Source: Pseudomonadales bacterium (GTDB lineage: Bacteria; Pseudomonadota; Gammaproteobacteria; Pseudomonadales; Azotimanducaceae). Taken from it: 64,000 bases of DNA. Location of the stretch: NCBI GenBank assembly GCA_022822135.1, contig JAJECH010000033.1, forward strand, positions 1 to 64,000. The letters are read 5' to 3'. The notes beneath the pieces are model-generated. The model was not told where the DNA came from and searched no databases. It saw only the letters and a program-made list of their open reading frames with translations. Positions 1-64,000 of this stretch are shown here, piece by piece. Positions within the stretch are counted from its first letter, which is position 1, and each line of letters begins with the position of its first letter. The translations under genes were made by a program, and so were the position numbers.

Positions 1-1
1 C

Positions 2-322
2 GGCTTCAAGGGTCCGCTGATCGAGATGGACTTGCATCATCCGCCGACGGGACACTTTCACGGGAATCAACTGTATTACCTGTGTGGTCTGCTGGCGCAA
101 CAGCTGCTCACGTTCATGCAGTACCACATGTTGCCGACCAGCGCCCGCAACGGCGGGTTGCGCCCGTTGATCCGAGACGTGGTGCGGACCGTCGGCCGGT
201 TGACCCGGTCGGGTCGTCGCGTCGCGCTCCAGTTCACCAAGCGGTTACGATCCCAACGCTTCCGCTGGCTCGTGCACGCATGTAATGTGTACGACACCTG
301 GTGGAAGACCGCGCCCGGATGA
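2..322 (+). CDS. IS1380-like transposase, C-terminal fragment (cut by window edge)
   Basis: The frame is already open at base 2, so the gene begins before the window; about 106 C-terminal residues are visible, ending in TGA. The block starting GFKGPLIEMDLHH, the NQLYYLCGLLAQQLL helix and the basic tail TVGRLTRSGRRVALQ resemble the end of DDE transposases of the IS1380 (DDE group 1) type, where a short RSGRR-like segment precedes the stop. The DDE triad would lie upstream and cannot be checked. It borders a region full of broken genes, which fits insertion-driven decay. Family assignment is by pattern only. Confidence 0.6.
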   Translation, partial: GFKGPLIEMDLHHPPTGHFHGNQLYYLCGLLAQQLLTFMQYHMLPTSARNGGLRPLIRDVVRTVGRLTRSGRRVALQFTKRLRSQRFRWLVHACNVYDTWWKTAPG

Positions 323-740
323 CATCGACGACGCTGACACCAGCGTCGTTACCCAACCATCCTTGAACCACGTCGAGATGGCGGCCATGCCGCACGTCAG
401 GCGTTCACGTCAACGTGCAAAAACCATCACAAACGACACCGAAACTGCCGGTCGAACGACCTTTAATCTGACTTCTTGAGCATACGTCATGGATGGACGT
501 TACGAAAGACATTCGAATGCGCCATCTCAGTAGGATTTACGCACCGTTAATTTATTAAGCGGGAATTTTGGGTATATGGAGTTTTAGGCACCCTGAGACC
601 GTGAGTCAAGAGCAAGTAGCCAAATCCCCGCACGGAATAAGAGAAGCCCACTAGCAATTGCGGTGGAGAAGTATCGAGTCACTTCGATTTGTAGTACTGC
701 TAAGTTCGCGATCCCTTTCTGCCGTTACGTTAGTCGTAGT
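323..740. other. Intergenic region, no gene seen
   Basis: No convincing coding frame was found on either strand between the transposase end and the minus-strand genes that follow. The terminal inverted repeat of the IS1380-like element should lie in the first part of this stretch, but its partner end is outside the window, so it cannot be placed. Confidence 0.4.
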
Positions 741-1343
741 TCACCAATTTAAAGGCAAGAAGTCAGCGTCTACTAACCAATGACCTAGTAGCTCGAGACG
801 CTTACAGTACTCGACAGTGGTAATGTTCAAGTCACCGTACAGCTGGATCACTGTCTTCCCATTCTGCTTCAAATCCTCTCCCACATCAAAGTTCTCGGTC
901 GGGTCATACTGGCTAGTACGCATCGGATCGAGTACATCACGAGTCGGTTGCTTTCGCGAATTTCCCCTACGGATTGACTTGTAGTGGGAAAGCAACCGAT
1001 TTTTACGACCGAATACCTTCACCTCCCATTCGTCGTTCCGTACTTCAATGGTGAAAAAGTATGGTAAGGCAAGTCTCAGGTCTTGTGTAAATTGGTCGCG
1101 TAAGTCCACTACCTTATGGTCCAAAGTTAATTGCGCTTTGTTGCACACTTCAGCCACGGGTTCGGTGACCACTATTGCTCTGGCAGTAGTGAGACCGTCT
1201 GCTATTCCACGGTGTAAGCACGTATTTTGCAGATCCCAAAGGAGCGTTATATTTGAACGTGTGCTCAATCTCACCTTTTCCGATCTCTGATAACAGAGCA
1301 TATGTAGTGCCGACGTGATCGTCAGGGTCGGGATGATCGTCAT
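741..1343 (-). CDS. Hypothetical protein, possibly the shifted continuation of the next gene
   Basis: No family recognised. The frame overlaps the upstream 126-residue gene by almost 200 bases, so its first ~60 residues are probably not translated as read. From about residue 50 (ARAIVVTEPVAEV) onward the composition is protein-like, with a charged stretch (VRNDEWEVKVFGRKNR) and the hydrophobic end LLGHWLVDADFLPLNW. It is either a separate small gene starting at an internal GTG or the C-terminal part of the upstream gene after a frameshift near 1150-1200. The same-strand order 1976 to 741 suggests one transcript. Confidence 0.3.
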   Translation of the reverse strand: MTIIPTLTITSALHMLCYQRSEKVRLSTRSNITLLWDLQNTCLHRGIADGLTTARAIVVTEPVAEVCNKAQLTLDHKVVDLRDQFTQDLRLALPYFFTIEVRNDEWEVKVFGRKNRLLSHYKSIRRGNSRKQPTRDVLDPMRTSQYDPTENFDVGEDLKQNGKTVIQLYGDLNITTVEYCKRLELLGHWLVDADFLPLNW

Positions 1344-1530
1344 CGAACAAATCTATTCGTGCGCGATTGATAAACGGTATCGGTTTCACTACGTTCAGGG
1401 ACACAGCGTCGCCGTCGTTCATTCGTCCACGCCAACGGGTTGTTCCACTAACGACTAGGTGAGTTTCGTCAGATCCAGTGATATCCTCAGTGTCTATACA
1501 CATCAAAGATTTGAAATGAAGAGAAGCCAT
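1150..1530 (-). CDS. Hypothetical C2-like beta-sandwich protein
   Basis: The first ~100 residues carry a pattern seen in small beta-rich proteins: a hydrophobic strand ending in a cysteine (SLMCIDTEDITGSDETHL), the motif GSDE, and later an acidic DDDHPDPDDHVGT loop followed by alternating strands. The DD.VG loop could bind a metal. The function is unknown. The tail after KYVLT becomes Arg/Ser-rich and unlike the rest, suggesting a frameshift there into the overlapping frame of the preceding entry. The start ATG overlaps the upstream stop (TAATG), so translation is likely coupled to the secreted protein encoded upstream. Confidence 0.45.
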   Translation of the reverse strand: MASLHFKSLMCIDTEDITGSDETHLVVSGTTRWRGRMNDGDAVSLNVVKPIPFINRARIDLFDDDHPDPDDHVGTTYALLSEIGKGEIEHTFKYNAPLGSAKYVLTPWNSRRSHYCQSNSGHRTRG

Positions 1531-1976
1531 TACTTACCGTTCTCTTTTTCCTTAAGCTGAATGATCACCTCACCCCCAATCTTCAAGCCTTCCGTCTCAC
1601 CTTCGGGACCGGTTTCCGTAGCAATCGTTAATCCCGGATTCACGGTCACAGAGCCTATTTCGAGAGAAGGATCAGAAGAACTGATACTAATCTGACCTCC
1701 TGGGCGATCCTCAATCTTCAACTTCTCGAGCACGGACTCGAGAGTTCCAGGAGTGGATTCTGGGGAGTCAGTTTTTTGCAGATCTTGGGGTTCGATTTTG
1801 GAAAAAGCGAGTTTGTGTGCCGGTTCTTCAGAAGAACCCGCTCGATCTGATGGTTCCGAGGTAATCGCGTCGCGTGGTTCTTCATCACGCACGACGGCGT
1901 CTTTACCACCGGTACCGTTGGCCGCGGATTGAGAGCACCATATGAGAACAAGCACTGTGAGAACGTAACGATACAT
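1530..1976 (-). CDS. Secreted hypothetical protein
   Basis: I chose the ATG at 1976 because GGGAGGA lies just upstream and the protein then begins MYRYVLTVLVLIWCSQSAANG, a typical Sec signal peptide with an A-x-A-like cleavage site. The mature ~125 residues are acidic and Ser/Pro/Glu-rich with low-complexity spacing, ending in a short beta-rich segment (GLKIGGEVIIQLKEK). No domain is recognised. The stop overlaps the start of the downstream gene by one base, indicating an operon. A periplasmic or surface role is inferred from the signal peptide only. Confidence 0.6.
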   Translation of the reverse strand: MYRYVLTVLVLIWCSQSAANGTGGKDAVVRDEEPRDAITSEPSDRAGSSEEPAHKLAFSKIEPQDLQKTDSPESTPGTLESVLEKLKIEDRPGGQISISSSDPSLEIGSVTVNPGLTIATETGPEGETEGLKIGGEVIIQLKEKENGK

Positions 1977-2139
1977 ATGGGTCCTCCCGGGATTCTGAGG
2001 TGAATTTGGAATCGACGACCTTATCATATCCTAAGAATGACCTTGAACAGTATTCATGTTTTCCTTTCACGGTTGATTGGAGTAGTACGATCTCGGACGA
2101 CCTGAAGTAGATTCGAGCTGAATCAACAGACTCTTCGAG

Positions 2140-2343
2140 TCAAGGTCCCGGTCGTCGGTCCTCGTCGACGTTATCGCCAGATTCATCGATGCGACCGCAC
2201 AGCCAATCGAGCAATACTCCCAGCACCTCAGCGATCGCCAGAGTATTAGATACACCCTTCTCGAGGCGCATGACGGTGCCTTCGCAGAGACCGGCCTCCT
2301 GCGCGAGTTGAAGTCGAGTCTTACCTAAATCGATCGATCGCAC
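2140..2343 (-). CDS. XRE-family helix-turn-helix protein, small or decayed
   Basis: The frame encodes a Cro/CI-type helix-turn-helix: LGKTRLQLAQEAGLCEGTVM then RLEKGVSNTLAIAEVLGV. The annotated start is a GTG, but the homologous reading continues upstream without a stop through NENPSTLGERIAYVRSID, which matches the usual first helix of XRE domains. The true start is therefore probably further upstream (to about 2400) or has been lost. The C-terminus is a short acidic tail. Nearby genes are broken, so this may be a remnant regulator of a lost mobile element or restriction system. Confidence 0.45.
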   Translation of the reverse strand: MRSIDLGKTRLQLAQEAGLCEGTVMRLEKGVSNTLAIAEVLGVLLDWLCGRIDESGDNVDEDRRPGP

Positions 2344-2575
2344 GTAAGCGATTCGTTCGCCGAGGGTACTGGGATTTTCATTGACGAAGTACGTTCTGCG
2401 ACCGCGGCCGTGGTTGACGAAAATCCGCCCCTCCGAATCTTCTTACATGAACAAATATGCGAACGACACTACCTGAGTACTTCGCGAAGGATCGTGGAAC
2501 CGTACATGCACCATTGCTCAATCTCATCTCGAACCATGATCGCGGCGGGGACTCCTCTAAGTCCATCGCATCGAA

Positions 2576-2988
2576 CTACTCTCGATGCTTGGCAAATCCC
2601 GAACTCGCTTCCTGATTTCCGATCCGGCACTGGATCGCGAATAGCCAGAGATCCGCCAGATTGTCGGCGATCTTCATCTCAGATGTGCGGGTTGCCTCAT
2701 GACCAGTCCAACGATGTAAGGTCTCGGACTCTTCCTCGTCAATCGAACGTGCCAAGTACAGAGGAACCTGAAAAACACGAGGGATAAACCGATTTCGACT
2801 CGGATCCAGTTGCGTCGCGTCGACAGCATGGGCTCGAGTTCCGTGCAACTCTTGTCGTCGAGGTCCAAGGTCGCAAGCGTGAGCCGGGATTTGTACTTAG
2901 CGCTGAGAAATGCGACCGCGTTCAGAACGATCGCGATTAGGAAAAGAACGTTGATAAAGAGCGCGACGAACGCCACGATCGTCCGCAT
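2576..2988 (-). pseudogene. Probable frameshifted membrane protein
   Basis: From the ATG at 2988 (GGAA upstream) the frame gives one strong transmembrane helix (TIVAFVALFINVLFLIAIVL) followed by a polar stretch up to about 2810. There it degenerates, while a second frame continues protein-like (DPSRNRFIPRVFQVPLYLA, then an acidic segment) to 2576. Joining the two needs one frameshift near 2800. No family is recognised. A stand-alone small membrane protein is the alternative. Confidence 0.35.
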
Positions 2989-3083
2989 GTGCTGATTCCG
3001 TTACCGTAGGCGTGTTGGATGCCAAGGTTGGCCGGCGTCCGATCTACTGCGATGCCTCGAGCTGTCGTATCTACTTGAATGCC

Positions 3084-3452
3084 TCAATCAGCTTCGACGC
3101 GGTGGACGCCATCAAACGCGAAAAACAGTACTTCCTCGTAAATTACAGCATCGCGGGCGAGGTCTTTCTTTTCGATCAGATCCCTTAGGAACTTCAATTG
3201 CTTGGGGGACACGGCTTGTGGCATGCGATGCGAGGGGCGATCCGGTTCATCGGTGTCAGGGGCTTCGAGTTTGTCTTCGTCTTCGGTAGCAACGAGACCC
3301 GTGATGAGCGAGGACGCCTCGGCTTAGGACAGTTCCTTGCGCTCGAGGTGACCGCCTATTACTTCCTCGAATAGGATGTCATCGCTTTCTTCACCCTGTT
3401 TGAGCAGTCACTCGATGAGTTTCTCCTACGTATACGTAATCGAACCGGCCAT
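3084..3452 (-). pseudogene. Multiply interrupted remnant of a plasmid- or element-type protein
   Basis: Reading from the ATG at 3452 gives one long, protein-like frame that contains a TAG (codon 9), a TGA and a TAA, and ends at a TGA at 3084-3086. Between stops it reads EKLIE, LLKQGEESDDILFEE, SPKQLKFLRDLIEKKDLARD. The last segment resembles the 'K.L.FL..L...R.L' helix found at the C-terminus of some plasmid-borne proteins. Because all three stop types occur, this is decay and not recoding. It is divergent from the broken MobC-like gene next to it. Confidence 0.5.
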
Positions 3453-3511
3453 ATCGTTGTGAGGTATTGAAAAACCCCTAGTTGAATTGTTAGCGATAAA
3501 TATAGACTGAA

Positions 3512-3787
3512 ATGTCGACAACAGCGGAACGAATTAACGTCTACTTGAGCGAGGAAGATCACCCGCAAGTGGCGTAACGTGCAGCGCGCGCCGGTATCAA
3601 GCTAACAACGTACTTGAGAAGTATCGCGTGCGGCGTGCTGCCAAAGCTGAAGACGAAGGATTTCGTGCCTCACGGGATGGCGCTCGTCGCGAGTGAAATC
3701 GACATTGCAGCTCGCACGGCGAAGAAGAAACCGTCGAAAGATGCCTTACTCTCCGCCCGAGACCGGCTTCGAAGTCTGCTGAAGTAG
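3512..3787 (+). pseudogene. MobC-like ribbon-helix-helix gene with one in-frame TAA
   Basis: The ATG at 3512 opens a 91-codon frame interrupted only by TAA at 3575-3577 (codon 22). It reads AERINVYLSEEDHPQVA, stop, then RAARAGIKLTTYLRSIACG, and a basic tail ending LLSARDRLRSLLK. This is the ribbon-helix-helix pattern of MobC/relaxosome and related plasmid DNA-binding proteins: a beta strand R-x-N-V-Y-L, then helix 1, then 'A...GI.L..YLR..'. A single clean stop suggests recent inactivation. A 52-codon open frame (3807-3965) follows and another interrupted gene starts at 3956. It marks the remains of a mobilisable element. Confidence 0.55.
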
Positions 3788-3955
3788 CATCTCGGCGCTG
3801 CAACGGATGAATAGGACGTCTAACGTGCCTCGCGAGAGTATTTACAGCCGAAAAACGGACTCCGGTGTACGAGAAAGCGTGTTGGGGTTGGGTGGCTTAA
3901 TTTGGGCGATTTCGAGGTTATTTCGAGGCGAAATTGACAACGTGAAGATGTCGGC

Positions 3956-4369
3956 ATGCATGTGAGGATTGGGAATCAGCGTTATTTGTGCCTAAACCCC
4001 GGCATTTCAGCCGACCGATTAATGCCGGAAGAATCGCCGCCGTGGTGGTACGAAAGCGATAGCAACATCGCGCTGTAGATTAGCGAAGGTTTTGTACGCG
4101 TGGCGAAGCGGATCGATCTCGTGTTCGGCGTTAGCTTCACGACGCCGTCGACGAACCCAACGAACGCACCCACGATCAGCTTTCCGGACGGTAAGTTCGA
4201 GCGCCCCGCTTACGGTTACGTCGTTCGTTGGGATGGATCTAATGTCTGGAGCGTGTACATGTCATGGATCGGTGCCTTACGCGGTGGGAAACCACCGGTT
4301 TACATTGATGGCGGCAGGGTCGCATTCCGAGATGACGTAGCAGGGAAGACTGCAGTGGTGAGTTCCTAG
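3956..4369 (+). pseudogene. Hypothetical gene with one in-frame TAG
   Basis: From ATG at 3956 the frame runs 138 codons with a single TAG at 4076-4078. The N-terminal part reads VRIGNQRYLCLNPG...PEESPPWWYESD, and the part after the stop reads EGFVRVAKRIDLVFGVSF...DGKFERPAYGYVVRWDG. The two halves are in the same frame and both look like a compact beta-rich protein, so I treat them as one gene. No family recognised. It overlaps the small frame 3807-3965 and lies two frames downstream of the broken MobC-like gene, suggesting one former operon. Confidence 0.5.
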
Positions 4370-4472
4370 CTTATTTCGCGAGCGATACAAATCTCAGCTT
4401 GTTAGTCAGCTATACGTTTGGTTTTCTAGGATTAACGCCCTCGAATTCAAGAGGCAAGGAAAAATAAGTCTT

Positions 4473-5507
4473 ATGCAAACCTTTGAAACGCCGCGTGGCG
4501 AAGCTGGCTCGGATCAACTTATAGCGATGGAAGAGAGTATCCGGTCTCAACTTGAGCAAATGTTCGATCAGAAAGCGAAGAGAGATTCGATCGCTTTGGG
4601 GCTTAGTGGCAGACTCAGGTCGGACTTCGCCGATGAGAAGATACGTATTGATGCTCGGATTCGTGAATGCGAAGCGTTGATGACGTTTCATGCGGGTCGA
4701 GCGTTAGAACTCGCGTTGCACGTTCTCTACGCGAGAGGTACGAATCGGATACTCGGAAGAGAGTTCTGCGGTATGACGCAAGACCAGAAAGACCGAGTGG
4801 TCAAGGATCGAAAGTCTCATAGTCTGAGCAAGGTCTACCAATTGATACTCGAGGACGTTGCAGATGAAGATATCAAAATCGCTCTCGAAGATCGATACCA
4901 GAAGTCGCTTCACGAAGGGATGATTGACGTCACTATAGACGATGAGCTGAACTGTACTTTCTTAAATGGTGAAGACATTCCGTTTGGCGAAAGAGTCATG
5001 GGCGGGTTAGTAGACGGTACAGAAAAGACCTTTGATCAATCGGACGCGATCCGTTCAGTCTTTCCGAGAGTCGAAGAGTCGGGTTTTTCAAAAATGTCGT
5101 CAACTACGTTCGAGGAATTTCTCAAGAAGGCGGATTTGGTTTACTATGGCCAGAATAACGCAAGATGGGCACATTACACTGCACGAGACCACCAATATGG
5201 TCGTCAATACATAGTGGTTGGAACCAAGTTCTTTGCGCGTCTGGTTAAACGAATCACTGCACTTTCGGGTCAAGCTTGGGTGTGGGACGAGAAGCTTCTG
5301 AGACGGTTTATCGCGCGCCGTGAATACCTTCTCACAAAGCGTGTGGAAACCCTGTTGATGCAGAACTTCAGCGATGCAGTAGAACTACCGTCATTTAAAT
5401 CGGAAGATGAAGTGATCGAGCATCTAATCAGCCTTAAGGATGCGGTCAAAACGCCAGAGACTGCGTTGAATTTGACACACCAGAAGTGGATGTTCAACAC
5501 GCGTTAA
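4473..5507 (+). CDS. Hypothetical protein with a HEPN-like helical pattern
   Basis: This is an intact 344-residue soluble protein without signal peptide or transmembrane segment. Residues ~60-130 show a pattern reminiscent of HEPN helical bundles: a helix RECEALMTFHAGRALELALH (which contains R-x6-H, R76 to H83) followed by SHSLSKVYQLI, like the second HEPN helix 'H.L..LY..L'. The C-terminal half (about 215-344) is a separate region with aromatic residues (DLVYYGQNNARWAHYTARDH). HEPN families are often RNases or their regulators in defence systems, but the match here is by pattern only. Neighbours are an Mrr-type nuclease and broken genes. Confidence 0.55.
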   Translation: MQTFETPRGEAGSDQLIAMEESIRSQLEQMFDQKAKRDSIALGLSGRLRSDFADEKIRIDARIRECEALMTFHAGRALELALHVLYARGTNRILGREFCGMTQDQKDRVVKDRKSHSLSKVYQLILEDVADEDIKIALEDRYQKSLHEGMIDVTIDDELNCTFLNGEDIPFGERVMGGLVDGTEKTFDQSDAIRSVFPRVEESGFSKMSSTTFEEFLKKADLVYYGQNNARWAHYTARDHQYGRQYIVVGTKFFARLVKRITALSGQAWVWDEKLLRRFIARREYLLTKRVETLLMQNFSDAVELPSFKSEDEVIEHLISLKDAVKTPETALNLTHQKWMFNTR

Positions 5508-5840
5508 TTTCGTCACCCGAATTTGACGGATCTCTTCAGTCACGTGAGTCGAGCTCGTCGATAAGCTACGTTAGAGGAATCTTGTTCAACACGTCGCGCA
5601 GGCGAACATGCGGCGCTCGTCGCGGCGTCATCGACACAATGCTGATCAGTGCGTTTCGCAGCGCCACGTTGCGCACATCAACGGGACGAACCAGGAAGCG
5701 TAGACGGATAGGTTTCTCGATGGAATTCATAACGCGGATCCGGAATAGACAAAACCGTAACTTTAGGCAGATCTGCGGCGTGAAACAATTGAGGTTTCGC
5801 GCGATTGCACATCTGATGAGATCACGCGCAAAGATTGTGC
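5508..5840. other. Intergenic, no gene supported
   Basis: Both strands are open for about 100 codons here, but the readings are Arg/Thr-rich and look like mirror images of each other. No start with a good ribosome binding site and no recognisable motif was seen. Confidence 0.35.
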
Positions 5841-6629
5841 TTAATCGCGCTTGAGTTCGCTCACGTTCTGACAACGCGGGTACGCTGAACAACCGTAGAA
5901 CGACGTTCCTTTGTGTCGACCGCGGTCTGCGGTGCGAATCACAAGATCGGACCCGCAGCGAGGACAGCTTTGGGTTGTCGAGTCTGCAAGAACCTCGGCC
6001 GAGATCGCCTTCGTCGTTTCGAGTTGGTCGTGTAGCATGTGGAGTAAGCGGTCGCCGTCGATGAGTTCGATCGGCACACCTTCAGCGAATGCTCGTGCCT
6101 CGTTCGTGAACATGCTGGAGGTGATCACGATTCCGCCCGTCGCACCTTCAGCGGCAACGATCCCGAGAAGCTCTCGTACAGGTTTGACACCGACATTCAT
6201 ATGCTGCCAGTATTTACACTGTATGAGAAAACGTTCTCTGTTTGCGTTGGCGATCCTTACATCAACGCCACCGTCCGGTCCTTTCTCAAGCTGACGGTGT
6301 ACGCGGTAGTCTAACTTACGGTAGTAAGACTCAATCAGCTCTTCGAAGGTGCGCCAGTCCATGTCGCGGAGCGCTTCTTTGGTCCTGGTGTGCGTGACCA
6401 GGGTACGACCGCGTATTTTTCGTTCTGCTGGCAATCCAGCGGGGACGAGGAACAGGACGGCGAACCATGAGCCGAAGCGACACACGGTGTCGACGATCCC
6501 CCCGAACATCGCGAAATCAATCGGAAGGATCGGAATAACGTGACCGACCACGACATAGAACACGACGCCGAGGATGATGCTCACCCACCACGGCATCTCC
6601 ACCAAATCGGTAAAGAACTCTTCCAACAT
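5841..6629 (-). CDS. Membrane-anchored Mrr-type restriction endonuclease with C-terminal zinc finger
   Basis: 262 residues. Two transmembrane helices at about 13-36 and 42-65 are followed by an Mrr_cat (PD-(D/E)xK) nuclease at about 88-195. Visible elements are DWRTFEELIESYYRKL (E97/E98 in the first helix), KGPDGGVDVRI with catalytic D123, and the QCK motif with Q137 and K139, then VGVKPVRELLGIVAAEGA. A topoisomerase-type zinc finger closes the protein (C222, C225, C247, C253). Mrr-like proteins cut modified or foreign DNA; membrane-anchored versions are common in proteobacteria. All catalytic positions look intact. The context of HEPN-like and lipase genes suggests a defence cluster, but a housekeeping role cannot be excluded. 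Confidence 0.85.
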   Translation of the reverse strand: MLEEFFTDLVEMPWWVSIILGVVFYVVVGHVIPILPIDFAMFGGIVDTVCRFGSWFAVLFLVPAGLPAERKIRGRTLVTHTRTKEALRDMDWRTFEELIESYYRKLDYRVHRQLEKGPDGGVDVRIANANRERFLIQCKYWQHMNVGVKPVRELLGIVAAEGATGGIVITSSMFTNEARAFAEGVPIELIDGDRLLHMLHDQLETTKAISAEVLADSTTQSCPRCGSDLVIRTADRGRHKGTSFYGCSAYPRCQNVSELKRD

Positions 6630-7340
6630 CGTCTTTTGAGCTATTCGAAAGTTCCTTTCAAAAATTCGTTAAAACACGACGGATCGTACATGGTGAATGC
6701 TTGCGACGTGTACTTCGCCAAGCCCTATCCGCTCGTGGAAGCGCGGCACAAACGCGAACCTTAACGATGAACGGAGGTGCATACATCCCTAAGGTAAACC
6801 CCTCGCTGACGTCATGCGCGCCGTCATGGCGTACTACACCGGTACCGTCAACCATGCCACCACAGAATTCTCGCGTAGAAGCACGCCGCGCAACGTTTCG
6901 AACACGAACGTGTTCGCCAACTCGAATAACCCATACACGCATATCGGTATAGTTGCTACGTTGAGCCACGGACGGCTCGCTCGCAAATCGACTAAAAACG
7001 ATCATTCGTCGAACGCACATTCACCGAATCAAACTCTAGCTAATGTGTATTTCTCAAACTCCCAAAGTGTTGCGTTTCGAAATTAAACTGCGGCATTACC
7101 TCAGTTATTTCAACGAACACACTATGTGTGGGTACTTCTAGTTAACGATCGCTATAACGACCAGGTCTGCTTGGTGGGAACGCGTAAACCACCGAGACAC
7201 ACTTACGATCTGTTGCGAGATCACATTTTTGAAGTGACATAGATTGCTCAATCCCACGATCGATTCGGCGCGTGTACATACCGGCCATTCGTGGTTCCAA
7301 TTGACTTCCTATATCTGTTGCCTCTAATCCTTGCCGGGTA
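6630..7340. other. Long intergenic region, possibly decayed coding sequence
   Basis: No intact gene is supported. On the minus strand around 6990-6830 a third frame reads LNVATIPICVYGLFELAN and LRGVLLRENSVVAWLTVPV before a TAG. It looks like part of a membrane protein but has no start and is interrupted. Open frames on the plus strand over the same bases are Asn/Ser/Thr-rich and unconvincing. Confidence 0.3.
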
Positions 7341-8534
7341 TCAGGGCGTTTCCGTTGATTCACGATCCTCTGTTTGCGCCTGTGAAGACATTTCTCGGAG
7401 TCCTGCGATACCGCGAATGTCTTTTTTTATTTCATTATCTGACAACCACACGTCGAATTCCAAGCCTCTCAACGCAGGCGGACGATACTCAGGTACCGCG
7501 TCAAAACGACTTTTGACCGAGTGGTGTACCAACGGTCGTATTACCTCTATACGTACGGGGTTGTCGTTTTCCCGTACACAGACCCTTCGTATTCGCTTGC
7601 TGTAGAGACTTCCCATCCCTTCAGTATGTAAGTGTGAGATGCCATTGAAGTTTTCATGTATGAGAATGTCATCGACATCGAGCATTTTCAACACGTCCCC
7701 TTGCGAGTTAAGCAGATTTCTAATCTCACTCGCATTAGATTTCTTAATGGAAATATCCACTCCAGAATTTTTGCATCGATCGATCATGAATTGAAGAGCG
7801 ATGTCGGACAGGCCGTCATGCCAATACCCACCTCCAATATCACTATGCACACCAGGAAACCAGATCTCCTCGATTCTTTCCGGACACTTAAGGTCTCGAT
7901 TCATTTGCGTAGGCTCAAAAGCGATTCGATCTTCATCGAGTGACAGAATGTGTACCGCGTGACCTACGCGGTCGTGAACCGTTCCGTTTTCGAATACGAC
8001 ATCCGATCTTATAGTCTCACCTTTTCGGTGAATCCCGTCCATCGCGGCGACCGTATCGAACACACCAAGAAACGAAATGTTGAGATCTTCGTGCCCACTT
8101 AGTAGCATGCTCGCAAACTTTCGCGCCAGTGCGGCACCTCGACTAAATCCAAATAGCACTATTTCGTCATGCTTCTTTGGTTCTGACAGCTCTAAGTCTG
8201 CCATCGCTTGGTTCAGAATACGTCGCGCATCACCCCACCTGGGTGCGAGTGCACTGTTTACGACCCCCGACACTTTCGACACTAACCAACCAACTAACGG
8301 TATTTCTTCCCCGTTTTCACGTGTTCCGATGCCGTTGTAGTAGTAAGTCTTCTGCTGTTTGCCCTTTGGTGTAAGAGTGTCCGTCCTATCCTCACCTTCT
8401 AACCCACCGCCCATTAGGATGTGTAATTTCAGGACATTGCTGATGCTCTCATCGTGCTCAAAACCTTCTGCGTCGGTAGGTTCGTTTCCGGTGCCATCAA
8501 AACTAAACACCAAAGTCCGTGAGTCATTCGACAT
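7341..8534 (-). CDS. DUF2235 alpha/beta hydrolase (Tle1-like phospholipase)
   Basis: 397 residues, no signal peptide. The N-terminus LVFSFDGTGNEPTD carries the DGTGN signature of DUF2235. The nucleophile elbow is GFSRG (S131), the acid is in SFLGVFDTVA (D160) and the histidine is in WFPGVHSDIGGGYW (H230), so the triad is complete. The family includes the type VI secretion phospholipase effectors Tle1, as well as stand-alone hydrolases of unknown role. No VgrG, PAAR or immunity-like gene is adjacent, so the T6SS reading is unsupported. A broken gene lies just upstream, then a membrane coiled-coil protein on the same strand. A membrane-attacking toxin or defence effector is a reasonable inference. 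Confidence 0.8.
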   Translation of the reverse strand: MSNDSRTLVFSFDGTGNEPTDAEGFEHDESISNVLKLHILMGGGLEGEDRTDTLTPKGKQQKTYYYNGIGTRENGEEIPLVGWLVSKVSGVVNSALAPRWGDARRILNQAMADLELSEPKKHDEIVLFGFSRGAALARKFASMLLSGHEDLNISFLGVFDTVAAMDGIHRKGETIRSDVVFENGTVHDRVGHAVHILSLDEDRIAFEPTQMNRDLKCPERIEEIWFPGVHSDIGGGYWHDGLSDIALQFMIDRCKNSGVDISIKKSNASEIRNLLNSQGDVLKMLDVDDILIHENFNGISHLHTEGMGSLYSKRIRRVCVRENDNPVRIEVIRPLVHHSVKSRFDAVPEYRPPALRGLEFDVWLSDNEIKKDIRGIAGLREMSSQAQTEDRESTETP

Positions 8535-8617
8535 ATTGGATTCCTTCGTCGGTTGTAAAGTGTCGTCGTTTACTGTCTTTCAGACGCTCATAAACATACC
8601 ATACCCAACAAGAATCT

Positions 8618-8860
8618 TCACTCCGAATAGACTTGAATATCTGTTCCTGCCTTCGCCTTGCTTTGGATCATGTCATCGAGACGAGTACGGAATTCGACAT
8701 CCACGTTTGCAGGGCACACTATCAAAAAACGAGACCTAAAGTTGGTGCTGCCGAACGTCCTATCTTGTTGATCACCAACCGCATCGTCTCGCCGTTAGAC
8801 GGTATGTAGATTCGCGGTCAATCTCCCCTTTCGAGTCGCCGCCCTTGCTAATCATCTCGC
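8618..8860 (-). pseudogene. Frameshifted remnant upstream of the DUF2235 gene
   Basis: On the minus strand a frame reads GGDSKGEIDRESTYRLT and then, one base shifted, DDAVGDQQDRTFGSTNFRSR followed by FLIVCPANVDVEFRTRLDDM and a natural-looking end QVYSE before TGA. No start or family is recognised. The segments are too protein-like in composition to be chance shadow, so I interpret this as a small gene disabled by a frameshift, formerly in line with the lipase gene. Confidence 0.3.
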
Positions 8861-9264
8861 AACACGAGTTAAGCCGCCGTCTCGTAGAGGCGGGTACTGT
8901 AACGGATTTCCTTTATGCATGAATGAGCTTCTAATTCGACAGTGTACTTGTGTCATGTGTTGCAACGAGATCTGGTGCGTTCATCGACGTGCTCTGTGTA
9001 AGCAGAATTTCGAAGCTGGCCAACAGACTATTAATCCTCGTACCTCATTACCTATATCTAGTGAGACTTACTTCGCTGGGGTGTTGAAATTCAAGACGAG
9101 GAACGTTCTCCTCTCACGAAATGGTGTGCTCAGTTCTGTGACGATAAATTAGTGGTTAGCCGTTCATTCAGTACAGTTGTTCCGCGTTTCCGTCCTGTCG
9201 TGCAAACTTATGTAATCCACTTTGTCTCGTTGGTTGCGATGGAAGGGTGACGACTATAAGAACC
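8861..9264. other. Intergenic, nothing identified
   Basis: One plus-strand frame of 77 codons exists (8919-9152) but has no motif, no good ribosome binding site and a composition unlike the neighbouring proteins. No repeats or hairpins stand out. Confidence 0.35.
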
Positions 9265-9345
9265 CTAAGCAGGATCTTCGGTGTCTGGGGCTTCACCCAA
9301 CTTCTGAAACGCTTTCCGTACGTGAATCTCCGCGTCAATAGGAAT

Positions 9346-9879
9346 TTACTTAATTGCTTCGTCCAATCTTTTTAGCGCCTCGGCGATAGCTGTGTCAGCA
9401 TCATTCTTTGCTCTCCTTGCCCCGCTCGCTGACGACTGTGCCGTCTTTATGACCCCTTGCGCCTTCGTTTGCGCTTCGGTTGCATAGTCTCTTGCTTCTT
9501 CAGCTTTCTGTACCGCGTCTTGTGCCCTCTTTACAGACTTTCTCACCGTCTTCTTGACATCTTTGGTTACTTCGAGAGCAATTTCATTCGCCGTTTCACG
9601 TGCTTCTCTTTTTGCATCTCGATCAATTCGAAACGTCATGAAAACCACGATCCCTGTGATTAATGTTGCAAACAAAGCGACTACCAATGCGCTCATACCG
9701 GACTCTGGAACCGGAGTGTTCGTGCTACCGTCCAATATCGCGATCGAAAAAACTGCAACGTACAGTAGTACCGCACCTGTCGGCGTAATCAAAGTGATGA
9801 CGAAAGTCCAGGCGAATAGGTTGCTATGTGGCCCCTCGTCTAATAGTCCCTCGTTCTTGTCGACTCTATTCTCGTTCAT
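9346..9879 (-). CDS. Membrane protein with cytoplasmic coiled coil; frame continues past the stop
   Basis: The start at 9879 is chosen because GGGGGG sits four bases upstream; the protein is then 177 residues. Two transmembrane helices (about 23-47 and 62-83) are followed by a long Ala/Lys/Glu/Arg coiled coil (EARETANEIALEVTKDVKK onward) to the end. No family recognised. The stop is TAA at 9346-9348, but the same frame continues with IPIDAEIHVRKAFQKLG and EAPDTEDPA to a TAG at 9265-9267. That tail is protein-like, so the gene may have lost its last 27 codons to a nonsense mutation, or the stop may be read through. Confidence 0.6.
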   Translation of the reverse strand: MNENRVDKNEGLLDEGPHSNLFAWTFVITLITPTGAVLLYVAVFSIAILDGSTNTPVPESGMSALVVALFATLITGIVVFMTFRIDRDAKREARETANEIALEVTKDVKKTVRKSVKRAQDAVQKAEEARDYATEAQTKAQGVIKTAQSSASGARRAKNDADTAIAEALKRLDEAIK

Positions 9880-10456
9880 AAATCCCCCCAGTCGTTCGGA
9901 CTCAAGACCGTTCACTCGCACTCAATATCGCTCACGGCTCAACGCATTGAAAGTGCCGATCATGCGAGTAGAACGCCATCATACCGAGTCACGACTGAGG
10001 CGAATTTCTGATTACAAGCGACTACATCGTACTGTGGTCTAACGCTAATCTCGATCTACTACACGTTACAGCTATTTGGACGTTTGCACTTTTCTTATCA
10101 GCTATTGAACGGTGAAGTCGATGCGGCGGTTATCGTAGGTTCCCACGACCGAAGCATTTCTGTGCGCGTGTTGACGTCGCGGTATTCAAATTGGCACGGA
10201 CGATAAGGTGTGTAACCAATTGCCCACCGAACCCGCCGATTGGCAGATTTCGTTGGCTTTACAGAGATTCCTGAAAGCGTGGGACGTAAACGAGGTATTC
10301 GGGTAGGAGTGACAGATCATTGCGTCACACCCTCCACAGGCAAATGAGTCATATGGTCTAACGTCGAATAAAGAAACGCGAGTGTCGGGTAGTTGTTCCA
10401 ATATCAGTTAAAACTGTCTCCCTAAACGTGCGCATATTCTTAGGGGATAGTATTCC
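9880..10456. other. Intergenic, weak coding remnants only
   Basis: No gene is supported. On the plus strand about 10173-10307 a frame reads GIQIGTDDKVCNQLPTEPAD then QISLALQRFLKAWDVNEVFG and a stop. It is protein-like but lacks a start and follows a TGA, so it may be a fragment of a lost gene. Confidence 0.3.
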
Positions 10457-11620
10457 TCAACTCTCATATCGAGGAGGACGTTCTCCACTTTTTACCTTCA
10501 ATTTAAAGTTATCCTTATAGAGTATCTTGTCTCCTTGCATACGCCCTTTGCGCTCGGAACTCAATTCGAAAGAACCAGCCAGACCCACAATGTTGGCTTC
10601 GTCTAGGAAAACCCGAGCAGCCTTTCCCAACCCCCTCGCTAGTTCTACGTCAATCATTAGACTTAGATGATCGGGAGCAACATTTTGTTCAAAATAGCGC
10701 CATTTCCCGAAGACGTTCCTCCCTTTTTCAAGTACATCCTCGATCGTGGGAAAATCCGTACGAGTTCTTTCTTTACAGAATTCGGGTAGATCGCTGTATA
10801 GCTCAATGAGGTCATGACTTCGCAATGCTCGATCCTGACAGGTTAGGGAGATTGCTTTCATGACAAGCTCGCATGCGAATGCCGCCATCATCGCCGCGTT
10901 CATCGTAGAGCCCATTCTGCGCATCGTTTCACGATTGTGGTGGTCAGGATCGTCCCGAAAACCCTCTATCGCGCTCTGATCCCAAACCGCCGTCCCATCA
11001 TCTTTAAAACTGAAGTTCAGGAAATCCTCCTCGATTTTTTCTTTCTTGAGGTGGATTTTGTTCACTCCCTCCAAGAGAGCTGTTGCCTGTAGTTGGAAGA
11101 GTGCTGGGGATCCTCGTGGAAACTGACTCCTATTAAGCCAACGTTTATTCGTAGACGGATCACTGTTATTCTTGATGCGCTCGTGCAACTCATTCTCTGA
11201 TAGTCTTTCCAGAGTAGGGAGAACTTTCATTACAAACATACCTTTCCCATATTCGGGTGGTCGTCCAAAGGACATATGCATCAAGTTCAACGCCAACTCT
11301 TTATCGAGCCTCTCGTGCTCCTCTGCCGCCTGCGCACCTTCCATCATTCTGCCACATATCCTGCATTTGATACCTGTCCATCTATGCTCGTCGATTGATC
11401 GGGCTAGGAACCCTCCCCAGCAAGACTGACACCTTCCTTTAACGTGCGCGGTGAGTTCGGACGGAAAGTCACTGCGGTATTTCACTGCATATCCTTTGTC
11501 CATGTCGATACCCCAGTCGATCTTGATGGTGTATCCGTCGTCTTCGTTTTTCGACATACCTATATCCAGTACTTTGAATGGGATCGTATTTTTAGCCGCA
11601 AATTGAGCTCTGTGCCGCAT
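10457..11620 (-). CDS. Zinc-ribbon protein with C-terminal HEPN-like domain
   Basis: 387 residues, soluble. A zinc ribbon near the N-terminus has C64-x2-C67 (GRCQSCWGG) and C86-x2-C89 (KCRICGRM). The middle is Lys/Glu-rich. Residues ~235-345 look like a HEPN bundle: MNAAMMAAFACELVMKAISL, then DRALRSHDLIELYSDLP. The segment R264-ALRS-H269 fits the HEPN R-x4-6-H signature, and the helix with E251 and K255 plus 'HDL..LY..L' is the common HEPN arrangement. Such proteins can be RNases (as in many abortive-infection systems) or non-catalytic. Function is inferred; the position in a region with Mrr and lipase genes makes a defence role plausible. Confidence 0.65.
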   Translation of the reverse strand: MRHRAQFAAKNTIPFKVLDIGMSKNEDDGYTIKIDWGIDMDKGYAVKYRSDFPSELTAHVKGRCQSCWGGFLARSIDEHRWTGIKCRICGRMMEGAQAAEEHERLDKELALNLMHMSFGRPPEYGKGMFVMKVLPTLERLSENELHERIKNNSDPSTNKRWLNRSQFPRGSPALFQLQATALLEGVNKIHLKKEKIEEDFLNFSFKDDGTAVWDQSAIEGFRDDPDHHNRETMRRMGSTMNAAMMAAFACELVMKAISLTCQDRALRSHDLIELYSDLPEFCKERTRTDFPTIEDVLEKGRNVFGKWRYFEQNVAPDHLSLMIDVELARGLGKAARVFLDEANIVGLAGSFELSSERKGRMQGDKILYKDNFKLKVKSGERPPRYES

Positions 11621-11990
11621 ATATGGTTGGAATCTAGTATGAATCTAGTTCCTTTTTACTCCCTGCTACCGACGCCGAGAGTTTCCAGATAGGTGATTAC
11701 CGTTATGTTTTGACCTGATCGGTTTTCGGCACCACGATGAAATATGTGGAGGATTGCTCCACCGTTTTTTTTTTCGGGACACAAGCGAATAGGTTATCTA
11801 TTGCGATAGATTCCGGAACCTGAACAAAAACACCACCACTTACACTACTGACCTTAATTCAGTCCACAGGATATGTCTCATCGACCTCAGGACTTTTATA
11901 GTATCCCTGAACACGGTTGTCCTTCTCCTTCCTTGACGCGGTCACGTAGGTTCCATGATCGAGATTATGTGATCAGTGAAACTGACCACG
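11621..11990. other. Intergenic, nothing identified
   Basis: No coding frame, repeat or strong hairpin was recognised apart from a run of ten T residues near 11,766. Confidence 0.35.
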
Positions 11991-12437
11991 CTAGAGCTCA
12001 AAGATCTCGTCGAGTCGCTTCTGTTGCCAACTGACAGAAGGTAGCAAGCACAAGTTCGTGTCCATCACGGTCGCTACATCGGTCGACAATTCGACACTCA
12101 CCTCCCGTTCGAGTTCACGAGACAAACCGAATAGTGACCTATCGTTCTAGTCGGTCAAACATCCCAATCCGACACGAAACATCGTCAAGGACGCCGCGCT
12201 ATCGGCACCAACGCTCACGATCACACATAAATCCCCTCCGATTTCGATGTCGTCTAACACATGTAACTTGCTCCGTGATGATATCCGGGTCACGCGACGA
12301 CGACGAGACATCGGTGTACGCACAATCGATCGCGCACAATGCATTTTGTTTCTCGACCTCGGTCGAACAGATGCGATACACTCTAGGAGGCGGAACGTGT
12401 TTTCATGCCAAATTTCATGGTACGGCATGGTGAACAT
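11991..12437 (-). pseudogene. Decayed gene of unknown family
   Basis: On the minus strand two adjoining frames look coding. The first reads YRICSTEVEKQNALCAIDCA to about 12,260. After a one-base shift the second reads HVLDDIEIGGDLCVIVSVGA and MFRVGLGCLTD, then TAG, then in the same frame LSRELEREVSVELSTDVATV and WQQKRLDEIFEL before a final TAG at 11,991. One frameshift and one nonsense codon are needed to restore it. No family recognised. It lies immediately upstream of, and divergent from, the first peptide/Sel1 module. Confidence 0.35.
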
Positions 12438-12464
12438 TGCTAACTACTCGTTATGTGTCAAAAA

Positions 12465-12512
12465 TATGACATAGCTATCAATAAACACTAATAAAACGGA
12501 ATATAAAAGTCA
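12465..12512 (+). promoter_or_regulatory. Candidate operator motifs shared with the second module
   Basis: TATGACATA (12465-12473) and TATAAAAGTCA (12502-12512) occur here, 139 and about 100 bases before the start of the small secreted protein gene. The same two words occur upstream of its paralogue on the other strand (18,704-18,712 and 18,749-18,759). A further TGTCATA lies at about 12,519. The shared AT-rich words suggest one regulator for both modules, perhaps the winged-helix protein encoded between them. Confidence 0.5.
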
Positions 12513-12550
12513 ATACCATGTCATAAACGTATGTTACATGATATTAGAGA

Positions 12551-12578
12551 GACATTTACATCAATCCTGTGCTATACT
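12551..12578 (+). promoter_or_regulatory. Probable sigma-70 promoter with extended -10
   Basis: TATACT at 12573-12578 is preceded by TG and one base (TGC), giving an extended -10. A weak -35-like GAGACA lies 18 bases upstream. Transcription would start about 26 bases before the TTG start of the small secreted protein, leaving a short leader with an AGGAG ribosome site. Confidence 0.5.
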
Positions 12579-12611
12579 CTCCTTACGTTTAACGCAACTA
12601 AGGAGAAAAAG

Positions 12612-12872
12612 TTGAACTTAATCCGAAAAGGGATCAGGCATGTGATTCAAACCGGGCTGCTTACCGTAGCATTGTTGTTCACAGCGAACACGCAAGCTAG
12701 CTGGTATGCTCCATTTGGAATCCCGTCTAGTTACTCTTATAAAGAGTGTCACATAGTTATGTGGACAATTGGAACTCACGGATTGATCGGCGACATCACG
12801 GCCGACGTAGAGATTTGTGCGTACTATGACGAGGGTGGCGAGGTCATTGGCTGGTCAATGACGATCGTTTAA
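12612..12872 (+). CDS. Small secreted two-cysteine protein (module 1)
   Basis: An 86-residue protein. I start it at TTG 12612, six bases after AGGAG; an in-frame upstream start would extend into the promoter. A basic n-region and hydrophobic core (VIQTGLLTVALLFTANTQAS) form a Sec signal peptide. The mature part of about 55 residues has two cysteines (KECHIV and EICAYYD) that could form a disulfide, and ends in GEVIGWSMTIV. It is a paralogue of the product of 18,361-18,633 (shared CAYYD..GE..G core). Function unknown. It is followed by a terminator-like hairpin and the Sel1-like gene, the same order as in the second module. Confidence 0.7.
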   Translation: MNLIRKGIRHVIQTGLLTVALLFTANTQASWYAPFGIPSSYSYKECHIVMWTIGTHGLIGDITADVEICAYYDEGGEVIGWSMTIV

Positions 12873-12883
12873 GAACGTCCTGT

Positions 12884-12916
12884 CCTCGGTGGTTCACACC
12901 CCCACCGAGGGCTTTT
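12884..12916 (+). terminator. Intrinsic terminator-like hairpin between the two genes of module 1
   Basis: CCTCGGTGG (12884-12892) pairs perfectly with CCACCGAGG (12902-12910) over a nine-base loop and is followed by GCTTTT. It sits in the 61-base gap between the small protein gene and the Sel1-like gene, so it would limit transcription of the second gene. An analogous hairpin with different sequence lies at the same place in module 2. Confidence 0.65.
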
Positions 12917-12933
12917 CAAAGAGGAAAATCGAT

Positions 12934-13797
12934 TTGTTAAGACTAATGGTAGCTCTCTTTCTGGTGTTTTCTGCGACATGCTACGGTGCGGAAGAGTCAT
13001 GGGCTGAAGATAAATCATGGCTTAGCTTCATCCTTCAAAATGAAGCACTATTCAATAAGGTAAACGAATATGCCGAGTCACTCAAGAAAGACAAGACAGC
13101 TTCTATACACGAATTGCGACGTTGGAATAAGCTGCTCGGGAAACATGATCCACATGAACAGAGAATCATGGAGCGTATGCTCGGTCATCTACGTAATAGG
13201 ATGAAGTTTGATAATGCGTATCACGATAGACCGATAGCTGACGAGATGGAAGAGATCGTCGTGATCGGAAGCCTCTTCGATCAGTTCCCGATGGATCCAG
13301 CTGAGTTTTCGTATCAAGACATCACGGCAATGAGGGGGATACGCATGACGGCGAATGAACTCTACCGTGAAGGTAAGTACGATCAAGCATATCCACTCTT
13401 GCTTGATCTTGCTAAACGTGGCTTTAAGGATTCGCAATCACGACTCGCATATATTCTGTTTACGGGAACCAAGAAAATTGACAAGAGCAACTTACGTGCA
13501 TTAGGTTGGCTCGGAACAGCAGCGTACGGCGAATCAGAGCCAATGTTCCGCGTCCTATTCAACAAATACATGAAAGAAGTACCCGATAACGTTAAATCAA
13601 CTGTAACTGCCGTGGTAAACGGCTACCGGGAACGTTACGATAGCTCCGCCTACATTGATTGCACTACGAATCACCGGTTCAATCAAGGAGTGGTAAAGCG
13701 CACGTACTGTCAGTTTGACTTAGAGGCGAGAGCTGAAGCCGGTGTACCTATGCGTTCTGTAAACGATGTAAGTTCTCAAGACGACGATTCGTCTTAG
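12934..13797 (+). CDS. Periplasmic Sel1/TPR-like protein (module 1)
   Basis: About 287 residues from TTG 12934, nine bases after GAGG; the next in-frame ATG is 12946. A signal peptide (RLMVALFLVFSATCYGA) precedes a helical region with ELRRWNKLLGKHDPHEQRIM, a central EEIVVIGSLFDQFPMD motif, and a TPR/Sel1-type section (YREGKYDQAYPLLLDLAKRG, then DSQSRLAYILFTG). The C-terminal part has two cysteines in CTTNHRFNQGVVKRTYC. It is clearly paralogous to the product of 17,408-18,280 along its whole length. The EE-hydrophobic-VIGS segment resembles a TonB box. Role unknown; the pair of genes is probably one functional unit with its cognate small protein. Confidence 0.7.
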   Translation: MLRLMVALFLVFSATCYGAEESWAEDKSWLSFILQNEALFNKVNEYAESLKKDKTASIHELRRWNKLLGKHDPHEQRIMERMLGHLRNRMKFDNAYHDRPIADEMEEIVVIGSLFDQFPMDPAEFSYQDITAMRGIRMTANELYREGKYDQAYPLLLDLAKRGFKDSQSRLAYILFTGTKKIDKSNLRALGWLGTAAYGESEPMFRVLFNKYMKEVPDNVKSTVTAVVNGYRERYDSSAYIDCTTNHRFNQGVVKRTYCQFDLEARAEAGVPMRSVNDVSSQDDDSS

Positions 13798-13820
13798 AGA
13801 TATTTCCGAGCTAAGACGTG

Positions 13821-13848
13821 AACTGGGCTATGTGTAATTGAGCCAGTT
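13821..13848. terminator. Weak bidirectional hairpin between convergent genes
   Basis: AACTGGGCT and AGCCAGTT face each other around an eight-base loop, with one bulge, in the short gap between the Sel1-like gene and the convergent regulator gene. There is no clear T-run, so terminator function is tentative. Confidence 0.3.
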
Positions 13849-16177
13849 AAATCGTTGAGCTGATCTCGTCGTCTGGATGTGGCATCCTATATCCAACTCC
13901 GCGTTCGTTAAAAATATATCGTGGGTTGCTCACTGGATCGTTAATCTTGAGACGCAAGCGTCTTATTAAGCCACGGACTGTATCTGTCGCAGTCGCTTCA
14001 GGTTCCCTCCAGACTTGATTCCGCAATTCGTCGAAGCTCACGACACGACCAGCATTAATCGACAGTACCCGTAAGACCTCATACTCTGTAACTGTAAGTG
14101 ATATTTGATCGCCAGAAACACTTACACGCCGGTGTTCGTAGTCGATCGTCATTCCCTCAATGATGAAAGGATTTCGTCTCTTTCTTTGCCGTAAAACAGA
14201 ACGCATACGCGCGACGAGTTCTGCACTCGAAAACGGTTTAACGATATAGTCAGCCACCCCCGCCTCTACGGCTTGCGAAATTAAATCCGCACGGCCGTAC
14301 GCAGAGACAAAAATCACCGGCAATCCCGTCGACTCCACGACTTCTCGAATTGGCTGAATCCCATGAGTTCCAGGTAGTACGAGATCAAATAGAGCAAGTT
14401 GCGGCTGGCGATACTGAATCAGTTCTGGTACATCCTTCAGTTCACTAGATACGACAGTCGTGAATCCTGCTGAATTCAGACCATCTTGAATGTACCTCAA
14501 AGACTGTGGATCGTCATTGAGAACCAATACGGTGAGCTTCTCTTCTGACTTCCTTGATTGAGGTTCGTCGGCTCGTGCGTTATTTCTCGACTCGGCTACA
14601 GGCAACGTAAACGTTACCTGTATACCACGCCCATCGTTTGGAACTGCCGCTTCAATTCGTCCGCCATGAGCTTCAACCAATCCCCTGCAGATAGAGAGAC
14701 TAACGCTGGCATCATCTATTGGTTGAGCTTGTTCGGTAAACCCCATAAAGATCCTTGTTAATCGTTCAACGTCGAGGCTATCACCTTCGTCTCGTACAGA
14801 CAAGTGTACAAAGCCTTCATCTAACAGTCCCGATACATAGATGGAGGTCAGTGGAGGTGCATTCTGCGCTGCATTCCGGAAAAGGTTATCTAGCACTCGA
14901 CCGACACAAAACGCATCAGCTAAGACCAGAGGTAGCTCAGGCTGTAGGTCGACGACTATGTCATGAGTACGTGAACCGCCTAGAAATTCAATTCGTGCTT
15001 CTTCAACCAACTCAACGACGGATGTCGGAACAGCAGAGACCGATAGGTTGCCTAACGCTAATCGTCCAGCACTCAAAAGATCATTAATTAACGTATTCAT
15101 GCGGTCGGCCTGATCTTCTACGATTCGAAAGAACTGCCTAACGTCAGAAGGGTCGAGTGTTCTTGATGAACCTAAAACCGTTACCGCAGATCCCTTCACG
15201 GCTGCGAGAGGTTCTCGAAGTTCGCGACTCACCATGTTTAGGAAGTCAGTCCGATCTCTTTCTTGTGCTTCGAATGGAGCGAGATCCTGCAGTGTGACCA
15301 CTACTGTATGGGTGATACCTTCTTCGGACCGAATGGGCGATGCGTTAAGTAGAGTTCGGACGCTTCGATCAGTTGTAGTTGAAATTTCCACCTTCTCAGA
15401 ACGTAGTGATTCGGCGCGTGGTAACTCGTCCAACGTTAGTTTGCGGCCATCACTGCAACGACACGTAACAGACCTCAAGCCATATGCATCTAGTCCAGAC
15501 AAATCAAGATCCGCCAATATACGCCGCGCAGCTGCATTAACGGATAGTGGGGTCAGAGTTTTCACGTCAATCACTACTACGCCTATCGGCGACGTCTCGA
15601 TGAGCGTATCAAGACCGACACGTGAGCTTTGTGCTTCGTGATGAACGCGCGTATTTTCGAGCACCGCGGCGGTCTGACACGCGAGCAAAGCGAGAACCTC
15701 TAGATCCACTTCCTCAACAGAACCACTTTTCGTGACCATTATGAACCCGCCTATCCGCTCACCTCGATAGCGCAAAGGTATGATCTGGAACGAACCGAGC
15801 TCAATGGGAATCGGAGAGAGATTTAATGATTGGACATAACGAGATAAACTCTCGTGCGTCAACGGTTCGTCGAGTTTGCAGAGATGATGAAGAAACCGTG
15901 ATCCATCCGACCACGACATCATCTCCTTACGTTCTTCCTCGGATACACTTGAGGAGAAAAGTACTCGTATTTCTTCCGGGTTGTCTACCGTCGTAACTAC
16001 GCCGTGCGTAGCGGCCGTAAGCACACGTGCTGCTTCCGCCGATTCTTGTAGCACAGCCTCGACATCAAACGATTCGCTAATGCAGGAAATTACGGAGCTT
16101 AGTTTCGTCAAGCGATCACGGTTCACGTCTGCTTTACGTGCACTACCCGAGAGGTCATTTGAGTCGTCTTCATTCAC
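13847..16177 (-). CDS. Fused GAF-PAS-HisKA-HATPase-REC-winged-helix regulator lacking the H-box histidine
   Basis: 776 residues, no transmembrane helix. In order: a GAF-like domain (~30-180), a PAS domain (~185-305), a HisKA-like helix pair (~310-375), a HATPase domain (~420-530), a receiver (~545-660) and an OmpR-type winged helix (~675-770, LTVTEYEVLRVLSINAGRVV to GVGYRMPHP). The H-box reads FLNMVSRELREPLAAVKG: arginine 318 (codon CGC) replaces the usual histidine. The ATP-binding glycine boxes are also altered (VRDEGDSLD; VSLSICRGLVEAHGG). The receiver keeps the acidic pair (LNDDP), the phospho-acceptor aspartate (LFDLVLPG) and the lysine (VKPF). It is therefore probably a pseudokinase-linked DNA-binding regulator. 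It sits between two paralogous modules with shared upstream motifs and is the natural candidate to control them. Confidence 0.85.
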   Translation of the reverse strand: MNEDDSNDLSGSARKADVNRDRLTKLSSVISCISESFDVEAVLQESAEAARVLTAATHGVVTTVDNPEEIRVLFSSSVSEEERKEMMSWSDGSRFLHHLCKLDEPLTHESLSRYVQSLNLSPIPIELGSFQIIPLRYRGERIGGFIMVTKSGSVEEVDLEVLALLACQTAAVLENTRVHHEAQSSRVGLDTLIETSPIGVVVIDVKTLTPLSVNAAARRILADLDLSGLDAYGLRSVTCRCSDGRKLTLDELPRAESLRSEKVEISTTTDRSVRTLLNASPIRSEEGITHTVVVTLQDLAPFEAQERDRTDFLNMVSRELREPLAAVKGSAVTVLGSSRTLDPSDVRQFFRIVEDQADRMNTLINDLLSAGRLALGNLSVSAVPTSVVELVEEARIEFLGGSRTHDIVVDLQPELPLVLADAFCVGRVLDNLFRNAAQNAPPLTSIYVSGLLDEGFVHLSVRDEGDSLDVERLTRIFMGFTEQAQPIDDASVSLSICRGLVEAHGGRIEAAVPNDGRGIQVTFTLPVAESRNNARADEPQSRKSEEKLTVLVLNDDPQSLRYIQDGLNSAGFTTVVSSELKDVPELIQYRQPQLALFDLVLPGTHGIQPIREVVESTGLPVIFVSAYGRADLISQAVEAGVADYIVKPFSSAELVARMRSVLRQRKRRNPFIIEGMTIDYEHRRVSVSGDQISLTVTEYEVLRVLSINAGRVVSFDELRNQVWREPEATATDTVRGLIRRLRLKINDPVSNPRYIFNERGVGYRMPHPDDEISSTI

Positions 16178-16918
16178 GATTCGTTACGTACAGATTAGCT
16201 GTTGTGCTCCTTGTAAAACTCCAGCAATAGTCGAAGCTATAGTTCAATTTTGATTTTAGCACCTCAGGAGAGTAATAGACGCCTCTATGAATATGCACGC
16301 TTAGGAAGTCCGAAGATTCGCAGTGAGCGGGATAGGAGAATGAAACAACTGAACACGCACTGATAAATCGATAAAACCTCCGCTATTGCCTATGTATTGA
16401 AACGGAAGAAGCTATCCTAAGATGATCGTGAACTAGCTGTGGTCCGTCAAGCGGCTTCGGTGCTCGTCGTGCGCGAATGATATTTGATAATCCTCGATGA
16501 TGGCAGCTATCGTGGGTTTCATGCATTCAGCTGCTTCATCCATCTATCTATTAAACAAAACTCGATACGGCTCTCTGTATCACCGTACGCGATTGCTCCT
16601 GATCAACGATGTGTCAGAAGACTGCCTTTTTCTACGGCGTCGCTGTTGTTGAGCAGGAAATACATCAGTCTTGATTGTGAGTTCTTCAGTCCACGTTCCG
16701 CACGATCAGCAATGACTGGAGAATATTGTTGGGGTAACTGACGTGATACGACCTACTAGCGAGTACTCGTCAAAGTAGCATCAATCGAGTGATTACGACT
16801 GAAAATTAAACAAGATCCATTGACGTACCGTCAAATATGCCGCCGATTCCGACCATTAAACTCATGTGCGGAATGCGTTCAGATTAGCTCGATTGGCGGT
16901 CAGACTAAAAGCAGTGAT
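16178..16918. other. Intergenic, nothing identified
   Basis: Upstream region of the fused regulator. Several short frames occur but none has motif support. A promoter for the regulator must lie near 16,180-16,260, but no clear -35/-10 pair was picked out. Confidence 0.35.
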
Positions 16919-17395
16919 CTAAATTGAACGTGCCGTAGACCATCCTACAGACTGCAATTCGGTAAGCTCGTCTGCAGGGGTTAGTCGAAGTGGACGCATC
17001 ACCTTAGATCTGTATTGATCCAAGATTCCTTTCGCCGAAGTCATTTGACCAACGTAATCCAAAACGTACTGTGCTGACCGAAAATCATAAAACGACCGGT
17101 ATGTCTCGTAGCAGGTCGTCGAGCTACTAGTTGCGCCTCGTTCGCATGACCCTGGTCTGTTGTCGATAGGTGAAATAGGTCAATGTCCTCATCGGAAAAG
17201 ATACTCGCGAGCATCAGCGTCCCGTATACGTCACCAATTGTTCATGAGGCTATCACAAATGCGATGTCAAATAGATCTCTTCTACAAGATTTACATCTCG
17301 TTTTCCTTCGCAAGGTCGACAGTTTGGAAGAAAATTCACGTGCTAGATCTGTGTTCTTTTTGATCGCGGACTTCAATACCCCGTTTTCTATTTGA
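16919..17395 (-). pseudogene. Decayed gene of unknown family
   Basis: On the minus strand the sequence reads protein-like in successive frames. It begins ENGVLKSAIKKNTDLAREFS and continues with DLFDIAFVIAS, then TGA, then in the same frame TIGDVYGTLMLASIFSDEDI and LFHLSTTDQGHANEAQLVA. After a shift it reads FYDFRSAQYVLDYVGQMTSA, KGILDQYRSKVMRPLRLTPA, and ends at a TAG at 16,919. At least one nonsense codon and one or two frameshifts interrupt it. No family is recognised. It lies just downstream of the second Sel1-like gene on the same strand. Confidence 0.35.
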
Positions 17396-17407
17396 GTATC
17401 CTAAACG

Positions 17408-18280
17408 TCACTCGTTAGTGTTAACTCGATTCGCCCAGCATTCATACTGTCGACAGGCTGCTTCAATCGCCTCAAGCTTGAATTGACAGTATGTTCGTTT
17501 GACGACGCCCTCATTCCAATGATGGTTTGTGGAACAACTGATGTGCTCCTGATGAGCATAGGCGCCTCGATAAGCGGCGACAACCTGGTCTACAATCGGT
17601 CGAACGTTCTCCGGAACTTGCTTCATATACCGATTGAACAGTACTCTGAATTGTGGCTCAGTGCGTCCAGATGCCGCAACTCCAAGCCAACCCAGCGCGC
17701 GTAAGTTACTCTTTTCTATTTCATTTATACCGTTAAACAGTATGTACGCCAATCGAGCCTGTGCATCCTTGTAGCCGCGTTTTGCAAGTTGCAGTAGAGC
17801 AGGGTACGCCTCGCTATATTGCCCGTCGCGATAAGTCGAATTCGCAAACATTCTAATACCTCGCATTTGGCTAATGTCTGCCATCGAAAACGTTGCGGGG
17901 TCCATTTCAATATCGTCAAACATACTGCCAACGACAACGACCTCTTCAATATCGCTATATTGATCCAAGCTAGGTTCATCAAATGTTGCTTGATTCCGAA
18001 GCTCAAGGTACATCCGTTCCATCGTCTCTTTCTCAGAAGGCGACTTATTTTTGGTCAGCCTGTTCCAACGCCTGTATTCCTTCTGAGTAATTGATTCAAG
18101 AGATTTCTTATCCTCAACGAATTCTCTTACCAATCGCCACAGTTCTTCTTCGCGCTCTATCGCACGGAGTATCAACTGCTCGTCAACTTCCTCATCCAAT
18201 TCGACGCTCTCAGAGGAGTATGTCGTAGAAGCACAAGCGATCATAAGCAAGAGCATCGTTCGCAAGACTGTTTTAATCAT
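17408..18280 (-). CDS. Periplasmic Sel1/TPR-like protein (module 2)
   Basis: 290 residues from ATG 18280, with AGGA 11 bases upstream; a longer frame would start inside the hairpin before it. A signal peptide (MIKTVLRTMLLLMIACASTT) is followed by the same layout as the module 1 protein: EYRRWNRLTKNKSPSEKETM, then the EEVVVVGSMFDDIEMD motif, a TPR/Sel1-type repeat region (YRDGQYSEAYPALLQLAKRG, DAQARLAYILFNG, SNLRALGWLGVAA) and CSTNHHWNEGVVKRTYC. The C-terminus has two extra cysteines (ACRQYECWAN) absent from module 1. Its small-protein partner lies upstream across a hairpin. Function unknown. Confidence 0.7.
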   Translation of the reverse strand: MIKTVLRTMLLLMIACASTTYSSESVELDEEVDEQLILRAIEREEELWRLVREFVEDKKSLESITQKEYRRWNRLTKNKSPSEKETMERMYLELRNQATFDEPSLDQYSDIEEVVVVGSMFDDIEMDPATFSMADISQMRGIRMFANSTYRDGQYSEAYPALLQLAKRGYKDAQARLAYILFNGINEIEKSNLRALGWLGVAASGRTEPQFRVLFNRYMKQVPENVRPIVDQVVAAYRGAYAHQEHISCSTNHHWNEGVVKRTYCQFKLEAIEAACRQYECWANRVNTNE

Positions 18281-18298
18281 TCTGTTCGTCTTCCTAGG

Positions 18299-18338
18299 AA
18301 AAGCTACCACCGATATCTCGCATTCGGTGGTAGCTTTT
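18299..18338 (-). terminator. Terminator-like hairpin between the two genes of module 2
   Basis: A perfect 15-base inverted repeat, AAAAGCTACCACCGA (18299-18313) against TCGGTGGTAGCTTTT (18324-18338), with a ten-base loop. In the direction of transcription it ends in a short T-run. It separates the small secreted protein gene from the Sel1-like gene, as in module 1. The stem contains the same GGTGG/CCACC core, but the rest differs. Confidence 0.65.
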
Positions 18339-18360
18339 AGCGGATTATCCGAATCGACGA

Positions 18361-18633
18361 TCAGCCAACTCTTCGAACACTGTAACCGAGTAACTCACCT
18401 TTGTAGTCGTAGTACGCGCAAGTCTCAATGAGCGCAACTATCGGTTCACCATAGATCCAGTATCCGATGATCACTTGTCCGTCGGTGCATACCTTATTGT
18501 GATAGTCATCGATTGGACCGAATCCCGGAAAATAATCCGCGCTCGCTGGCTGACCCATACCCATCGACAGACAGAGCACGAGTATGGAAGTGAATAGTGA
18601 AATACGTCTCTTGAAGCGACTAATCGACTTCAT
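18361..18633 (-). CDS. Small secreted two-cysteine protein (module 2)
   Basis: 90 residues from ATG 18633, preceded by AAGGAA. A strongly basic n-region (MKSISRFKRRIS) and hydrophobic core (LFTSILVLCLSMGMG) form the signal peptide, with cleavage likely after PASA. The mature ~57 residues contain two cysteines (NKVCTDG and ETCAYYD) and the motif CAYYDYKGELLGYS, matching CAYYDEGGEVIGWS of the module 1 paralogue. The rest has diverged. No known family is recognised; a secreted peptide or a subunit of a complex with the co-encoded Sel1-like protein are both possible. Confidence 0.7.
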   Translation of the reverse strand: MKSISRFKRRISLFTSILVLCLSMGMGQPASADYFPGFGPIDDYHNKVCTDGQVIIGYWIYGEPIVALIETCAYYDYKGELLGYSVRRVG

Positions 18634-18703
18634 AGGTAGTTCCTTAGCTTAATGAGTTGATCTTGAACACACTCCTAGTGCGTTCTAACGTATTTATACT
18701 CTT

Positions 18704-18759
18704 TATGTCATATAAAAGTAACCTTTCATGTTAGAAATGAATGTAATATGACTTTTATA
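18704..18759 (-). promoter_or_regulatory. Candidate operator motifs upstream of module 2
   Basis: On the minus strand TATGACATA (18,712-18,704) and TATAAAAGTCA (18,759-18,749) repeat the two words found upstream of module 1. Related half-words (TATAAAAG next to TGTCA) also occur in inverted orientation in the same stretch. A TATAAA suitable as a -10 box lies just downstream, around 18,698. A shared regulator is inferred. Confidence 0.5.
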
Positions 18760-18997
18760 CGTGTCATCGTGTTAATTACATGTGATAATTTCGGAGACAG
18801 TCTATCCTGAAATCTTAGCTTACGAGTACTCACACGACGAAACTCTGAGAGAACGGACGCAAAGGTCGTTGCTACATGGACGAGTTCAATAGTAAAGTGG
18901 TTCTTCCAATCAACCGTATTCGGCTCGCCCGTGTACATCGAGACGAAAGGACTACTGATTCCGTTGAATCAACGATTTCCCATTCACCTTCGTCTGG

Positions 18998-19165
18998 TCA
19001 ATTTAGGTCGAAAATCACGCAGTCCGCTTGCCTAAAAGTGCGTACGTACATTGTCGGATATGCCTTCAGCCACTCACTTAGCCTCTGTAGTTTCGAGATA
19101 GTCTCCCATGTCACACGGAAAATGCAACGGTCCTCACAACGTACCTTCAACACCTCCGCCAACAT
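18998..19165 (-). CDS. Small ORF of unknown function, possibly a truncated gene
   Basis: A 55-codon frame from ATG 19165: MLAEVLKVRCEDRCIF, then ETISKLQRLSEWLKAYPTMY and FRQADCVIFDLN, ending in TGA at 18998. It looks protein-like and the same frame continues after the stop with PDEGEWEIVDSTESVVLSSR. It may therefore be the front part of a gene broken by a nonsense codon. There is no obvious ribosome site. No family recognised. Confidence 0.3.
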   Translation of the reverse strand: MLAEVLKVRCEDRCIFRVTWETISKLQRLSEWLKAYPTMYVRTFRQADCVIFDLN

Positions 19166-19275
19166 GTTTTGTTGCACATAGGAGATATTCAGCTGTACCT
19201 CAGCAAATGTTGAATCGTAGTTATGTCAAGTTTCTTCTGCAATTTCCCTTGGGTAAATACCCGTGGGCGAGTTTG

Positions 19276-19311
19276 ACGACCCGACTTGCCTTTAAGGGCA
19301 AGTCGGGTCGT
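19276..19311. repeat. Perfect 15-bp inverted repeat (strong hairpin)
   Basis: ACGACCCGACTTGCC (19276-19290) and GGCAAGTCGGGTCGT (19297-19311) are exact reverse complements around the six-base loop TTTAAG. It lies about 20 bases beyond the 3' end of the broken IS256 transposase. It may be a terminator that protects against readthrough, or be associated with the element end. There is no T-run on either side. Confidence 0.6.
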
Positions 19312-19331
19312 AAGCGATTCTTTCATCGGTT

Positions 19332-20420
19332 TCATGCCGCTTTCCGGCACGTTTGCGAGGATATCTCATCGGGTTTGATAAGCCTGATTTGACCGGTCAG
19401 GTAGCGCTTTCCGGATATCCTGTGCTCATGGGTTTCGACCGCGAGCGCTCGAATCAATCGCAGACACGATGCCGCGTGCGGAAAATCCGCACCACCCGGG
19501 TTCAACGGCGATCCCTTCGTTGTACCGTTCCAGCAATTTCGTCGCCTTCATGAGACCGTGATGCCTCCGTGGTAACCGATACACTGAGAACGTCTCCTTG
19601 ATGTGTTCCTCGACCCCGAACTCGAAGGGTTCGCAGTCTCCAGCTTGTCGCTACCCGGTTCATCGCGCCAGCGTTGAATCCAGGTCCGCAACGCTTCCCG
19701 GGCCTGGTCGAGATTCTCATGGTGCCACATGCCACGTAACGTTTCCGTACATGCCGGGTCCGTATGGCGCGTGACGTGATCATTGGTATTGCGCAGAAAA
19801 TGCACCCTACAACGTTGCCAGAGCGTGGTCTTGAAAACCTTTTCGATCGCACGCTTCAAGCCTTCGTGGCTGTCCGACGCCACATTCTGCTTCCCGTGCA
19901 AACCGCGCTGTTTCAAGCCCGTCAGAAACGCCGTCCAGCTGGCTCGCCCTCCTTTTCGGCCAGTTCGACCGCCAGGATATGGCGTTGCCCCTCGGCATCG
20001 ATGCCCACGGCGATTTGAACCGCTCCGGTGCGGATCGTACCCGCTTCGCGGACCTTCTCATATCACGCATCCATCATGACATAAGGACATGCCACCTCAT
20101 CCAAGCGCCGCGAGGCGAAGACCGCCAACTCCTAGTCCAAGGTCGCCACCATCGCCGAGATTATGGTCGCCGAGAGACGGTGCGTGCACAACTGTTCCGC
20201 GAGCCTGCCTACCTCTTTGTTCAGCTTCCGCGGATAGTAGCCTTATCGATGAGCGACCCGGTCCGTCGTGCGCTCGTTCTTCGCTGCCTGAAGATGTTCC
20301 GTTATGTCAGCTTCAAGCCGACTTGTACAGCTTTCTGCATCAGATGCTCGACAAGCGCCGTATTGTCGTCTAATACGCGGTCGCGGCTTCGTCATTACCA
20401 TTGCAATTCTTGGTCATCAT
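19332..20420 (-). pseudogene. IS256-family transposase, multiply disabled
   Basis: From an ATG at 20420 with AGGAG upstream, the minus strand reads the parts of an IS256-type (Mutator-like) transposase in order across several frames. These are YYPRKLNKEVGRL, CPYVMMDA then TGA then YEKVREAGTIRTGAVQIAVG, SDSHEGLKRAIEKVF, LWQRCRVHFLRNTNDHV, ETFSVYRLPRRHHGLMKATK LLERYN, and the end SCLRLIRALAVETHEH before TGA at 19332. It has internal stops, at least two frameshifts and a deletion of the segment between KLNKEVGRL and the DDE domain. It cannot be active. The element ends were not identified. Confidence 0.85.
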
Positions 20421-20866
20421 TGTGCTCCTTTTAGTACACAGTTGATGGTTTAGCGCTCGTACATTTGCGTATGGACGAGCGCATTCTTATAGGATGGTAC
20501 GCATCGGACCTCAAGGACCGATTTATGAATTTGCAGAAAATTATTTGAACAACCAGAAGAGACGCTTCTTTCGAGACGTCGAGCTAGTAGTACTTCTGCT
20601 AGCAGGATCTCTACAGAAACTTGATCATTGTGCGAGCAATTTAGATTCAGTACGAGAACCTATGACCTGATTGAGAGGTACACCTATACTCAAGGGAATT
20701 CCAATAGCTCCCCGAATCATTTCCTCAAAAGGACTAACTACCGAGTGAAGTTCATGCTTGCGAAGACGCGACTCACGAACTCGTGAATGCCTTTTAAGAC
20801 CACATTAGGGAAAGGTTTCACAAGAGCGACTTGGGAGTCTCATTCACGAGCACCGAAGCGCACGCA
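20421..20866. other. Intergenic, nothing identified
   Basis: No coding frame is supported between the dead IS256 transposase and the end of the subtilase gene. The upstream inverted repeat of the insertion sequence should be here but was not recognised. Confidence 0.35.
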
Positions 20867-23407
20867 CTACGGATGCGTCCCGTACCAAGCCCTAAGCGCC
20901 CACGAATTCAACGTGCCAGTGTCGCCTTCAGCCGCATCGATGACACGAAGCGTCCACGTTCCTCGGGGCGACTCTCCATAAAACGCGTTACTAAGTAATC
21001 GCCACTCTAATGTTTCCTCACCTGCAAGTGTCCCGTTGAACACCGGATTCATGATGCTCTTCGTTCCAGACGGTGACTCAAGTTCAATACTAAGATCGAC
21101 CAAGTTCTCATGGGTACCCGAAAGGTGAAGCTGAATCGCTTCGATATTCGAAGCCGACGGTAAATCAAGATTGAGTCGCTGTTCAATTCCGGCACCGTCG
21201 TGATCCGGGATTTGAAGACCGTCGGTTGAAACCGTAAACCAGTCTGACATTGATTGAGTGCCAAGGTTATCAGGCTGATAGCCGTCTCGTAGTAGAGCAA
21301 GTGCGGCGTCAACGTCTACCACGCCAAAACCAAAGTGGTTATGAAAATCGAACCCAGCAGCATTCGTGATCCAATCGAGATAGAACGTAGCCAATCGGTT
21401 ACCGATCATCACTCGCACGTCCGTTGCCGCGTTGATCAAGCCACCCGGTCGCCGAGCGGTGCTAGCCAGAACGTGCTTCACATCCCGCCACGTCAAGGCG
21501 GGTTCCTCTTCGAGTAATAGCGCAACGACGCCCGTAACGTGAGGCGCCGCGGCAGATGTTCCGTTGAAGTTGCTGAAATAGTCGCCAAACGGGTCAGCAG
21601 AAGTATCCCTTGCGAGTCCCGGGTAATTCCTTGAGCTATATCCGCGTTCACGTCCGTATTGGTCCGTCGTGACTGTTGCCGGGTCAGAAACGCCGTACTC
21701 CCCCGCTGGTGCCGAAACCCAAAGGTTACTGCCAGCACTCGAATACGAAGCTCTTCCGCCGGCGGCGTTCAACGCCCCAACAACGATTACGTAGGGTACA
21801 TCGTTTAGTCCGTCACCGCTAGAGCTACTACAACCGGTAAGTGCATGGACTTGATGTTCGAAGTGCATGCACAATCGAAACGCGTTTCCCGCCGACTTGA
21901 CGTAGATTGCGCCAAGTCCATCACGCAACTGCGATGTGCCATAACGAACAATGCTGTTGTCGGGTTCGTTGTACTGGGAGCCGAATGACCCGTAACTCAT
22001 ATTGAATACGTCAATCCGTTCAGAGTTCGGAGATTCAGAGCTTCCTCCGAGCGCGTCTTCCTCACAACACTGTTCGCTTAAGAAGTTGAACCCGAACAAA
22101 CTCGCGTCAGGCGCAACACCACGGATACCTAGTCCATTGTTTGCAGCTGCAGCAATGATGCCAGCAACGGTCGTTCCATGGTCCCCTCGAGAGTCGGGGA
22201 GATAAGGATCTGACGCACTCGCGTTGTGCCAAGCTTTGCCGTTGTCGGGATTTGCTTTGAAATTGAATGAACCACCCTCAACGATATTCTGTGCCAAATC
22301 TGGATGGCAAATCTCCAACCCCGTATCTACGACCGCTACATTCACACCACGACCTGAAGGCGTGCCGGTCGCTAGCACCTCACTCATGCGTATATCTTCT
22401 CCCGCCCTTCCCCCGTCTTCAGCAAATGCGTTCTGACCGTCGTTCCTTAATGGCCATTGACTCGCGAATAATGGGTCATCAGTCTCCGTCGGTCGTGCTC
22501 GGTCTGGTGCCTCACAACGCACCATGATCTCACCGTGCGGGTCCATTGTGAATCCGATCTGATCGGTATTTGGAAGTCGACCTGTAGAGTCCTCCTCCGG
22601 AGGTGGTTCAACTGTCGACGAGATCCAATACGTTTCGTTCGGTGAGTAGCGTTGCAAATCCAGGTTCACCTCAGTCTCGAAGACGGTCCGTCTTTCGATG
22701 GGTGGGATAGGGATGTCGGAGATTTCCTCGATGACTTGCCCGAATTCACCTGGTTGAATTAACTGATAGGTAATCACCGAAGCAGTCGTCGCTGAAGAGG
22801 GTAATGTGCCAATATTTAGAGCATTCAACTCTAATGTAGCCATCTCTGCACCAAAACTCGCAGACGTATAGAGATAGATTTCCACTTTGCCGCGTTTTTC
22901 ATTTGCTGTCAGCGGTTCGTCGAGGTTATCTTCAATCGTAAGTGTGACGCTTGAAGGTATGCCTGCGTTAACTCCTGGCGACCTGTTCGTGGCGAAGTCT
23001 GGAAACCTAACAGTCAACGATTCCGCATCCTCGGCTAACCAATCATCAAGTGCTCTTATTCTGGTTGTTGCGCGCGTTTGATTGGGACTGAAAGAGAGTA
23101 CTTCGTCATCTATTTCATAGTCCTGGTCCTTTGTCGCATTGCCCGTGAAAGCCAGTGGGACTGAAATACTCCGATTTACTTGTGGCGTTAGATCAACCCA
23201 AATCTCTATTTCATTCTGGCTGCCTTCAGTTAGTTCGAGCTCGCCCGCAGTAATCGTTGTTGTTACCGGTGTAAGTGGTTCAACCACATCAGGACCTGAA
23301 CCGGAATCTGACGATCCGCAGGCGTTAAGAAGCAGCATCGAGACACTTCCCAACAAAAGGATCGAGCGGAAATATCGCGGGGAAAACAAGGTGAGGGTCT
23401 GAATCAA
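20867..23407 (-). CDS. Kexin-like S8 serine protease lipoprotein with P domain
   Basis: 846 residues. The signal ends in a lipobox LLNAC (C30), so the protein is probably an outer-membrane or surface lipoprotein. A Calx-beta-like domain follows (~52-160), then a linker, then the S8 catalytic domain with all triad residues: D361 in VAVVDTGLEI, H410 in DSRGDHGTTVAG and S618 in NFNGTSAAAPHVTG. The entry sequence DPLFASQWPLRNDGQNA is typical of kexin-like subtilases. The last ~100 residues form a proprotein-convertase P domain (NLVDLSIELESPSGT to SWALRAW). It has no propeptide of its own in the usual place. The gene overlaps by four bases the upstream gene, whose product looks like a propeptide. 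It likely degrades extracellular protein. Confidence 0.9.
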   Translation of the reverse strand: MIQTLTLFSPRYFRSILLLGSVSMLLLNACGSSDSGSGPDVVEPLTPVTTTITAGELELTEGSQNEIEIWVDLTPQVNRSISVPLAFTGNATKDQDYEIDDEVLSFSPNQTRATTRIRALDDWLAEDAESLTVRFPDFATNRSPGVNAGIPSSVTLTIEDNLDEPLTANEKRGKVEIYLYTSASFGAEMATLELNALNIGTLPSSATTASVITYQLIQPGEFGQVIEEISDIPIPPIERRTVFETEVNLDLQRYSPNETYWISSTVEPPPEEDSTGRLPNTDQIGFTMDPHGEIMVRCEAPDRARPTETDDPLFASQWPLRNDGQNAFAEDGGRAGEDIRMSEVLATGTPSGRGVNVAVVDTGLEICHPDLAQNIVEGGSFNFKANPDNGKAWHNASASDPYLPDSRGDHGTTVAGIIAAAANNGLGIRGVAPDASLFGFNFLSEQCCEEDALGGSSESPNSERIDVFNMSYGSFGSQYNEPDNSIVRYGTSQLRDGLGAIYVKSAGNAFRLCMHFEHQVHALTGCSSSSGDGLNDVPYVIVVGALNAAGGRASYSSAGSNLWVSAPAGEYGVSDPATVTTDQYGRERGYSSRNYPGLARDTSADPFGDYFSNFNGTSAAAPHVTGVVALLLEEEPALTWRDVKHVLASTARRPGGLINAATDVRVMIGNRLATFYLDWITNAAGFDFHNHFGFGVVDVDAALALLRDGYQPDNLGTQSMSDWFTVSTDGLQIPDHDGAGIEQRLNLDLPSASNIEAIQLHLSGTHENLVDLSIELESPSGTKSIMNPVFNGTLAGEETLEWRLLSNAFYGESPRGTWTLRVIDAAEGDTGTLNSWALRAWYGTHP

Positions 23408-23979
23408 AGAGGAATCATCAGAGGACGCTTGAGCTGTAACTCAGCGTGTTTGATGCGATGATCCGATTGAAGTTGCTTTACCGTACTTATTGGGTTCTGA
23501 CCGGGACGAAGCCAGAGAATTGAATAACCGAGACCTGGATAACGCTTTGCTCGAACCGCGTCGACCTCCTCCGCGATCACGCTGAGCCGTTCAGGATTAT
23601 CGAGTTTCACCAAGACTCGATTGGCGACCTCGTGAAACCGCTTATCCGTCGTTCCAAATACAACGTGTGGTTCGCGACGTGTCACGTCATACCACTGAGA
23701 GTGTGTGACCACTCTTGCGTTTGTAGCCGTGAACCGAATCAATTCACCAAGGCGCTCTACTCGCAATACTGTGCCAGACTCTGTTGTAACGGGCTCTGTC
23801 AATGCAGTTTCCGAAACCTGAATCAGCGCCTGGTCGGCGTGGGTGAACTTATTTAACGGCTGTGTCTGAGCAAGAGCGGGTGCGACTACAAGGCATAACA
23901 AGACGCCATACAACCACGCACCCGCATGATGAAATCGGGGAGCCTGATCGCTAAGCCGCGACGCTTGCTTCCGCGACAT
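23404..23979 (-). CDS. Secreted propeptide-like protein coupled to the subtilase
   Basis: 191 residues from ATG 23979. A signal peptide with core LYGVLLCLVVAPALAQ is followed by a ~165-residue mature protein. Its C-terminal ~70 residues (ANRVLVKLDNPERLSVIAEE, then GYSILWLRPGQNPISTVKQL and HRIKHAELQLKRP) resemble the I8/I9-type propeptide that normally precedes kexin-like catalytic domains. The stop overlaps the start of the protease gene (ATGA), so the two are made together. A separately encoded chaperone or inhibitor for the protease is the likely role (inference). The 5' end overlaps the MaoC-like gene by 29 bases. Confidence 0.65.
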   Translation of the reverse strand: MSRKQASRLSDQAPRFHHAGAWLYGVLLCLVVAPALAQTQPLNKFTHADQALIQVSETALTEPVTTESGTVLRVERLGELIRFTATNARVVTHSQWYDVTRREPHVVFGTTDKRFHEVANRVLVKLDNPERLSVIAEEVDAVRAKRYPGLGYSILWLRPGQNPISTVKQLQSDHRIKHAELQLKRPLMIPL

Positions 23980-24775
23980 AAACGATACTCTTGTCCGGTT
24001 TCTGCATCCAAAGGAATGCTTCACGTCGACTCGGACTGGACTGCTCTGCTAACTCGACGCCATGTACCGTCACCAAATCGTCGCACCAACAGGGGTTCGT
24101 AAATTTCAAATCGAGCTTTCCACTCTTCGCCCAAGCGTCTCCGAAGTAAGACTCCAGCACCGTTCCAGCGTAAGCCATGGTCATCCTTCCGCCCACCACA
24201 ACACGTTGAAAACCCAGCTCCTTCGCCGCGTCATCATCAGTGTGATAGTTGGCATCACCATGGAAGAAGATACCGCACATTTCCTTCGTAATCGTTGTTT
24301 CTAATCCACCAAAACGCTCGCCGTCCGGAACAATGAATTTCCGCGCGCCTGGCTTTTTTGTCGGATCACGAAGTTGGACACTTTCACCACTAATCCGTTC
24401 ACGTAGGAAACTCTGGTGGTGGTATGTTCTGACGACTAGTTCATCATCATCGTTCAAGAGATCTACCCGATATTTCACGACTTGACGATCACGCTTGTCG
24501 TATATATCTGTGATCTCACCCGTGACGTGGTAACCGTAATCCCGCTGTAGGGGTTGACGGAGTTCCCACTCTTGACGCATCCATAAGTGACCGATCTGAT
24601 ACGGGAACGCGATTTCAGCAAAGTATCCGTTATCCACACCCGTCGCAACCATCGCCGGAACTCCCCCATTCGGACCCGCTTCGAGATTTAAACCTGCGTG
24701 GTAATCCGACAATAAGGTGTCGTCGATTGTGAAGCGATTGGTCGATAACGATTTACCAATGTATGGATCTGCCAT
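23951..24775 (-). CDS. MaoC-like (double hotdog) protein
   Basis: 274 residues, soluble. The sequence has hotdog-fold character with two halves. The C-terminal half carries a MaoC-type pattern ANYHTDDDAAKELGFQRVVV then GGRMTMAYAGTVLESYFG, where the D/H pair (HGDANYHTDD) resembles the hydratase motif of MaoC enzymes. Family members hydrate enoyl-CoA or are non-catalytic binding proteins; the substrate cannot be told. It is the first gene of a three-gene overlapping run with the propeptide-like protein and the protease, although the functional connection is not obvious. Confidence 0.7.
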   Translation of the reverse strand: MADPYIGKSLSTNRFTIDDTLLSDYHAGLNLEAGPNGGVPAMVATGVDNGYFAEIAFPYQIGHLWMRQEWELRQPLQRDYGYHVTGEITDIYDKRDRQVVKYRVDLLNDDDELVVRTYHHQSFLRERISGESVQLRDPTKKPGARKFIVPDGERFGGLETTITKEMCGIFFHGDANYHTDDDAAKELGFQRVVVGGRMTMAYAGTVLESYFGDAWAKSGKLDLKFTNPCWCDDLVTVHGVELAEQSSPSRREAFLWMQKPDKSIVYVAEASVAA

Positions 24776-24864
24776 GATTTTTATGCCACTAACATAACTT
24801 CGCTCGAATTATCCATCGGTTGACGAGGACGAATGTGACATGATTCCAAACTTGCAATGAACCA

Positions 24865-25359
24865 ATGTCGTTAACAAGAGCACCAATGTTTAGACGGATT
24901 AGAGCCTCGTGTTTTGCGCTGCTTCTATTCGGTTTTCAGGCACCGATTCTCAATGGGCAACTCGCATCGCCGCTCTTTCAGAATCCTCAAGTACCTTTGG
25001 TCGTGCATACCGTGAGTGGATCTGAGATCCATCTTAAGACCGTCATCGTGTCGAAACCAGAGGATCTCAGGCAAGGACTAATGTACGTCAAGCATCTACC
25101 CGCAAACACAACGATGCTCTTCCTTCATCAGCAACCACGGACCGCATCGATGTGGATGAAGAACACATACATCCCACTCGACATGTGGTGGGTGGACGCG
25201 AATATGACGATCCGTCACATTGTTCATCGCACAACCCCGCATTCGTTGGAGTCGATCGCATACGACAAGCCAGTCCGTGCAGTGATCGAAATCAATGCGG
25301 GTTTAACTCGACTACTTGGTATCTCAGAAGGAGCAAGAGTTGAATTCAACACCCGTTAA
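24865..25359 (+). CDS. DUF192 secreted protein
   Basis: 164 residues; an alternative start at 24886 gives a shorter signal peptide (MFRRIRASCFALLLFGFQAP). The mature domain is DUF192: KTVIVSKPEDLRQGLMYVKH, MLFLHQQPRTASMWMKNTYI, PLDMWWVDANMTI, and the end RAVIEINAGLTRLLGIS. The W-MKNT-PLD core is diagnostic. These small beta-barrel proteins are exported in many proteobacteria; the function is not established. It is transcribed alone, divergent from the MaoC-like gene. Confidence 0.85.
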   Translation: MSLTRAPMFRRIRASCFALLLFGFQAPILNGQLASPLFQNPQVPLVVHTVSGSEIHLKTVIVSKPEDLRQGLMYVKHLPANTTMLFLHQQPRTASMWMKNTYIPLDMWWVDANMTIRHIVHRTTPHSLESIAYDKPVRAVIEINAGLTRLLGISEGARVEFNTR

Positions 25360-25568
25360 CTCATCTTGGGAGTCTCACGAGTTTGGAGTTCCTTTAAGGC
25401 ATCAGCGCTTGACGGAAGCCATCTTAAAATGAGCCGACGCTCGCTAGAAACGGTCGAGACCACGGGTCCCAAATATGAACCTAATGCCTGTGAGTCAAGT
25501 TGGTATTCAGCCGCGACACCCCTCGCGGGTTCTAAAACGTTTCGGCAAAGTAAATACGTCCGACGGAA

Positions 25569-26522
25569 ATGCCCGGAGTACGTCCTCCCGTGGTTAAGCA
25601 ATCATTAGACGTTGATCCGATACCGTTGCATCCCAGCACTTGGGGGTGGTGGCTATTTATTGGCGTCGTGTGGGTGTTGTTCAAACCAATTTCGATTGGG
25701 ACTTCGCGCAAATGGGGAAAGAGCCTAGCTCACGTTATCAAACGGATCAGTCCCAAACGATTCAACGTTATTCGACGAAATCTTGAGCTCGTCTTCCCAG
25801 ACATGGACATAGATGCGCGCGAATCGCTGGCACAACGTAATTTAGAGGAAACCATCGCCGGATATTTCGAAGCCGCTTACATCATGCTCCATGGCTACGA
25901 TTCAGTTTCGTCGAACTGTGAAATCCGGGGGCGCGAAACGCTAGATTCAGCACTAGCTGAAGGAAAAAATGTCCTGCTTATCGGCGCTCATTTCACTTGT
26001 CTAGAAAGTTGCGGATGCGCTTTAGGAACGGATGCGCCCGTGGACATCGTCCATCGCCGCCAAAATGCTGTCGTTGGGAACTATCTGATTCTGCGACATC
26101 GCAGAAAAATCTTTGCGAGTGTGATCGATCGTGATGACCGGAAAGGACTATCCCAAGCTTTCGCAGATAAAACGCGACAACGAATTGTCTGGACTGGACC
26201 GGATCAAGATATGGGTCACCAACGGTCCGTGTTCGTGCCGTTTTTAGGCGTCGAAAAAACTGCAACTCTTAAAGTAACGTCTCGCATCGCGACACGTTAC
26301 GACATGACGCCCGTTTTTGTTGAATTCTCCTATCAAGAAGCAGATCCAAAGTGGATCGTTCACTACCGATCCATCGATAACTTTCCAACCGGTGATCAGG
26401 TAGCCGATGCCGCGACTCTAAATCGCATCATCGGTGAGTCAGTGCAACGAAAGCCTGAACAGTACTACTGGATACATCGACGATTTAAGTCCTTAGAAGA
26501 CGGTACAACTCGCAAGTACTAA
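25569..26522 (+). CDS. Lysophospholipid/lipid A acyltransferase (LpxL/HtrB family)
   Basis: 317 residues. An N-terminal hydrophobic helix (WGWWLFIGVVWVLFKPI) anchors it to the inner membrane. The acyltransferase domain follows with the catalytic H-x4-E motif in GAHFTCLESCG, the segment DIVHRRQNAVVGNYLIL, and the GPDQDMGHQRSVFVPFLGV block typical of LpxL/LpxM enzymes. The family transfers a secondary acyl chain to lipid A precursors; a role with other lipids is possible. It stands alone between DUF192 and the convergent ilvE. Confidence 0.85.
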   Translation: MPGVRPPVVKQSLDVDPIPLHPSTWGWWLFIGVVWVLFKPISIGTSRKWGKSLAHVIKRISPKRFNVIRRNLELVFPDMDIDARESLAQRNLEETIAGYFEAAYIMLHGYDSVSSNCEIRGRETLDSALAEGKNVLLIGAHFTCLESCGCALGTDAPVDIVHRRQNAVVGNYLILRHRRKIFASVIDRDDRKGLSQAFADKTRQRIVWTGPDQDMGHQRSVFVPFLGVEKTATLKVTSRIATRYDMTPVFVEFSYQEADPKWIVHYRSIDNFPTGDQVADAATLNRIIGESVQRKPEQYYWIHRRFKSLEDGTTRKY

Positions 26523-26550
26523 CGCTGATCCGAATCCAGGGATTACCACT

Positions 26551-27489
26551 TTAAGCCACGTAGGTATGCCATTCGGGATGCGCTTCGCGTTTCGCTCTCA
26601 CTTGCTCGAAGTACATCGACTGCAATTCCTCCGTGATCGGACCTCGTCGACCATCGGCGATCTGACGACTGTCCAACGCTTGGATCGGAAGAACCTCTGC
26701 CGCGGTACCGGTAAAGAAAGCTTCGTCCGCGATGTAAATCTCATCTCGGGTGATATTCCGCTCCGTGACTGAGTAGCCGGACTCTCGAGCGAACGTGATG
26801 ATCGTGTCTCGAGTCAAGCCAGGTAAACAAGACGTTAGTTGGGGAGTGTGAATTTCGCCATTCTTAATGACAAATATATTCTCTCCACTCCCTTCAGCCA
26901 CATATCCCTCGTTATCAAGCAAGAGCGCTTCGTCGTACCCGCCGTCTTGTGCTTCCGACAGTGCAAGAATCGAATTGATGTAGTTTCCTGTGGCTTTCGC
27001 TTTGCACATACTGATATTCACGTGGTGCCGCGTATACGAGGATGTCTGTACCCTTATACCTTTCTCTCGTGCTTCAGGATCCATGTAGTCTGGCCACGGC
27101 CAACACGCAATCGCGACATGAACCGAGAGCCCTTCCGCACGTAAACCCATCTGTTCCGACCCTCTAAACACGATCGGTCGAACGTAGCCTTCGTCCAGTT
27201 CGTTTGCTTGGATTACCTCGACCTGTGCTGCGATTAGTTCCTCTTGACTGTACGGAATCTCGATGCGCAAGATGTGTGCAGAGTCGAATAACCTCTGTGT
27301 ATGGTCCGCCAATCGGAAAAAACACGGACCGCGATTAGTGGCATAAGCTCGAACGCCTTCAAATACACCGACACCGTAATGTAGCGTAGACGTGAGCACG
27401 TGAATCTGCGCAGAACGCCAATCCCGTAGATCACCGTCCATCCAGATTTTTCCGTCTCGGTCGGCGAAATTCGGCGCCAAATTCGTCAT
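26551..27489 (-). CDS. ilvE: Branched-chain amino acid aminotransferase
   Basis: 312 residues, the normal length for class IV aminotransferases of the IlvE type. Visible signatures are HYGVGVFEGVRAY near the N-terminus, the PLP lysine in CKAKATGNYINSILALSEA, the EGSGENIFVIKNGEIHTP block, LPGLTRDTIITFARESG, and the DEAFFTGTAAEVLPI element. It catalyses the last step of Leu, Ile and Val synthesis. It is divergent from argE. Together with ilvD nearby this indicates branched-chain amino acid prototrophy. Confidence 0.93.
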   Translation of the reverse strand: MTNLAPNFADRDGKIWMDGDLRDWRSAQIHVLTSTLHYGVGVFEGVRAYATNRGPCFFRLADHTQRLFDSAHILRIEIPYSQEELIAAQVEVIQANELDEGYVRPIVFRGSEQMGLRAEGLSVHVAIACWPWPDYMDPEAREKGIRVQTSSYTRHHVNISMCKAKATGNYINSILALSEAQDGGYDEALLLDNEGYVAEGSGENIFVIKNGEIHTPQLTSCLPGLTRDTIITFARESGYSVTERNITRDEIYIADEAFFTGTAAEVLPIQALDSRQIADGRRGPITEELQSMYFEQVRAKREAHPEWHTYVA

Positions 27490-27652
27490 GTTGTACGGAT
27501 ATATGTCAATCCGAAATTATCGCACCTAGAAACGCCGATATGGTAAGCGATGTCTAATTTGATATGGTGTTGCGTCTCTGTTGGAGAACCGAGGGATGGG
27601 GTTTCCCTGACTATCATTTCCTCTATTCAGCCCACTGGTCCGGTCCCGTCGC

Positions 27653-28801
27653 ATGATCCCCAGCACGACTGAAATGTTCCGGGCACTCGTGAGCACGCCT
27701 TCAGTCAGTTGTCCTGATCATCAGATTGATCAAAGCAACATCGACGTCATCAACCTTCTCGCCAATTGGTTAGACGATCTTGGTTTTGATGTGGTGGTCA
27801 AACCGCTCGAATCCAATCGTCAAAAAGCTAATCTGCTAGCTCGAAAAGGTAGCGGTGACGGCGGTTTGGTGTTCGCAGGACACTCCGATACGGTCCCATG
27901 CTTTGAATCCCAGTGGGCGGTCGATCCTTTTGCGCTAACTGAAAAAGACGATCGGCTATATGGTCTTGGTACCTGCGACATGAAAGGATTCTTCCCACTC
28001 GCGCTGGCCGCGTGCGCGGCAATCGACGACAAGCAGCTTGAGAAACCACTCTGTGTCGCAGCGACATCTGACGAAGAGACCAGCATGGCTGGTGCAAGAG
28101 AACTCGCCGCGATGGAATTCCCAAAAGCGGATGCTGCGGTAATCGGTGAACCAACTGACCTCATACCCGCATACACGCACAAGGGAATCGCGTTGTTAAG
28201 GGTGATCATCACTGGTATCGCCGGACATTCGTCAGATCCAGATGCGGGTGTGAACGCGATTGATGCGATGCATCAGGTCATTGAGAGATTAATGGCGTTT
28301 CGTGGCGAACTGAAATCGAGATATGCCAATGATGCGTTTGCAGTGCAATACCCAACAATGAATCTTGGCTGTTTGCATGCAGGAGATGTACCAAACCGTA
28401 TATGTGCTCACGCCGAGCTTCAATTCGACATTCGCCTGCTCCCGACAATGAATGCAGATGTATTGATTGAGGAAATTCAAAGGCAAGTGGTTGACATTTC
28501 AGAACGAACAGGCGCAAAAATCCAGGTCGAATCAACGTGTCCATCGATACCACCATTTGAAACAAGCACGACCGGTAAACTCGTCCAACACTTGTCGAAC
28601 ATGACCAGACACGCACCGCAAGGTGTCGCATTCGGTACCGAGGCGCCGTTCTATCAGGCACTAGGTATGGAGACCGTCGTATTTGGTCCCGGGTCCGTCA
28701 ACCAAGCGCACCAACCAGACGAGTACATCAGCCTTGATCGGCTAAAACCTACTCAAACAATCCTCGAAAATCTCATTCACACTTACTGCGCGAAGCCTTA
28801 G
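27653..28801 (+). CDS. argE: Acetylornithine deacetylase
   Basis: 382 residues, M20 peptidase family. Metal ligands are visible in FAGHSDTVP, GTCDMKGFFPLAL and SDEETSMAGARE, with VIGEPTDLIPAYTHKG and GTEAPFYQALGMETVVFGPG further on. The GEPT and FGTEA elements are typical of ArgE and separate it from DapE. It removes the acetyl group from N-acetylornithine in the linear arginine pathway. The next gene, 26 bases downstream, is argA, so the acetylation and deacetylation ends of the pathway are co-transcribed. Confidence 0.9.
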   Translation: MIPSTTEMFRALVSTPSVSCPDHQIDQSNIDVINLLANWLDDLGFDVVVKPLESNRQKANLLARKGSGDGGLVFAGHSDTVPCFESQWAVDPFALTEKDDRLYGLGTCDMKGFFPLALAACAAIDDKQLEKPLCVAATSDEETSMAGARELAAMEFPKADAAVIGEPTDLIPAYTHKGIALLRVIITGIAGHSSDPDAGVNAIDAMHQVIERLMAFRGELKSRYANDAFAVQYPTMNLGCLHAGDVPNRICAHAELQFDIRLLPTMNADVLIEEIQRQVVDISERTGAKIQVESTCPSIPPFETSTTGKLVQHLSNMTRHAPQGVAFGTEAPFYQALGMETVVFGPGSVNQAHQPDEYISLDRLKPTQTILENLIHTYCAKP

Positions 28802-28827
28802 CGTCACTAAGCATCGCCGAATCTAAT

Positions 28828-30039
28828 ATGGATTTCCATCGTTTTGCTCGTTGGTTTCGAGATTCGTCGCCATACATTCGAGAACATCGCGACAAGATAT
28901 TCGTCGTGCTCATGCCATCCGCTAGTTTGCAGCACTCGCACATCGGCAACACCGTAAGGGACTTGGCGTTACTCCACGTACTCGGCATCAAACTGGTATT
29001 AATCATTGAAGCTACTGCGACGAACCGTGCGAGTTTCGTCAACATATTGAAGAGCTTGTTTTCGCGCGGCTTACCGAGTAGTCGGTATCGCAATCATGCA
29101 ATACCCTTGGCGGAAGAGACATTTGTGCTGTCCGATGAATTTCACATGGGAACCAATACCGTAGAACTGCTCGAATCGCACCGTGAACAGGCTGCTCGTA
29201 TCGCTCAAACGCTGAATCAAGGGTCAATCGCACTCATTGCACCATCCTTCGATCCGTCGAGCAATGAACGTAGTTCTGCGGAAGCCGTTGATGATGTAGC
29301 TGCGGTGCTTGCGCTCGGAATCGGCGCCGACAAACTCATCATATTGCACGAACCCGCTTCATTGGTTCGCGATCCGAACGTCGTAAACAGCGACCTCTCA
29401 ACCGACGCGTTTCAGAAGATCCTCGCAGAGCAATTGTTTGAAAAGTCCACGATTCATCGCATGAGCGCTCTCTTACTAGCTTGCCGACGCGGTGTCAATC
29501 GAGGTCATATTGTTTCGTACGAGACCGACGGCGCGTTGTTAGCGGAGCTTTTTACGGCGGACGGTTCAGGCACCCAAATCTCAACCGACGACTACTTAAC
29601 CATCCGACGTGCAACCGTTACCGATATGGATGCAGTTCTCGAGCTTATGCAGGCGGATATCGATCAAGATCGGCTTGTACCACGCACTCGAGACCTGCTC
29701 AGTAGTGATTCAACAACCATTTTCTTAGCTGAACACGACAACATCCCGGTCGGGTGCGTCGCTTTGTATTCGTTAGCTCAAGGGATGCAGGAGATCGGCA
29801 CTTTACTCGCCGCACCAAAACATCGTGACCGCAACATCGGCAGTCGCTTACTAAGTCGAGCTGAAACGGAAGCAAGGAAACGCGGCGCTCATCACGTCTA
29901 TGTGTTCACGAAACATGCGGTAGATTGGTTTAGTCGCCAAGACTATCTCCCTGCAACCTTGGATTCGCTACCAGACTCGAATCGCGCCGCTTACGACCAC
30001 GAACGCCAGTCAACACTGTTGATCAAGGAACTCCAATGA
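28828..30039 (+). CDS. argA: N-acetylglutamate synthase, ArgA type
   Basis: 403 residues, two domains. The N-terminal amino-acid-kinase fold (~15-275) includes FRDSSPYIREHRDKIFVVLM, a normal ArgA opening. The C-terminal GNAT acetyltransferase (~283-403) has QEIGTLLAAPKHRDRNIGSR with the acetyl-CoA-binding R/Q-x-x-G-x-G/A-like loop and HVYVFTKHAVDWFSRQDY. It makes N-acetylglutamate, the first step of arginine synthesis, and the kinase-like domain normally carries the arginine-feedback site. The kinase-like part is diverged and shorter than in E. coli (443 residues in total), so feedback may differ. It overlaps ilvD by four bases. Confidence 0.88.
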   Translation: MDFHRFARWFRDSSPYIREHRDKIFVVLMPSASLQHSHIGNTVRDLALLHVLGIKLVLIIEATATNRASFVNILKSLFSRGLPSSRYRNHAIPLAEETFVLSDEFHMGTNTVELLESHREQAARIAQTLNQGSIALIAPSFDPSSNERSSAEAVDDVAAVLALGIGADKLIILHEPASLVRDPNVVNSDLSTDAFQKILAEQLFEKSTIHRMSALLLACRRGVNRGHIVSYETDGALLAELFTADGSGTQISTDDYLTIRRATVTDMDAVLELMQADIDQDRLVPRTRDLLSSDSTTIFLAEHDNIPVGCVALYSLAQGMQEIGTLLAAPKHRDRNIGSRLLSRAETEARKRGAHHVYVFTKHAVDWFSRQDYLPATLDSLPDSNRAAYDHERQSTLLIKELQ

Positions 30040-31715
30040 CGAAGAAACGCCCGTACTCAAGCATCATCGTAGATGGGGTCGAACAAGCTCCTAGTCGAGC
30101 GATGCTTTACCCCGTAGGGTTTAAACGTGAGGATTTTCAAAAAGCTCAAATCGGCATTGCTTCAACCTGGAGCAATTTGACACCGTGCAACATGCACATC
30201 AATGAGCTCGCTGAACACGCTGCCGCAGGGGTCGACGCACACGGGGCAAAGAGCGTTGTCTTCAACACCATCACGGTTTCAGATGGGATTTCGATGGGTA
30301 CGCCCGGGATGCGTTATTCCTTGGTCAGTCGAGAAGTCATCGCGGATTCCATTGAGACAGTAGTCGGTGCACAAGGCTTCGATGGTATCGTCGCGATCGG
30401 TGGGTGTGACAAGAACATGCCAGGCTGCGCCATGGCGATGGCGCGACTCGATCGTCCGGCGGTATTCGTATATGGGGGGACCATCCAGCCGGGCGCAAAG
30501 CGCAGAGACATCATCTCGGTCTTCGAGGCGGTCGGCTCACGTGCCGAAAACCTGATTTCTGCGGAGGAGCTTCAAGAGGTCGAGGAAACCGCGATTCCTG
30601 GTCCGGGCTCATGCGGTGGCATGTACACCGCGAACACGATGGCGTCCGCTATAGAAGCCCTTGGCTTAAGCCTGCCAAATTCGTCGTCGCAGGAAGCTGT
30701 CAGCAAAGATAAGATCGACGATTGCTATCGTGCCGGAGCTGCGGTCGCGGACCTGGTAGAGAAAGATCTAACTCCATCCAAATTGCTTACTCGTGAGTCG
30801 TTCGAAAACGCGATCACCGTTGTCATCGCGCTTGAAGGCTCCACAAACGCTGTCTTGCACCTACTTGCTATCGCAAGCGCTGCAAATATTCCATTGGAAC
30901 TCGATGATTTCTCAAATATCGGGAAACGAGTACCCGTACTAGCGGATATGCGTCCGGCGGGTCATTACTCAATGTCTGAGTTGGTCGCCATCGGCGGCAT
31001 TCAACCGCTGATGAAATCCTTACTGGATGAAGGCCTCTTACACGGCGAGTGTATGACCGTTACCGGCAAATCCCTTGCCGAAAATCTCGCGCATGTCGAT
31101 CCGTATCCAGATGGTCAAGAGATCATCCGGCCGTTCAGCAATCCCATCAAGAGCGACAGCCACCTTCGAATCCTGCGAGGCAACATTGCTTCGGGAGGGT
31201 CCGTCGCAAAAATCACGGGACACGAAGGTGAACGGTTTTCAGGCTCGGCGCGCGTCTTTCATGGCGAGGAAGCTGGAATGGCTGCCATCATGGATGGCAC
31301 CGTAACGGAAGGCGATGTCGTCGTCATCCGTTACGAAGGACCTCGTGGCGGTCCTGGTATGCGTGAAATGCTCAGTCCGACGAGTGCACTTAACGGACGA
31401 GGTTTGGCAGGCAAAGTCGCACTAATTACGGATGGTCGTTTCTCTGGTGGATCCTCCGGCTTCGTCGTCGGTCACGTCGTACCCGAAGCGTATGACGGAG
31501 GTCTGATCGGACTTATCGAGGACGGCGACACAATCACAATCGATGCGGTGGCAAACGAGATCAATCTTGAGGTCTCAGAAGAAGAGCTGGAGGATCGACG
31601 CGCACGTTGGACCCCGCCTAGACCCTATGCATTGAAAGGTACATTGGCGAAGTACGCGACATTAGTGACAAACGCTAGTGAGGGCGCAGTCACAGACAAG
31701 AATCTTCGCGTTTAG
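30036..31715 (+). CDS. ilvD: Dihydroxy-acid dehydratase, short type
   Basis: 559 residues. The iron-sulfur cysteines are visible in the blocks VAIGGCDKNMPGCAMAMARL and PGSCGGMYTANTMASAIEAL, followed by LSLPNSSS and the C-terminal ITDGRFSGGSSGFVVGHVVP. The length and the NSSSQ-type signature match the shorter IlvD form common in actinobacteria, cyanobacteria and many environmental proteobacteria, and not the ~616-residue enterobacterial form. It converts dihydroxy acids to 2-keto acids in Val/Ile synthesis. It is translationally coupled to argA (ATGA overlap) and its stop overlaps the convergent hemE stop by four bases. Confidence 0.93.
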   Translation: MTKKRPYSSIIVDGVEQAPSRAMLYPVGFKREDFQKAQIGIASTWSNLTPCNMHINELAEHAAAGVDAHGAKSVVFNTITVSDGISMGTPGMRYSLVSREVIADSIETVVGAQGFDGIVAIGGCDKNMPGCAMAMARLDRPAVFVYGGTIQPGAKRRDIISVFEAVGSRAENLISAEELQEVEETAIPGPGSCGGMYTANTMASAIEALGLSLPNSSSQEAVSKDKIDDCYRAGAAVADLVEKDLTPSKLLTRESFENAITVVIALEGSTNAVLHLLAIASAANIPLELDDFSNIGKRVPVLADMRPAGHYSMSELVAIGGIQPLMKSLLDEGLLHGECMTVTGKSLAENLAHVDPYPDGQEIIRPFSNPIKSDSHLRILRGNIASGGSVAKITGHEGERFSGSARVFHGEEAGMAAIMDGTVTEGDVVVIRYEGPRGGPGMREMLSPTSALNGRGLAGKVALITDGRFSGGSSGFVVGHVVPEAYDGGLIGLIEDGDTITIDAVANEINLEVSEEELEDRRARWTPPRPYALKGTLAKYATLVTNASEGAVTDKNLRV

Positions 31716-32728
31716 CTTGAATGCTCGTGGACGTAGTCCACTAGAAATCGCACGTGATCCACCGGCGTTTGAGGCACGATACCATGGCCTAAATTAAAGA
31801 TATGCCCGGGTCTACCCGCGACAGAATCAAGGATTTCGCGAGCTTTGATCTGTACGGTTTTCTGATCCGCACATAGGGAAATAGGATCCAGATTACCTTG
31901 AATAGCTCTAGTACCTAAGTCGTCCCAAACTTCCTTTAGGTTTACACGCCAGTCTAACGCGAGAAAGTCTGGTCCAGTCGCCTGCATGGCATGCAAAAGG
32001 TGGCTATTGCCAACGCCAAAATATATGATCGGTACTCGACCACCAATCCGAACCATAAGTTGTCTCACATGGCTCGCCACATAGTGCTCGTAGTCCACAC
32101 AAGATAAAGTGCCCACCCAGCTGTCGAATATTTGGACCGCCTGGACGCCTGATTTGATCTGCAGCTCAACATAGTCCCCTATCGCGGTCGTCAGTCTTTC
32201 CAGCAGTGTAGACCAAGCAGACGGACAACGGTACATGAACCGTTTCGTTTTTTCGAAATCGCGCGAGCTCCTGCCCTCGATCACGTAGCTAGCTAAGGTA
32301 AATGGTGCTCCCGCGAAACCTATTAATGCAACGTCGCGTGGCAAGTCCTCGAGTATGTTGACGATGGTCTGTTCGATGTAACCGACTCCTTCATCCGCGG
32401 GTACAACGCGCACTCGTTCAACGTCGTTGACTTCACAGATCGGGTTCGCGAAGACCGGACCTGAGCCAGGTAGGTAATCCAATTCGAAACCCATCGGTTC
32501 CAGCATGGGAAGCAAATCGGCAAACATGATCGCCGCGTCCACACCTAAGATTCGTTGCGCATCAAGGGTGACTTTCGCCGCCAATTCGGGATTCTTGAAG
32601 AAAGCTAAACTCGGTGTATTCCCTTTTACTTGGTGATACTCCGGCATGTATCTGCCGGCCTGTCGATTCAGCCAGATCGGGGTATATGGGGTCGATTGAC
32701 CCTGACATGCGTCGAGAAATACGCTCAA
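31712..32728 (-). CDS. hemE: Uroporphyrinogen decarboxylase
   Basis: 338 residues, slightly shorter than usual. The substrate-binding opening is TPIWLNRQAGRYMPEY, where the normally conserved M-R is N-R. Further elements are GVDAAIMFADLLPMLEPMG, GFAGAPFTLASYVIEG, VQIFDSWVGTLS, and the C-terminal GHIFNLGHGIVPQTPVDHV. It converts uroporphyrinogen III to coproporphyrinogen III in heme synthesis. It lies downstream of fabV with a four-base overlap, suggesting coupled translation. Confidence 0.93.
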   Translation of the reverse strand: MSVFLDACQGQSTPYTPIWLNRQAGRYMPEYHQVKGNTPSLAFFKNPELAAKVTLDAQRILGVDAAIMFADLLPMLEPMGFELDYLPGSGPVFANPICEVNDVERVRVVPADEGVGYIEQTIVNILEDLPRDVALIGFAGAPFTLASYVIEGRSSRDFEKTKRFMYRCPSAWSTLLERLTTAIGDYVELQIKSGVQAVQIFDSWVGTLSCVDYEHYVASHVRQLMVRIGGRVPIIYFGVGNSHLLHAMQATGPDFLALDWRVNLKEVWDDLGTRAIQGNLDPISLCADQKTVQIKAREILDSVAGRPGHIFNLGHGIVPQTPVDHVRFLVDYVHEHSS

Positions 32729-33924
32729 GGACGAACTACGCTAGCAAGATCTGATATTTCTGCGTCGTAGTCGACGTCGTCGCGGCCGAAACCGAAGATC
32801 TTTAGGAACTCCCCCGCAAACCCCTCAACGTCTGCTAGTTCACCCAAGTTTTCTTCATTGATACTCTGCCAGCGTTGACGCACCTCTTCCTGAATGGCTT
32901 CCGCCATCTCAAAGTTATCCATCCGGACGCGACTTTCCTCGTCGATTCGTCGCGGCTCCGTTCCGTACAGCTGCTCGCGAAACAACCGATTTATATGAGC
33001 GATACAGTCCTCATGGGTACCTGCCGCTTTCATAACTTTGAAGAGGATTGAAAAATACAGAGGTACGACCGGGATCGCGGTACTGGCTTGAGTCACAACC
33101 GCTTTCAGTGCCGCAACGAGTGCTTCAGCACCTGTCCTCCCGTATTGTTCATTGAGCTCTCGGCAAGTACGGTCGAGATCTTCCTTGGCACGTCCTAAAG
33201 TTCCCCCACGATAGATCGGATAAGTCAATTCATTGCCGAGATAGGTAAAAGCAATGGTCTTGAAATCTTCGCTCAGGACCCCTTCGTCCGCGCACTGATC
33301 GACCCATCTTCGCCAGTCATCGCCTCCCATGACCGCGATCGTCGCGACCGTCTCGTCCTCCGTCGCAGGATCAAGTGATATGGGCGTCAGTCGACCCGTG
33401 CCTTTAAGTACATCAAGTGTTAACGTGCGCGCTTCATAGGGTTCACCCAGTGGCTTAATCACCGAACGATACCGCTCACCCGAGTCAGGGTGGGCGCGAA
33501 TCGGTGACGCAAGACTGTAAACCAACAAATCAATCGGCTCGTAGTTTGCTTGGAGTTCATCTATGACTTGCCGTTTTATCTCATGTGAAAACGCGTCCCC
33601 ATCGAAGGTCGTTGACTTCAATCCTGCTTCGCGCGCGAACAGATCAAATGCTGCATTGTTGTACCACCCGGCAGATGCTGGTTTATCGGTTTCAGGGGGT
33701 TTCTCAAATGAAACTCCTACTGTGTTTGCCCCACAACCAAATCCTGCGACAACGCGTGACGCTAATCCGTACCCAGCAGAACAGCCGACAACAAGTGCGG
33801 ATTTACACCCCGCAACACTACCGAGCTCGCGGGTCACGTCCGCCTGTTCGCGGACATTCGACGCACACCCGAAAGGATGAGACGTCGTGCAAATAAATCC
33901 ACGAATGCGGGGTTTAACGATCAC
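32725..33924 (-). CDS. fabV: Enoyl-ACP/trans-2-enoyl-CoA reductase FabV
   Basis: 399 residues, the normal FabV length. It starts IVKPRIRGFICTTSHPFGCA as FabV/TER proteins do. The NAD-binding turn is ALVVGCSAGYGLASRV, followed by YSLASPIRAHPDSGERYRSV, TPISLDPATEDETVATIAVM and ELTYPIYRGGTLGRAKEDLD with the Y-x8-K catalytic pattern (Y..IYRGGTLGRAK). It reduces the double bond in the last step of fatty acid elongation and in many bacteria confers triclosan tolerance. It forms an operon with hemE. Confidence 0.93.
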   Translation of the reverse strand: MIVKPRIRGFICTTSHPFGCASNVREQADVTRELGSVAGCKSALVVGCSAGYGLASRVVAGFGCGANTVGVSFEKPPETDKPASAGWYNNAAFDLFAREAGLKSTTFDGDAFSHEIKRQVIDELQANYEPIDLLVYSLASPIRAHPDSGERYRSVIKPLGEPYEARTLTLDVLKGTGRLTPISLDPATEDETVATIAVMGGDDWRRWVDQCADEGVLSEDFKTIAFTYLGNELTYPIYRGGTLGRAKEDLDRTCRELNEQYGRTGAEALVAALKAVVTQASTAIPVVPLYFSILFKVMKAAGTHEDCIAHINRLFREQLYGTEPRRIDEESRVRMDNFEMAEAIQEEVRQRWQSINEENLGELADVEGFAGEFLKIFGFGRDDVDYDAEISDLASVVRP

Positions 33925-33964
33925 TATTCAGATCCTACGGAATTAACACCGAATTAAACTACGG

Positions 33965-35929
33965 CTAACCTGATAGAAGATGCTTCTTGAGGAACATGGA
34001 TACCACGTACCACCAATAGTCGCGATTAGGTTTCTTGCGGAATCCATGTCCTTCGTCATGCGCGAGAACATACCATACAGGTACATCGCGTGTCTGTAAT
34101 GCGTCGACAATCTGTCGACTCTCTGATGCTGGTACACGAGGGTCATTCAAACCCTGGCCAATCAGCAATGGAGTCGAGATGCGCTCGACCTGATTCAATG
34201 GCGCGATCGACTGGAGAAACGCTCGCATCTCAGGATCGCGCTCATCTCCGTACTCCACTCGCCTTAGATCACGTCGATAGTCTTGAGTGTTTTCCAAAAA
34301 TGTAACAAAGTTGCTGATCCCTACTGTCTCTACACCTGCTTTCAGCCGATCACTGAAATGGACAAGAGACGCCAACACCATGTACCCGCCGTACGAGCCG
34401 CCAATGACACCTACGCGAGATGCGTCCATCGATTCGTCAGTCGCGATGTAATCAAGCAAAGCCCCAATATCCTTCACCGAATCTTCTCGCAGATAACCGT
34501 TGTCAAGACCCAGATACTCCTTGCCGTACCCTGACGATCCTCTAACGTTAGGCACCCATAGCGCCACTCCCAATTCATTCACATAGAACTGAAAGGTCGA
34601 GGAGAACCTAGGACGATATTGGGACTCGGGTCCCCCGTGAATGTAAATAAGCACAGGATGTGGACCATCTGACGATGGTTCGAAGACAAACACCGGAATG
34701 TCGCGACCATCGAACGAACTAAACCGTTTTAAAACCGGATTCACCATCTTGTGGCTAGGGAGTTCGCCAAGTTCTGATCTGGTCCATCGCGTCAATGCTT
34801 GGTTCCCTAAATCCAAGACATACACATCGGTCTGAGATGTCGCGGTTTGATACGAGAAAGCGATCTTCGTATCGTCATGGTTGAAACGAATGCTCGACAT
34901 GTGCCCCAACGGAAACTTCGGCAACGTTATTTCCTGTTTGGTGGAGAGGTCGACTAAGTGGGTTTTGCTGTAGCCTTCTTCATTGACCACATATGCAAGC
35001 ATCGATCGATCTCGAGAGAGACGAAAAAAGGAAACATTCCAATCGAGTATGGGGGAGCGCGGACCTACCGCTCCGCTTTGGAGGTCCAGCTCAAATATTC
35101 GAGCAAATTCGCCATCGAGATACGATGTGAAGAAAACGTGTTCACCTGATTCACTATATGCCACACTACCGATCGAGATCGCCCCATGCTCCTCCAGTAG
35201 ACGGGTGCGTTCCATCGTCGATAAATCTACTTCATACAGTTCTGACTCGACGACGCTGATGTATCTAGAAATCAGTATCCGTTGTTCATCTGGAGACCAG
35301 TCCTCGACGCTCCACCCAACACCTTCGCCTTGCTGTACAACGATTCTCTCCCCTTCTAAATCCTGAATGAATAGGTCAGTATCTCGTCCGTTGATTTCCG
35401 TCGACGAATACGCAATCCTGCTGCCGGAGTGACTGAATGACACACCCGTATAACGTGATTTGCCGTCCGTAAGTAGCTCGCTCTTTCGCGAATCTAGATT
35501 CATCAAAAATAGCTGATAGCTCTCACTGCCGCCAACATCCTTAGAAAAAATAATTTGCTTCGGTTCAGCCAATGGCGGTACCAAAGCACCTCCGATAGGT
35601 TCGTTAGCGAACGTGATCTGCTCGCGCATGCCAAGCGGCGTACTCACCAAATGGATTTGGCTCGTATCTCCAAATCTGGTCATGATGAGTAGCCGATCGC
35701 CAACCCAATTCAACACCGACGCTGACCTGACGTTTTGGTAACGACCAACGTCTACCGTCAGCTCGACAGGCACATCAGGCACGCTTGTGAGTTCCATCGC
35801 CACAGGTGGACTCGCAACCTCGCCGTCAGCGAAGACGATCGTCGTCGTGGATCCCAATACGATAAGGGTTGTAATCAACAGCACATTCGTAAAGCTCATC
35901 AAAGTGAGCCGTCGGTGATTAAGCGTCAT
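33965..35929 (-). CDS. S9 family peptidase (acylaminoacyl/dipeptidyl-peptidase type)
   Basis: The start at 35929 has a CAGGAA ribosome site and gives 654 residues with a signal peptide (LMSFTNVLLITTLIVLGSTT). The N-terminal beta-propeller has WD-like TolB repeats (SFSHSGSRIAYSS, DWSPDEQRILISR, RFNHDDTKIAFSY). The C-terminal alpha/beta hydrolase carries ALWVPNVRGSSGYGKEYLGL, the nucleophile in GVIGGSYGGYMVLASLV, GLNDPRVPASESRQIVDAL with the acid, and HDEGHGF with the histidine. It is probably a periplasmic oligopeptidase, one of several exported proteases in this window. Confidence 0.9.
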   Translation of the reverse strand: MTLNHRRLTLMSFTNVLLITTLIVLGSTTTIVFADGEVASPPVAMELTSVPDVPVELTVDVGRYQNVRSASVLNWVGDRLLIMTRFGDTSQIHLVSTPLGMREQITFANEPIGGALVPPLAEPKQIIFSKDVGGSESYQLFLMNLDSRKSELLTDGKSRYTGVSFSHSGSRIAYSSTEINGRDTDLFIQDLEGERIVVQQGEGVGWSVEDWSPDEQRILISRYISVVESELYEVDLSTMERTRLLEEHGAISIGSVAYSESGEHVFFTSYLDGEFARIFELDLQSGAVGPRSPILDWNVSFFRLSRDRSMLAYVVNEEGYSKTHLVDLSTKQEITLPKFPLGHMSSIRFNHDDTKIAFSYQTATSQTDVYVLDLGNQALTRWTRSELGELPSHKMVNPVLKRFSSFDGRDIPVFVFEPSSDGPHPVLIYIHGGPESQYRPRFSSTFQFYVNELGVALWVPNVRGSSGYGKEYLGLDNGYLREDSVKDIGALLDYIATDESMDASRVGVIGGSYGGYMVLASLVHFSDRLKAGVETVGISNFVTFLENTQDYRRDLRRVEYGDERDPEMRAFLQSIAPLNQVERISTPLLIGQGLNDPRVPASESRQIVDALQTRDVPVWYVLAHDEGHGFRKKPNRDYWWYVVSMFLKKHLLSG

Positions 35930-36090
35930 GGTCGAATATTCCTGTTTAGTGATCCGCATTGCGTAGAGACTTTTAAATACTGCTGACGAAGTGTATTAGC
36001 CTGCGAAAGACATCCCTTATTTGAAAGTTCGCCGTCTTAGACAACTCGCCTCTTTAACATTCGAACCTTCCCGCGCCAGGACTTAACTAA

Positions 36091-36927
36091 GTGTCATTAG
36101 AAAAAACAATCGATGAAGCGTGGCAAAACCGTGACAGCTTGTCGGTTGATACAAGAGGACCAGTCCGTGACGCGGTTGAAGCAGCATTGAACGGGCTCGA
36201 CCGAGGCGATATCCGAATCGCAGAAAAAGTCAGCGACGAATGGGTAGTCAACCAGTGGGCTAAGAAAGCGGTATTACTGAGTTTCAGTCTCAATCCCATG
36301 CGAACCATGCCCGGCGGTCCAGACGGTACTTACTGGTGGGACAAAGTTCCTGCGAAATTTCACGGCTGGGATGAACAGCGATTTGCGGAAGCTGGGTTTC
36401 GTGCTGCGCCTACTGCCTACGTCCGTCATTCCGCGTACATTGCACCAAACGTAGTTCTAATGCCGAGTTACGTCAATCTAGGTGCGTATGTGGATAGCGG
36501 TACGATGATCGACACGTGGGCAACGGTCGGGTCGTGTGCGCAGATCGGAAAGGACTGTCATATTTCGGGTGGTGCCGGAATTGGCGGCGTCCTTGAACCA
36601 CTGCAAGCCAATCCGGTGATCGTTGAAGATAACTGCTTCATCGGCGCACGATCGGAAGTAGTCGAAGGCGTCATCGTAGAGGAAGGTGCGGTACTTTCAA
36701 TGGGTGTATTTATCGGCGCATCAACGAAGATCATTGACCGCACAACCGGAGAGATTCACAGAGGTCGGGTCCCTAAATATGCTGTCGTAGTACCCGGTTC
36801 GTTACCCCAAGGTAGTTATGAAAACGGTACGCCAAGACCCAATCTATATTGTGCTGTGATCATCAAGACCGTAGACGAACAAACGCGTTCGAAGACCTCA
36901 ATCAACGAATTGTTGAGAGAGAGTTAG
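36091..36927 (+). CDS. dapD: Tetrahydrodipicolinate N-succinyltransferase
   Basis: 278 residues from a GTG start. This is a hexapeptide-repeat left-handed beta-helix protein: [75 protein letters not shown]. The C-terminus [13 protein letters not shown] is typical of DapD. It succinylates tetrahydrodipicolinate in the lysine and peptidoglycan-precursor pathway. It is monocistronic and divergent from the S9 peptidase. Confidence 0.95.
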
Positions 36928-36932
36928 CTAAT

Positions 36933-36952
36933 GGCTTCGTGAGTCCGAAGCC
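36933..36952 (+). terminator. Small hairpin after dapD
   Basis: GGCTTCG (36933-36939) and CGAAGCC (36946-36952) form a perfect seven-base stem with a six-base loop directly after the dapD stop. No T-run follows, so terminator function is uncertain. Confidence 0.35.
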
Positions 36953-37060
36953 TGAACACTCACATAGGAACCTTCGCCCGCTACGATCGATGAACAGGAG
37001 TCCGCGCGGTTAGCTAGCGCATATAAAAAACGCGTTACAGCACGTGCTCGAAATGTGACA

Positions 37061-39241
37061 TTAGTTCGTTTCGTCGGATATTTCGTACTCGAGCAACACA
37101 CGACCGTCTCCGTTCAAAATCGAAACATGCAACCCTGACGTCTTAAACGCAGGGATGCGCAAGCCCCAATCTCTTTTACCAGGTTCGCCATGCGCGACTT
37201 CCAGTGGCTGAACGGTGTCGCGATATAGAAGCGTCCCAGAAGCTGTGTGAATCAACTGCAATTCGAACTCTGAGCCGCCGAACGAACGGGTAAACGGTGG
37301 CTTGTCAACAATCACAGCCTTTCGTAATACCCAGCCTTCAGACTCTGACTGGAACCCTATCAATGCCAAACTTCGTCCTTCAATAACGTCAAATCCAGCG
37401 ACGATCGGGTCAGGTGGTTCCGAAGCGGACACCGTTGTGCCGAAGCGACGGACGAAGTAGTCATTCGCGTTACCGTAGCTGTATTGGCTCGTGAAAGTCT
37501 CCAAGCAATATGACATCGTGTCATATACCTTCGTCGCCGCGAGTCCCGCTTGACCAATGGGTTGTCTTTTACGCATCAACCATCCACTCTCGGTTCCTAT
37601 CGATCCATCTGAATACGGGAAATTCGGGTCAGGATTCGCGTCCTCCCTCTCAGCCCCGCACGCAGGAGCATGCTTTAACGAAAGATTGTGCCCTACTTCA
37701 TGTGCAAACGTATTAGGTGAGCAAGTCTCACTTCGCTCCCCGGTAACACCAGCATTACCCGGAAGATGGGCTACACCACAGTTTCTAAGATCGGCCGGCC
37801 GGATGAAGATGCCGTGGAAAAACTCATCACGATCTCCTGATGTCACCCAACGATTAAAGACAGCATCGAGTGCGTCAAGGGGTTCGAATGGCTCTTCCGA
37901 CGTCATGTCGATTGTTTCGCCAACATTTACTGTGTGGGTACCGATAGGAAGCAATTCATAGAGCAAATCGACGTAAAAGCTCGTATCGCTCAAGTCCGGT
38001 TCACCGTGATTTGAACGGATCGGAAATAGAGTTAATCTCAGATGGGGTAATTCGACGATCTCTAGATTACTAATATCAAAAACGATGGTGTTGTTCGCCT
38101 CATTTCGCTGCGGAACTGCATCTTCAGGATCAATCCCTATCTGTAGTTCACCGAGAGAAGAAAGATCGTTCGACGCAACATCGAAAACGGTCCTTCGAAT
38201 GTAGTTAGTCCTCGTACCCGATAGGTTCGGTACCAAATTACTCACACGTATCAATTCGATCGTTACGTCGTTCGATGCATTAGAAGATTCAAGAGAGATG
38301 TCGATATCGCTTTCAACTTCAGATTCGAATGAGATCGTCACAAACATTTGCCGATTTGATCCCAGCCGCAGTGGTCGTTGAGCAAAGTAGTACAACGGAA
38401 CGACCTCGGCCTGCCATTCGTCGTCGACTAACGTGAATTCAACCTGATCAATCAGTGGTCCTTGATGAAATTGCGCTGTAATCGCTTGTATGTCTTCAAC
38501 AGTACAGGTCACCGACCATTCAACACGCTGGGATGCGCTACCCACTCGAATCTGAAGAGCAACGACGTGAACCCCAACATCAAGACATGCGTATCGGAGA
38601 CGGTTCTCAATGTCAGTTCCTGGAAGCGACGAGCCTGATGCGTTTGTAATTTGAAGGCGATCTGACTCCGCGGTGACTTCGTAATTCAAAGAGCTGGTTG
38701 ATTCGCCCGTTGTCTCAAAACTCCAAGTCAATGTGGTTAGCGCAGCTTCGTCTTGCTCAATGCGCACCTCCTCCAGGGGCATGAAAGTAATCTGCTCTTC
38801 CGTACACGCAATCGTCCAAGTCACGCTTTCAGATGCTGAGCCTACTGCAAATGTGATTTCTGCTTCAACGTTCCCAGCCGTTGAGCACGTAAAAGCAAGC
38901 TGTGTATTTATCGAGGTACCAGGTACGACACTCCCTGATCCCCCAGTGATCTGAACGCCGGATGTCGATGACGTGACCGTATAGCTCGTAGATGGGGCAC
39001 CCGCGACAGACGCACTGAAAGACCAGGTAATAGAGACTTCAGCCGATTGCCCGACTGACGAGGTCACTTCTCCAGGACTTGACGATACGTCTATCGAGTA
39101 AGTTATGTTTTGCGGTGGGGGTGGGGGTGGCTCGGGCGGTGGTGTCGTCGTGGAACCACCGCCGCCACCACACGCGACTATGATCGCGCCGATACTCAAA
39201 AGCGCAATTAGTCTTGAGCAAGACAGCAATATTCGCTGCAA
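37061..39241 (-). CDS. Zincin metalloprotease lipoprotein
   Basis: 726 residues. The signal ends in the lipobox IIVACG, followed by a Gly/Thr/Pro-rich linker (GGGGGSTTTPPPEPPPPPPQ). Two immunoglobulin-like repeats follow (each with a SGSVVPGT / SGSSLPGT turn and a paired cysteine). Then comes a beta-rich region and a metzincin-type catalytic domain with HEVGHNLSLKH (H514, E515, H518, H524) and a likely Met-turn at YDTMSYC. The C-terminus is a beta-sandwich. All zinc ligands are present. It probably acts at the cell surface on proteins; no exact peptidase family is assigned. Confidence 0.82.
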   Translation of the reverse strand: MQRILLSCSRLIALLSIGAIIVACGGGGGSTTTPPPEPPPPPPQNITYSIDVSSSPGEVTSSVGQSAEVSITWSFSASVAGAPSTSYTVTSSTSGVQITGGSGSVVPGTSINTQLAFTCSTAGNVEAEITFAVGSASESVTWTIACTEEQITFMPLEEVRIEQDEAALTTLTWSFETTGESTSSLNYEVTAESDRLQITNASGSSLPGTDIENRLRYACLDVGVHVVALQIRVGSASQRVEWSVTCTVEDIQAITAQFHQGPLIDQVEFTLVDDEWQAEVVPLYYFAQRPLRLGSNRQMFVTISFESEVESDIDISLESSNASNDVTIELIRVSNLVPNLSGTRTNYIRRTVFDVASNDLSSLGELQIGIDPEDAVPQRNEANNTIVFDISNLEIVELPHLRLTLFPIRSNHGEPDLSDTSFYVDLLYELLPIGTHTVNVGETIDMTSEEPFEPLDALDAVFNRWVTSGDRDEFFHGIFIRPADLRNCGVAHLPGNAGVTGERSETCSPNTFAHEVGHNLSLKHAPACGAEREDANPDPNFPYSDGSIGTESGWLMRKRQPIGQAGLAATKVYDTMSYCLETFTSQYSYGNANDYFVRRFGTTVSASEPPDPIVAGFDVIEGRSLALIGFQSESEGWVLRKAVIVDKPPFTRSFGGSEFELQLIHTASGTLLYRDTVQPLEVAHGEPGKRDWGLRIPAFKTSGLHVSILNGDGRVLLEYEISDETN

Positions 39242-39350
39242 CAGACACCTCTTTCTAACAAGCCAACACTCAGCATCTTTTCGGATGCCGTGGCTACGCC
39301 GTACGAGGCGTTAAATCCTCGTGAAATCTAACCGTGTACCGGCGAACCGG

Positions 39351-39572
39351 TTATTGAGTTGCTAGTTCCCCGATCAGAGCGTCTTCATTCGGGAAATCGC
39401 CCGTCTCGTGTTTGGAAAAGATCAGTCTCTCGTCCATACGCACATCGAAGATCCCGCCCGATCCTTCGAGCAACTCCGTCGTCGCACCTAGCTCTGACTC
39501 AAACTTGGCAGCCAAACTGACCGCCTTTGGTAGATAGCCTCAGGATGTGCAGTATTTAATCGTGATATGCAT
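39351..39572 (-). CDS. SelW/Rdx-family selenoprotein with in-frame TGA (CxxU)
   Basis: Reading through one TGA (39542-39540, codon 11) gives a complete 73-residue protein from ATG 39572 to TAA 39351. It begins MHITIKYCTSUGYLPKAVS and continues FESELGATTELLEGSGGIFD, VRMDERLIFSKHETGDFPNE, ending in ALIGELATQ. This is the whole Rdx/SelW fold: the YC-x-x-U/C redox motif directly after the first strand, the GG-F-V strand, a lysine-containing strand and the G-FP end. Vertebrate SelW also has a YC-x-x-UGY motif at this place. No other stop interrupts the frame, and a SECIS-like hairpin follows the TGA. It likely has a thiol-redox role. The alternative is a nonsense mutation at a cysteine codon. The ribosome binding site is weak. 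No selABC or selD genes are in the window. Confidence 0.8.
39507..39542 (-). promoter_or_regulatory. Candidate bacterial SECIS element
   Basis: Directly after the TGA the RNA can fold with CCAAA (39530-39526) pairing to TTTGG (39516-39512), an apical loop GGCGGTCAG, and a lower GGC/GCC pairing (39539-39537 with 39509-39507). The loop holds GGUC 18-21 bases after the TGA, close to the position of the SelB-contacting GGU in known bacterial elements. The stem is short and has an asymmetric internal loop. The fold was done by eye. Confidence 0.5.
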
Positions 39573-39749
39573 AACTGAGTTCGTGTGTATTTCCGACAAT
39601 CATACTTTGCGTACGATGCTTTCGGCGATCAACTGACACGGGAACGCTCCACGACATGTGATAGCGAATAGCGAAATCCTTGCGCACGTCTTTCAGTCAA
39701 ATCACCCGTCAAGACGACACAATCGGTACCTAAAAACAACGAAAATTGA

Positions 39750-40097
39750 CATCCTCCTCGACCTAAAGAACGAGGATTCCTACCGCGCTCAAGCATGACA
39801 TGGTGCCATTGCTTGAGTCGCCTCAGTGGGTTCCTGCTGCTGACGACTATTGTCGTTCACTTCACAGGCGAACCGGGCATGCCCTGCCCTTTGAACATTA
39901 ATTCCACCGACAACGAAGGTATGACCTTCAAAGCACCCGCAGAGTGCCTCTCTCTCGCTAATCGTCTGCTTGGTTTTCGTCAGACGCGTCGTGCGAAATT
40001 CTTTGACGAAGCCTCTTTAGGTGCATCACAATCTTACAAAAATATCATACATTGCGCCTTATATCCCCGACCTGAACGACGGGGCTTTACGGCGCGT
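39750..40097. mobile_element. IS200/IS605-derived element without transposase (MITE/PATE-like)
   Basis: The left end reads ATCCTCCTCGACCTAAAG... then GAGGATTCCTACCGCGCTCA, and the right end CCTTATATCCCCGACC... then CGGGGCTTTACGGCGCG. These are decayed copies of the subterminal palindromes characteristic of IS605-group (tnpB-carrying) elements, with imperfect stems (CCCCG/CGGGG at the right end, ATCCTC/GAGGAT at the left). Only about 350 bases lie between them, with no tnpA or tnpB, so this is an internal-deletion derivative. Boundaries are approximate. Confidence 0.65.
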
Positions 40098-40153
40098 TAG
40101 GTAAACGAGCGGTGTCAAAATAGCGTTCTGAACTATTTAGTCCTCACACTACA

Positions 40154-41146
40154 TTGACGAATTTAAGCTTGAATATCTGTATTTACGGAGCGGGTGCCAT
40201 CGGATGCTGGTTCGCGGCCCGCCTTCTAAGCCACGGGTACAACCCGAATCTCGTTGCGCGTGGCGCTCACCTTGACGCCTTGAAGCACGATGGATTAAAG
40301 ATTACAGAAGCAAACGAGAAACGTTCGTTTCAAGTCAACGCGTTTGGTGCACAGGATAGTCTGCCTGCTCAAGATTTAATCATCGTGACACTGAAAGCAC
40401 ATTCCATCACGTCCGCACTGGATCATCTCACAAGCTTGCTCCATGAAGATACCGCAGTGCTATTCGCAATAAATGGTGTACCTTGGTGGTTTTTCTATGG
40501 ATTAGATTCTGGACTACCTGAGCAACCACTGCTGAGCGTAGATCCGGAAGGTCGCATTTGGAATGAAGTCGGTCCAAATCGAGCAATCGGGTGCGTTCTC
40601 TACCCGGCCGCTGAACTGCTTGCACCCGGTGTTGTAAAGCATGTATCAGGGAATCGCATCAGCATTGGGGAACCTAAATTAAGTACCTCAGAACGTACTG
40701 AGAAAGTCGCCAAGATTCTCTCGGATGCTGGGTGCCGCACCTCGGTACGACGAGACATTCGAAATGAAATCTGGATCAAGTTGTGGGGAAACGTAGCGTT
40801 CAATCCGTTAAGCGTGCTTACCGGTGCTACATTAGATCGACTGGCAACTGAGCCAGGTACTCAGTTCATCGCGACTCGACTAATGGAAGAAATGCAAGCG
40901 ATTGCCGAACACTACGGCGCGCGTTTCGGGATGACCATACCTAAAAGAATTGAAGGCGCTGCATCCGTAGGTGCTCATCGGACCTCGATGCTACAGGACT
41001 ATCTTCAAGGTAAGCCTCTCGAATCGAATGCAGTTTTGGATGGCGTACTAGAACTCGCAACTCTCGCGAATCTGGACGCGCCTACCATTCGCATGGTGCA
41101 GGGCATGTTGCATTCAAAGCTATTAACCGAACGATCTGACAACTAA
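40154..41146 (+). CDS. Ketopantoate reductase-like NADP-dependent dehydrogenase
   Basis: 330 residues, with a TTG start at 40154 (another TTG at 40169). The N-terminal Rossmann motif is ICIYGAGAIGCWFAARLLSHG. The ketopantoate reductase features KAHSI (catalytic lysine region), AINGVPWWFFYGLDSG, RNEIWIKLWGNVAFNPLSVL and the C-terminal SMLQDYLQGKPLESNAVLDG are all present. The family makes pantoate for CoA, but many environmental paralogues act on other 2-oxo acids. The NGVPWWF sequence is typical of the paralogue group, so I do not assign panE. It is followed 17 bases later by an LLM oxidoreductase gene with a good ribosome site. Confidence 0.8.
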   Translation: MTNLSLNICIYGAGAIGCWFAARLLSHGYNPNLVARGAHLDALKHDGLKITEANEKRSFQVNAFGAQDSLPAQDLIIVTLKAHSITSALDHLTSLLHEDTAVLFAINGVPWWFFYGLDSGLPEQPLLSVDPEGRIWNEVGPNRAIGCVLYPAAELLAPGVVKHVSGNRISIGEPKLSTSERTEKVAKILSDAGCRTSVRRDIRNEIWIKLWGNVAFNPLSVLTGATLDRLATEPGTQFIATRLMEEMQAIAEHYGARFGMTIPKRIEGAASVGAHRTSMLQDYLQGKPLESNAVLDGVLELATLANLDAPTIRMVQGMLHSKLLTERSDN

Positions 41147-41162
41147 CGATTAAGGAGACACA

Positions 41163-42098
41163 ATGGGTAAGGCTCATTTCGGCGTCACATTACCTCAAAT
41201 CAAACGACCTTGGGTCGCCACAAAAGATGCTGCCGAACTATTCGAAGGCCTTGGTTTCGATTCACTTTGGGTTTGTGACCACCTATACGGACCGCAAGCC
41301 AAACAGCTACCTATCATGGAGGCGTGGTCACTATTAGCGGCGGTCGCTGCTATTACCGAGCGCGTCGAGTTAGGCACATTGGTGACGCCCGCGGGCATGC
41401 GGAATCAAGCACAGCTTGGCAAAACGATCGCGTCAATTGACAACATCGCTGGCGGACGGGTGATTGCGGGACTCGGTGCAGGCTGGATGGAGAGTGAATT
41501 TGAGGATTTCGGTATGCCATTTCTAAGCGTCTCAGAACGCTTGAAACAATTACGTGAAACGATCGATCTTTTCGTTCAGATGTGGAAGGACGACAGTCCA
41601 GTCACCTTCAATGGCGAGTACGTAAACGCCTCCGAAGTCGTATGTCAACCATTGCCCGCTCGACGTGTGCCCATCCTCATCGGCGGTGCAGGCGAGAAAG
41701 TGACTCTCAGACTCGTTGCGGAAAAGGCTGACATGTGGAACAATCTGGCTGGTCATCAAGACAATCTAAAACACAAAGTCGATGTCCTAAAAGCACATTG
41801 CGATGCGGTCAATCGTGATTTCGACGATATCACGGTCAGTCAGCAGTGTCTCGTCACGATCGCTAGGACAGCAGAAGAAGCGGGACCCATGGCGGACAGT
41901 GCACAGAGGATTTTTGGTGGACACATGGGTAACCCAAAAGGCAACCTAGCGATCACGGGGACTGCTGAACAGTGCTGTGAGGCGATTCAGAAGCACATTG
42001 ACCTAGGCTGTACGATGTTTGTGATTGAGTTTTTCGGTAAAGATACGCGCGAACCCGCGCAACTGTTCAAAGAGGAAGTTATCCCCGAGTTCAGTTGA
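41163..42098 (+). CDS. LLM class flavin/F420-dependent oxidoreductase
   Basis: 311 residues, with AAGGAGACAC before the ATG. A luciferase-like TIM barrel: FGVTLPQIKRPWVATKDAAE, LGFDSLWVCDHLYGPQ, ERVELGTLVTPAGMRNQAQL, GRVIAGLGAGWMESEFEDFG, VPILIGGAGEKVTLRLVAEK. Family members use FMN or F420 in monooxygenase or reductase reactions; the substrate is unknown. It is in one transcript with the PanE-like reductase, which suggests a small catabolic operon. Confidence 0.85.
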   Translation: MGKAHFGVTLPQIKRPWVATKDAAELFEGLGFDSLWVCDHLYGPQAKQLPIMEAWSLLAAVAAITERVELGTLVTPAGMRNQAQLGKTIASIDNIAGGRVIAGLGAGWMESEFEDFGMPFLSVSERLKQLRETIDLFVQMWKDDSPVTFNGEYVNASEVVCQPLPARRVPILIGGAGEKVTLRLVAEKADMWNNLAGHQDNLKHKVDVLKAHCDAVNRDFDDITVSQQCLVTIARTAEEAGPMADSAQRIFGGHMGNPKGNLAITGTAEQCCEAIQKHIDLGCTMFVIEFFGKDTREPAQLFKEEVIPEFS

Positions 42099-42100
42099 CG

Positions 42101-42862
42101 TCAGCTACCTTTAACTCTCCGAACCCTATCGTTTTCACGCCAATCGGGGGTGGGAGACTCACACTCATGGCTTGCGTAGTGCGTCGATATTGAGCGACGA
42201 CATTCGCTCGTCAGGTTTCGACCAGAACCGTGCACTAACAAGGGATGGAAAAACACAGTATCGCCTGGTTCCATTTCTATGTGCACTCGCTCTAAACCCG
42301 ACGCATCTTTGATTCCATAGAACGCGAAATTCACGAAATCCCATTCAGGTAATTGGTGATCCAACGCACCTAAAAGATGTGATTTGGGGACAACCGCTAG
42401 GCAGCCATTGTCGCGGGTACATCGCGATATCGCGGTCCACGCTGCAACGATCTTCTCAGCTGGTCGCATCCGGAAGTAGCGTAGATCCTGGTGCAATGGG
42501 TGGCGTCCATCGACCTCTGGCGGTTTGTTAAACACGTTGGTGACCAGAGAATAAAGTTCATGTCCGATTAGATCATTCGCCGCAGCGAGTAGGTTTTGAT
42601 TTTCAACGTATGAGTAGAAACCCGGATCGTCCTCAAAGTTGAGCAGTTTGTTTACGCCGTACAAAGGATCGCTCGGTACGACCGCACCCTTAGCAACCAT
42701 TACGTCCTTCATTAACACCATTCCGCGTGATTGCGGTAGATGACCGTTTACGACCTCGACGAACCGTGTACTCCACTTCGCCAGCTCGCTTTCCTCGATC
42801 AGTTTTGGTAGCAATAGATATCCGTTCTCCGCATATGCTTCGATTTGATCAGGGTTAAGCAT
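42101..42862 (-). CDS. Phytanoyl-CoA dioxygenase (PhyH) family protein
   Basis: 253 residues from ATG 42862. An Fe(II)/2-oxoglutarate dioxygenase fold: iron ligands are in HPLHQDLRYFRMRPAEKIVA (H-x-D) and FFHPLLVHGSGRNLTSECRR (distal H, and R for 2-oxoglutarate). AWTAISRCTRDNGCLAVVPK is the usual central block. The substrate is unknown; PhyH members hydroxylate lipids, amino acids and secondary metabolites. Its start overlaps the end of a 51-codon upstream ORF, so translation is probably coupled. Confidence 0.87.
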   Translation of the reverse strand: MLNPDQIEAYAENGYLLLPKLIEESELAKWSTRFVEVVNGHLPQSRGMVLMKDVMVAKGAVVPSDPLYGVNKLLNFEDDPGFYSYVENQNLLAAANDLIGHELYSLVTNVFNKPPEVDGRHPLHQDLRYFRMRPAEKIVAAWTAISRCTRDNGCLAVVPKSHLLGALDHQLPEWDFVNFAFYGIKDASGLERVHIEMEPGDTVFFHPLLVHGSGRNLTSECRRSISTHYASHECESPTPDWRENDRVRRVKGS

Positions 42863-43010
42863 CAAACGACTTCGTTCTGTTGGATTTCACGAGCACCGTC
42901 AGAGTCCGCAACTTTTGTTCAGCAATCTGTCTAAGTTTTAACATACTATCAATTAGTCCTTCAGCGGTTATGCGAAAACCGCGCGTATGTAGAGGAGGGG
43001 TTACTTCCAT
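42855..43010 (-). CDS. Small ORF upstream of and overlapping the PhyH gene
   Basis: 51 residues from ATG 43010, seven bases after GGAGG, which is one of the best ribosome sites in the window. It reads MEVTPPLHTRGFRITAEG, then LIDSMLKLRQIAEQKLRTLT and VLVKSNRTKSFDA, ending eight bases inside the PhyH gene. No domain recognised. The strong ribosome site and overlap argue that it is translated, either as a small partner protein or as a coupling leader. Confidence 0.5.
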   Translation of the reverse strand: MEVTPPLHTRGFRITAEGLIDSMLKLRQIAEQKLRTLTVLVKSNRTKSFDA

Positions 43011-43108
43011 TGAGTTGCCTCCGTGTCCGCCAACCGAATCCACCGTCAAGTACGCTTCAATCCCGTGTCGGTTCAACTAGATTACTCGACACAGTCTCAA
43101 GATGCTCC

Positions 43109-43732
43109 ATGCAGTTCCACGTTGGAGTCTGGATGGTGGTGTCTGTATTAGTGTTCTCACCTGGAATCGAAGCCCAGTCGTCCGATAAATCGGACGAGAA
43201 TGCGGATACGTGCGACATTCAAATCGCACCGATTGACTCACAGCAATTGGCGGCAGATCCCGAACGGACAAAAGCGCGGATCATCGCTCGTATGCTTCAA
43301 GACATGGATCGATGCCTTGGACTAGAGCAATCTCGAATAGCGAGTGCGCAGCAAGTGGGAAATACAAATGGAACTCAGTCCGCTTCTCAAGAAGGTCAAA
43401 ACGCGTCGTCATCTGTTTCGTCAGCACAATCAGCTACATCGGCACAGTCAACATCCCAAGAAAGCCAAATTTCAGTTCAAGTCCATCCCGCCGACAGATC
43501 AGGTGAAGAACCTAACAGAACCGTGGTGAGCGATATTTTGAGAACTGTTACCAAAGTGCCGACATCGATTCAAAACAATACAAGTGTTTGGGACATTGAT
43601 TCTGACGATGAGCTTGTACTTGATGAATATGCGAAAACGCTTCACGAAGCCTATCTAGTCGAGACTGACCCAGTTTTGAAAGAAGCGCTCGGAAAAGAAC
43701 TGACTAATTACCTAAACAAGAATCAACGATGA
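43109..43732 (+). CDS. Secreted protein, first gene of the TolQ/VWA/PEGA operon
   Basis: 207 residues from ATG 43109. A signal peptide (MQFHVGVWMVVSVLVFSPGI) is followed by a short folded segment with two cysteines (DTCDIQIAPIDSQQ; MLQDMDRCLGLEQSR). A low-complexity Gln/Ser/Ala linker (SSSVSSAQSATSAQ) follows, and then a C-terminal helical part (DELVLDEYAKTLHEAYLVET). No family recognised. The stop overlaps the next start (ATGA). It opens a run of eight tightly packed genes that ends with two VWA proteins, so it is probably a periplasmic accessory subunit. Confidence 0.6.
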   Translation: MQFHVGVWMVVSVLVFSPGIEAQSSDKSDENADTCDIQIAPIDSQQLAADPERTKARIIARMLQDMDRCLGLEQSRIASAQQVGNTNGTQSASQEGQNASSSVSSAQSATSAQSTSQESQISVQVHPADRSGEEPNRTVVSDILRTVTKVPTSIQNNTSVWDIDSDDELVLDEYAKTLHEAYLVETDPVLKEALGKELTNYLNKNQR

Positions 43733-45039
43733 ATTTCATGGCTTCCGCTAAATACACCCGCTTCGCTCTAGGTTTCGTCACAGCTTATTTTTGCCTCAGC
43801 GTGTACGCCGTACCGGTAGGGCCTAAGCTGCCGGAAGAAGAACGCAAGCCGACTTCCTCATCCATAGGACCGACCTACGAACCTCTAGAGATTCCTGATT
43901 TGGACTTCGCAGTCGTCGTATTTGATCCACAACTCGATGCAAACGACGATCGAATGCGAGAGAAAGGCGTATGGCCCGAAGTTCGAAAAACCGAGAGCAT
44001 CCGTTCCGCATATCGCGTCAAGGAAGCAATTGATCGATTAAACCAGTTCAAGCAAGTGACCGTAGCGCCGTCTGCGGCCGTTAGTGCTGATCTTTATCTA
44101 CGTGGCAGGATATTAGAGTCCACGTCAGAAATCATGAAGATTCGCTGGAATCTCATTGACGCGCGTGGGTTCGAGTGGATCGATTGGAAAACGTCAGACC
44201 ATCGGGTTGCACTCGGTTGGCATCAACGTTTTTACGAACCCGGAAAAGACGCGTTTCAACCGCTATGGAATGAAATCGCCCGCGATGTCTACGATCGCTT
44301 GGAGTATTTCGCCAAGAACCATGCTGACACCATGAAGCAAAACGAGTCACGCAACAGTCGTGGACGCGCGCCTCGCTTGTCTCGACTTGAGGAGATCACC
44401 CATACTCGAGACTTGGTACTAGCTCGGTTCTTTGCACCGGATCTATATGGTGACGCCATCAGAGTAAATGATCGAGATCAGTGGACGATTACTTACCTTC
44501 CAGATCCAACCTCCGAGGAATGGCTACGTACTCAAGCTTTTGCGAGAAAGGACCAAGAAGTAGCGTCTCTCTATGACAGACACTACGCGGGATTCTTCGA
44601 TAAGGTAAATCCAGATTACGAAAAGTGGTTGAACGAGGTCTTCCCATATGCACGTGAAATGCGACTTGAGCAACGACGTTACAAAGTGGAACGTGCGGTT
44701 GGCGGTATTGTGCTAGCCGCCGCGGCTGTCGCGGCGGCAGATGCGGATTCTGCGGAAGCGCGTGACACTGCGCTTACTCTAGGTACCGCAGTCGGTGGTG
44801 GTTTGATACTCAAGAGTCTAATGGATCGTGCTGATTTCAAGGAGAACCTTGGACTGTTCGACGAGATGTCACAGAGCTACCATGACACGTTTGCGCCGGT
44901 CAATCTTGAGATTCAAGGTGAGACCGTCACTTTACAAGGGAAGGCAGCGGCACAGTTCGAACGTTGGCGACAAGTCGTACAAGAGCTTTACAGCCACGAG
45001 CAAACAGACGCATTCACGATACGTGTCGTGGACGAGTAG
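43729..45039 (+). CDS. Exported hypothetical protein with GNA1162-like N-terminus and a hydrophobic hairpin
   Basis: 436 residues. A signal peptide (RFALGFVTAYFCLSVYAVP) leads to a domain beginning DLDFAVVVFDPQLDAN, with SADLYLRGRILESTSEIMKI. This is reminiscent of envelope proteins that share the 'vavfd-p..l.vaG.i..S' strand pattern. The middle is charged and helical. Around residue 325-365 an Ala-rich hydrophobic stretch (GGIVLAAAAVAAADADSAEA, then LTLGTAVGGGLILKSLM) could insert in or lie on a membrane. The end is Asp/Glu-rich. The exact family is unknown. It is coupled to both neighbours and likely forms part of the same envelope complex. Confidence 0.55.
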   Translation: MNFMASAKYTRFALGFVTAYFCLSVYAVPVGPKLPEEERKPTSSSIGPTYEPLEIPDLDFAVVVFDPQLDANDDRMREKGVWPEVRKTESIRSAYRVKEAIDRLNQFKQVTVAPSAAVSADLYLRGRILESTSEIMKIRWNLIDARGFEWIDWKTSDHRVALGWHQRFYEPGKDAFQPLWNEIARDVYDRLEYFAKNHADTMKQNESRNSRGRAPRLSRLEEITHTRDLVLARFFAPDLYGDAIRVNDRDQWTITYLPDPTSEEWLRTQAFARKDQEVASLYDRHYAGFFDKVNPDYEKWLNEVFPYAREMRLEQRRYKVERAVGGIVLAAAAVAAADADSAEARDTALTLGTAVGGGLILKSLMDRADFKENLGLFDEMSQSYHDTFAPVNLEIQGETVTLQGKAAAQFERWRQVVQELYSHEQTDAFTIRVVDE

Positions 45040-45077
45040 AGCGACCGATCTAACATCTCGATCAGGCAGAACCTAAC

Positions 45078-46094
45078 ATGAAACTGCTGCATCGACTAAC
45101 CTCGTTCGCGTTTGCTTGTGCCATCGTGGGATGTGCTGAGACGCAAACGGACGTTTCAAACGAATCGCTAGATCAACCAAATCCGACTACCGTTTCGCAA
45201 AGTTCGCTTACCGAAGTAGATATCGTCACAGAGCCGACTGTACAAGATGACCAGTCTTCGAATCCTCAATCCGAAAGCTTGAGCGAAACCCAATCTCTAA
45301 AACCTGTCACCAATTCAGAACCAGCCACCGCTGACCAAACGTCGGACGAAGTCGAGCACGCGATACAAGAGCAACGCACCGTCGTTGCGGGCGTATCAAA
45401 AAAACAAGCAAATTTCAACAAACTTATGACAGCTGCACATCGAGCTGTCGATCAGAAAGACTGGGAGGAAGCTAGCCGCTTATTAAAGGAGACGTTACAA
45501 CTAGCACCAACTTCGACCGCAGCGCAAGATTTGATGGATTTTGTCGGGAGGCAACAAGAACTGTTAATCCAACAAGGACTTTCCGAGAGATTCAACGCAG
45601 CGATACACGCAGAACGCTGGACCGAGGCGAGCGAACTTGCCAAAAACATGAACACGCAAGATTCCGATGTTCTAAAGCAGATCCAACGTAGCGAGACCTT
45701 GATAAATGCCGAGCAACTCGCTGACCGATTGCTTTCCAATCCAGAACGCCTCTCACGCCCTTCAACTCAGACCGAAGTCAGTCGTCTACAGAACCTCACT
45801 GACAACGTAGATTTAGGGAAACGGGTCGGCGAGAAGCTTTTACGTTTGAACGAATTGAGTCGTCGCTGGACCACATCAGTGGTCATCAACCTCAACTCCG
45901 ACGGCAATACGACCGTCATCTTGCGCCCCGGTAGAAGCCTTGGTCGATTCCGTACACAAAAAATCCAATTGATGCCTGGGGAGTACGAGTTGATCGGCCG
46001 AAGGGATGGCTTCCGCGAGGTTCGTCGGTCACTGCGGCTAGATCCAGAAAGTGAACCCAAAACTATCGAGATAAAGGTGTCCGAACGGTTTTGA
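45078..46094 (+). CDS. Lipoprotein with TPR-like region and PEGA-like C-terminus
   Basis: 338 residues. The lipobox is AIVGCAE (cysteine about residue 19), so it is membrane-anchored by lipid. A disordered Ser/Thr/Gln/Glu-rich segment (to ~110) is followed by helical repeats (FNKLMTAAHRAVDQKDWEEA, SRLLKETLQLAPTSTAAQDL) with TPR character. The C-terminal beta domain (VVINLNSDGNTTVILRPGRS; MPGEYELIGRRDGFREVRRS) is PEGA-like. PEGA domains occur in surface and periplasmic scaffolds. The stop overlaps the TTG start of the next gene, which encodes more PEGA domains. Confidence 0.65.
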   Translation: MKLLHRLTSFAFACAIVGCAETQTDVSNESLDQPNPTTVSQSSLTEVDIVTEPTVQDDQSSNPQSESLSETQSLKPVTNSEPATADQTSDEVEHAIQEQRTVVAGVSKKQANFNKLMTAAHRAVDQKDWEEASRLLKETLQLAPTSTAAQDLMDFVGRQQELLIQQGLSERFNAAIHAERWTEASELAKNMNTQDSDVLKQIQRSETLINAEQLADRLLSNPERLSRPSTQTEVSRLQNLTDNVDLGKRVGEKLLRLNELSRRWTTSVVINLNSDGNTTVILRPGRSLGRFRTQKIQLMPGEYELIGRRDGFREVRRSLRLDPESEPKTIEIKVSERF

Positions 46095-48076
46095 CAGAAA
46101 CGAACCAGTCAGATAGCGACCTAGACACTCAGTCGCTGCGAAAAGAACGTCTGACTACGATCGGTTTGGTAGTGGTAATTGCGACTGTCTTATTACTTCC
46201 AATCGGATTGCTCTCATTTGGGGAGATTTACCAGTATTCCGTAGGACCATCTGAAGTCGAATCCTCTTACGGAATTAAGCGACAGAAAGGAAACGCGCTC
46301 ACGGCGTTCGATCGCGTCCTAGTTTTCTCAGACCAAGCGGTGTACGAAGTGAGTCATCCTGGTTACGCGAATGAATCCATCTCTTTTTTGCGTCAATCAG
46401 AACAACGTTTTTACGCTATAGAGCTCCATCCGTTACCGGGCTATCTAAATGTCGTTGTAACTGACGAATTCCCGGTTTCAATACACATCAACGGCGAATC
46501 ACAGTCTCGGTTGGACAAGATCGAGTTACCAAAAGGACGTCACGTTGTCGCTGTCATGCGAGGCGACACCAAACTTGACACATACGCAGTAGATATCGAA
46601 GGTTTCGGAAATTCACAAGAGATCTTCGTTGATCTCACTACCTATCAAGCAGTGTTGAGTATCGCAACAAAACCACGAACTGCAACGATCAAACTGGACG
46701 GCATGCCGCTTGGACGTGGTACTTTTGAGGGCGGGATTCCTGCCGTATCGGGTCAGCTCCAAATTGCTGCGGAAGGATTTGACACCAAGATCATAGACGT
46801 TTCGTTGGAACGCGGAGAGACCCTCGATCTTGGTACGGTTGAACTGTCGCCATCTCTAATAACCACCACGATCGAGACAAAACCAACTAGCGCGTCGGTC
46901 CTGCTTGATGGGACATTTGTAGGCGAAAGTACCGCTTCATTTACATTACGGCCTGGACGCTCCTATCAATTGGTTGTTCGAAAACCTGGATTTCACGAAC
47001 ATAAGGCCGTACTTACCCCTGAGATCGGTAAGAGCATCTCGAGGAAGATCGACTTTGAGCAGGAAACGATTCGGGTTGAGGTAAAGGTGACACCATCCGC
47101 GACAGTACTAGTGAATGGGATACAAAAAGGAACGGCTCCTTTGATACTCGATGTCTATCCTGGCGACATCATAGAAGCTCGAAGCGAAGGACTGACATCA
47201 CAGTCCAAAATAGTGTCAGATGAACATGGCGCAGATCAATCGATCGCTTTCGAATTGCTTGAACCTTCTAAACACGCGTATCACTTTTCACCGGAACGAG
47301 ACGTTGTGACCGGCGGACTTGAGATCGTTAGGTTTCCACCAGTCCGATTTCAGAAATCGATTGGCGATGAGAACGGTGAAATGATGACGGTCGAGATCAC
47401 GCGTCCGTTCTATCTAGGCGCGACCGAGGTTACGATTGACGCATATCGACTATTTCAATCCTCGGTCAATGGACCCGGTAAACACCCGATAACGGACATC
47501 TCCTGGACCGACGCTGTGAAATTCTGCAATTGGTTAAGCGCACAACACGGTCTTCAACCGTTCTATCATGTTACGCCAAACAACGTTGTCGACGGATTCG
47601 ATGCTACGTCGCGGGGATTTCGGCTACCTTCTGAGGCGGAATGGGAAGCAGGCGCTGCATTCAATTGGCGAAGTGACGTTGTCCTCGCGCCGTTTGAGTG
47701 GGGGAAATCAACGACGATACCGATAGCTTTTGGTAATCTCGCTGGCCGGGAAACGGCGGAGATTAGGTCCCGGTACATTGACGCCTTCACAGACAATCAC
47801 GAAACTGGCGCCCCGGTTGCTTCATACCTACCTAACGCGAACGGGCTATTCGACATCACCGGTAATGTAAGTGAATGGACTCACAACTACTACCAGACCC
47901 GTCGCGAAACACAAGGTGGACCAGACTATTTTGGTCCAACTAATGGCTTCGCAAATGTGGTGAAAGGGTCAAATTACGAGACTCACAATATAGACGAGAT
48001 CGCAACGAACTACCGCGATTTCGAAACCGGCAAGCGTTCCACCGTCGGCTTTAGGGTTGCCCGATGGATTTATTGA
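46091..48076 (+). CDS. Membrane-anchored PEGA-repeat protein with C-terminal SUMF1-fold domain
   Basis: 661 residues from TTG 46091. One transmembrane helix (LTTIGLVVVIATVLLLPIGL, about 27-48) places the rest in the periplasm. Several PEGA-like repeats follow between ~110 and 380 (SIATKPRTATIKLDGMPLGR; TTIETKPTSASVLLDGTFVG; TPSATVLVNGIQKG). The last ~250 residues are a formylglycine-generating-enzyme-like (SUMF1/PvdO) fold: FYLGATEVTIDAYRLF, DAVKFCNWLSAQHGL, RGFRLPSEAEWEAGAAF, FDITGNVSEWTHNYY, and the end STVGFRVARW. The catalytic cysteines of true FGE enzymes are not seen, so it is probably a binding scaffold. It is the structural centre of this operon. Confidence 0.82.
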   Translation: MTETNQSDSDLDTQSLRKERLTTIGLVVVIATVLLLPIGLLSFGEIYQYSVGPSEVESSYGIKRQKGNALTAFDRVLVFSDQAVYEVSHPGYANESISFLRQSEQRFYAIELHPLPGYLNVVVTDEFPVSIHINGESQSRLDKIELPKGRHVVAVMRGDTKLDTYAVDIEGFGNSQEIFVDLTTYQAVLSIATKPRTATIKLDGMPLGRGTFEGGIPAVSGQLQIAAEGFDTKIIDVSLERGETLDLGTVELSPSLITTTIETKPTSASVLLDGTFVGESTASFTLRPGRSYQLVVRKPGFHEHKAVLTPEIGKSISRKIDFEQETIRVEVKVTPSATVLVNGIQKGTAPLILDVYPGDIIEARSEGLTSQSKIVSDEHGADQSIAFELLEPSKHAYHFSPERDVVTGGLEIVRFPPVRFQKSIGDENGEMMTVEITRPFYLGATEVTIDAYRLFQSSVNGPGKHPITDISWTDAVKFCNWLSAQHGLQPFYHVTPNNVVDGFDATSRGFRLPSEAEWEAGAAFNWRSDVVLAPFEWGKSTTIPIAFGNLAGRETAEIRSRYIDAFTDNHETGAPVASYLPNANGLFDITGNVSEWTHNYYQTRRETQGGPDYFGPTNGFANVVKGSNYETHNIDEIATNYRDFETGKRSTVGFRVARWIY

Positions 48077-48348
48077 ATCGAAAACGAGCGTTGATGAGCG
48101 TCTGCCTAATTGGCGCGGTGTTATTAGGCGCGGACGAAGACCAATCTGACGAGACAACTCAACGATCCGAAACGAAGACTGAGACAGTTTTAGCGCCGAA
48201 TTCACCTCAGACATCTGTTAAGGACGATGCCGCCGTGGAACCCGTCCAATCTCAGAAACAGAGCAGTCAATCCTCCGAGTTGAAACCGCTGATACTCAGA
48301 GAACGCATTAGAGCTCATGCCAACATTGATTTACCCCAAGACATCTAG
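48064..48348 (+). CDS. Small exported protein
   Basis: 94 residues, overlapping the previous gene by 13 bases. It begins with a basic n-region and a hydrophobic core (MDLLNRKRALMSVCLIGAVL) and continues as an acidic, Gln/Ser/Glu-rich disordered segment. It ends in a basic amphipathic stretch (LKPLILRERIRAHANIDLPQ). No family recognised. A cysteine at position 14 lies inside the hydrophobic core and is not a convincing lipobox. The next start is nine bases after the stop codon. Confidence 0.5.
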   Translation: MDLLNRKRALMSVCLIGAVLLGADEDQSDETTQRSETKTETVLAPNSPQTSVKDDAAVEPVQSQKQSSQSSELKPLILRERIRAHANIDLPQDI

Positions 48349-48357
48349 ACGAGGAAC

Positions 48358-49227
48358 ATGCGCACTACGGTAAGAGCACTCGCTAAATTCGCCATCAACA
48401 ACAGTCTGATCGTTGACATACTGGGGTTACTGATCAGCGCTGTGGTTGTTCATTTAGTGTATATGCTCTGGATCGATCCGAGCGCCTCACAGTTACTTTT
48501 TCTTGCACAGGAACAAGGACAACCACCGCCTAGAACGATCTCAATCATTCTTAAGGATCCTGAACAGGAAATCTGCATTATTTTGGGACTTTGGTGCACA
48601 TGGCTGTGGTTGTTCCGTTACCAATTGTTTATGGATGAACCACATTTACTCAAGACCGATTTCTTACATCTGAAAGATAAGACAGCATTCGATGATGCAG
48701 TGCTGGCCGAGTTACGACACAATGTGTCCGAGAAACTTCAAGTCGCCCCACACCTACAGCTACTCGGTGCGATCGAAACCGTTCTCAATACGCTTGAACC
48801 GCGGCGACCCATTTCCCAATTCAAAGAAGCGAGTGACGTCGGTGCGGCGGCTTGCGATGTGTATTTAGAGCAACTTGATGCAAAACTGAGCCTCAATAAG
48901 TACATTCTGTGGGCAATTCCGTCTGTCGGATTCCTGGGAACGGTGAGAGGTATTGGTGAAGCGCTAGGTCGTGCTGATGAAGCACTGGCAGGAGACATTA
49001 CAGGGGTTGCGAATAGTCTTGGTGTCGCGTTTAACTCAACGTTTTGTGCCCTATTCATCAGTCTCTTACTAATGTTGGCGTCCTACTTACTGCAAGGTCG
49101 AGAGGAACGCCTCGTGGCAAATTACAAGCGGTTCATCGCGGCGGATCTTGTCGGCAAACTTACCGCATTGGCTAAATCACAAGAGAATCCAGCAGAGCGT
49201 CCTTCGGTCGATGAGTCGCACAGTTAA
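48358..49227 (+). CDS. MotA/TolQ/ExbB-family proton channel protein
   Basis: 289 residues. Transmembrane helices lie at about 18-38, 72-90, 183-203 and 222-245. The family signature is the last two helices with the loop between: YILWAIPSVGFLGTVRGIGE, then DITGVANSLGVAFNSTFCAL and FISLLLMLASYLL. In TolQ, ExbB and MotA this region lines the proton pathway together with an aspartate-bearing helix of TolR, ExbD or MotB. Here the following two proteins carry N-terminal helices with an aspartate at that position (SFLDV). The gene overlaps the next by 17 bases. It likely powers the envelope complex encoded by this operon. Confidence 0.87.
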   Translation: MRTTVRALAKFAINNSLIVDILGLLISAVVVHLVYMLWIDPSASQLLFLAQEQGQPPPRTISIILKDPEQEICIILGLWCTWLWLFRYQLFMDEPHLLKTDFLHLKDKTAFDDAVLAELRHNVSEKLQVAPHLQLLGAIETVLNTLEPRRPISQFKEASDVGAAACDVYLEQLDAKLSLNKYILWAIPSVGFLGTVRGIGEALGRADEALAGDITGVANSLGVAFNSTFCALFISLLLMLASYLLQGREERLVANYKRFIAADLVGKLTALAKSQENPAERPSVDESHS

Positions 49228-50347
49228 GCGGCAATCCGTTGTTGCATTTGGACTTAGTTTTCTCGATGTGCTTTGTTGCGGTCTTGGCGCAGCAGTGTTG
49301 CTGTTGCTTGTTGTTAAACACGGCGAATCCGTCGCAGAAATCGATGCCGCAGGTTTCCTAATCGAACACGTAACAGAAATTCAGGAACTAATAGCAACCA
49401 AGACAGAGCAAAAAACTGATCTAAAGAAGGTTGCCGACGAGACTCAGCGCCAGATTATTGCGCTGACCGCGCAGGACGATGCTAGATCGTCAATTTCACG
49501 GTTACAAGCTACTCGTCTTGCCAACCTGCTACGCGAGGTTCAACAACAACGCATCGCATTAAGTAGCGCACGCCAAGCGCTTGCGAGCGATGCAGCTCAG
49601 CAGCAACGCGCTGCAGAAGAGGCTCAGCAAGTCGCATCGCAACAACATCTAACAGGCCTCATGGTCAATAGCGATCGGGTCGTGGTGTTATTAGATTCCT
49701 CCGCCAGCATGCTTAGTTCCACCTTGGCGGAGATCATTCGTCTACGAGCGTCAAGTCCACAGCTTCAGCTGCGCGCTGACAAGTGGGTCTCAGCGAGAGG
49801 AGCGGCGAAGTGGGTTGTCGATCGTTTACCTAACGGGGCGTCCTACCAAGTCTTGACCTATAGCGACGTAGTACGCGATTCTGAAGGCAAAACCGTTACG
49901 GGAGCGCAGACCGCAAAATGGAAAACCAAACAAGACGCCGCCGCCGCGAGGACCCACCTAAGTTCACTACTGGATGACCTCACACCAAACGGCGCTACTG
50001 ACTTAAAGACTGCGCTGGTCGCCGTCGCAGGCATCGACCCAGCCCCAGTTCAAGTGATCGTAATCACCGATGGGTATCCGACGCTACCAGGTAAGTCGTC
50101 TCTCAATCGTCTTCGAGACTGTCCTCGAGTTCGAGCTGGTCAAGTGCCATTAATCTCTCCACAATGTCGCAAGAGCATCTTCGACAATGCACTGAGAGTG
50201 AACAGGCGTGATTTGCGCGGTATACGCATCGACGTTGTGCTGTATCCACTCGACGGTGACAGCAATGCGGTTCATGGATATTGGGAATTTGCGACCTCAC
50301 AGGGTGGTCGCCTCCTAACTCCGGTTCCGGGATGGCCTACGTCATGA
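49211..50347 (+). CDS. TolR-like transmembrane helix, coiled coil and VWA domain protein 1
   Basis: 378 residues from ATG 49211. The N-terminal transmembrane helix contains an aspartate (GLSFLDVLCCGLGAAVLLLL), the feature that couples TolR/ExbD-type proteins to their proton channel. A coiled coil (~45-150, rich in Gln, Ala and Arg) is followed by a von Willebrand A domain with an intact MIDAS motif D162-x-S164-x-S166 (VVVLLDSSASMLSSTL), a later conserved threonine region (NGATDLKTALVAVAG) and VIVITDGYPTLPG. The VWA domain would be periplasmic and bind a ligand through a metal. It overlaps both neighbours and is paired with a second VWA protein of the same design. Confidence 0.8.
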   Translation: MSRTVKRQSVVAFGLSFLDVLCCGLGAAVLLLLVVKHGESVAEIDAAGFLIEHVTEIQELIATKTEQKTDLKKVADETQRQIIALTAQDDARSSISRLQATRLANLLREVQQQRIALSSARQALASDAAQQQRAAEEAQQVASQQHLTGLMVNSDRVVVLLDSSASMLSSTLAEIIRLRASSPQLQLRADKWVSARGAAKWVVDRLPNGASYQVLTYSDVVRDSEGKTVTGAQTAKWKTKQDAAAARTHLSSLLDDLTPNGATDLKTALVAVAGIDPAPVQVIVITDGYPTLPGKSSLNRLRDCPRVRAGQVPLISPQCRKSIFDNALRVNRRDLRGIRIDVVLYPLDGDSNAVHGYWEFATSQGGRLLTPVPGWPTS

Positions 50348-51339
50348 AACGTGAAGACGATCGAACTGGCGGCGCGACGGTCAGTTTCCTCGACGTGATT
50401 GCCTGTGCATTTGGTGCGATCGTACTGCTAGTGCTGATCTTGCCGATCGGTGAACTAGGCGTCTTAGCAGATTCAGAACCTGTAAATGTCGACTATGGAC
50501 AGCTCGTTCTACAACGCCAAACGCTCGATAGTGAAATCGATGCGTTAGCACAAGAGATTGAAGAAAACCAGAGACTATTGCAACAATTAGGCACTCAAAC
50601 GAGTAACAAAGATGTAAAAGCTGCTGAAGTACGTAGCACCATTGCTTCAACTTCCGCGGAACTCAGTCGTCTTCAAACTCGTACAACCGCAACCGAATCC
50701 GCGATAGAACAGCTGCGAACAAGAGCGGCTCAAGAAATAAGCGCTACGCCAAGCGAGTACGCAGGAATCCCTGTAGATTCCGAGTATGTGGTATTCGTGA
50801 TCGATACGTCATCAAGTATGCGGTCGATCTGGTACCAAGTTACGTCGGAAGTGGAAGGGGTGTTATCGCTCTATCCAGAAATGAAAGGATTCCAAATTCT
50901 CAGCGATGAGGGAGGATATCTCTACAGGTCGTTTCGCAAACGTTGGATGGACGACTCTCCCCAGCTTCGTCAACGGGTGCTCAATCGACTGAAGACTTGG
51001 CGCGCTTTCTCAACGAGTAGTCCTGCCAAGGGTATTAAGGTCGCGCTTCGCGATCTCTACGATCCTAAGAAAAAGATGGCGTTGTTTATTTTTGGAGACG
51101 ACTTCTCAGGTTCCGAGGATTTAGACGAATATATTCAGAGCATCGACCAAATCGTCGAATCCGTAAACGTTACGGAAGGAACAATGCGGATTCATGCATT
51201 TGGTTTTGAAAACGATCCGTATCAAACCTATTCACCATTGCGTTTCTCCATTTTGATGAGGGAACTCACGCAAAGACACGGGGGCGCGTTCTTAGCACTT
51301 CCTTTAGCCGAGCGAACGCTTCAACTTCCTCCGTCGTAG
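50344..51339 (+). CDS. TolR-like transmembrane helix, coiled coil and VWA domain protein 2
   Basis: 331 residues from ATG 50344 (ATGA overlap with the gene before). The transmembrane helix again carries an aspartate (VSFLDVIACAFGAIVLLVLI), followed by a coiled coil (~60-135) and a VWA domain with MIDAS residues D154, S156 and S158 (YVVFVIDTSSSMRSIW). A second VWA block KKKMALFIFGDDFSGSEDLD follows, where DD sits at the usual D-G position. It resembles the preceding protein in architecture but little in sequence, suggesting a hetero-oligomer like the TolR/ExbD dimer. It ends the operon; the next genes are convergent. Confidence 0.8.
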   Translation: MKREDDRTGGATVSFLDVIACAFGAIVLLVLILPIGELGVLADSEPVNVDYGQLVLQRQTLDSEIDALAQEIEENQRLLQQLGTQTSNKDVKAAEVRSTIASTSAELSRLQTRTTATESAIEQLRTRAAQEISATPSEYAGIPVDSEYVVFVIDTSSSMRSIWYQVTSEVEGVLSLYPEMKGFQILSDEGGYLYRSFRKRWMDDSPQLRQRVLNRLKTWRAFSTSSPAKGIKVALRDLYDPKKKMALFIFGDDFSGSEDLDEYIQSIDQIVESVNVTEGTMRIHAFGFENDPYQTYSPLRFSILMRELTQRHGGAFLALPLAERTLQLPPS

Positions 51340-51363
51340 CGCCTCCCACTTAGAGCGACCGGA

Positions 51364-51798
51364 CTAGACTACCTGCCAATTCACGAGTGTATGGGGTGGG
51401 TCACTATCTGGATGGTGCTCAAACACTGCTTCAACCTCGGACCCGATCACTACGTCTTGCTCCGGATCGCCAAGCAAATTGCCTACCATCCTTGCGCCGT
51501 CGTAATTCGGAAATTCAACGAGCACGATCAGATATGGACCTTGCTCGTTCAGCGCAGGATGAACAGGATGCCAGACGCGTTCGTAGCTATAGATTCTCCC
51601 TCGTGGTTCAATCTCTTTGAACGTAACGTTTTCGCTATGGCATCGATGGCAGACCCACTCCGGTCCCCATTGATAGGTACCGCAGTCATTACAAAACTGA
51701 AGCATCAGTACGTCTCGCGCAGCTGCTTCCCAATAGGGGGCATCTAAACCATCTGGAGCCGCGACAGGTACAGGCAATCCTGGATTTAAATAACTCAC
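51364..51798 (-). CDS. DUF35 zinc-ribbon/OB-fold acyl-CoA-associated protein
   Basis: 144 residues. The zinc ribbon is CNDCGTYQWGPEWVCHRCHS (C-x2-C, C-x2-C), followed by the OB fold (GRIYSYERVWHPVHPALNEQ, PYLIVLVEFPNYDGARMVGN). These proteins partner with thiolases, dehydratases and lipid-transfer proteins in sterol side-chain and fatty-acid catabolism. The stop/start overlap with the thiolase gene upstream indicates a stoichiometric pair, as in the Ltp2-ChsH2 type aldolases. Confidence 0.87.
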   Translation of the reverse strand: MSYLNPGLPVPVAAPDGLDAPYWEAAARDVLMLQFCNDCGTYQWGPEWVCHRCHSENVTFKEIEPRGRIYSYERVWHPVHPALNEQGPYLIVLVEFPNYDGARMVGNLLGDPEQDVVIGSEVEAVFEHHPDSDPPHTLVNWQVV

Positions 51799-52973
51799 AG
51801 CGTCGCCTCCGATCCAAAGATAGACGAACTGACAGGTGTCACCATCGGGCCCGACGCGACGAGAGACACATCGACCCCGTTCACTTGATTTGTTGACTCA
51901 CCGCGCAACTGTCGAACCGCTTCGATGTTCAATCCCAACCCGTGCATATAACACTCCGCGAGATTGCCTCCGCTGGTATTGGTTGGAAGTTTGCCGTCAG
52001 GCGCGATGAGATTTTCCTTCGTAAAGAACTCATTGCAGCCATCTGGCTCACAAAATCCGTGTTCGACGATACTCATTAGGACTCCACCGGTGAAGTTCTC
52101 GTAGACCTGTGCTACCTGAACATCGTTCGGCCCAAGTTCTGCCATTTCATACAGTCGCGGGACGGTGGTCTTGAACGTCGATGTTGCGTAGTCTGGCGTG
52201 TTGTGTGCAGACGCGCCTGCACGGTAATGGGAACCTGAGAGCGCGCTCAATATATAGGTCGGTTTATGTGGGAAGTCCTTCGCTCGTTCAGCTGGGACGA
52301 GCAACATAGCCGCTGCACCATCGTTTTCAAGACAGCAGTCGAATAGGTGAAACGGTTCAACGATCCATCTTGATTCGTCGTACTTTACTTCATCTAACGG
52401 ACGACCATGCATGACAGCACGTGGATTGTTCTGAGCGTGGTGGTACGACGCTAATGAAATTGCTCGAAGAGCTTCCTGTTTAACCCCGTGATCATGCATG
52501 AAGCGATTTACTTTCATCGCAAACGACTGCGCCGGCGACATCAATCCATACGGAACCGTGTACGCACCTGCGCCAGAGGTCGTGTTACTACGGGGACCTT
52601 GGCCAAAACGACCGAACTGCCCCTGCGCCAGCGCTCGAAAGACGATGACGCACTCGGCCATTCCTGTCGCGATAGCCGCGGCTGCATTAGCAATAGCGCC
52701 GGAACCGCCGCCGCCACCGCCGCCCCACTGCATATTGGCGAAACGCAAATCATCGCACCCTAGCGCAGCCGCAAGACGGGACGGATCGCTTCGGTCATTT
52801 GAGAACGATGCGAATCCATCGACTTTCTTGGGCGATATACCGGCATCCTTACACGCCGAAATGATCGCTTTCAGTGCAAGCTTGAACTCGGCATCTGGCG
52901 ATTGACCTCGTTTGTAATACTGTGTTTCGCCTAATCCAACGACCGCAACTTTACCGCGGATGGTACGACTCAT
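51795..52973 (-). CDS. Thiolase-like (SCP-x/Ltp2 type) acyl-CoA protein
   Basis: 392 residues. The ATG at 52973 is preferred because GAGGA lies seven bases upstream; an ATG at 52979 is too close to it. Thiolase fold: VAVVGLGETQYYKRGQSPDA, CDDLRFANMQWGGGGGGGSG where the usual nucleophile cysteine is absent, VAQVYENFTGGVLMSIVEHG, and TNTSGGNLAECYMHGLGLN. Lack of the active cysteine and the partner DUF35 protein point to an Ltp2-like retro-aldolase or to a scaffold, not a biosynthetic thiolase. Confidence 0.85.
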   Translation of the reverse strand: MSRTIRGKVAVVGLGETQYYKRGQSPDAEFKLALKAIISACKDAGISPKKVDGFASFSNDRSDPSRLAAALGCDDLRFANMQWGGGGGGGSGAIANAAAAIATGMAECVIVFRALAQGQFGRFGQGPRSNTTSGAGAYTVPYGLMSPAQSFAMKVNRFMHDHGVKQEALRAISLASYHHAQNNPRAVMHGRPLDEVKYDESRWIVEPFHLFDCCLENDGAAAMLLVPAERAKDFPHKPTYILSALSGSHYRAGASAHNTPDYATSTFKTTVPRLYEMAELGPNDVQVAQVYENFTGGVLMSIVEHGFCEPDGCNEFFTKENLIAPDGKLPTNTSGGNLAECYMHGLGLNIEAVRQLRGESTNQVNGVDVSLVASGPMVTPVSSSIFGSEATL

Positions 52974-53050
52974 GGACATTTCCTCAGGAATTTAGGGCCA
53001 CGCTAGCTGAAATATAAAATTTCGCCGATCCGATTACCTGGAACAAGACG

Positions 53051-53887
53051 ATTTCTATTAACCCAGATGCCGTTGGCGAAACCGGCGGTCCCGTTTCACG
53101 TCGTTGGAATTCTACCGACGCCCTCCTATACGCCGTTGGTGTGGGTGCGGGGACCGACGAACTGCAATTTACCACTGAGAATACGGCCGACGTGCCTCAG
53201 CAAGTACTCCCAACTTTCGCGGTCATCATAGGCGGTGGCGGTGCGCCAATGCAAAAGATCGGAGATTTCAACCGAGCACTGATGGTTCACGGATTCATGG
53301 GCATCGAGCTATTCGACGAAATCCCACCCGATGGTGAAATCGAGAGTTCAGGCAGTATTTCAGGTATCTGGGATAAAGGGAGTGCTGCAGTCGTTGAGAC
53401 GACCTCAACGAGCGTCAATAAGGCGACGGGAAAAACGCTCCTTAAAACTGTCTCGCAACTCTTCCTTCGAGGCGAAGGGGGATGGGGTGGCGATCGCGGA
53501 CCTAGCCTAAAAGTAGATTACCCAGATTCGGAACCAACCCACTCCGTAACGTACAAGACTCGAGAAGATCAGGCACTAACGTACCGTTTATCTGGAGATC
53601 GAAATCCATTGCACTCGGACCCGGCCTTCGCGGCAATGGGAGGCTTCGATAAGCCTATCCTCCATGGACTATGTACGTACGGTTTCACTGGACGCGCATT
53701 GCTACAAGCGCTGTGCAACGGCGATCCTACGCGCTTCCGTGCCATGTCCGGTCGCTTCTCTCGGCCAGTGATACCTGGCGACGAACTAACTGTCTCAATG
53801 TGGAAAGACGGCAGTGATGTCGTGTTCCGAACGACGAACCAGAACGGTGACGTCGTCCTCGATCAGGGAATGTGCACCGTTAATTAG
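53051..53887 (+). CDS. MaoC-family enoyl-CoA hydratase (hydratase-2 type), start uncertain
   Basis: About 278 residues. Protein homology extends upstream of the first ATG/GTG-type start at 53141: the frame there reads INPDAVGETGGPVSRRWNST and DALLYAVGVGAG, which is the normal N-terminus of two-hotdog enoyl-CoA hydratases. The only start candidates before that are ATT at 53051 or 53057; an in-frame TAA lies just upstream. The C-terminal half has the catalytic hydratase-2 motif YRLSGDRNPLHSDPAFA with D and H, then GFDKPILHGLCTYGFTGRAL. It hydrates trans-2-enoyl-CoA, fitting the thiolase/DUF35 pair encoded divergently. Confidence 0.82.
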   Translation: MSINPDAVGETGGPVSRRWNSTDALLYAVGVGAGTDELQFTTENTADVPQQVLPTFAVIIGGGGAPMQKIGDFNRALMVHGFMGIELFDEIPPDGEIESSGSISGIWDKGSAAVVETTSTSVNKATGKTLLKTVSQLFLRGEGGWGGDRGPSLKVDYPDSEPTHSVTYKTREDQALTYRLSGDRNPLHSDPAFAAMGGFDKPILHGLCTYGFTGRALLQALCNGDPTRFRAMSGRFSRPVIPGDELTVSMWKDGSDVVFRTTNQNGDVVLDQGMCTVN

Positions 53888-54241
53888 TCTTTGAGTTCGA
53901 CCCCCCTTCCTCTACGAATCGTTGATGAAGTGTCGGGTCGAACTTATTAGGTACACGGATGCCGGTTTCGCGAAGGTCGAAAAAATTTCCTTCCGCGAAC
54001 TTGAACTGTGCAACGAATGCCTCGTGCGTTGTCTGCGCTGTACTCAACTGCTTCGAAGCACGATACAGGCCATAAGTCCACCGTTCACATACGTTCCGCG
54101 TGCTTCCATGAATCGAACACTAATCGATAGAAACGGTCAAATTTGTTGCGGAAAAGATCCTCGCGTTCATCCACTCGACTGCGGCAGTTGGTTGAACTAA
54201 GGATTGACTAAGCAAACTTACGTGCTAAAACGGGGAAAGGT
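53888..54241. other. Intergenic, nothing supported
   Basis: A 92-codon frame with several cysteines (53922-54200) exists but lacks a ribosome site and any recognisable fold. The promoter for the two genes downstream is expected here but was not pinpointed. Confidence 0.35.
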
Positions 54242-54901
54242 TTGAGGTCCAAGGTAAGCCTGTACGTGACGCTCTTAGGTGTCGCAACTGTAGCGCTCAT
54301 CGTCGCTCTGTATTTCTATTCCAGGGACAAAACACACGTAAACGAAACTGCAATCTCAGCAGTCGACCACTCTCATGCACATATAGCTACACAATCGACT
54401 CCGAGTACGACGATTCAATCCGACTACCCGCCGAGGAAACAGCAGATTGCATGGACCGAGATTGAATTAGATGACAGCCTCCCGAAATCTAAATGGAATC
54501 GCGTACCCGATCACGCCGTATTCGTGAGTCTCAACGACCGCTTCGATCAGTGGTTGTTAAACACTCCTGTTGAAATCCACATCCCGCATATCGATGCAAC
54601 CTACAGCGCGGTCGTTGACCGAATAACGCCAAACGGACTGCATTCGACCACGATTCGTGCTTCGGCTGACGCTCATGAAAGCGATCTACAACGATTCATT
54701 CTCACGTTTGGAGAAGACCAGACCTTGGCGTACGTTTCAACCACTCAAGGAAGCTGGGAACTGACGGGCGATGGTCAGATTGGTTGGCTGGTCTCAACCT
54801 CAGAACTCAAACGTTCACAAGACTATTCTGAGCCTGATGTGCTCAATGAACACTACGATCGATACGCAGGTGCTGAATACGTTCCAAGACGTGACGAATG
54901 A
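54242..54901 (+). CDS. Exported propeptide-like protein coupled to a giant metalloprotease
   Basis: 219 residues from TTG 54242. An N-terminal signal/anchor (VTLLGVATVALIVALYFYS) precedes a domain with PVEIHIPHIDATYSAVVDRI and RFILTFGEDQTLAYVSTTQG, then SWELTGDGQIGWLVSTSEL. This resembles the segment found before the catalytic domain in some secreted metalloproteases. The last residues overlap the start of the 1,834-residue metzincin gene (ATGA). A separately made propeptide or inhibitor/chaperone is inferred from position and pattern. No key catalytic motif is present. Confidence 0.5.
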   Translation: MRSKVSLYVTLLGVATVALIVALYFYSRDKTHVNETAISAVDHSHAHIATQSTPSTTIQSDYPPRKQQIAWTEIELDDSLPKSKWNRVPDHAVFVSLNDRFDQWLLNTPVEIHIPHIDATYSAVVDRITPNGLHSTTIRASADAHESDLQRFILTFGEDQTLAYVSTTQGSWELTGDGQIGWLVSTSELKRSQDYSEPDVLNEHYDRYAGAEYVPRRDE

Positions 54902-57900
54902 GCATGGATTTCCGGTGGGGCAGCGCATCTGATCGCTGTACGAGCACATTCCCGGATCTCCGCATCAACCTTTCCGCACCTCATAACCAGAGTTTTCATC
55001 TGAGAGTCAAACGCTCTCGTCTTGCTTTGATCGCGCGTTCGCTTCTCGCGGTAATCATTACATGCCTTGCCTCACCTGCGTTTTCGCAGTTCGAGCGTGC
55101 GCAGATCAACATCGCTTGTCCATGCACACTCACGAGTAGCGATGGCCAGACCGCAAAACTCAGCTTTGGGCTCGTCAATAACACCGGTGCGGTTGTCAAT
55201 GAACTTTGGGCTACTTTGGGGATAGCAGGTGAAAGAGTCACCAGTACGAATGAAATCGTCGACCATTCCGCCTTCGTCGATACGGTTGCGTTAGATGTCA
55301 GCGTTGAAGCTAACTCGTCACTTGCCTCAAAGACTCACGAAATCGACATACGTGGTATTCCCGAAGGCTCCTATTTCTTTGAAATCCTGCTTCACGATCA
55401 AGAGGTCGTAGGCGGCCATCCACGATTAGATTCAGTCTGGTTCAAAGGCGAGTGGGCGACTCCCATCGATGCGTTAAACCTAATCGACGCAAACTATCTG
55501 ATCGACTCCGATGGCGATGGCGTTGACGACATCAATGAGGAAATCGAGCAAACGGATCCTGGCGATCCAAACAGTTTCCCCGTCCCACCTGTCATTGACG
55601 TTCTGTTCTTACACGAGGAACTTTCATTCGAGCACTACAACACTAGCCCGGAAACGTTCATCCCACATGTACTCGCAGCGACGAACGACATCTACGAGCG
55701 CAGTGACAGCCCGGTCTATTTCCGTGCAGTTGGCGTTCTCGATAACAACGATGTACCCGAAATTGTCGAAGGTGAGTCGCTTGAGGAAGATCGATATTTA
55801 GAGCTATTGGAAGAATATGGTGCGGACCTCGTTTTGGTCTTTCGGACACGCGACTTTGGGTTGTGCGGATTCGCCGTTACTATCGGTGGTCGTGGCGACA
55901 AGGGGTTCCTCCACCCGAACGAACGATTTCCCTACACGGAGGTCTTTCTCGATCCCTCTGGGTGTTCGCTCGACACAACAGCGCACGAAATCGGTCACCT
56001 AATGGGATTAGGGCACTCCTACGAGCAACTATCGACGGGTGCGTATCTCTGGTCTCGAGGTCATGCACTCCATGGTGAATTTGGGACCGTCATGGCGTAT
56101 GCAGAGATTGTCTTTCGCGCGGTGGGGATTGATGTGTTTTCGAACCCTCGCCACGACTGCCATGGAAAACCGTGTGGCATTCCTCACACGGAACCAAACG
56201 ACTCCGGAAGCGCGGATTCTGTACTTTCGTTGAATGTCCTTAAATACCAATTTGCTCGAACATCCATGCCGGATCCAGACTTCGATTTCGACGAAGATGG
56301 CGTCGGCGCGACGGCGGATGCCTTTCCGATTGATCCGACTGAGTGGTCGGATACAGACGGCGACGAGTTCGGTGACAATCGCGACGCTTTTCCGGCTGAT
56401 CCAACGGAGTGGGCGGACACAGATGGCGACGGAATTGGCGATAACTCCGATCCAGACATTGACAACGATAACATTCCAAATTTATCCGATTCCGATCCCT
56501 TCGACGCGACTCTGACCCAACCAAGACTCATCAGCATAGCTAGCAACGAGGAAGGCGACGAATTCGGCTACTACTCAATTCGTATTAGTGATCTAAACGC
56601 AGATGGGGTGTCAGACTTCGCGGTCTCGGCTCCGAACGCAATGAACGCTTCAGGTGAAGCGTCAGGCAAGGTGTACCTCTTTTCTCTAGCTGAACTCATC
56701 AAACCGACGGATGTCGATAGCACGATACCCGGAGGTAAACACCTTTCCGACCTGATTAATGCCTCTGACACGTGGGTACTTCATGGCTTTGAGGAGGATG
56801 CACGTACCGGACGCCAGCTGGTCTTAGCACAGGGTGGTTCAAGTAATCCTGAACTCTATATCCTGACTAAAGACGCTATTTACCTAGTCAATTTGGATCA
56901 CTCGCAATTGACAACCTTCGACGAGCAAGATGGGGACGCGGACAGGCAAATCGATTTGGCTATGTGCTCTGAGAGCGGAGATACGGGGTGTACGCTTCTG
57001 CGCGCACATGATGGTTTTGAAATCCGGAGTATCGCTTCTATCAGTGATGTAGATAACGATGGTGCGAACGAGCTTGCGATTGTTGGTGAGGAGACCGCCA
57101 ATGGTGGTGAACTTAGGCTGTTCGTTCTCAATCGAGAGGGTTTAAAACAGACCTCAGTAGAAAGCGATCGTTCCACCTTAACTATTGAGAGCGTATTTAA
57201 AGCTGACGAGCGTAGCTTTGTTGTGGAAATCATCGGATTTGCCTTAGCCAGCGAGCTAAGAAACCACGGTAATGTCTCGGACACGGAACCAACGGACCTC
57301 TTAATCGGAGTCGTCGGAGAAAGTGGGGCAGCAGGGCGAGTCTACATTCTCAACGCAAAGCAACTTCAAGATTTCCACGATATCGATACGGACGGAGATC
57401 GCATCGTCGCGATCGACGATTTGGTAGCTCCTGATAAAACGTTTCGCGTCAGCAATCCTGAGGATCGTTTTTTCGGACTTAGCGTTAATTCTCTGACAGA
57501 CTTCAACGGCGACAATCCTAACGGCCTGATGGTTTGGGGTAGTCGCAACAATCACTTCGTGTTTTCAAACGCCGGATTACGTTTGTATGACTTAAACGAC
57601 TCTGCGCTAGATGGATCCATTGAACTACCAGATGCCGCCGAAGAAGAATTCGGCACATGGCGGTTTAACGTTATCCGCTTGGATCCCGGACCCGCTAGCT
57701 CGACTGTATTACTCGCCGAAACCCGAAATACACCAGACTTACTCGTAACGCCTCGTTTCGGTTCGTTACTCACCGCTGAGCTAACTGATTTAGATTACCT
57801 TGACGACCCGACTGGAGAGGATCTAAACGGTCTCGTCAATTTACCCGTTCGTATCCGCTACCCAGGCATCTATCAATTGCGAGTTCCTTTCGGTCCGAAA

Positions 57901-60402
57901 GGTCGTTCGCCACTGACCGGAGCAGTTTCTCTCGGTGACCTTGATAACGACGCTAAAACCGATTTTGCGTTTAGCATGCACTCTGCCGATTTGCGCGGCA
58001 GATACAGCACGATGTACTTCGTGTTTTCGAGCGAATTGGAAGCCTTGGATCAAGCGGATGGGCGAGCGGACCATATCGTAATGCTGCATAGCTACGGAGC
58101 CGATATTGACGGCGACGGAATTGCAAATCTCTACGATAGAGACGACGATGGTGACGGATTACCTGACTTTTTCGACGCTTACCCTCATTTGAATGAATTC
58201 CAGTACGACGCAGATTTCGATGGGCACGCGAACGCAATTGATGTGTACCCGTTAGACCCCACCGAGTACTCCGATCTCGATTTTGACGGCATCGGCGATC
58301 GCGACGACCCGGACATTGATGGCGATGGTGTTCTCAATGAGGACGATGAGTTCCCGCGTGATTCTGACAACGACGGAATACCGAACGACGAGGATTCGGA
58401 CGACGATAACGACTCAGTACCTGATGATGAGGACGTATTTCCGATAGATCCCAAAGAGAGTCTGGACTCTGATGGCGATGGCGTAGGCGACAACAGTGAT
58501 GCCTTCGTACTCGATCCGAACGAATGGCTGGATACCGATCAGGACATGATCGGGAACAATGCAGATCCAGACGACGACAACGACGGCTACTTGGATGATG
58601 ACGACGCCTTTCCATTGGATCCTAACGAATGGTTGGATTCAGATGGTGATGGGTATGGTGATAACTCCGATCAATTTCCCCTGGATCCGTTTGAATGGGA
58701 GGACGTGGATGGAGATGGTTTCGGCGACAACCACGGTTCGACTGCTTTCGTTTCGTATCGACTGCAATCAGAATGGCACGAAATCACCTCGGGACCACTT
58801 GCGAGTTTCAACACTGAGGCATTTCGCCTAGGTGATTTCGATCAAGATGGTATGTTCGATATCGAGATCTCAAACACGCTTCGGCATCTACCCACTAACC
58901 CACTATTGCTGATATCTGGTACGGATCTTCCGGTACTCGACGAACAAGACGGGTCCGCCGACAGAACAATTGATCTGAACGAAATTCATCGAGGTACATC
59001 GAGCTGGCGATTCTTCGACAGTCGAGGGGAAGCAAGCACTCCTCGCTATAGTGGTGCAACAGTGGTCGATCTCAATCGAGACGATATCCAAGATTTCGTA
59101 ATCGTTGAACCCTGGTCCTATAACCAATCGGGTTCGTTAACGTTGGTCTACGGGGGTAATTGGTCCGATATCGACGCTGCTGATGGTAACCAAGACGGTC
59201 GGATCGATCTTCATACATGTATACAGCGTGACTATTGCACCAGACTACGGAGTGCAGAGACGCGACATGGTTTTGGTTTAAACACAACCTCGCTTACAAA
59301 TTTCGCCAGTACCAATGAAGTAGCGTTGGTAATAGGAACTCTAAACAGTAGATCGAGACGAATAGGTCGAGAGGCGATCGGTGCGACGTACCTCTTACCA
59401 TATGACTCGATATCAGGGTCAACATCGAGCGACGATGACACTGTCCTTCTTGAGACGCTTGAAGAGGACAACCGTACTTGGTCGTTTTATCCCGAATTTG
59501 ATTCCTTTCTGCCAGGCAGCGGGACAACGCTAGTTAGTCGAATCCCGGATCTTGACCGCGACGGGATCGATGAATTCATGATCAACAACAGCTTGAGTAC
59601 GCCACCCCGCATCTACATCCTCGCGTCAAGCGACCTTGAATCGATGGATCTTGAAGACTCCGCGGCTGATCAGAAGGTCAATATTGCTAGTTCGTACGAA
59701 CAACCAAATTCGTTCCGGATTGATGGTTTTCGAATCAATCCAAGTACCACACTGACTTCGTCGCCGCATGAGGAAACCGATGGAAGTACGAGATCGTTTC
59801 TTTTACCGTTAAGCGAGAGTGGCAATCCCAGCCGCACACAACTCATTGATTTGAGGGAGCTCGAAGCACATGATCGTGCTGACGGTACGACAGACGGCGT
59901 TATTCAGTCATTTGAAAGTGGCGAAAGCGATACGTGGGAGTTTCTAGGCATCCGCAGTCTAAGCGTCTGCAAACCGCAGACCGATCAAGGACGCGTTCAG
60001 GGACTTGCGTCTTCACTCAGTTACTCTGTCACATCATCAATCGCGAGCAGCTTTGAACTCTTTGTATTCGATACGAACGAATTAGCCGCACTCGACTTAC
60101 TCGACAATCGACCAGATGGCAGCATAAATCTATCGCGTGCAAATGAACAAGGTACGGAAGAGGTTTGGCGCATTTCTTTTGGTGAACTGACCATGCACAG
60201 CCAACGCGTGTTATTCACCTGTCTCGGCGACCTGGACGGCGACGCTCACGAAGATATATTGATCACCGTATTCGATCGAGATGGTACAAAAGAGCGGACG
60301 CGAATCTTCTTGCTAGCATACGCCGACCTCGCACGTCTCGACCATCTAGATGGGAACCATGACATGCAAGTAGACGTCTCAGCAATGTGGTTAGACGAGT
60401 AA
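54898..60402 (+). CDS. Giant secreted metzincin with Ca-type TSP3-like and FG-GAP-like repeats
   Basis: 1,834 residues. A signal-like helix (~41-63, LALIARSLLAVIITCLASPA) is preceded by a long polar N-terminus, so the real start may be internal. After a beta-rich domain a zincin domain has HEIGHLMGLGH (363-373) and a likely Met-turn (FGTVMAYAE). Two blocks of acidic DTDGDGIGDN...FP.DPTEW repeats follow at ~461-530 and ~1071-1281, typical calcium-binding TSP3 repeats. Between and after them are FG-GAP/VCBS-like beta-propeller blades (ISDVDNDGANELAIVGE; GDLDNDAKTDFAFS; PDLDRDGIDEFMINN). No C-terminal sorting or autotransporter domain was recognised. It probably acts outside the cell on polymers; calcium dependence is inferred. 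Confidence 0.85.
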   Translation: MSMDFRWGSASDRCTSTFPDLRINLSAPHNQSFHLRVKRSRLALIARSLLAVIITCLASPAFSQFERAQINIACPCTLTSSDGQTAKLSFGLVNNTGAVVNELWATLGIAGERVTSTNEIVDHSAFVDTVALDVSVEANSSLASKTHEIDIRGIPEGSYFFEILLHDQEVVGGHPRLDSVWFKGEWATPIDALNLIDANYLIDSDGDGVDDINEEIEQTDPGDPNSFPVPPVIDVLFLHEELSFEHYNTSPETFIPHVLAATNDIYERSDSPVYFRAVGVLDNNDVPEIVEGESLEEDRYLELLEEYGADLVLVFRTRDFGLCGFAVTIGGRGDKGFLHPNERFPYTEVFLDPSGCSLDTTAHEIGHLMGLGHSYEQLSTGAYLWSRGHALHGEFGTVMAYAEIVFRAVGIDVFSNPRHDCHGKPCGIPHTEPNDSGSADSVLSLNVLKYQFARTSMPDPDFDFDEDGVGATADAFPIDPTEWSDTDGDEFGDNRDAFPADPTEWADTDGDGIGDNSDPDIDNDNIPNLSDSDPFDATLTQPRLISIASNEEGDEFGYYSIRISDLNADGVSDFAVSAPNAMNASGEASGKVYLFSLAELIKPTDVDSTIPGGKHLSDLINASDTWVLHGFEEDARTGRQLVLAQGGSSNPELYILTKDAIYLVNLDHSQLTTFDEQDGDADRQIDLAMCSESGDTGCTLLRAHDGFEIRSIASISDVDNDGANELAIVGEETANGGELRLFVLNREGLKQTSVESDRSTLTIESVFKADERSFVVEIIGFALASELRNHGNVSDTEPTDLLIGVVGESGAAGRVYILNAKQLQDFHDIDTDGDRIVAIDDLVAPDKTFRVSNPEDRFFGLSVNSLTDFNGDNPNGLMVWGSRNNHFVFSNAGLRLYDLNDSALDGSIELPDAAEEEFGTWRFNVIRLDPGPASSTVLLAETRNTPDLLVTPRFGSLLTAELTDLDYLDDPTGEDLNGLVNLPVRIRYPGIYQLRVPFGPKGRSPLTGAVSLGDLDNDAKTDFAFSMHSADLRGRYSTMYFVFSSELEALDQADGRADHIVMLHSYGADIDGDGIANLYDRDDDGDGLPDFFDAYPHLNEFQYDADFDGHANAIDVYPLDPTEYSDLDFDGIGDRDDPDIDGDGVLNEDDEFPRDSDNDGIPNDEDSDDDNDSVPDDEDVFPIDPKESLDSDGDGVGDNSDAFVLDPNEWLDTDQDMIGNNADPDDDNDGYLDDDDAFPLDPNEWLDSDGDGYGDNSDQFPLDPFEWEDVDGDGFGDNHGSTAFVSYRLQSEWHEITSGPLASFNTEAFRLGDFDQDGMFDIEISNTLRHLPTNPLLLISGTDLPVLDEQDGSADRTIDLNEIHRGTSSWRFFDSRGEASTPRYSGATVVDLNRDDIQDFVIVEPWSYNQSGSLTLVYGGNWSDIDAADGNQDGRIDLHTCIQRDYCTRLRSAETRHGFGLNTTSLTNFASTNEVALVIGTLNSRSRRIGREAIGATYLLPYDSISGSTSSDDDTVLLETLEEDNRTWSFYPEFDSFLPGSGTTLVSRIPDLDRDGIDEFMINNSLSTPPRIYILASSDLESMDLEDSAADQKVNIASSYEQPNSFRIDGFRINPSTTLTSSPHEETDGSTRSFLLPLSESGNPSRTQLIDLRELEAHDRADGTTDGVIQSFESGESDTWEFLGIRSLSVCKPQTDQGRVQGLASSLSYSVTSSIASSFELFVFDTNELAALDLLDNRPDGSINLSRANEQGTEEVWRISFGELTMHSQRVLFTCLGDLDGDAHEDILITVFDRDGTKERTRIFLLAYADLARLDHLDGNHDMQVDVSAMWLDE

Positions 60403-60502
60403 TTTCAACCATATTAGGATTGCGAAACCCTTTTTAGCCTATTTCACATACCCCACGACATCTTGAGATTACCCGTTGTTCGCGTGTCGAGCTTTCACAT
60501 CC

Positions 60503-62593
60503 ATGACCAGACCAATACTCACCTGCTTGGTGATACTCATGACAAACTCTGCACTACCTGAGAACCAGGATCCTTATCTAAGGTTGGAGGAAGTTCGAAG
60601 CGAGGCATCGCTTGAATGGGTGAAGGAAATGAACGCTCATGCGCGTGAGCGCTTGGCACTTGCTCCCGAGTTCAACGATCTCCAAGCACGAATCAAGACG
60701 ATTCTCGACGCGAAGGACCGAATCCCTTATGTGTCGAAACTGGGTGATTTCTACTACAACTTTTGGCAAGACGAAGAACACAAACGCGGCATTCTGCGTC
60801 GAACCACGCTAACAGAATATCGTAAAGCGATACCTACTTGGGAGACTGTCATAGATGTTGATCAGCTAGGCGAAACCGAGGGCGAGAGTTGGGTCTACGG
60901 TGGATCAACGACTCTCAAACCAAGCTATGACAGATCCTTGATCAGTCTATCAAGAGGCGGGTCTGACGCAAGCGTCATTCGTGAGTTTGATCTGATCTCT
61001 CGGTCGTTTGTTGAAGATGGTTTTGACTTGGCTGAAGCTAAAAGCGATGTCGCGTGGTTGAATAAGAACGAAATTCTTGTGGCCTCAGACTTTGGTGAAG
61101 GCACGTTAACGGAGTCTGGTTATCCACGAATTGTCAAACGCTGGAGCAGGGGCGACCCTCTTGAAGAAGCACAGATTGTGTTCGAAGGCGAGGCAACTGA
61201 TGTTGGTATTTTTGGATTCTCTGATCAAAGAAAAGGCTTTGAACGTGCAGGCATCGTTCGCGCGATCGACTTCTTCAATTCTGAAACACATCTATTCGTG
61301 AACGATGAATTAGTCCTGATCGAAAAACCGACGCATGTTGACGCGTCGTTCTTTCGAGAGTGGCTTCTACTGACCCCAAAGAAAGATTGGGTTCTCGGCG
61401 AAACGACGTATGCAAGCGGCTCGCTTCTTGCTGCACGCCTTGACGATTACTTGACAGGCTCACGAGACATGTATGTCTTGTTCTCACCGACTAAAAGTCG
61501 AAGTTTGGCTGGATTTAGCGAGACACGCGACTTTCTATTGGTAAACGTGATGGAAAACGTCCGCAACCAGATTGAAATAACCTCTTATCGTAGTGACCAG
61601 TGGCTGACGGAACCGTTGAGCGCGAGTCAAGGATTTCAAACCATATCTGTGCGCCCGGTCGACGAAAGTGAAAGCAACCAGTATTTCATCACACGAAGTG
61701 ATTTCCTAACTCCGCCGACTTTTGGTATGGGAGAAGTAGGTGGCACCGATGATGTTCTGAAACAAGAACCTCACGTCTTTGACGAGCAAGGTTCAACGAT
61801 AACGCAACATTGGGCGACATCAAAAGATGGGACCAGGATTCCGTATTTCCAAGTCGGTCCGAAGGAAATTCAATCGCCATTACCCACACTTCTCTACGGA
61901 TACGGAGGTTTCGAAATCCCCATGCTACCCGGTTATCAAAAGGTCACTGGGGTAGCGTGGCTAGAGACCGGCGGTGTTTATGTCGTAGCGAATATACGCG
62001 GTGGAGGTGAGTTTGGACCACAATGGCATCGCGCAGCTCTAAAAGAGAAGAGACACAAAGCCTACGAGGACTTTATTGCAGTCGCCGAGGATCTTCACGC
62101 TCGGAATGTAACGAACTCTCAGCTTCTCGGCATCATGGGTGGTAGCAATGGTGGTTTGTTGATGGGGAACATGTTGACTCGTCGACCTGACCTATTTGGC
62201 GCGATCGTCGCAGCTGTTCCACTGTTTGATATGAAGCGTTACCATCTTCTCCTTGCGGGCGCAAGTTGGATGGCTGAATACGGCGATCCTGACATCCCAA
62301 AAGAATGGAAATTCATCAAGGACTTCTCGCCATACCACAACTTGTCTAAGGAACCGAAATATCCGCCATTGCTTGTGACGACTTCAACTGCAGATGACCG
62401 TGTCCACCCTGGTCATGCTCGAAAGTTGGTCGCGCGCATGCGTGAATTCGAGAAAGACGTGACTTACTATGAGAACTTAGAAGGAGGTCACGCGGGCGCC
62501 GCCGACAACACACAACGAGCGTTTATGTCAGCGTTGGAATATCAGTTTTTGAGGAAGAACCTAAGTACGGGAACCAGCATCGTGGATGAGTAG
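60503..62593 (+). CDS. Prolyl oligopeptidase (S9A)
   Basis: Start at 60503 gives 696 residues with a short exported-type N-terminus (MTRPILTCLVILMTNSALPE). The N-terminal helix and beta-propeller follow (EASLEWVKEMNAHARERLAL, RTTLTEYRKAIPTWETVIDV). The C-terminal hydrolase has TLLYGYGGFEIPMLPGYQKV, NIRGGGEFGPQWH, nucleophile GIMGGSNGGLLMGNML, aspartate in TTSTADDRVHPGHARKLV, and histidine in NLEGGHAGAAD. All triad positions are present. It cleaves after proline in short peptides. It is transcribed after the giant metzincin gene, consistent with stepwise protein degradation. Confidence 0.92.
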   Translation: MTRPILTCLVILMTNSALPENQDPYLRLEEVRSEASLEWVKEMNAHARERLALAPEFNDLQARIKTILDAKDRIPYVSKLGDFYYNFWQDEEHKRGILRRTTLTEYRKAIPTWETVIDVDQLGETEGESWVYGGSTTLKPSYDRSLISLSRGGSDASVIREFDLISRSFVEDGFDLAEAKSDVAWLNKNEILVASDFGEGTLTESGYPRIVKRWSRGDPLEEAQIVFEGEATDVGIFGFSDQRKGFERAGIVRAIDFFNSETHLFVNDELVLIEKPTHVDASFFREWLLLTPKKDWVLGETTYASGSLLAARLDDYLTGSRDMYVLFSPTKSRSLAGFSETRDFLLVNVMENVRNQIEITSYRSDQWLTEPLSASQGFQTISVRPVDESESNQYFITRSDFLTPPTFGMGEVGGTDDVLKQEPHVFDEQGSTITQHWATSKDGTRIPYFQVGPKEIQSPLPTLLYGYGGFEIPMLPGYQKVTGVAWLETGGVYVVANIRGGGEFGPQWHRAALKEKRHKAYEDFIAVAEDLHARNVTNSQLLGIMGGSNGGLLMGNMLTRRPDLFGAIVAAVPLFDMKRYHLLLAGASWMAEYGDPDIPKEWKFIKDFSPYHNLSKEPKYPPLLVTTSTADDRVHPGHARKLVARMREFEKDVTYYENLEGGHAGAADNTQRAFMSALEYQFLRKNLSTGTSIVDE

Positions 62594-62615
62594 AAATCCT
62601 CCAAACGACGATTTC

Positions 62616-63995
62616 CTATGCTGCGAACACTTTCCCGGGATTGAGAATTCCCTTAGGATCAAGCGCTGATTTCAGCGTCCTCATCAAGTTGACTTCTGCA
62701 TCGTTGCGAGAGACATCTAAATAGGGTTTTTTCTCGAGCCCAACGCCGTGTTCTGCAGAGACCGACCCACCAATTGGGCGCAGTGGTTCATACACACACA
62801 AATTCACGTCATGATGCGACGAGTCGTTCTCGCCAGCAGAAATCGCGAAGTGGAGATTCCCATCACCCATGTGACCAAAGGTGAATAGTTCATGGTGGCC
62901 GAATCGTTGTTTTAAATTGCCTCGGACTTCCTCGACGTAGCGCTCCATGTACGGTACCTGAAGACTGACGTCATAGATAAATACTGGGTCGTACTGGAAT
63001 ATCTGTTCGACATCGTCACGCATCGCCCAGAACTGCCTACGCTGGTCACCGTTCTGCGCAACCGTCGCATCGGTTGCCAAACCATTCTCTAATGCTTCGG
63101 CGAGCGCGTCTTCTATTCGCAACTTGTCATTCTCTGGATCACCACCCATAGCCTCGATCAGGACATAGATCGGGTACTTCTGGTCAAGTGGAGGCCGTTG
63201 CTTCGCTGGCGGTGTAGTCACCAATCGGTAAAAGTCGTTCCACATGACTTCGAACGCTGACAATGTTCCGCCTAGACAAGCATCCATATGTTTGAGAATA
63301 AGGGGCATCTTTTCGAAACTATCTGCCGCGACAAGGGCTGTTTCGTGACTACGAGGTAACTCTCGTAGTCTCACGACAGCGCGGGTAACGATCCCCAGAC
63401 AACCTTCCGTGCCAATAAACAGCTGTTTGATGTCGTATCCAGCGTTGTTCTTGATCATCTCATTCATTGATGACACGATCGTGCCGTCCGCGAGCACGGC
63501 TTCGGTGCCAAGCACCATATCCCGCGTCATTCCGTATCGAATCACCCGGTTTCCGCCGGCATTGGTTGCAATGTTTCCACCAACGGTGCAACTACCCCGA
63601 GCACCGATATCAAGTGGATACAGCAATCCGTGTTTTTCTGCTTCCTCTTGCGCCGCTTGCAGTAATACACCTGCTTGTAGAGTCATCGTACGATTGACGT
63701 CGTCGACACTTTCAATCTGATTCATTCGCTCCAGTGACAAAATCAGATCCGACCGGTCCGTATCAGCTCCTTCAACGAGTCCAGTGCGCCCACCATGCGC
63801 AATGACGGATTGACCACGCTCATGACAGAGCTTGAGTATCGCACTAACTTCCTCGGTTGATCGTGGTCGTACGATAGCGTGGGCTTGAATGCCCTGCGGA
63901 CGCCAGATCCCGACAGCTCGGGTACTTACATCATCACCGGTGAGAACCGCATCTGAACCAGCGATATCAACTAGATCAGTGACAAGTTGACTCAT
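62616..63995 (-). CDS. FAD-linked 2-hydroxyacid dehydrogenase (GlcD/D2HGDH type)
   Basis: 459 residues, complete at the window edge with start ATG 63995. FAD-binding type 4 domain: HAIVRPRSTEEVSAILKLCH, VIAHGGRTGLVEGAD, YPLDIGARGSCTVGGNIATN AGG, and GTEAVLADGTIVSS. The C-terminal cap has the FGHMGDGNLHFAIS metal/substrate block and SAEHGVGLEKKPYL. The family oxidises D-lactate, D-2-hydroxyglutarate or glycolate. The closest pattern is D-2-hydroxyglutarate dehydrogenase-like, but the substrate cannot be fixed from sequence. It is convergent with the oligopeptidase gene. Confidence 0.9.
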   Translation of the reverse strand: MSQLVTDLVDIAGSDAVLTGDDVSTRAVGIWRPQGIQAHAIVRPRSTEEVSAILKLCHERGQSVIAHGGRTGLVEGADTDRSDLILSLERMNQIESVDDVNRTMTLQAGVLLQAAQEEAEKHGLLYPLDIGARGSCTVGGNIATNAGGNRVIRYGMTRDMVLGTEAVLADGTIVSSMNEMIKNNAGYDIKQLFIGTEGCLGIVTRAVVRLRELPRSHETALVAADSFEKMPLILKHMDACLGGTLSAFEVMWNDFYRLVTTPPAKQRPPLDQKYPIYVLIEAMGGDPENDKLRIEDALAEALENGLATDATVAQNGDQRRQFWAMRDDVEQIFQYDPVFIYDVSLQVPYMERYVEEVRGNLKQRFGHHELFTFGHMGDGNLHFAISAGENDSSHHDVNLCVYEPLRPIGGSVSAEHGVGLEKKPYLDVSRNDAEVNLMRTLKSALDPKGILNPGKVFAA

Positions 63996-64000
63996 CGAAC

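Follow-up and report, generated by a model that had tools for sequence, protein, structure and literature searches.

Does a short minus-strand frame at 39351-39572 of the window (the whole 64,000-nucleotide stretch of Pseudomonadales DNA analyzed here), interrupted by one TGA, represent a broken gene or a gene whose TGA is decoded as selenocysteine (Sec)? The first-pass annotation, made from the sequence alone, favored a SelW-like selenoprotein. The family, the conservation of the TGA, the RNA structure behind it and the gene content of the genome bear on the answer in different ways, and are considered in turn below.

The SelW/Rdx frame and its TGA

39351..39572, minus strand: predicted SelW/Rdx-family selenoprotein gene; ATG 39572-39570, TAA 39353-39351, 73 codons, Sec at codon 11
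39540..39542, minus strand: in-frame TGA, predicted to be read as selenocysteine (U11); TGA conserved, C in stop-free homologues
39549..39551, minus strand: TGC codon, C8, partner cysteine of CxxU; all 21 of the rows aligned have C here

The single internal TGA of the 73-codon frame is codon 11, within the motif YCTSUGY. Read through, the frame matches PF10262 (Rdx) at 60.1 bits (E 2.5e-16; cut-off 22.6), and the window protein scores 51.9 bits against TIGR02174 (CXXU_selWTH; cut-off 34.2), bearing out the earlier claim of a minus-strand SelW/Rdx frame of this length with one TGA. Rdx membership is supported on both sides of the TGA. Against the NF041051 equivalog (SelTWH_Campy) the protein reaches 75.8 bits, below the curated cut-off of 88, and is not assigned there. 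The TGA had also been placed at the second redox position, and this is where it lies: the C and U/C columns of the CxxU/CxxC motif of the SelW-like/Rdx (SelT/W/H) family align with those of homologues. A sequence search of solved structures (E up to 1) found seven chains matching the window protein; in the alignments shown, the CxxC of PDB 3dex (SAV_2001) and 2fa8 (Atu0228) falls on C-T-S-U, while mammalian-type selenoprotein W (2npb) is a weak match (E 0.009). The Cys-type proteins 3dex and 2fa8 thus share the family by sequence, with CxxC aligned to CxxU, but have Cys in place of Sec and for that reason need no SECIS.

The ATG at the gene start is common to the six distinct near sequences compared; another ATG, at 39603, is in a different frame. 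The frame is absent from the mechanical table-11 frame list (≥60 aa), making the locus a clean case of a gene left out by an ordinary list of this kind. Its product would be a 73-residue thioredoxin-like Rdx protein, the fold being that expected of the family, with CxxU (C8/U11) near the N-terminus. It is probably a small cytosolic thiol/selenol oxidoreductase, with redox activity, location and partner all predicted from family knowledge; an earlier survey (PMC1088965), describing the function of SelW-like proteins as unclear, takes the CxxU motif to suggest a redox role and cites an interaction with glutathione.

Conservation of the TGA is extensive. A protein search of 58 genomes, the window's own included, found 35 matches, spread over 33 of them. 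The closer 29 (42-99% identity, own included) have a single TGA as their only stop; the other six, 30-38% identical, are stop-free. The TGA form is present in 29 of the 37 genomes of the host family, and the nearest relatives, from the same genus, retain both the TGA and the intact frame. Peptide patterns that exclude codon 11 found 72 loci in named genomes, a collection that partly overlaps with the 58-genome set, and 72 of 72 have TGA at this codon. The 20 TGA loci checked for phylum fall in Pseudomonadota, Thermodesulfobacteriota, Planctomycetota, Verrucomicrobiota, Gemmatimonadota, Acidobacteriota and Candidatus Eiseniibacteriota. One Pseudohongiella genome (OX638341.1) has two TGA-type selW copies (L044, L051) about 5.5 kb apart.

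An even sample of 293 genomes across the order contains 69 with a match: 9 carry TGA and 60 are stop-free, the latter 30-42% identical to the window protein. Nineteen of these 60 were read residue by residue, including L117, a Cys-type locus excluded from the RNA alignment discussed below. All 19 have C at the U column and at column 8. At the U column, homologues have TGA or, in the 19 stop-free ones read, C, which is the outcome that the first-pass annotation had proposed looking for. Comparison with five relatives of the same genus gives a dN/dS of 0.04-0.13 for the 61 codons past the TGA, dS being about 0.9-1.6 and hence near saturation; this range omits two more distant rows, L094 (no usable ratio, its synonymous sites being saturated) and L020 (0.06, nearly saturated), and a ratio would need more than the ten codons ahead of the TGA. 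Judging from these values, the region past the TGA is under purifying selection.

The hairpin downstream of the TGA

39508..39524, minus strand: putative bacterial SECIS core hairpin, 7-bp stem GCGGUCA/UGGCUGC, loop GUU; based on pairing, covariation and energy (-11.9 kcal/mol)

In Escherichia coli fdhF, the SECIS is a hairpin directly downstream of the UGA and is read by SelB. In the window, the stem arms 39524-39518 and 39514-39508 enclose the apical loop GUU (39517-39515); the hairpin starts 15 bases past the TGA, 22 bases separate the TGA from the loop, and the window's own sequence adds an eighth pair (39525 with 39507). Different from fdhF is the loop, here GUU or GUC with an A-U closing pair, a form that fits the pattern N1-G-[G|U]-N-N2. 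This pattern belongs to the bSECIS model as described in PMC13188914, which has a G at position 1 or 2 of the loop (mostly G[G|U]), a loop of 3-9 nt, an upper stem of 4-16 bp, a UGA-loop distance of 16-37 nt and an MFE of at most -7.5 kcal/mol. The hairpin agrees with all of these, having a 3-nt loop, a stem of 7 bp in the consensus and 8 bp in the window's own sequence, a spacing of 22 nt, a sufficiently low energy and an early G (loop GTT in 66, GTC in 24 and GCC in one of the 91 aligned rows). An Rfam scan of the window at gathering scores gave no match, a result that carries little weight for a SECIS.

A hairpin carrying GGUC in its loop, 18-21 bases after the TGA, had been part of the first-pass annotation. 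The hairpin and the position of GGUC hold, but the motif lies in the 5' arm and the loop is GUU. Placing GGUC in a 9-nt loop through a stem CCAAA/UUUGG was tried and rejected: 80.0% of cells were paired (79.0% in shuffles) with no two-sided change, and the covariation score of 0.057 was no gain on the 0.059 of shuffles.

Folded alone, the window's own sequence is not better than its shuffles (z -0.24 to -1.05); comparison among relatives, not the single-sequence fold, is what makes the hairpin convincing. For that comparison, 101 TGA hits (72 + 29) became 91 rows when 10 with an identical 111-base stretch were removed, and 63 once those at least 93% identical were taken out, 62 of them distinct on 51 columns. 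The consensus fold of the 63 sequences is exactly the 7-bp stem. Across its seven pairs, 98.6% of 434 cells are paired (91.0% in shuffles), 31 cells are changed on both sides (12.6, sd 2.0, in shuffles) and the covariation score is 0.233 (0.102 in shuffles), none of these values being reached by any of 500 shuffles; with the stem shifted by 1-3 columns, pairing is 16-49%. The weaker of the five measures are the number of pairs with two-sided change (two, reached by 88 of 500 shuffles) and the number of further pair types (nine, reached by 11 of 500).

A single pair accounts for most of the covariation. Pair 20-32, joining two third codon positions, ranks first of 5778 column pairs by two-sided covariation (GU 30, CG 24, UA 3, GC 2, AU 1, UG 1 and two non-pairs), and pair 23-29, also at third positions, is CG in 59 sequences, UA in 3 and UG in 1. 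Within the 29 rows from the 58-genome set, 27 have all seven pairs, and pair 20-32 is GT in 24, CG in 3 and GC in 2. All seven pairs occur in 57 of the 63 sequences, whereas synonymous recoding that follows how these genes use codons elsewhere than in the stem gives them in 3.2% of draws. Serine codons within the stem are AGY in 89 of 89 cases (91 rows, the other two having Gly), compared with 25 of 120 outside it (63-sequence set). A quick protein tree puts the minimum number of state changes at 14 for pair 20-32 and at 3 for pair 23-29. An independent-pairs test of pair 20-32 that allows for kinship had two independent pairs on supported branches (eight on all branches), too few to reach significance, with 1.9 on average in the same direction and none in the opposite one. 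Codon-level covariation of this kind is better evidence for a SECIS stem than folding energy.

Sec decoding and other readings of the TGA

The genes by which a Sec-decoding organism is recognized (selA, selB, selC and selD) are all present in the window's own genome, which is 97.61% complete and 0.04% contaminated. On contig C56, selA (544.8 bits; cut-off 267.9) adjoins selB (411.6 bits; cut-off 242.25), and contig C26 carries selD (256.7 bits; cut-off 125) and a tRNA-Sec gene (selC; 71.1 bits; gathering score 47) with a TCA anticodon. A genome lacking selB and selC had been named in advance as evidence against a selenoprotein; this was looked for and not found. The selD domain sits in a 737-aa frame (L010:1387-3600, minus strand) whose first half resembles, by eye, a pyridine-nucleotide-disulfide oxidoreductase, that is, a fusion; as there is no TGA in this frame, SelD is not itself a selenoprotein here. 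On established knowledge of the Sec pathway, the hairpin starting 15 bases past the UGA would recruit SelB carrying Sec-tRNA(Sec), and selenocysteine would go in at position 11 in place of termination.

A single internal stop in an otherwise open frame, together with the existence of CxxC homologues, is also what would be seen if a TGC-to-TGA change had broken a former CxxC Rdx gene, or if a sequencing error had done so. The same-codon TGA in all closer matches, spread over many genera and several phyla, speaks against such a pseudogene, as do the low dN/dS beyond the TGA, the covarying hairpin behind it and the full Sec gene set in the genome, so that we consider it highly improbable. Alternatively, the TGA could be read through by other means, Trp, Cys or Arg being inserted because the code is reassigned or suppression is leaky; the sequence in itself shows only a continuing frame. 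However, the stop-free homologues read have C at exactly the redox column where the TGA lies, and the one TCA-anticodon tRNA seen, short of a genome-wide tRNA scan, is tRNA-Sec. Moreover, selA, selB, selD, all three molybdopterin-oxidoreductase matches and 12 of the 13 AhpC-TSA matches in this genome are free of internal stops, and TGA is therefore not generally a sense codon here. Read-through of this type is very unlikely, if marginally less so than a pseudogene. It is likewise formally possible from the sequence that the functional product is a short peptide ending at the TGA, or that translation restarts downstream (e.g., at the TTG of codon 20), but the conserved unit spans both sides of the TGA and includes the upstream YC motif, the ATG is in the same place in the near sequences compared, and a restart would lose the CxxU motif; we give this reading as little weight as the pseudogene.

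Taken from sequence, the evidence thus consists of family membership, a conserved TGA, a full decoding gene set, a conserved and covarying hairpin, and purifying selection past the TGA, and from it the locus almost certainly encodes a SelW-like (Rdx family) selenoprotein with Sec inserted at the codon-11 UGA via SelB and the hairpin. We regard the finding as correct; its mechanism is standard and the system is already understood. SelW-like CxxU selenoproteins were the most abundant family in a Sargasso Sea survey (48 genes; PMC1088965) and in the GOS survey (427; PMC2398784), the latter describing them as generally leading in marine samples. Since such proteins are already known and abundant in marine surveys, the window gene is a further example of a known protein type. 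Going by the descriptions in these two surveys, the marine proteins share the CxxU motif, the short Rdx-type form and a SECIS directly downstream of the UGA; nothing fundamental sets ours apart, and what the present case documents is which lineage hosts the gene and that its SECIS stem covaries. In the main text of PMC5029168, PMC12013277 and PMC13188914, no word starts with "SelW".

The Sec trait in the lineage and the surroundings of the gene

Transcending the single locus, selB is above its cut-off in 39 of the 58 genomes: 35 of 37 in the host family and 4 of 21 others of the order. The earlier remark that selenocysteine is patchy in this group therefore fits at the level of the order. Genomes with the TGA form of selW have selB above the cut-off in 28 of 29 cases, compared with 11 of 29 without it (Fisher p 2e-6, kinship ignored). 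Genome G032 (91% complete) has a TGA-type selW with selB not above the cut-off, which could reflect an incomplete assembly, contamination or loss.

In the account that Zhang et al. (PMC1794560) give of Pseudomonadales, FdhA is the only selenoprotein and lies beside a selA-selB-selC cluster. The present picture differs in two ways: selC of the window's genome is on another contig than selA-selB, and FdhA, above the cut-off in 24 of the 37 family genomes, holds no TGA in any of them and a TAG in one. Outside the family, genome G056 holds the only formate-dehydrogenase-type TGA matches among the matches listed (C3:113924-114697 and C18:34343-35116), and has the best selB score of the 58 genomes.

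The one AhpC-TSA match with an internal stop in the window's own genome is a peroxiredoxin (Prx)-like frame (C36:52021-52647; L123:822-1448, minus strand; 87.3 bits) with a single TGA in W-U-P-Y-C (UxxC) and, by eye, a lipoprotein-like N-terminus. A bSECIS-like hairpin of 6 bp with a 5-nt loop lies 20 bases past this TGA; its energy of -10 kcal/mol is no improvement on shuffles (z -0.24). We consider the frame, examined in this genome alone, a second selenoprotein candidate. CMD/AhpD proteins, which also form a known CxxU family, were searched for in the same genome and not found. These observations incline us to the view that the lineage, at family level, keeps the Sec trait through small thiol-redox selenoproteins (SelW-like, and Prx-like in the window's genome) and not through formate dehydrogenase. 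Other keepers of the trait are possible, since the scans of the relatives covered SelW-like proteins and FdhA. For the lineage, this would tie a widely kept selenocysteine trait to small redox proteins in place of formate dehydrogenase.

Two further features flank selW:

39597..39607, minus strand: AAGTATGATTG, candidate -10 promoter box (TATGAT 39604-39599), 24 bases upstream of the ATG; identified by eye
37061-39241, minus strand: possible M66-type metallopeptidase, 726 aa; same strand, 109 bases downstream of selW

The upstream element is identical in five of six distinct sequences (own and near relatives, compared by eye) and may be the -10 box of a short-leader promoter. A sigma-70 scan gave no promoter match at this element, and promoter and terminator scans of 39200-39800 found nothing. 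Upstream of selW and divergent from it is a gene for a ketopantoate-reductase-like protein, and other nearby frames encode luciferase-like, PhyH, dapD-type and S9-peptidase-like proteins; no functional neighbor of selW was found among the nearby frames. In four distinct relatives (L016/L089, L017/L090, L019/L092 and L093), selW is in addition preceded by a paralogue of the possible M66-type frame, with about 32-38% identity.
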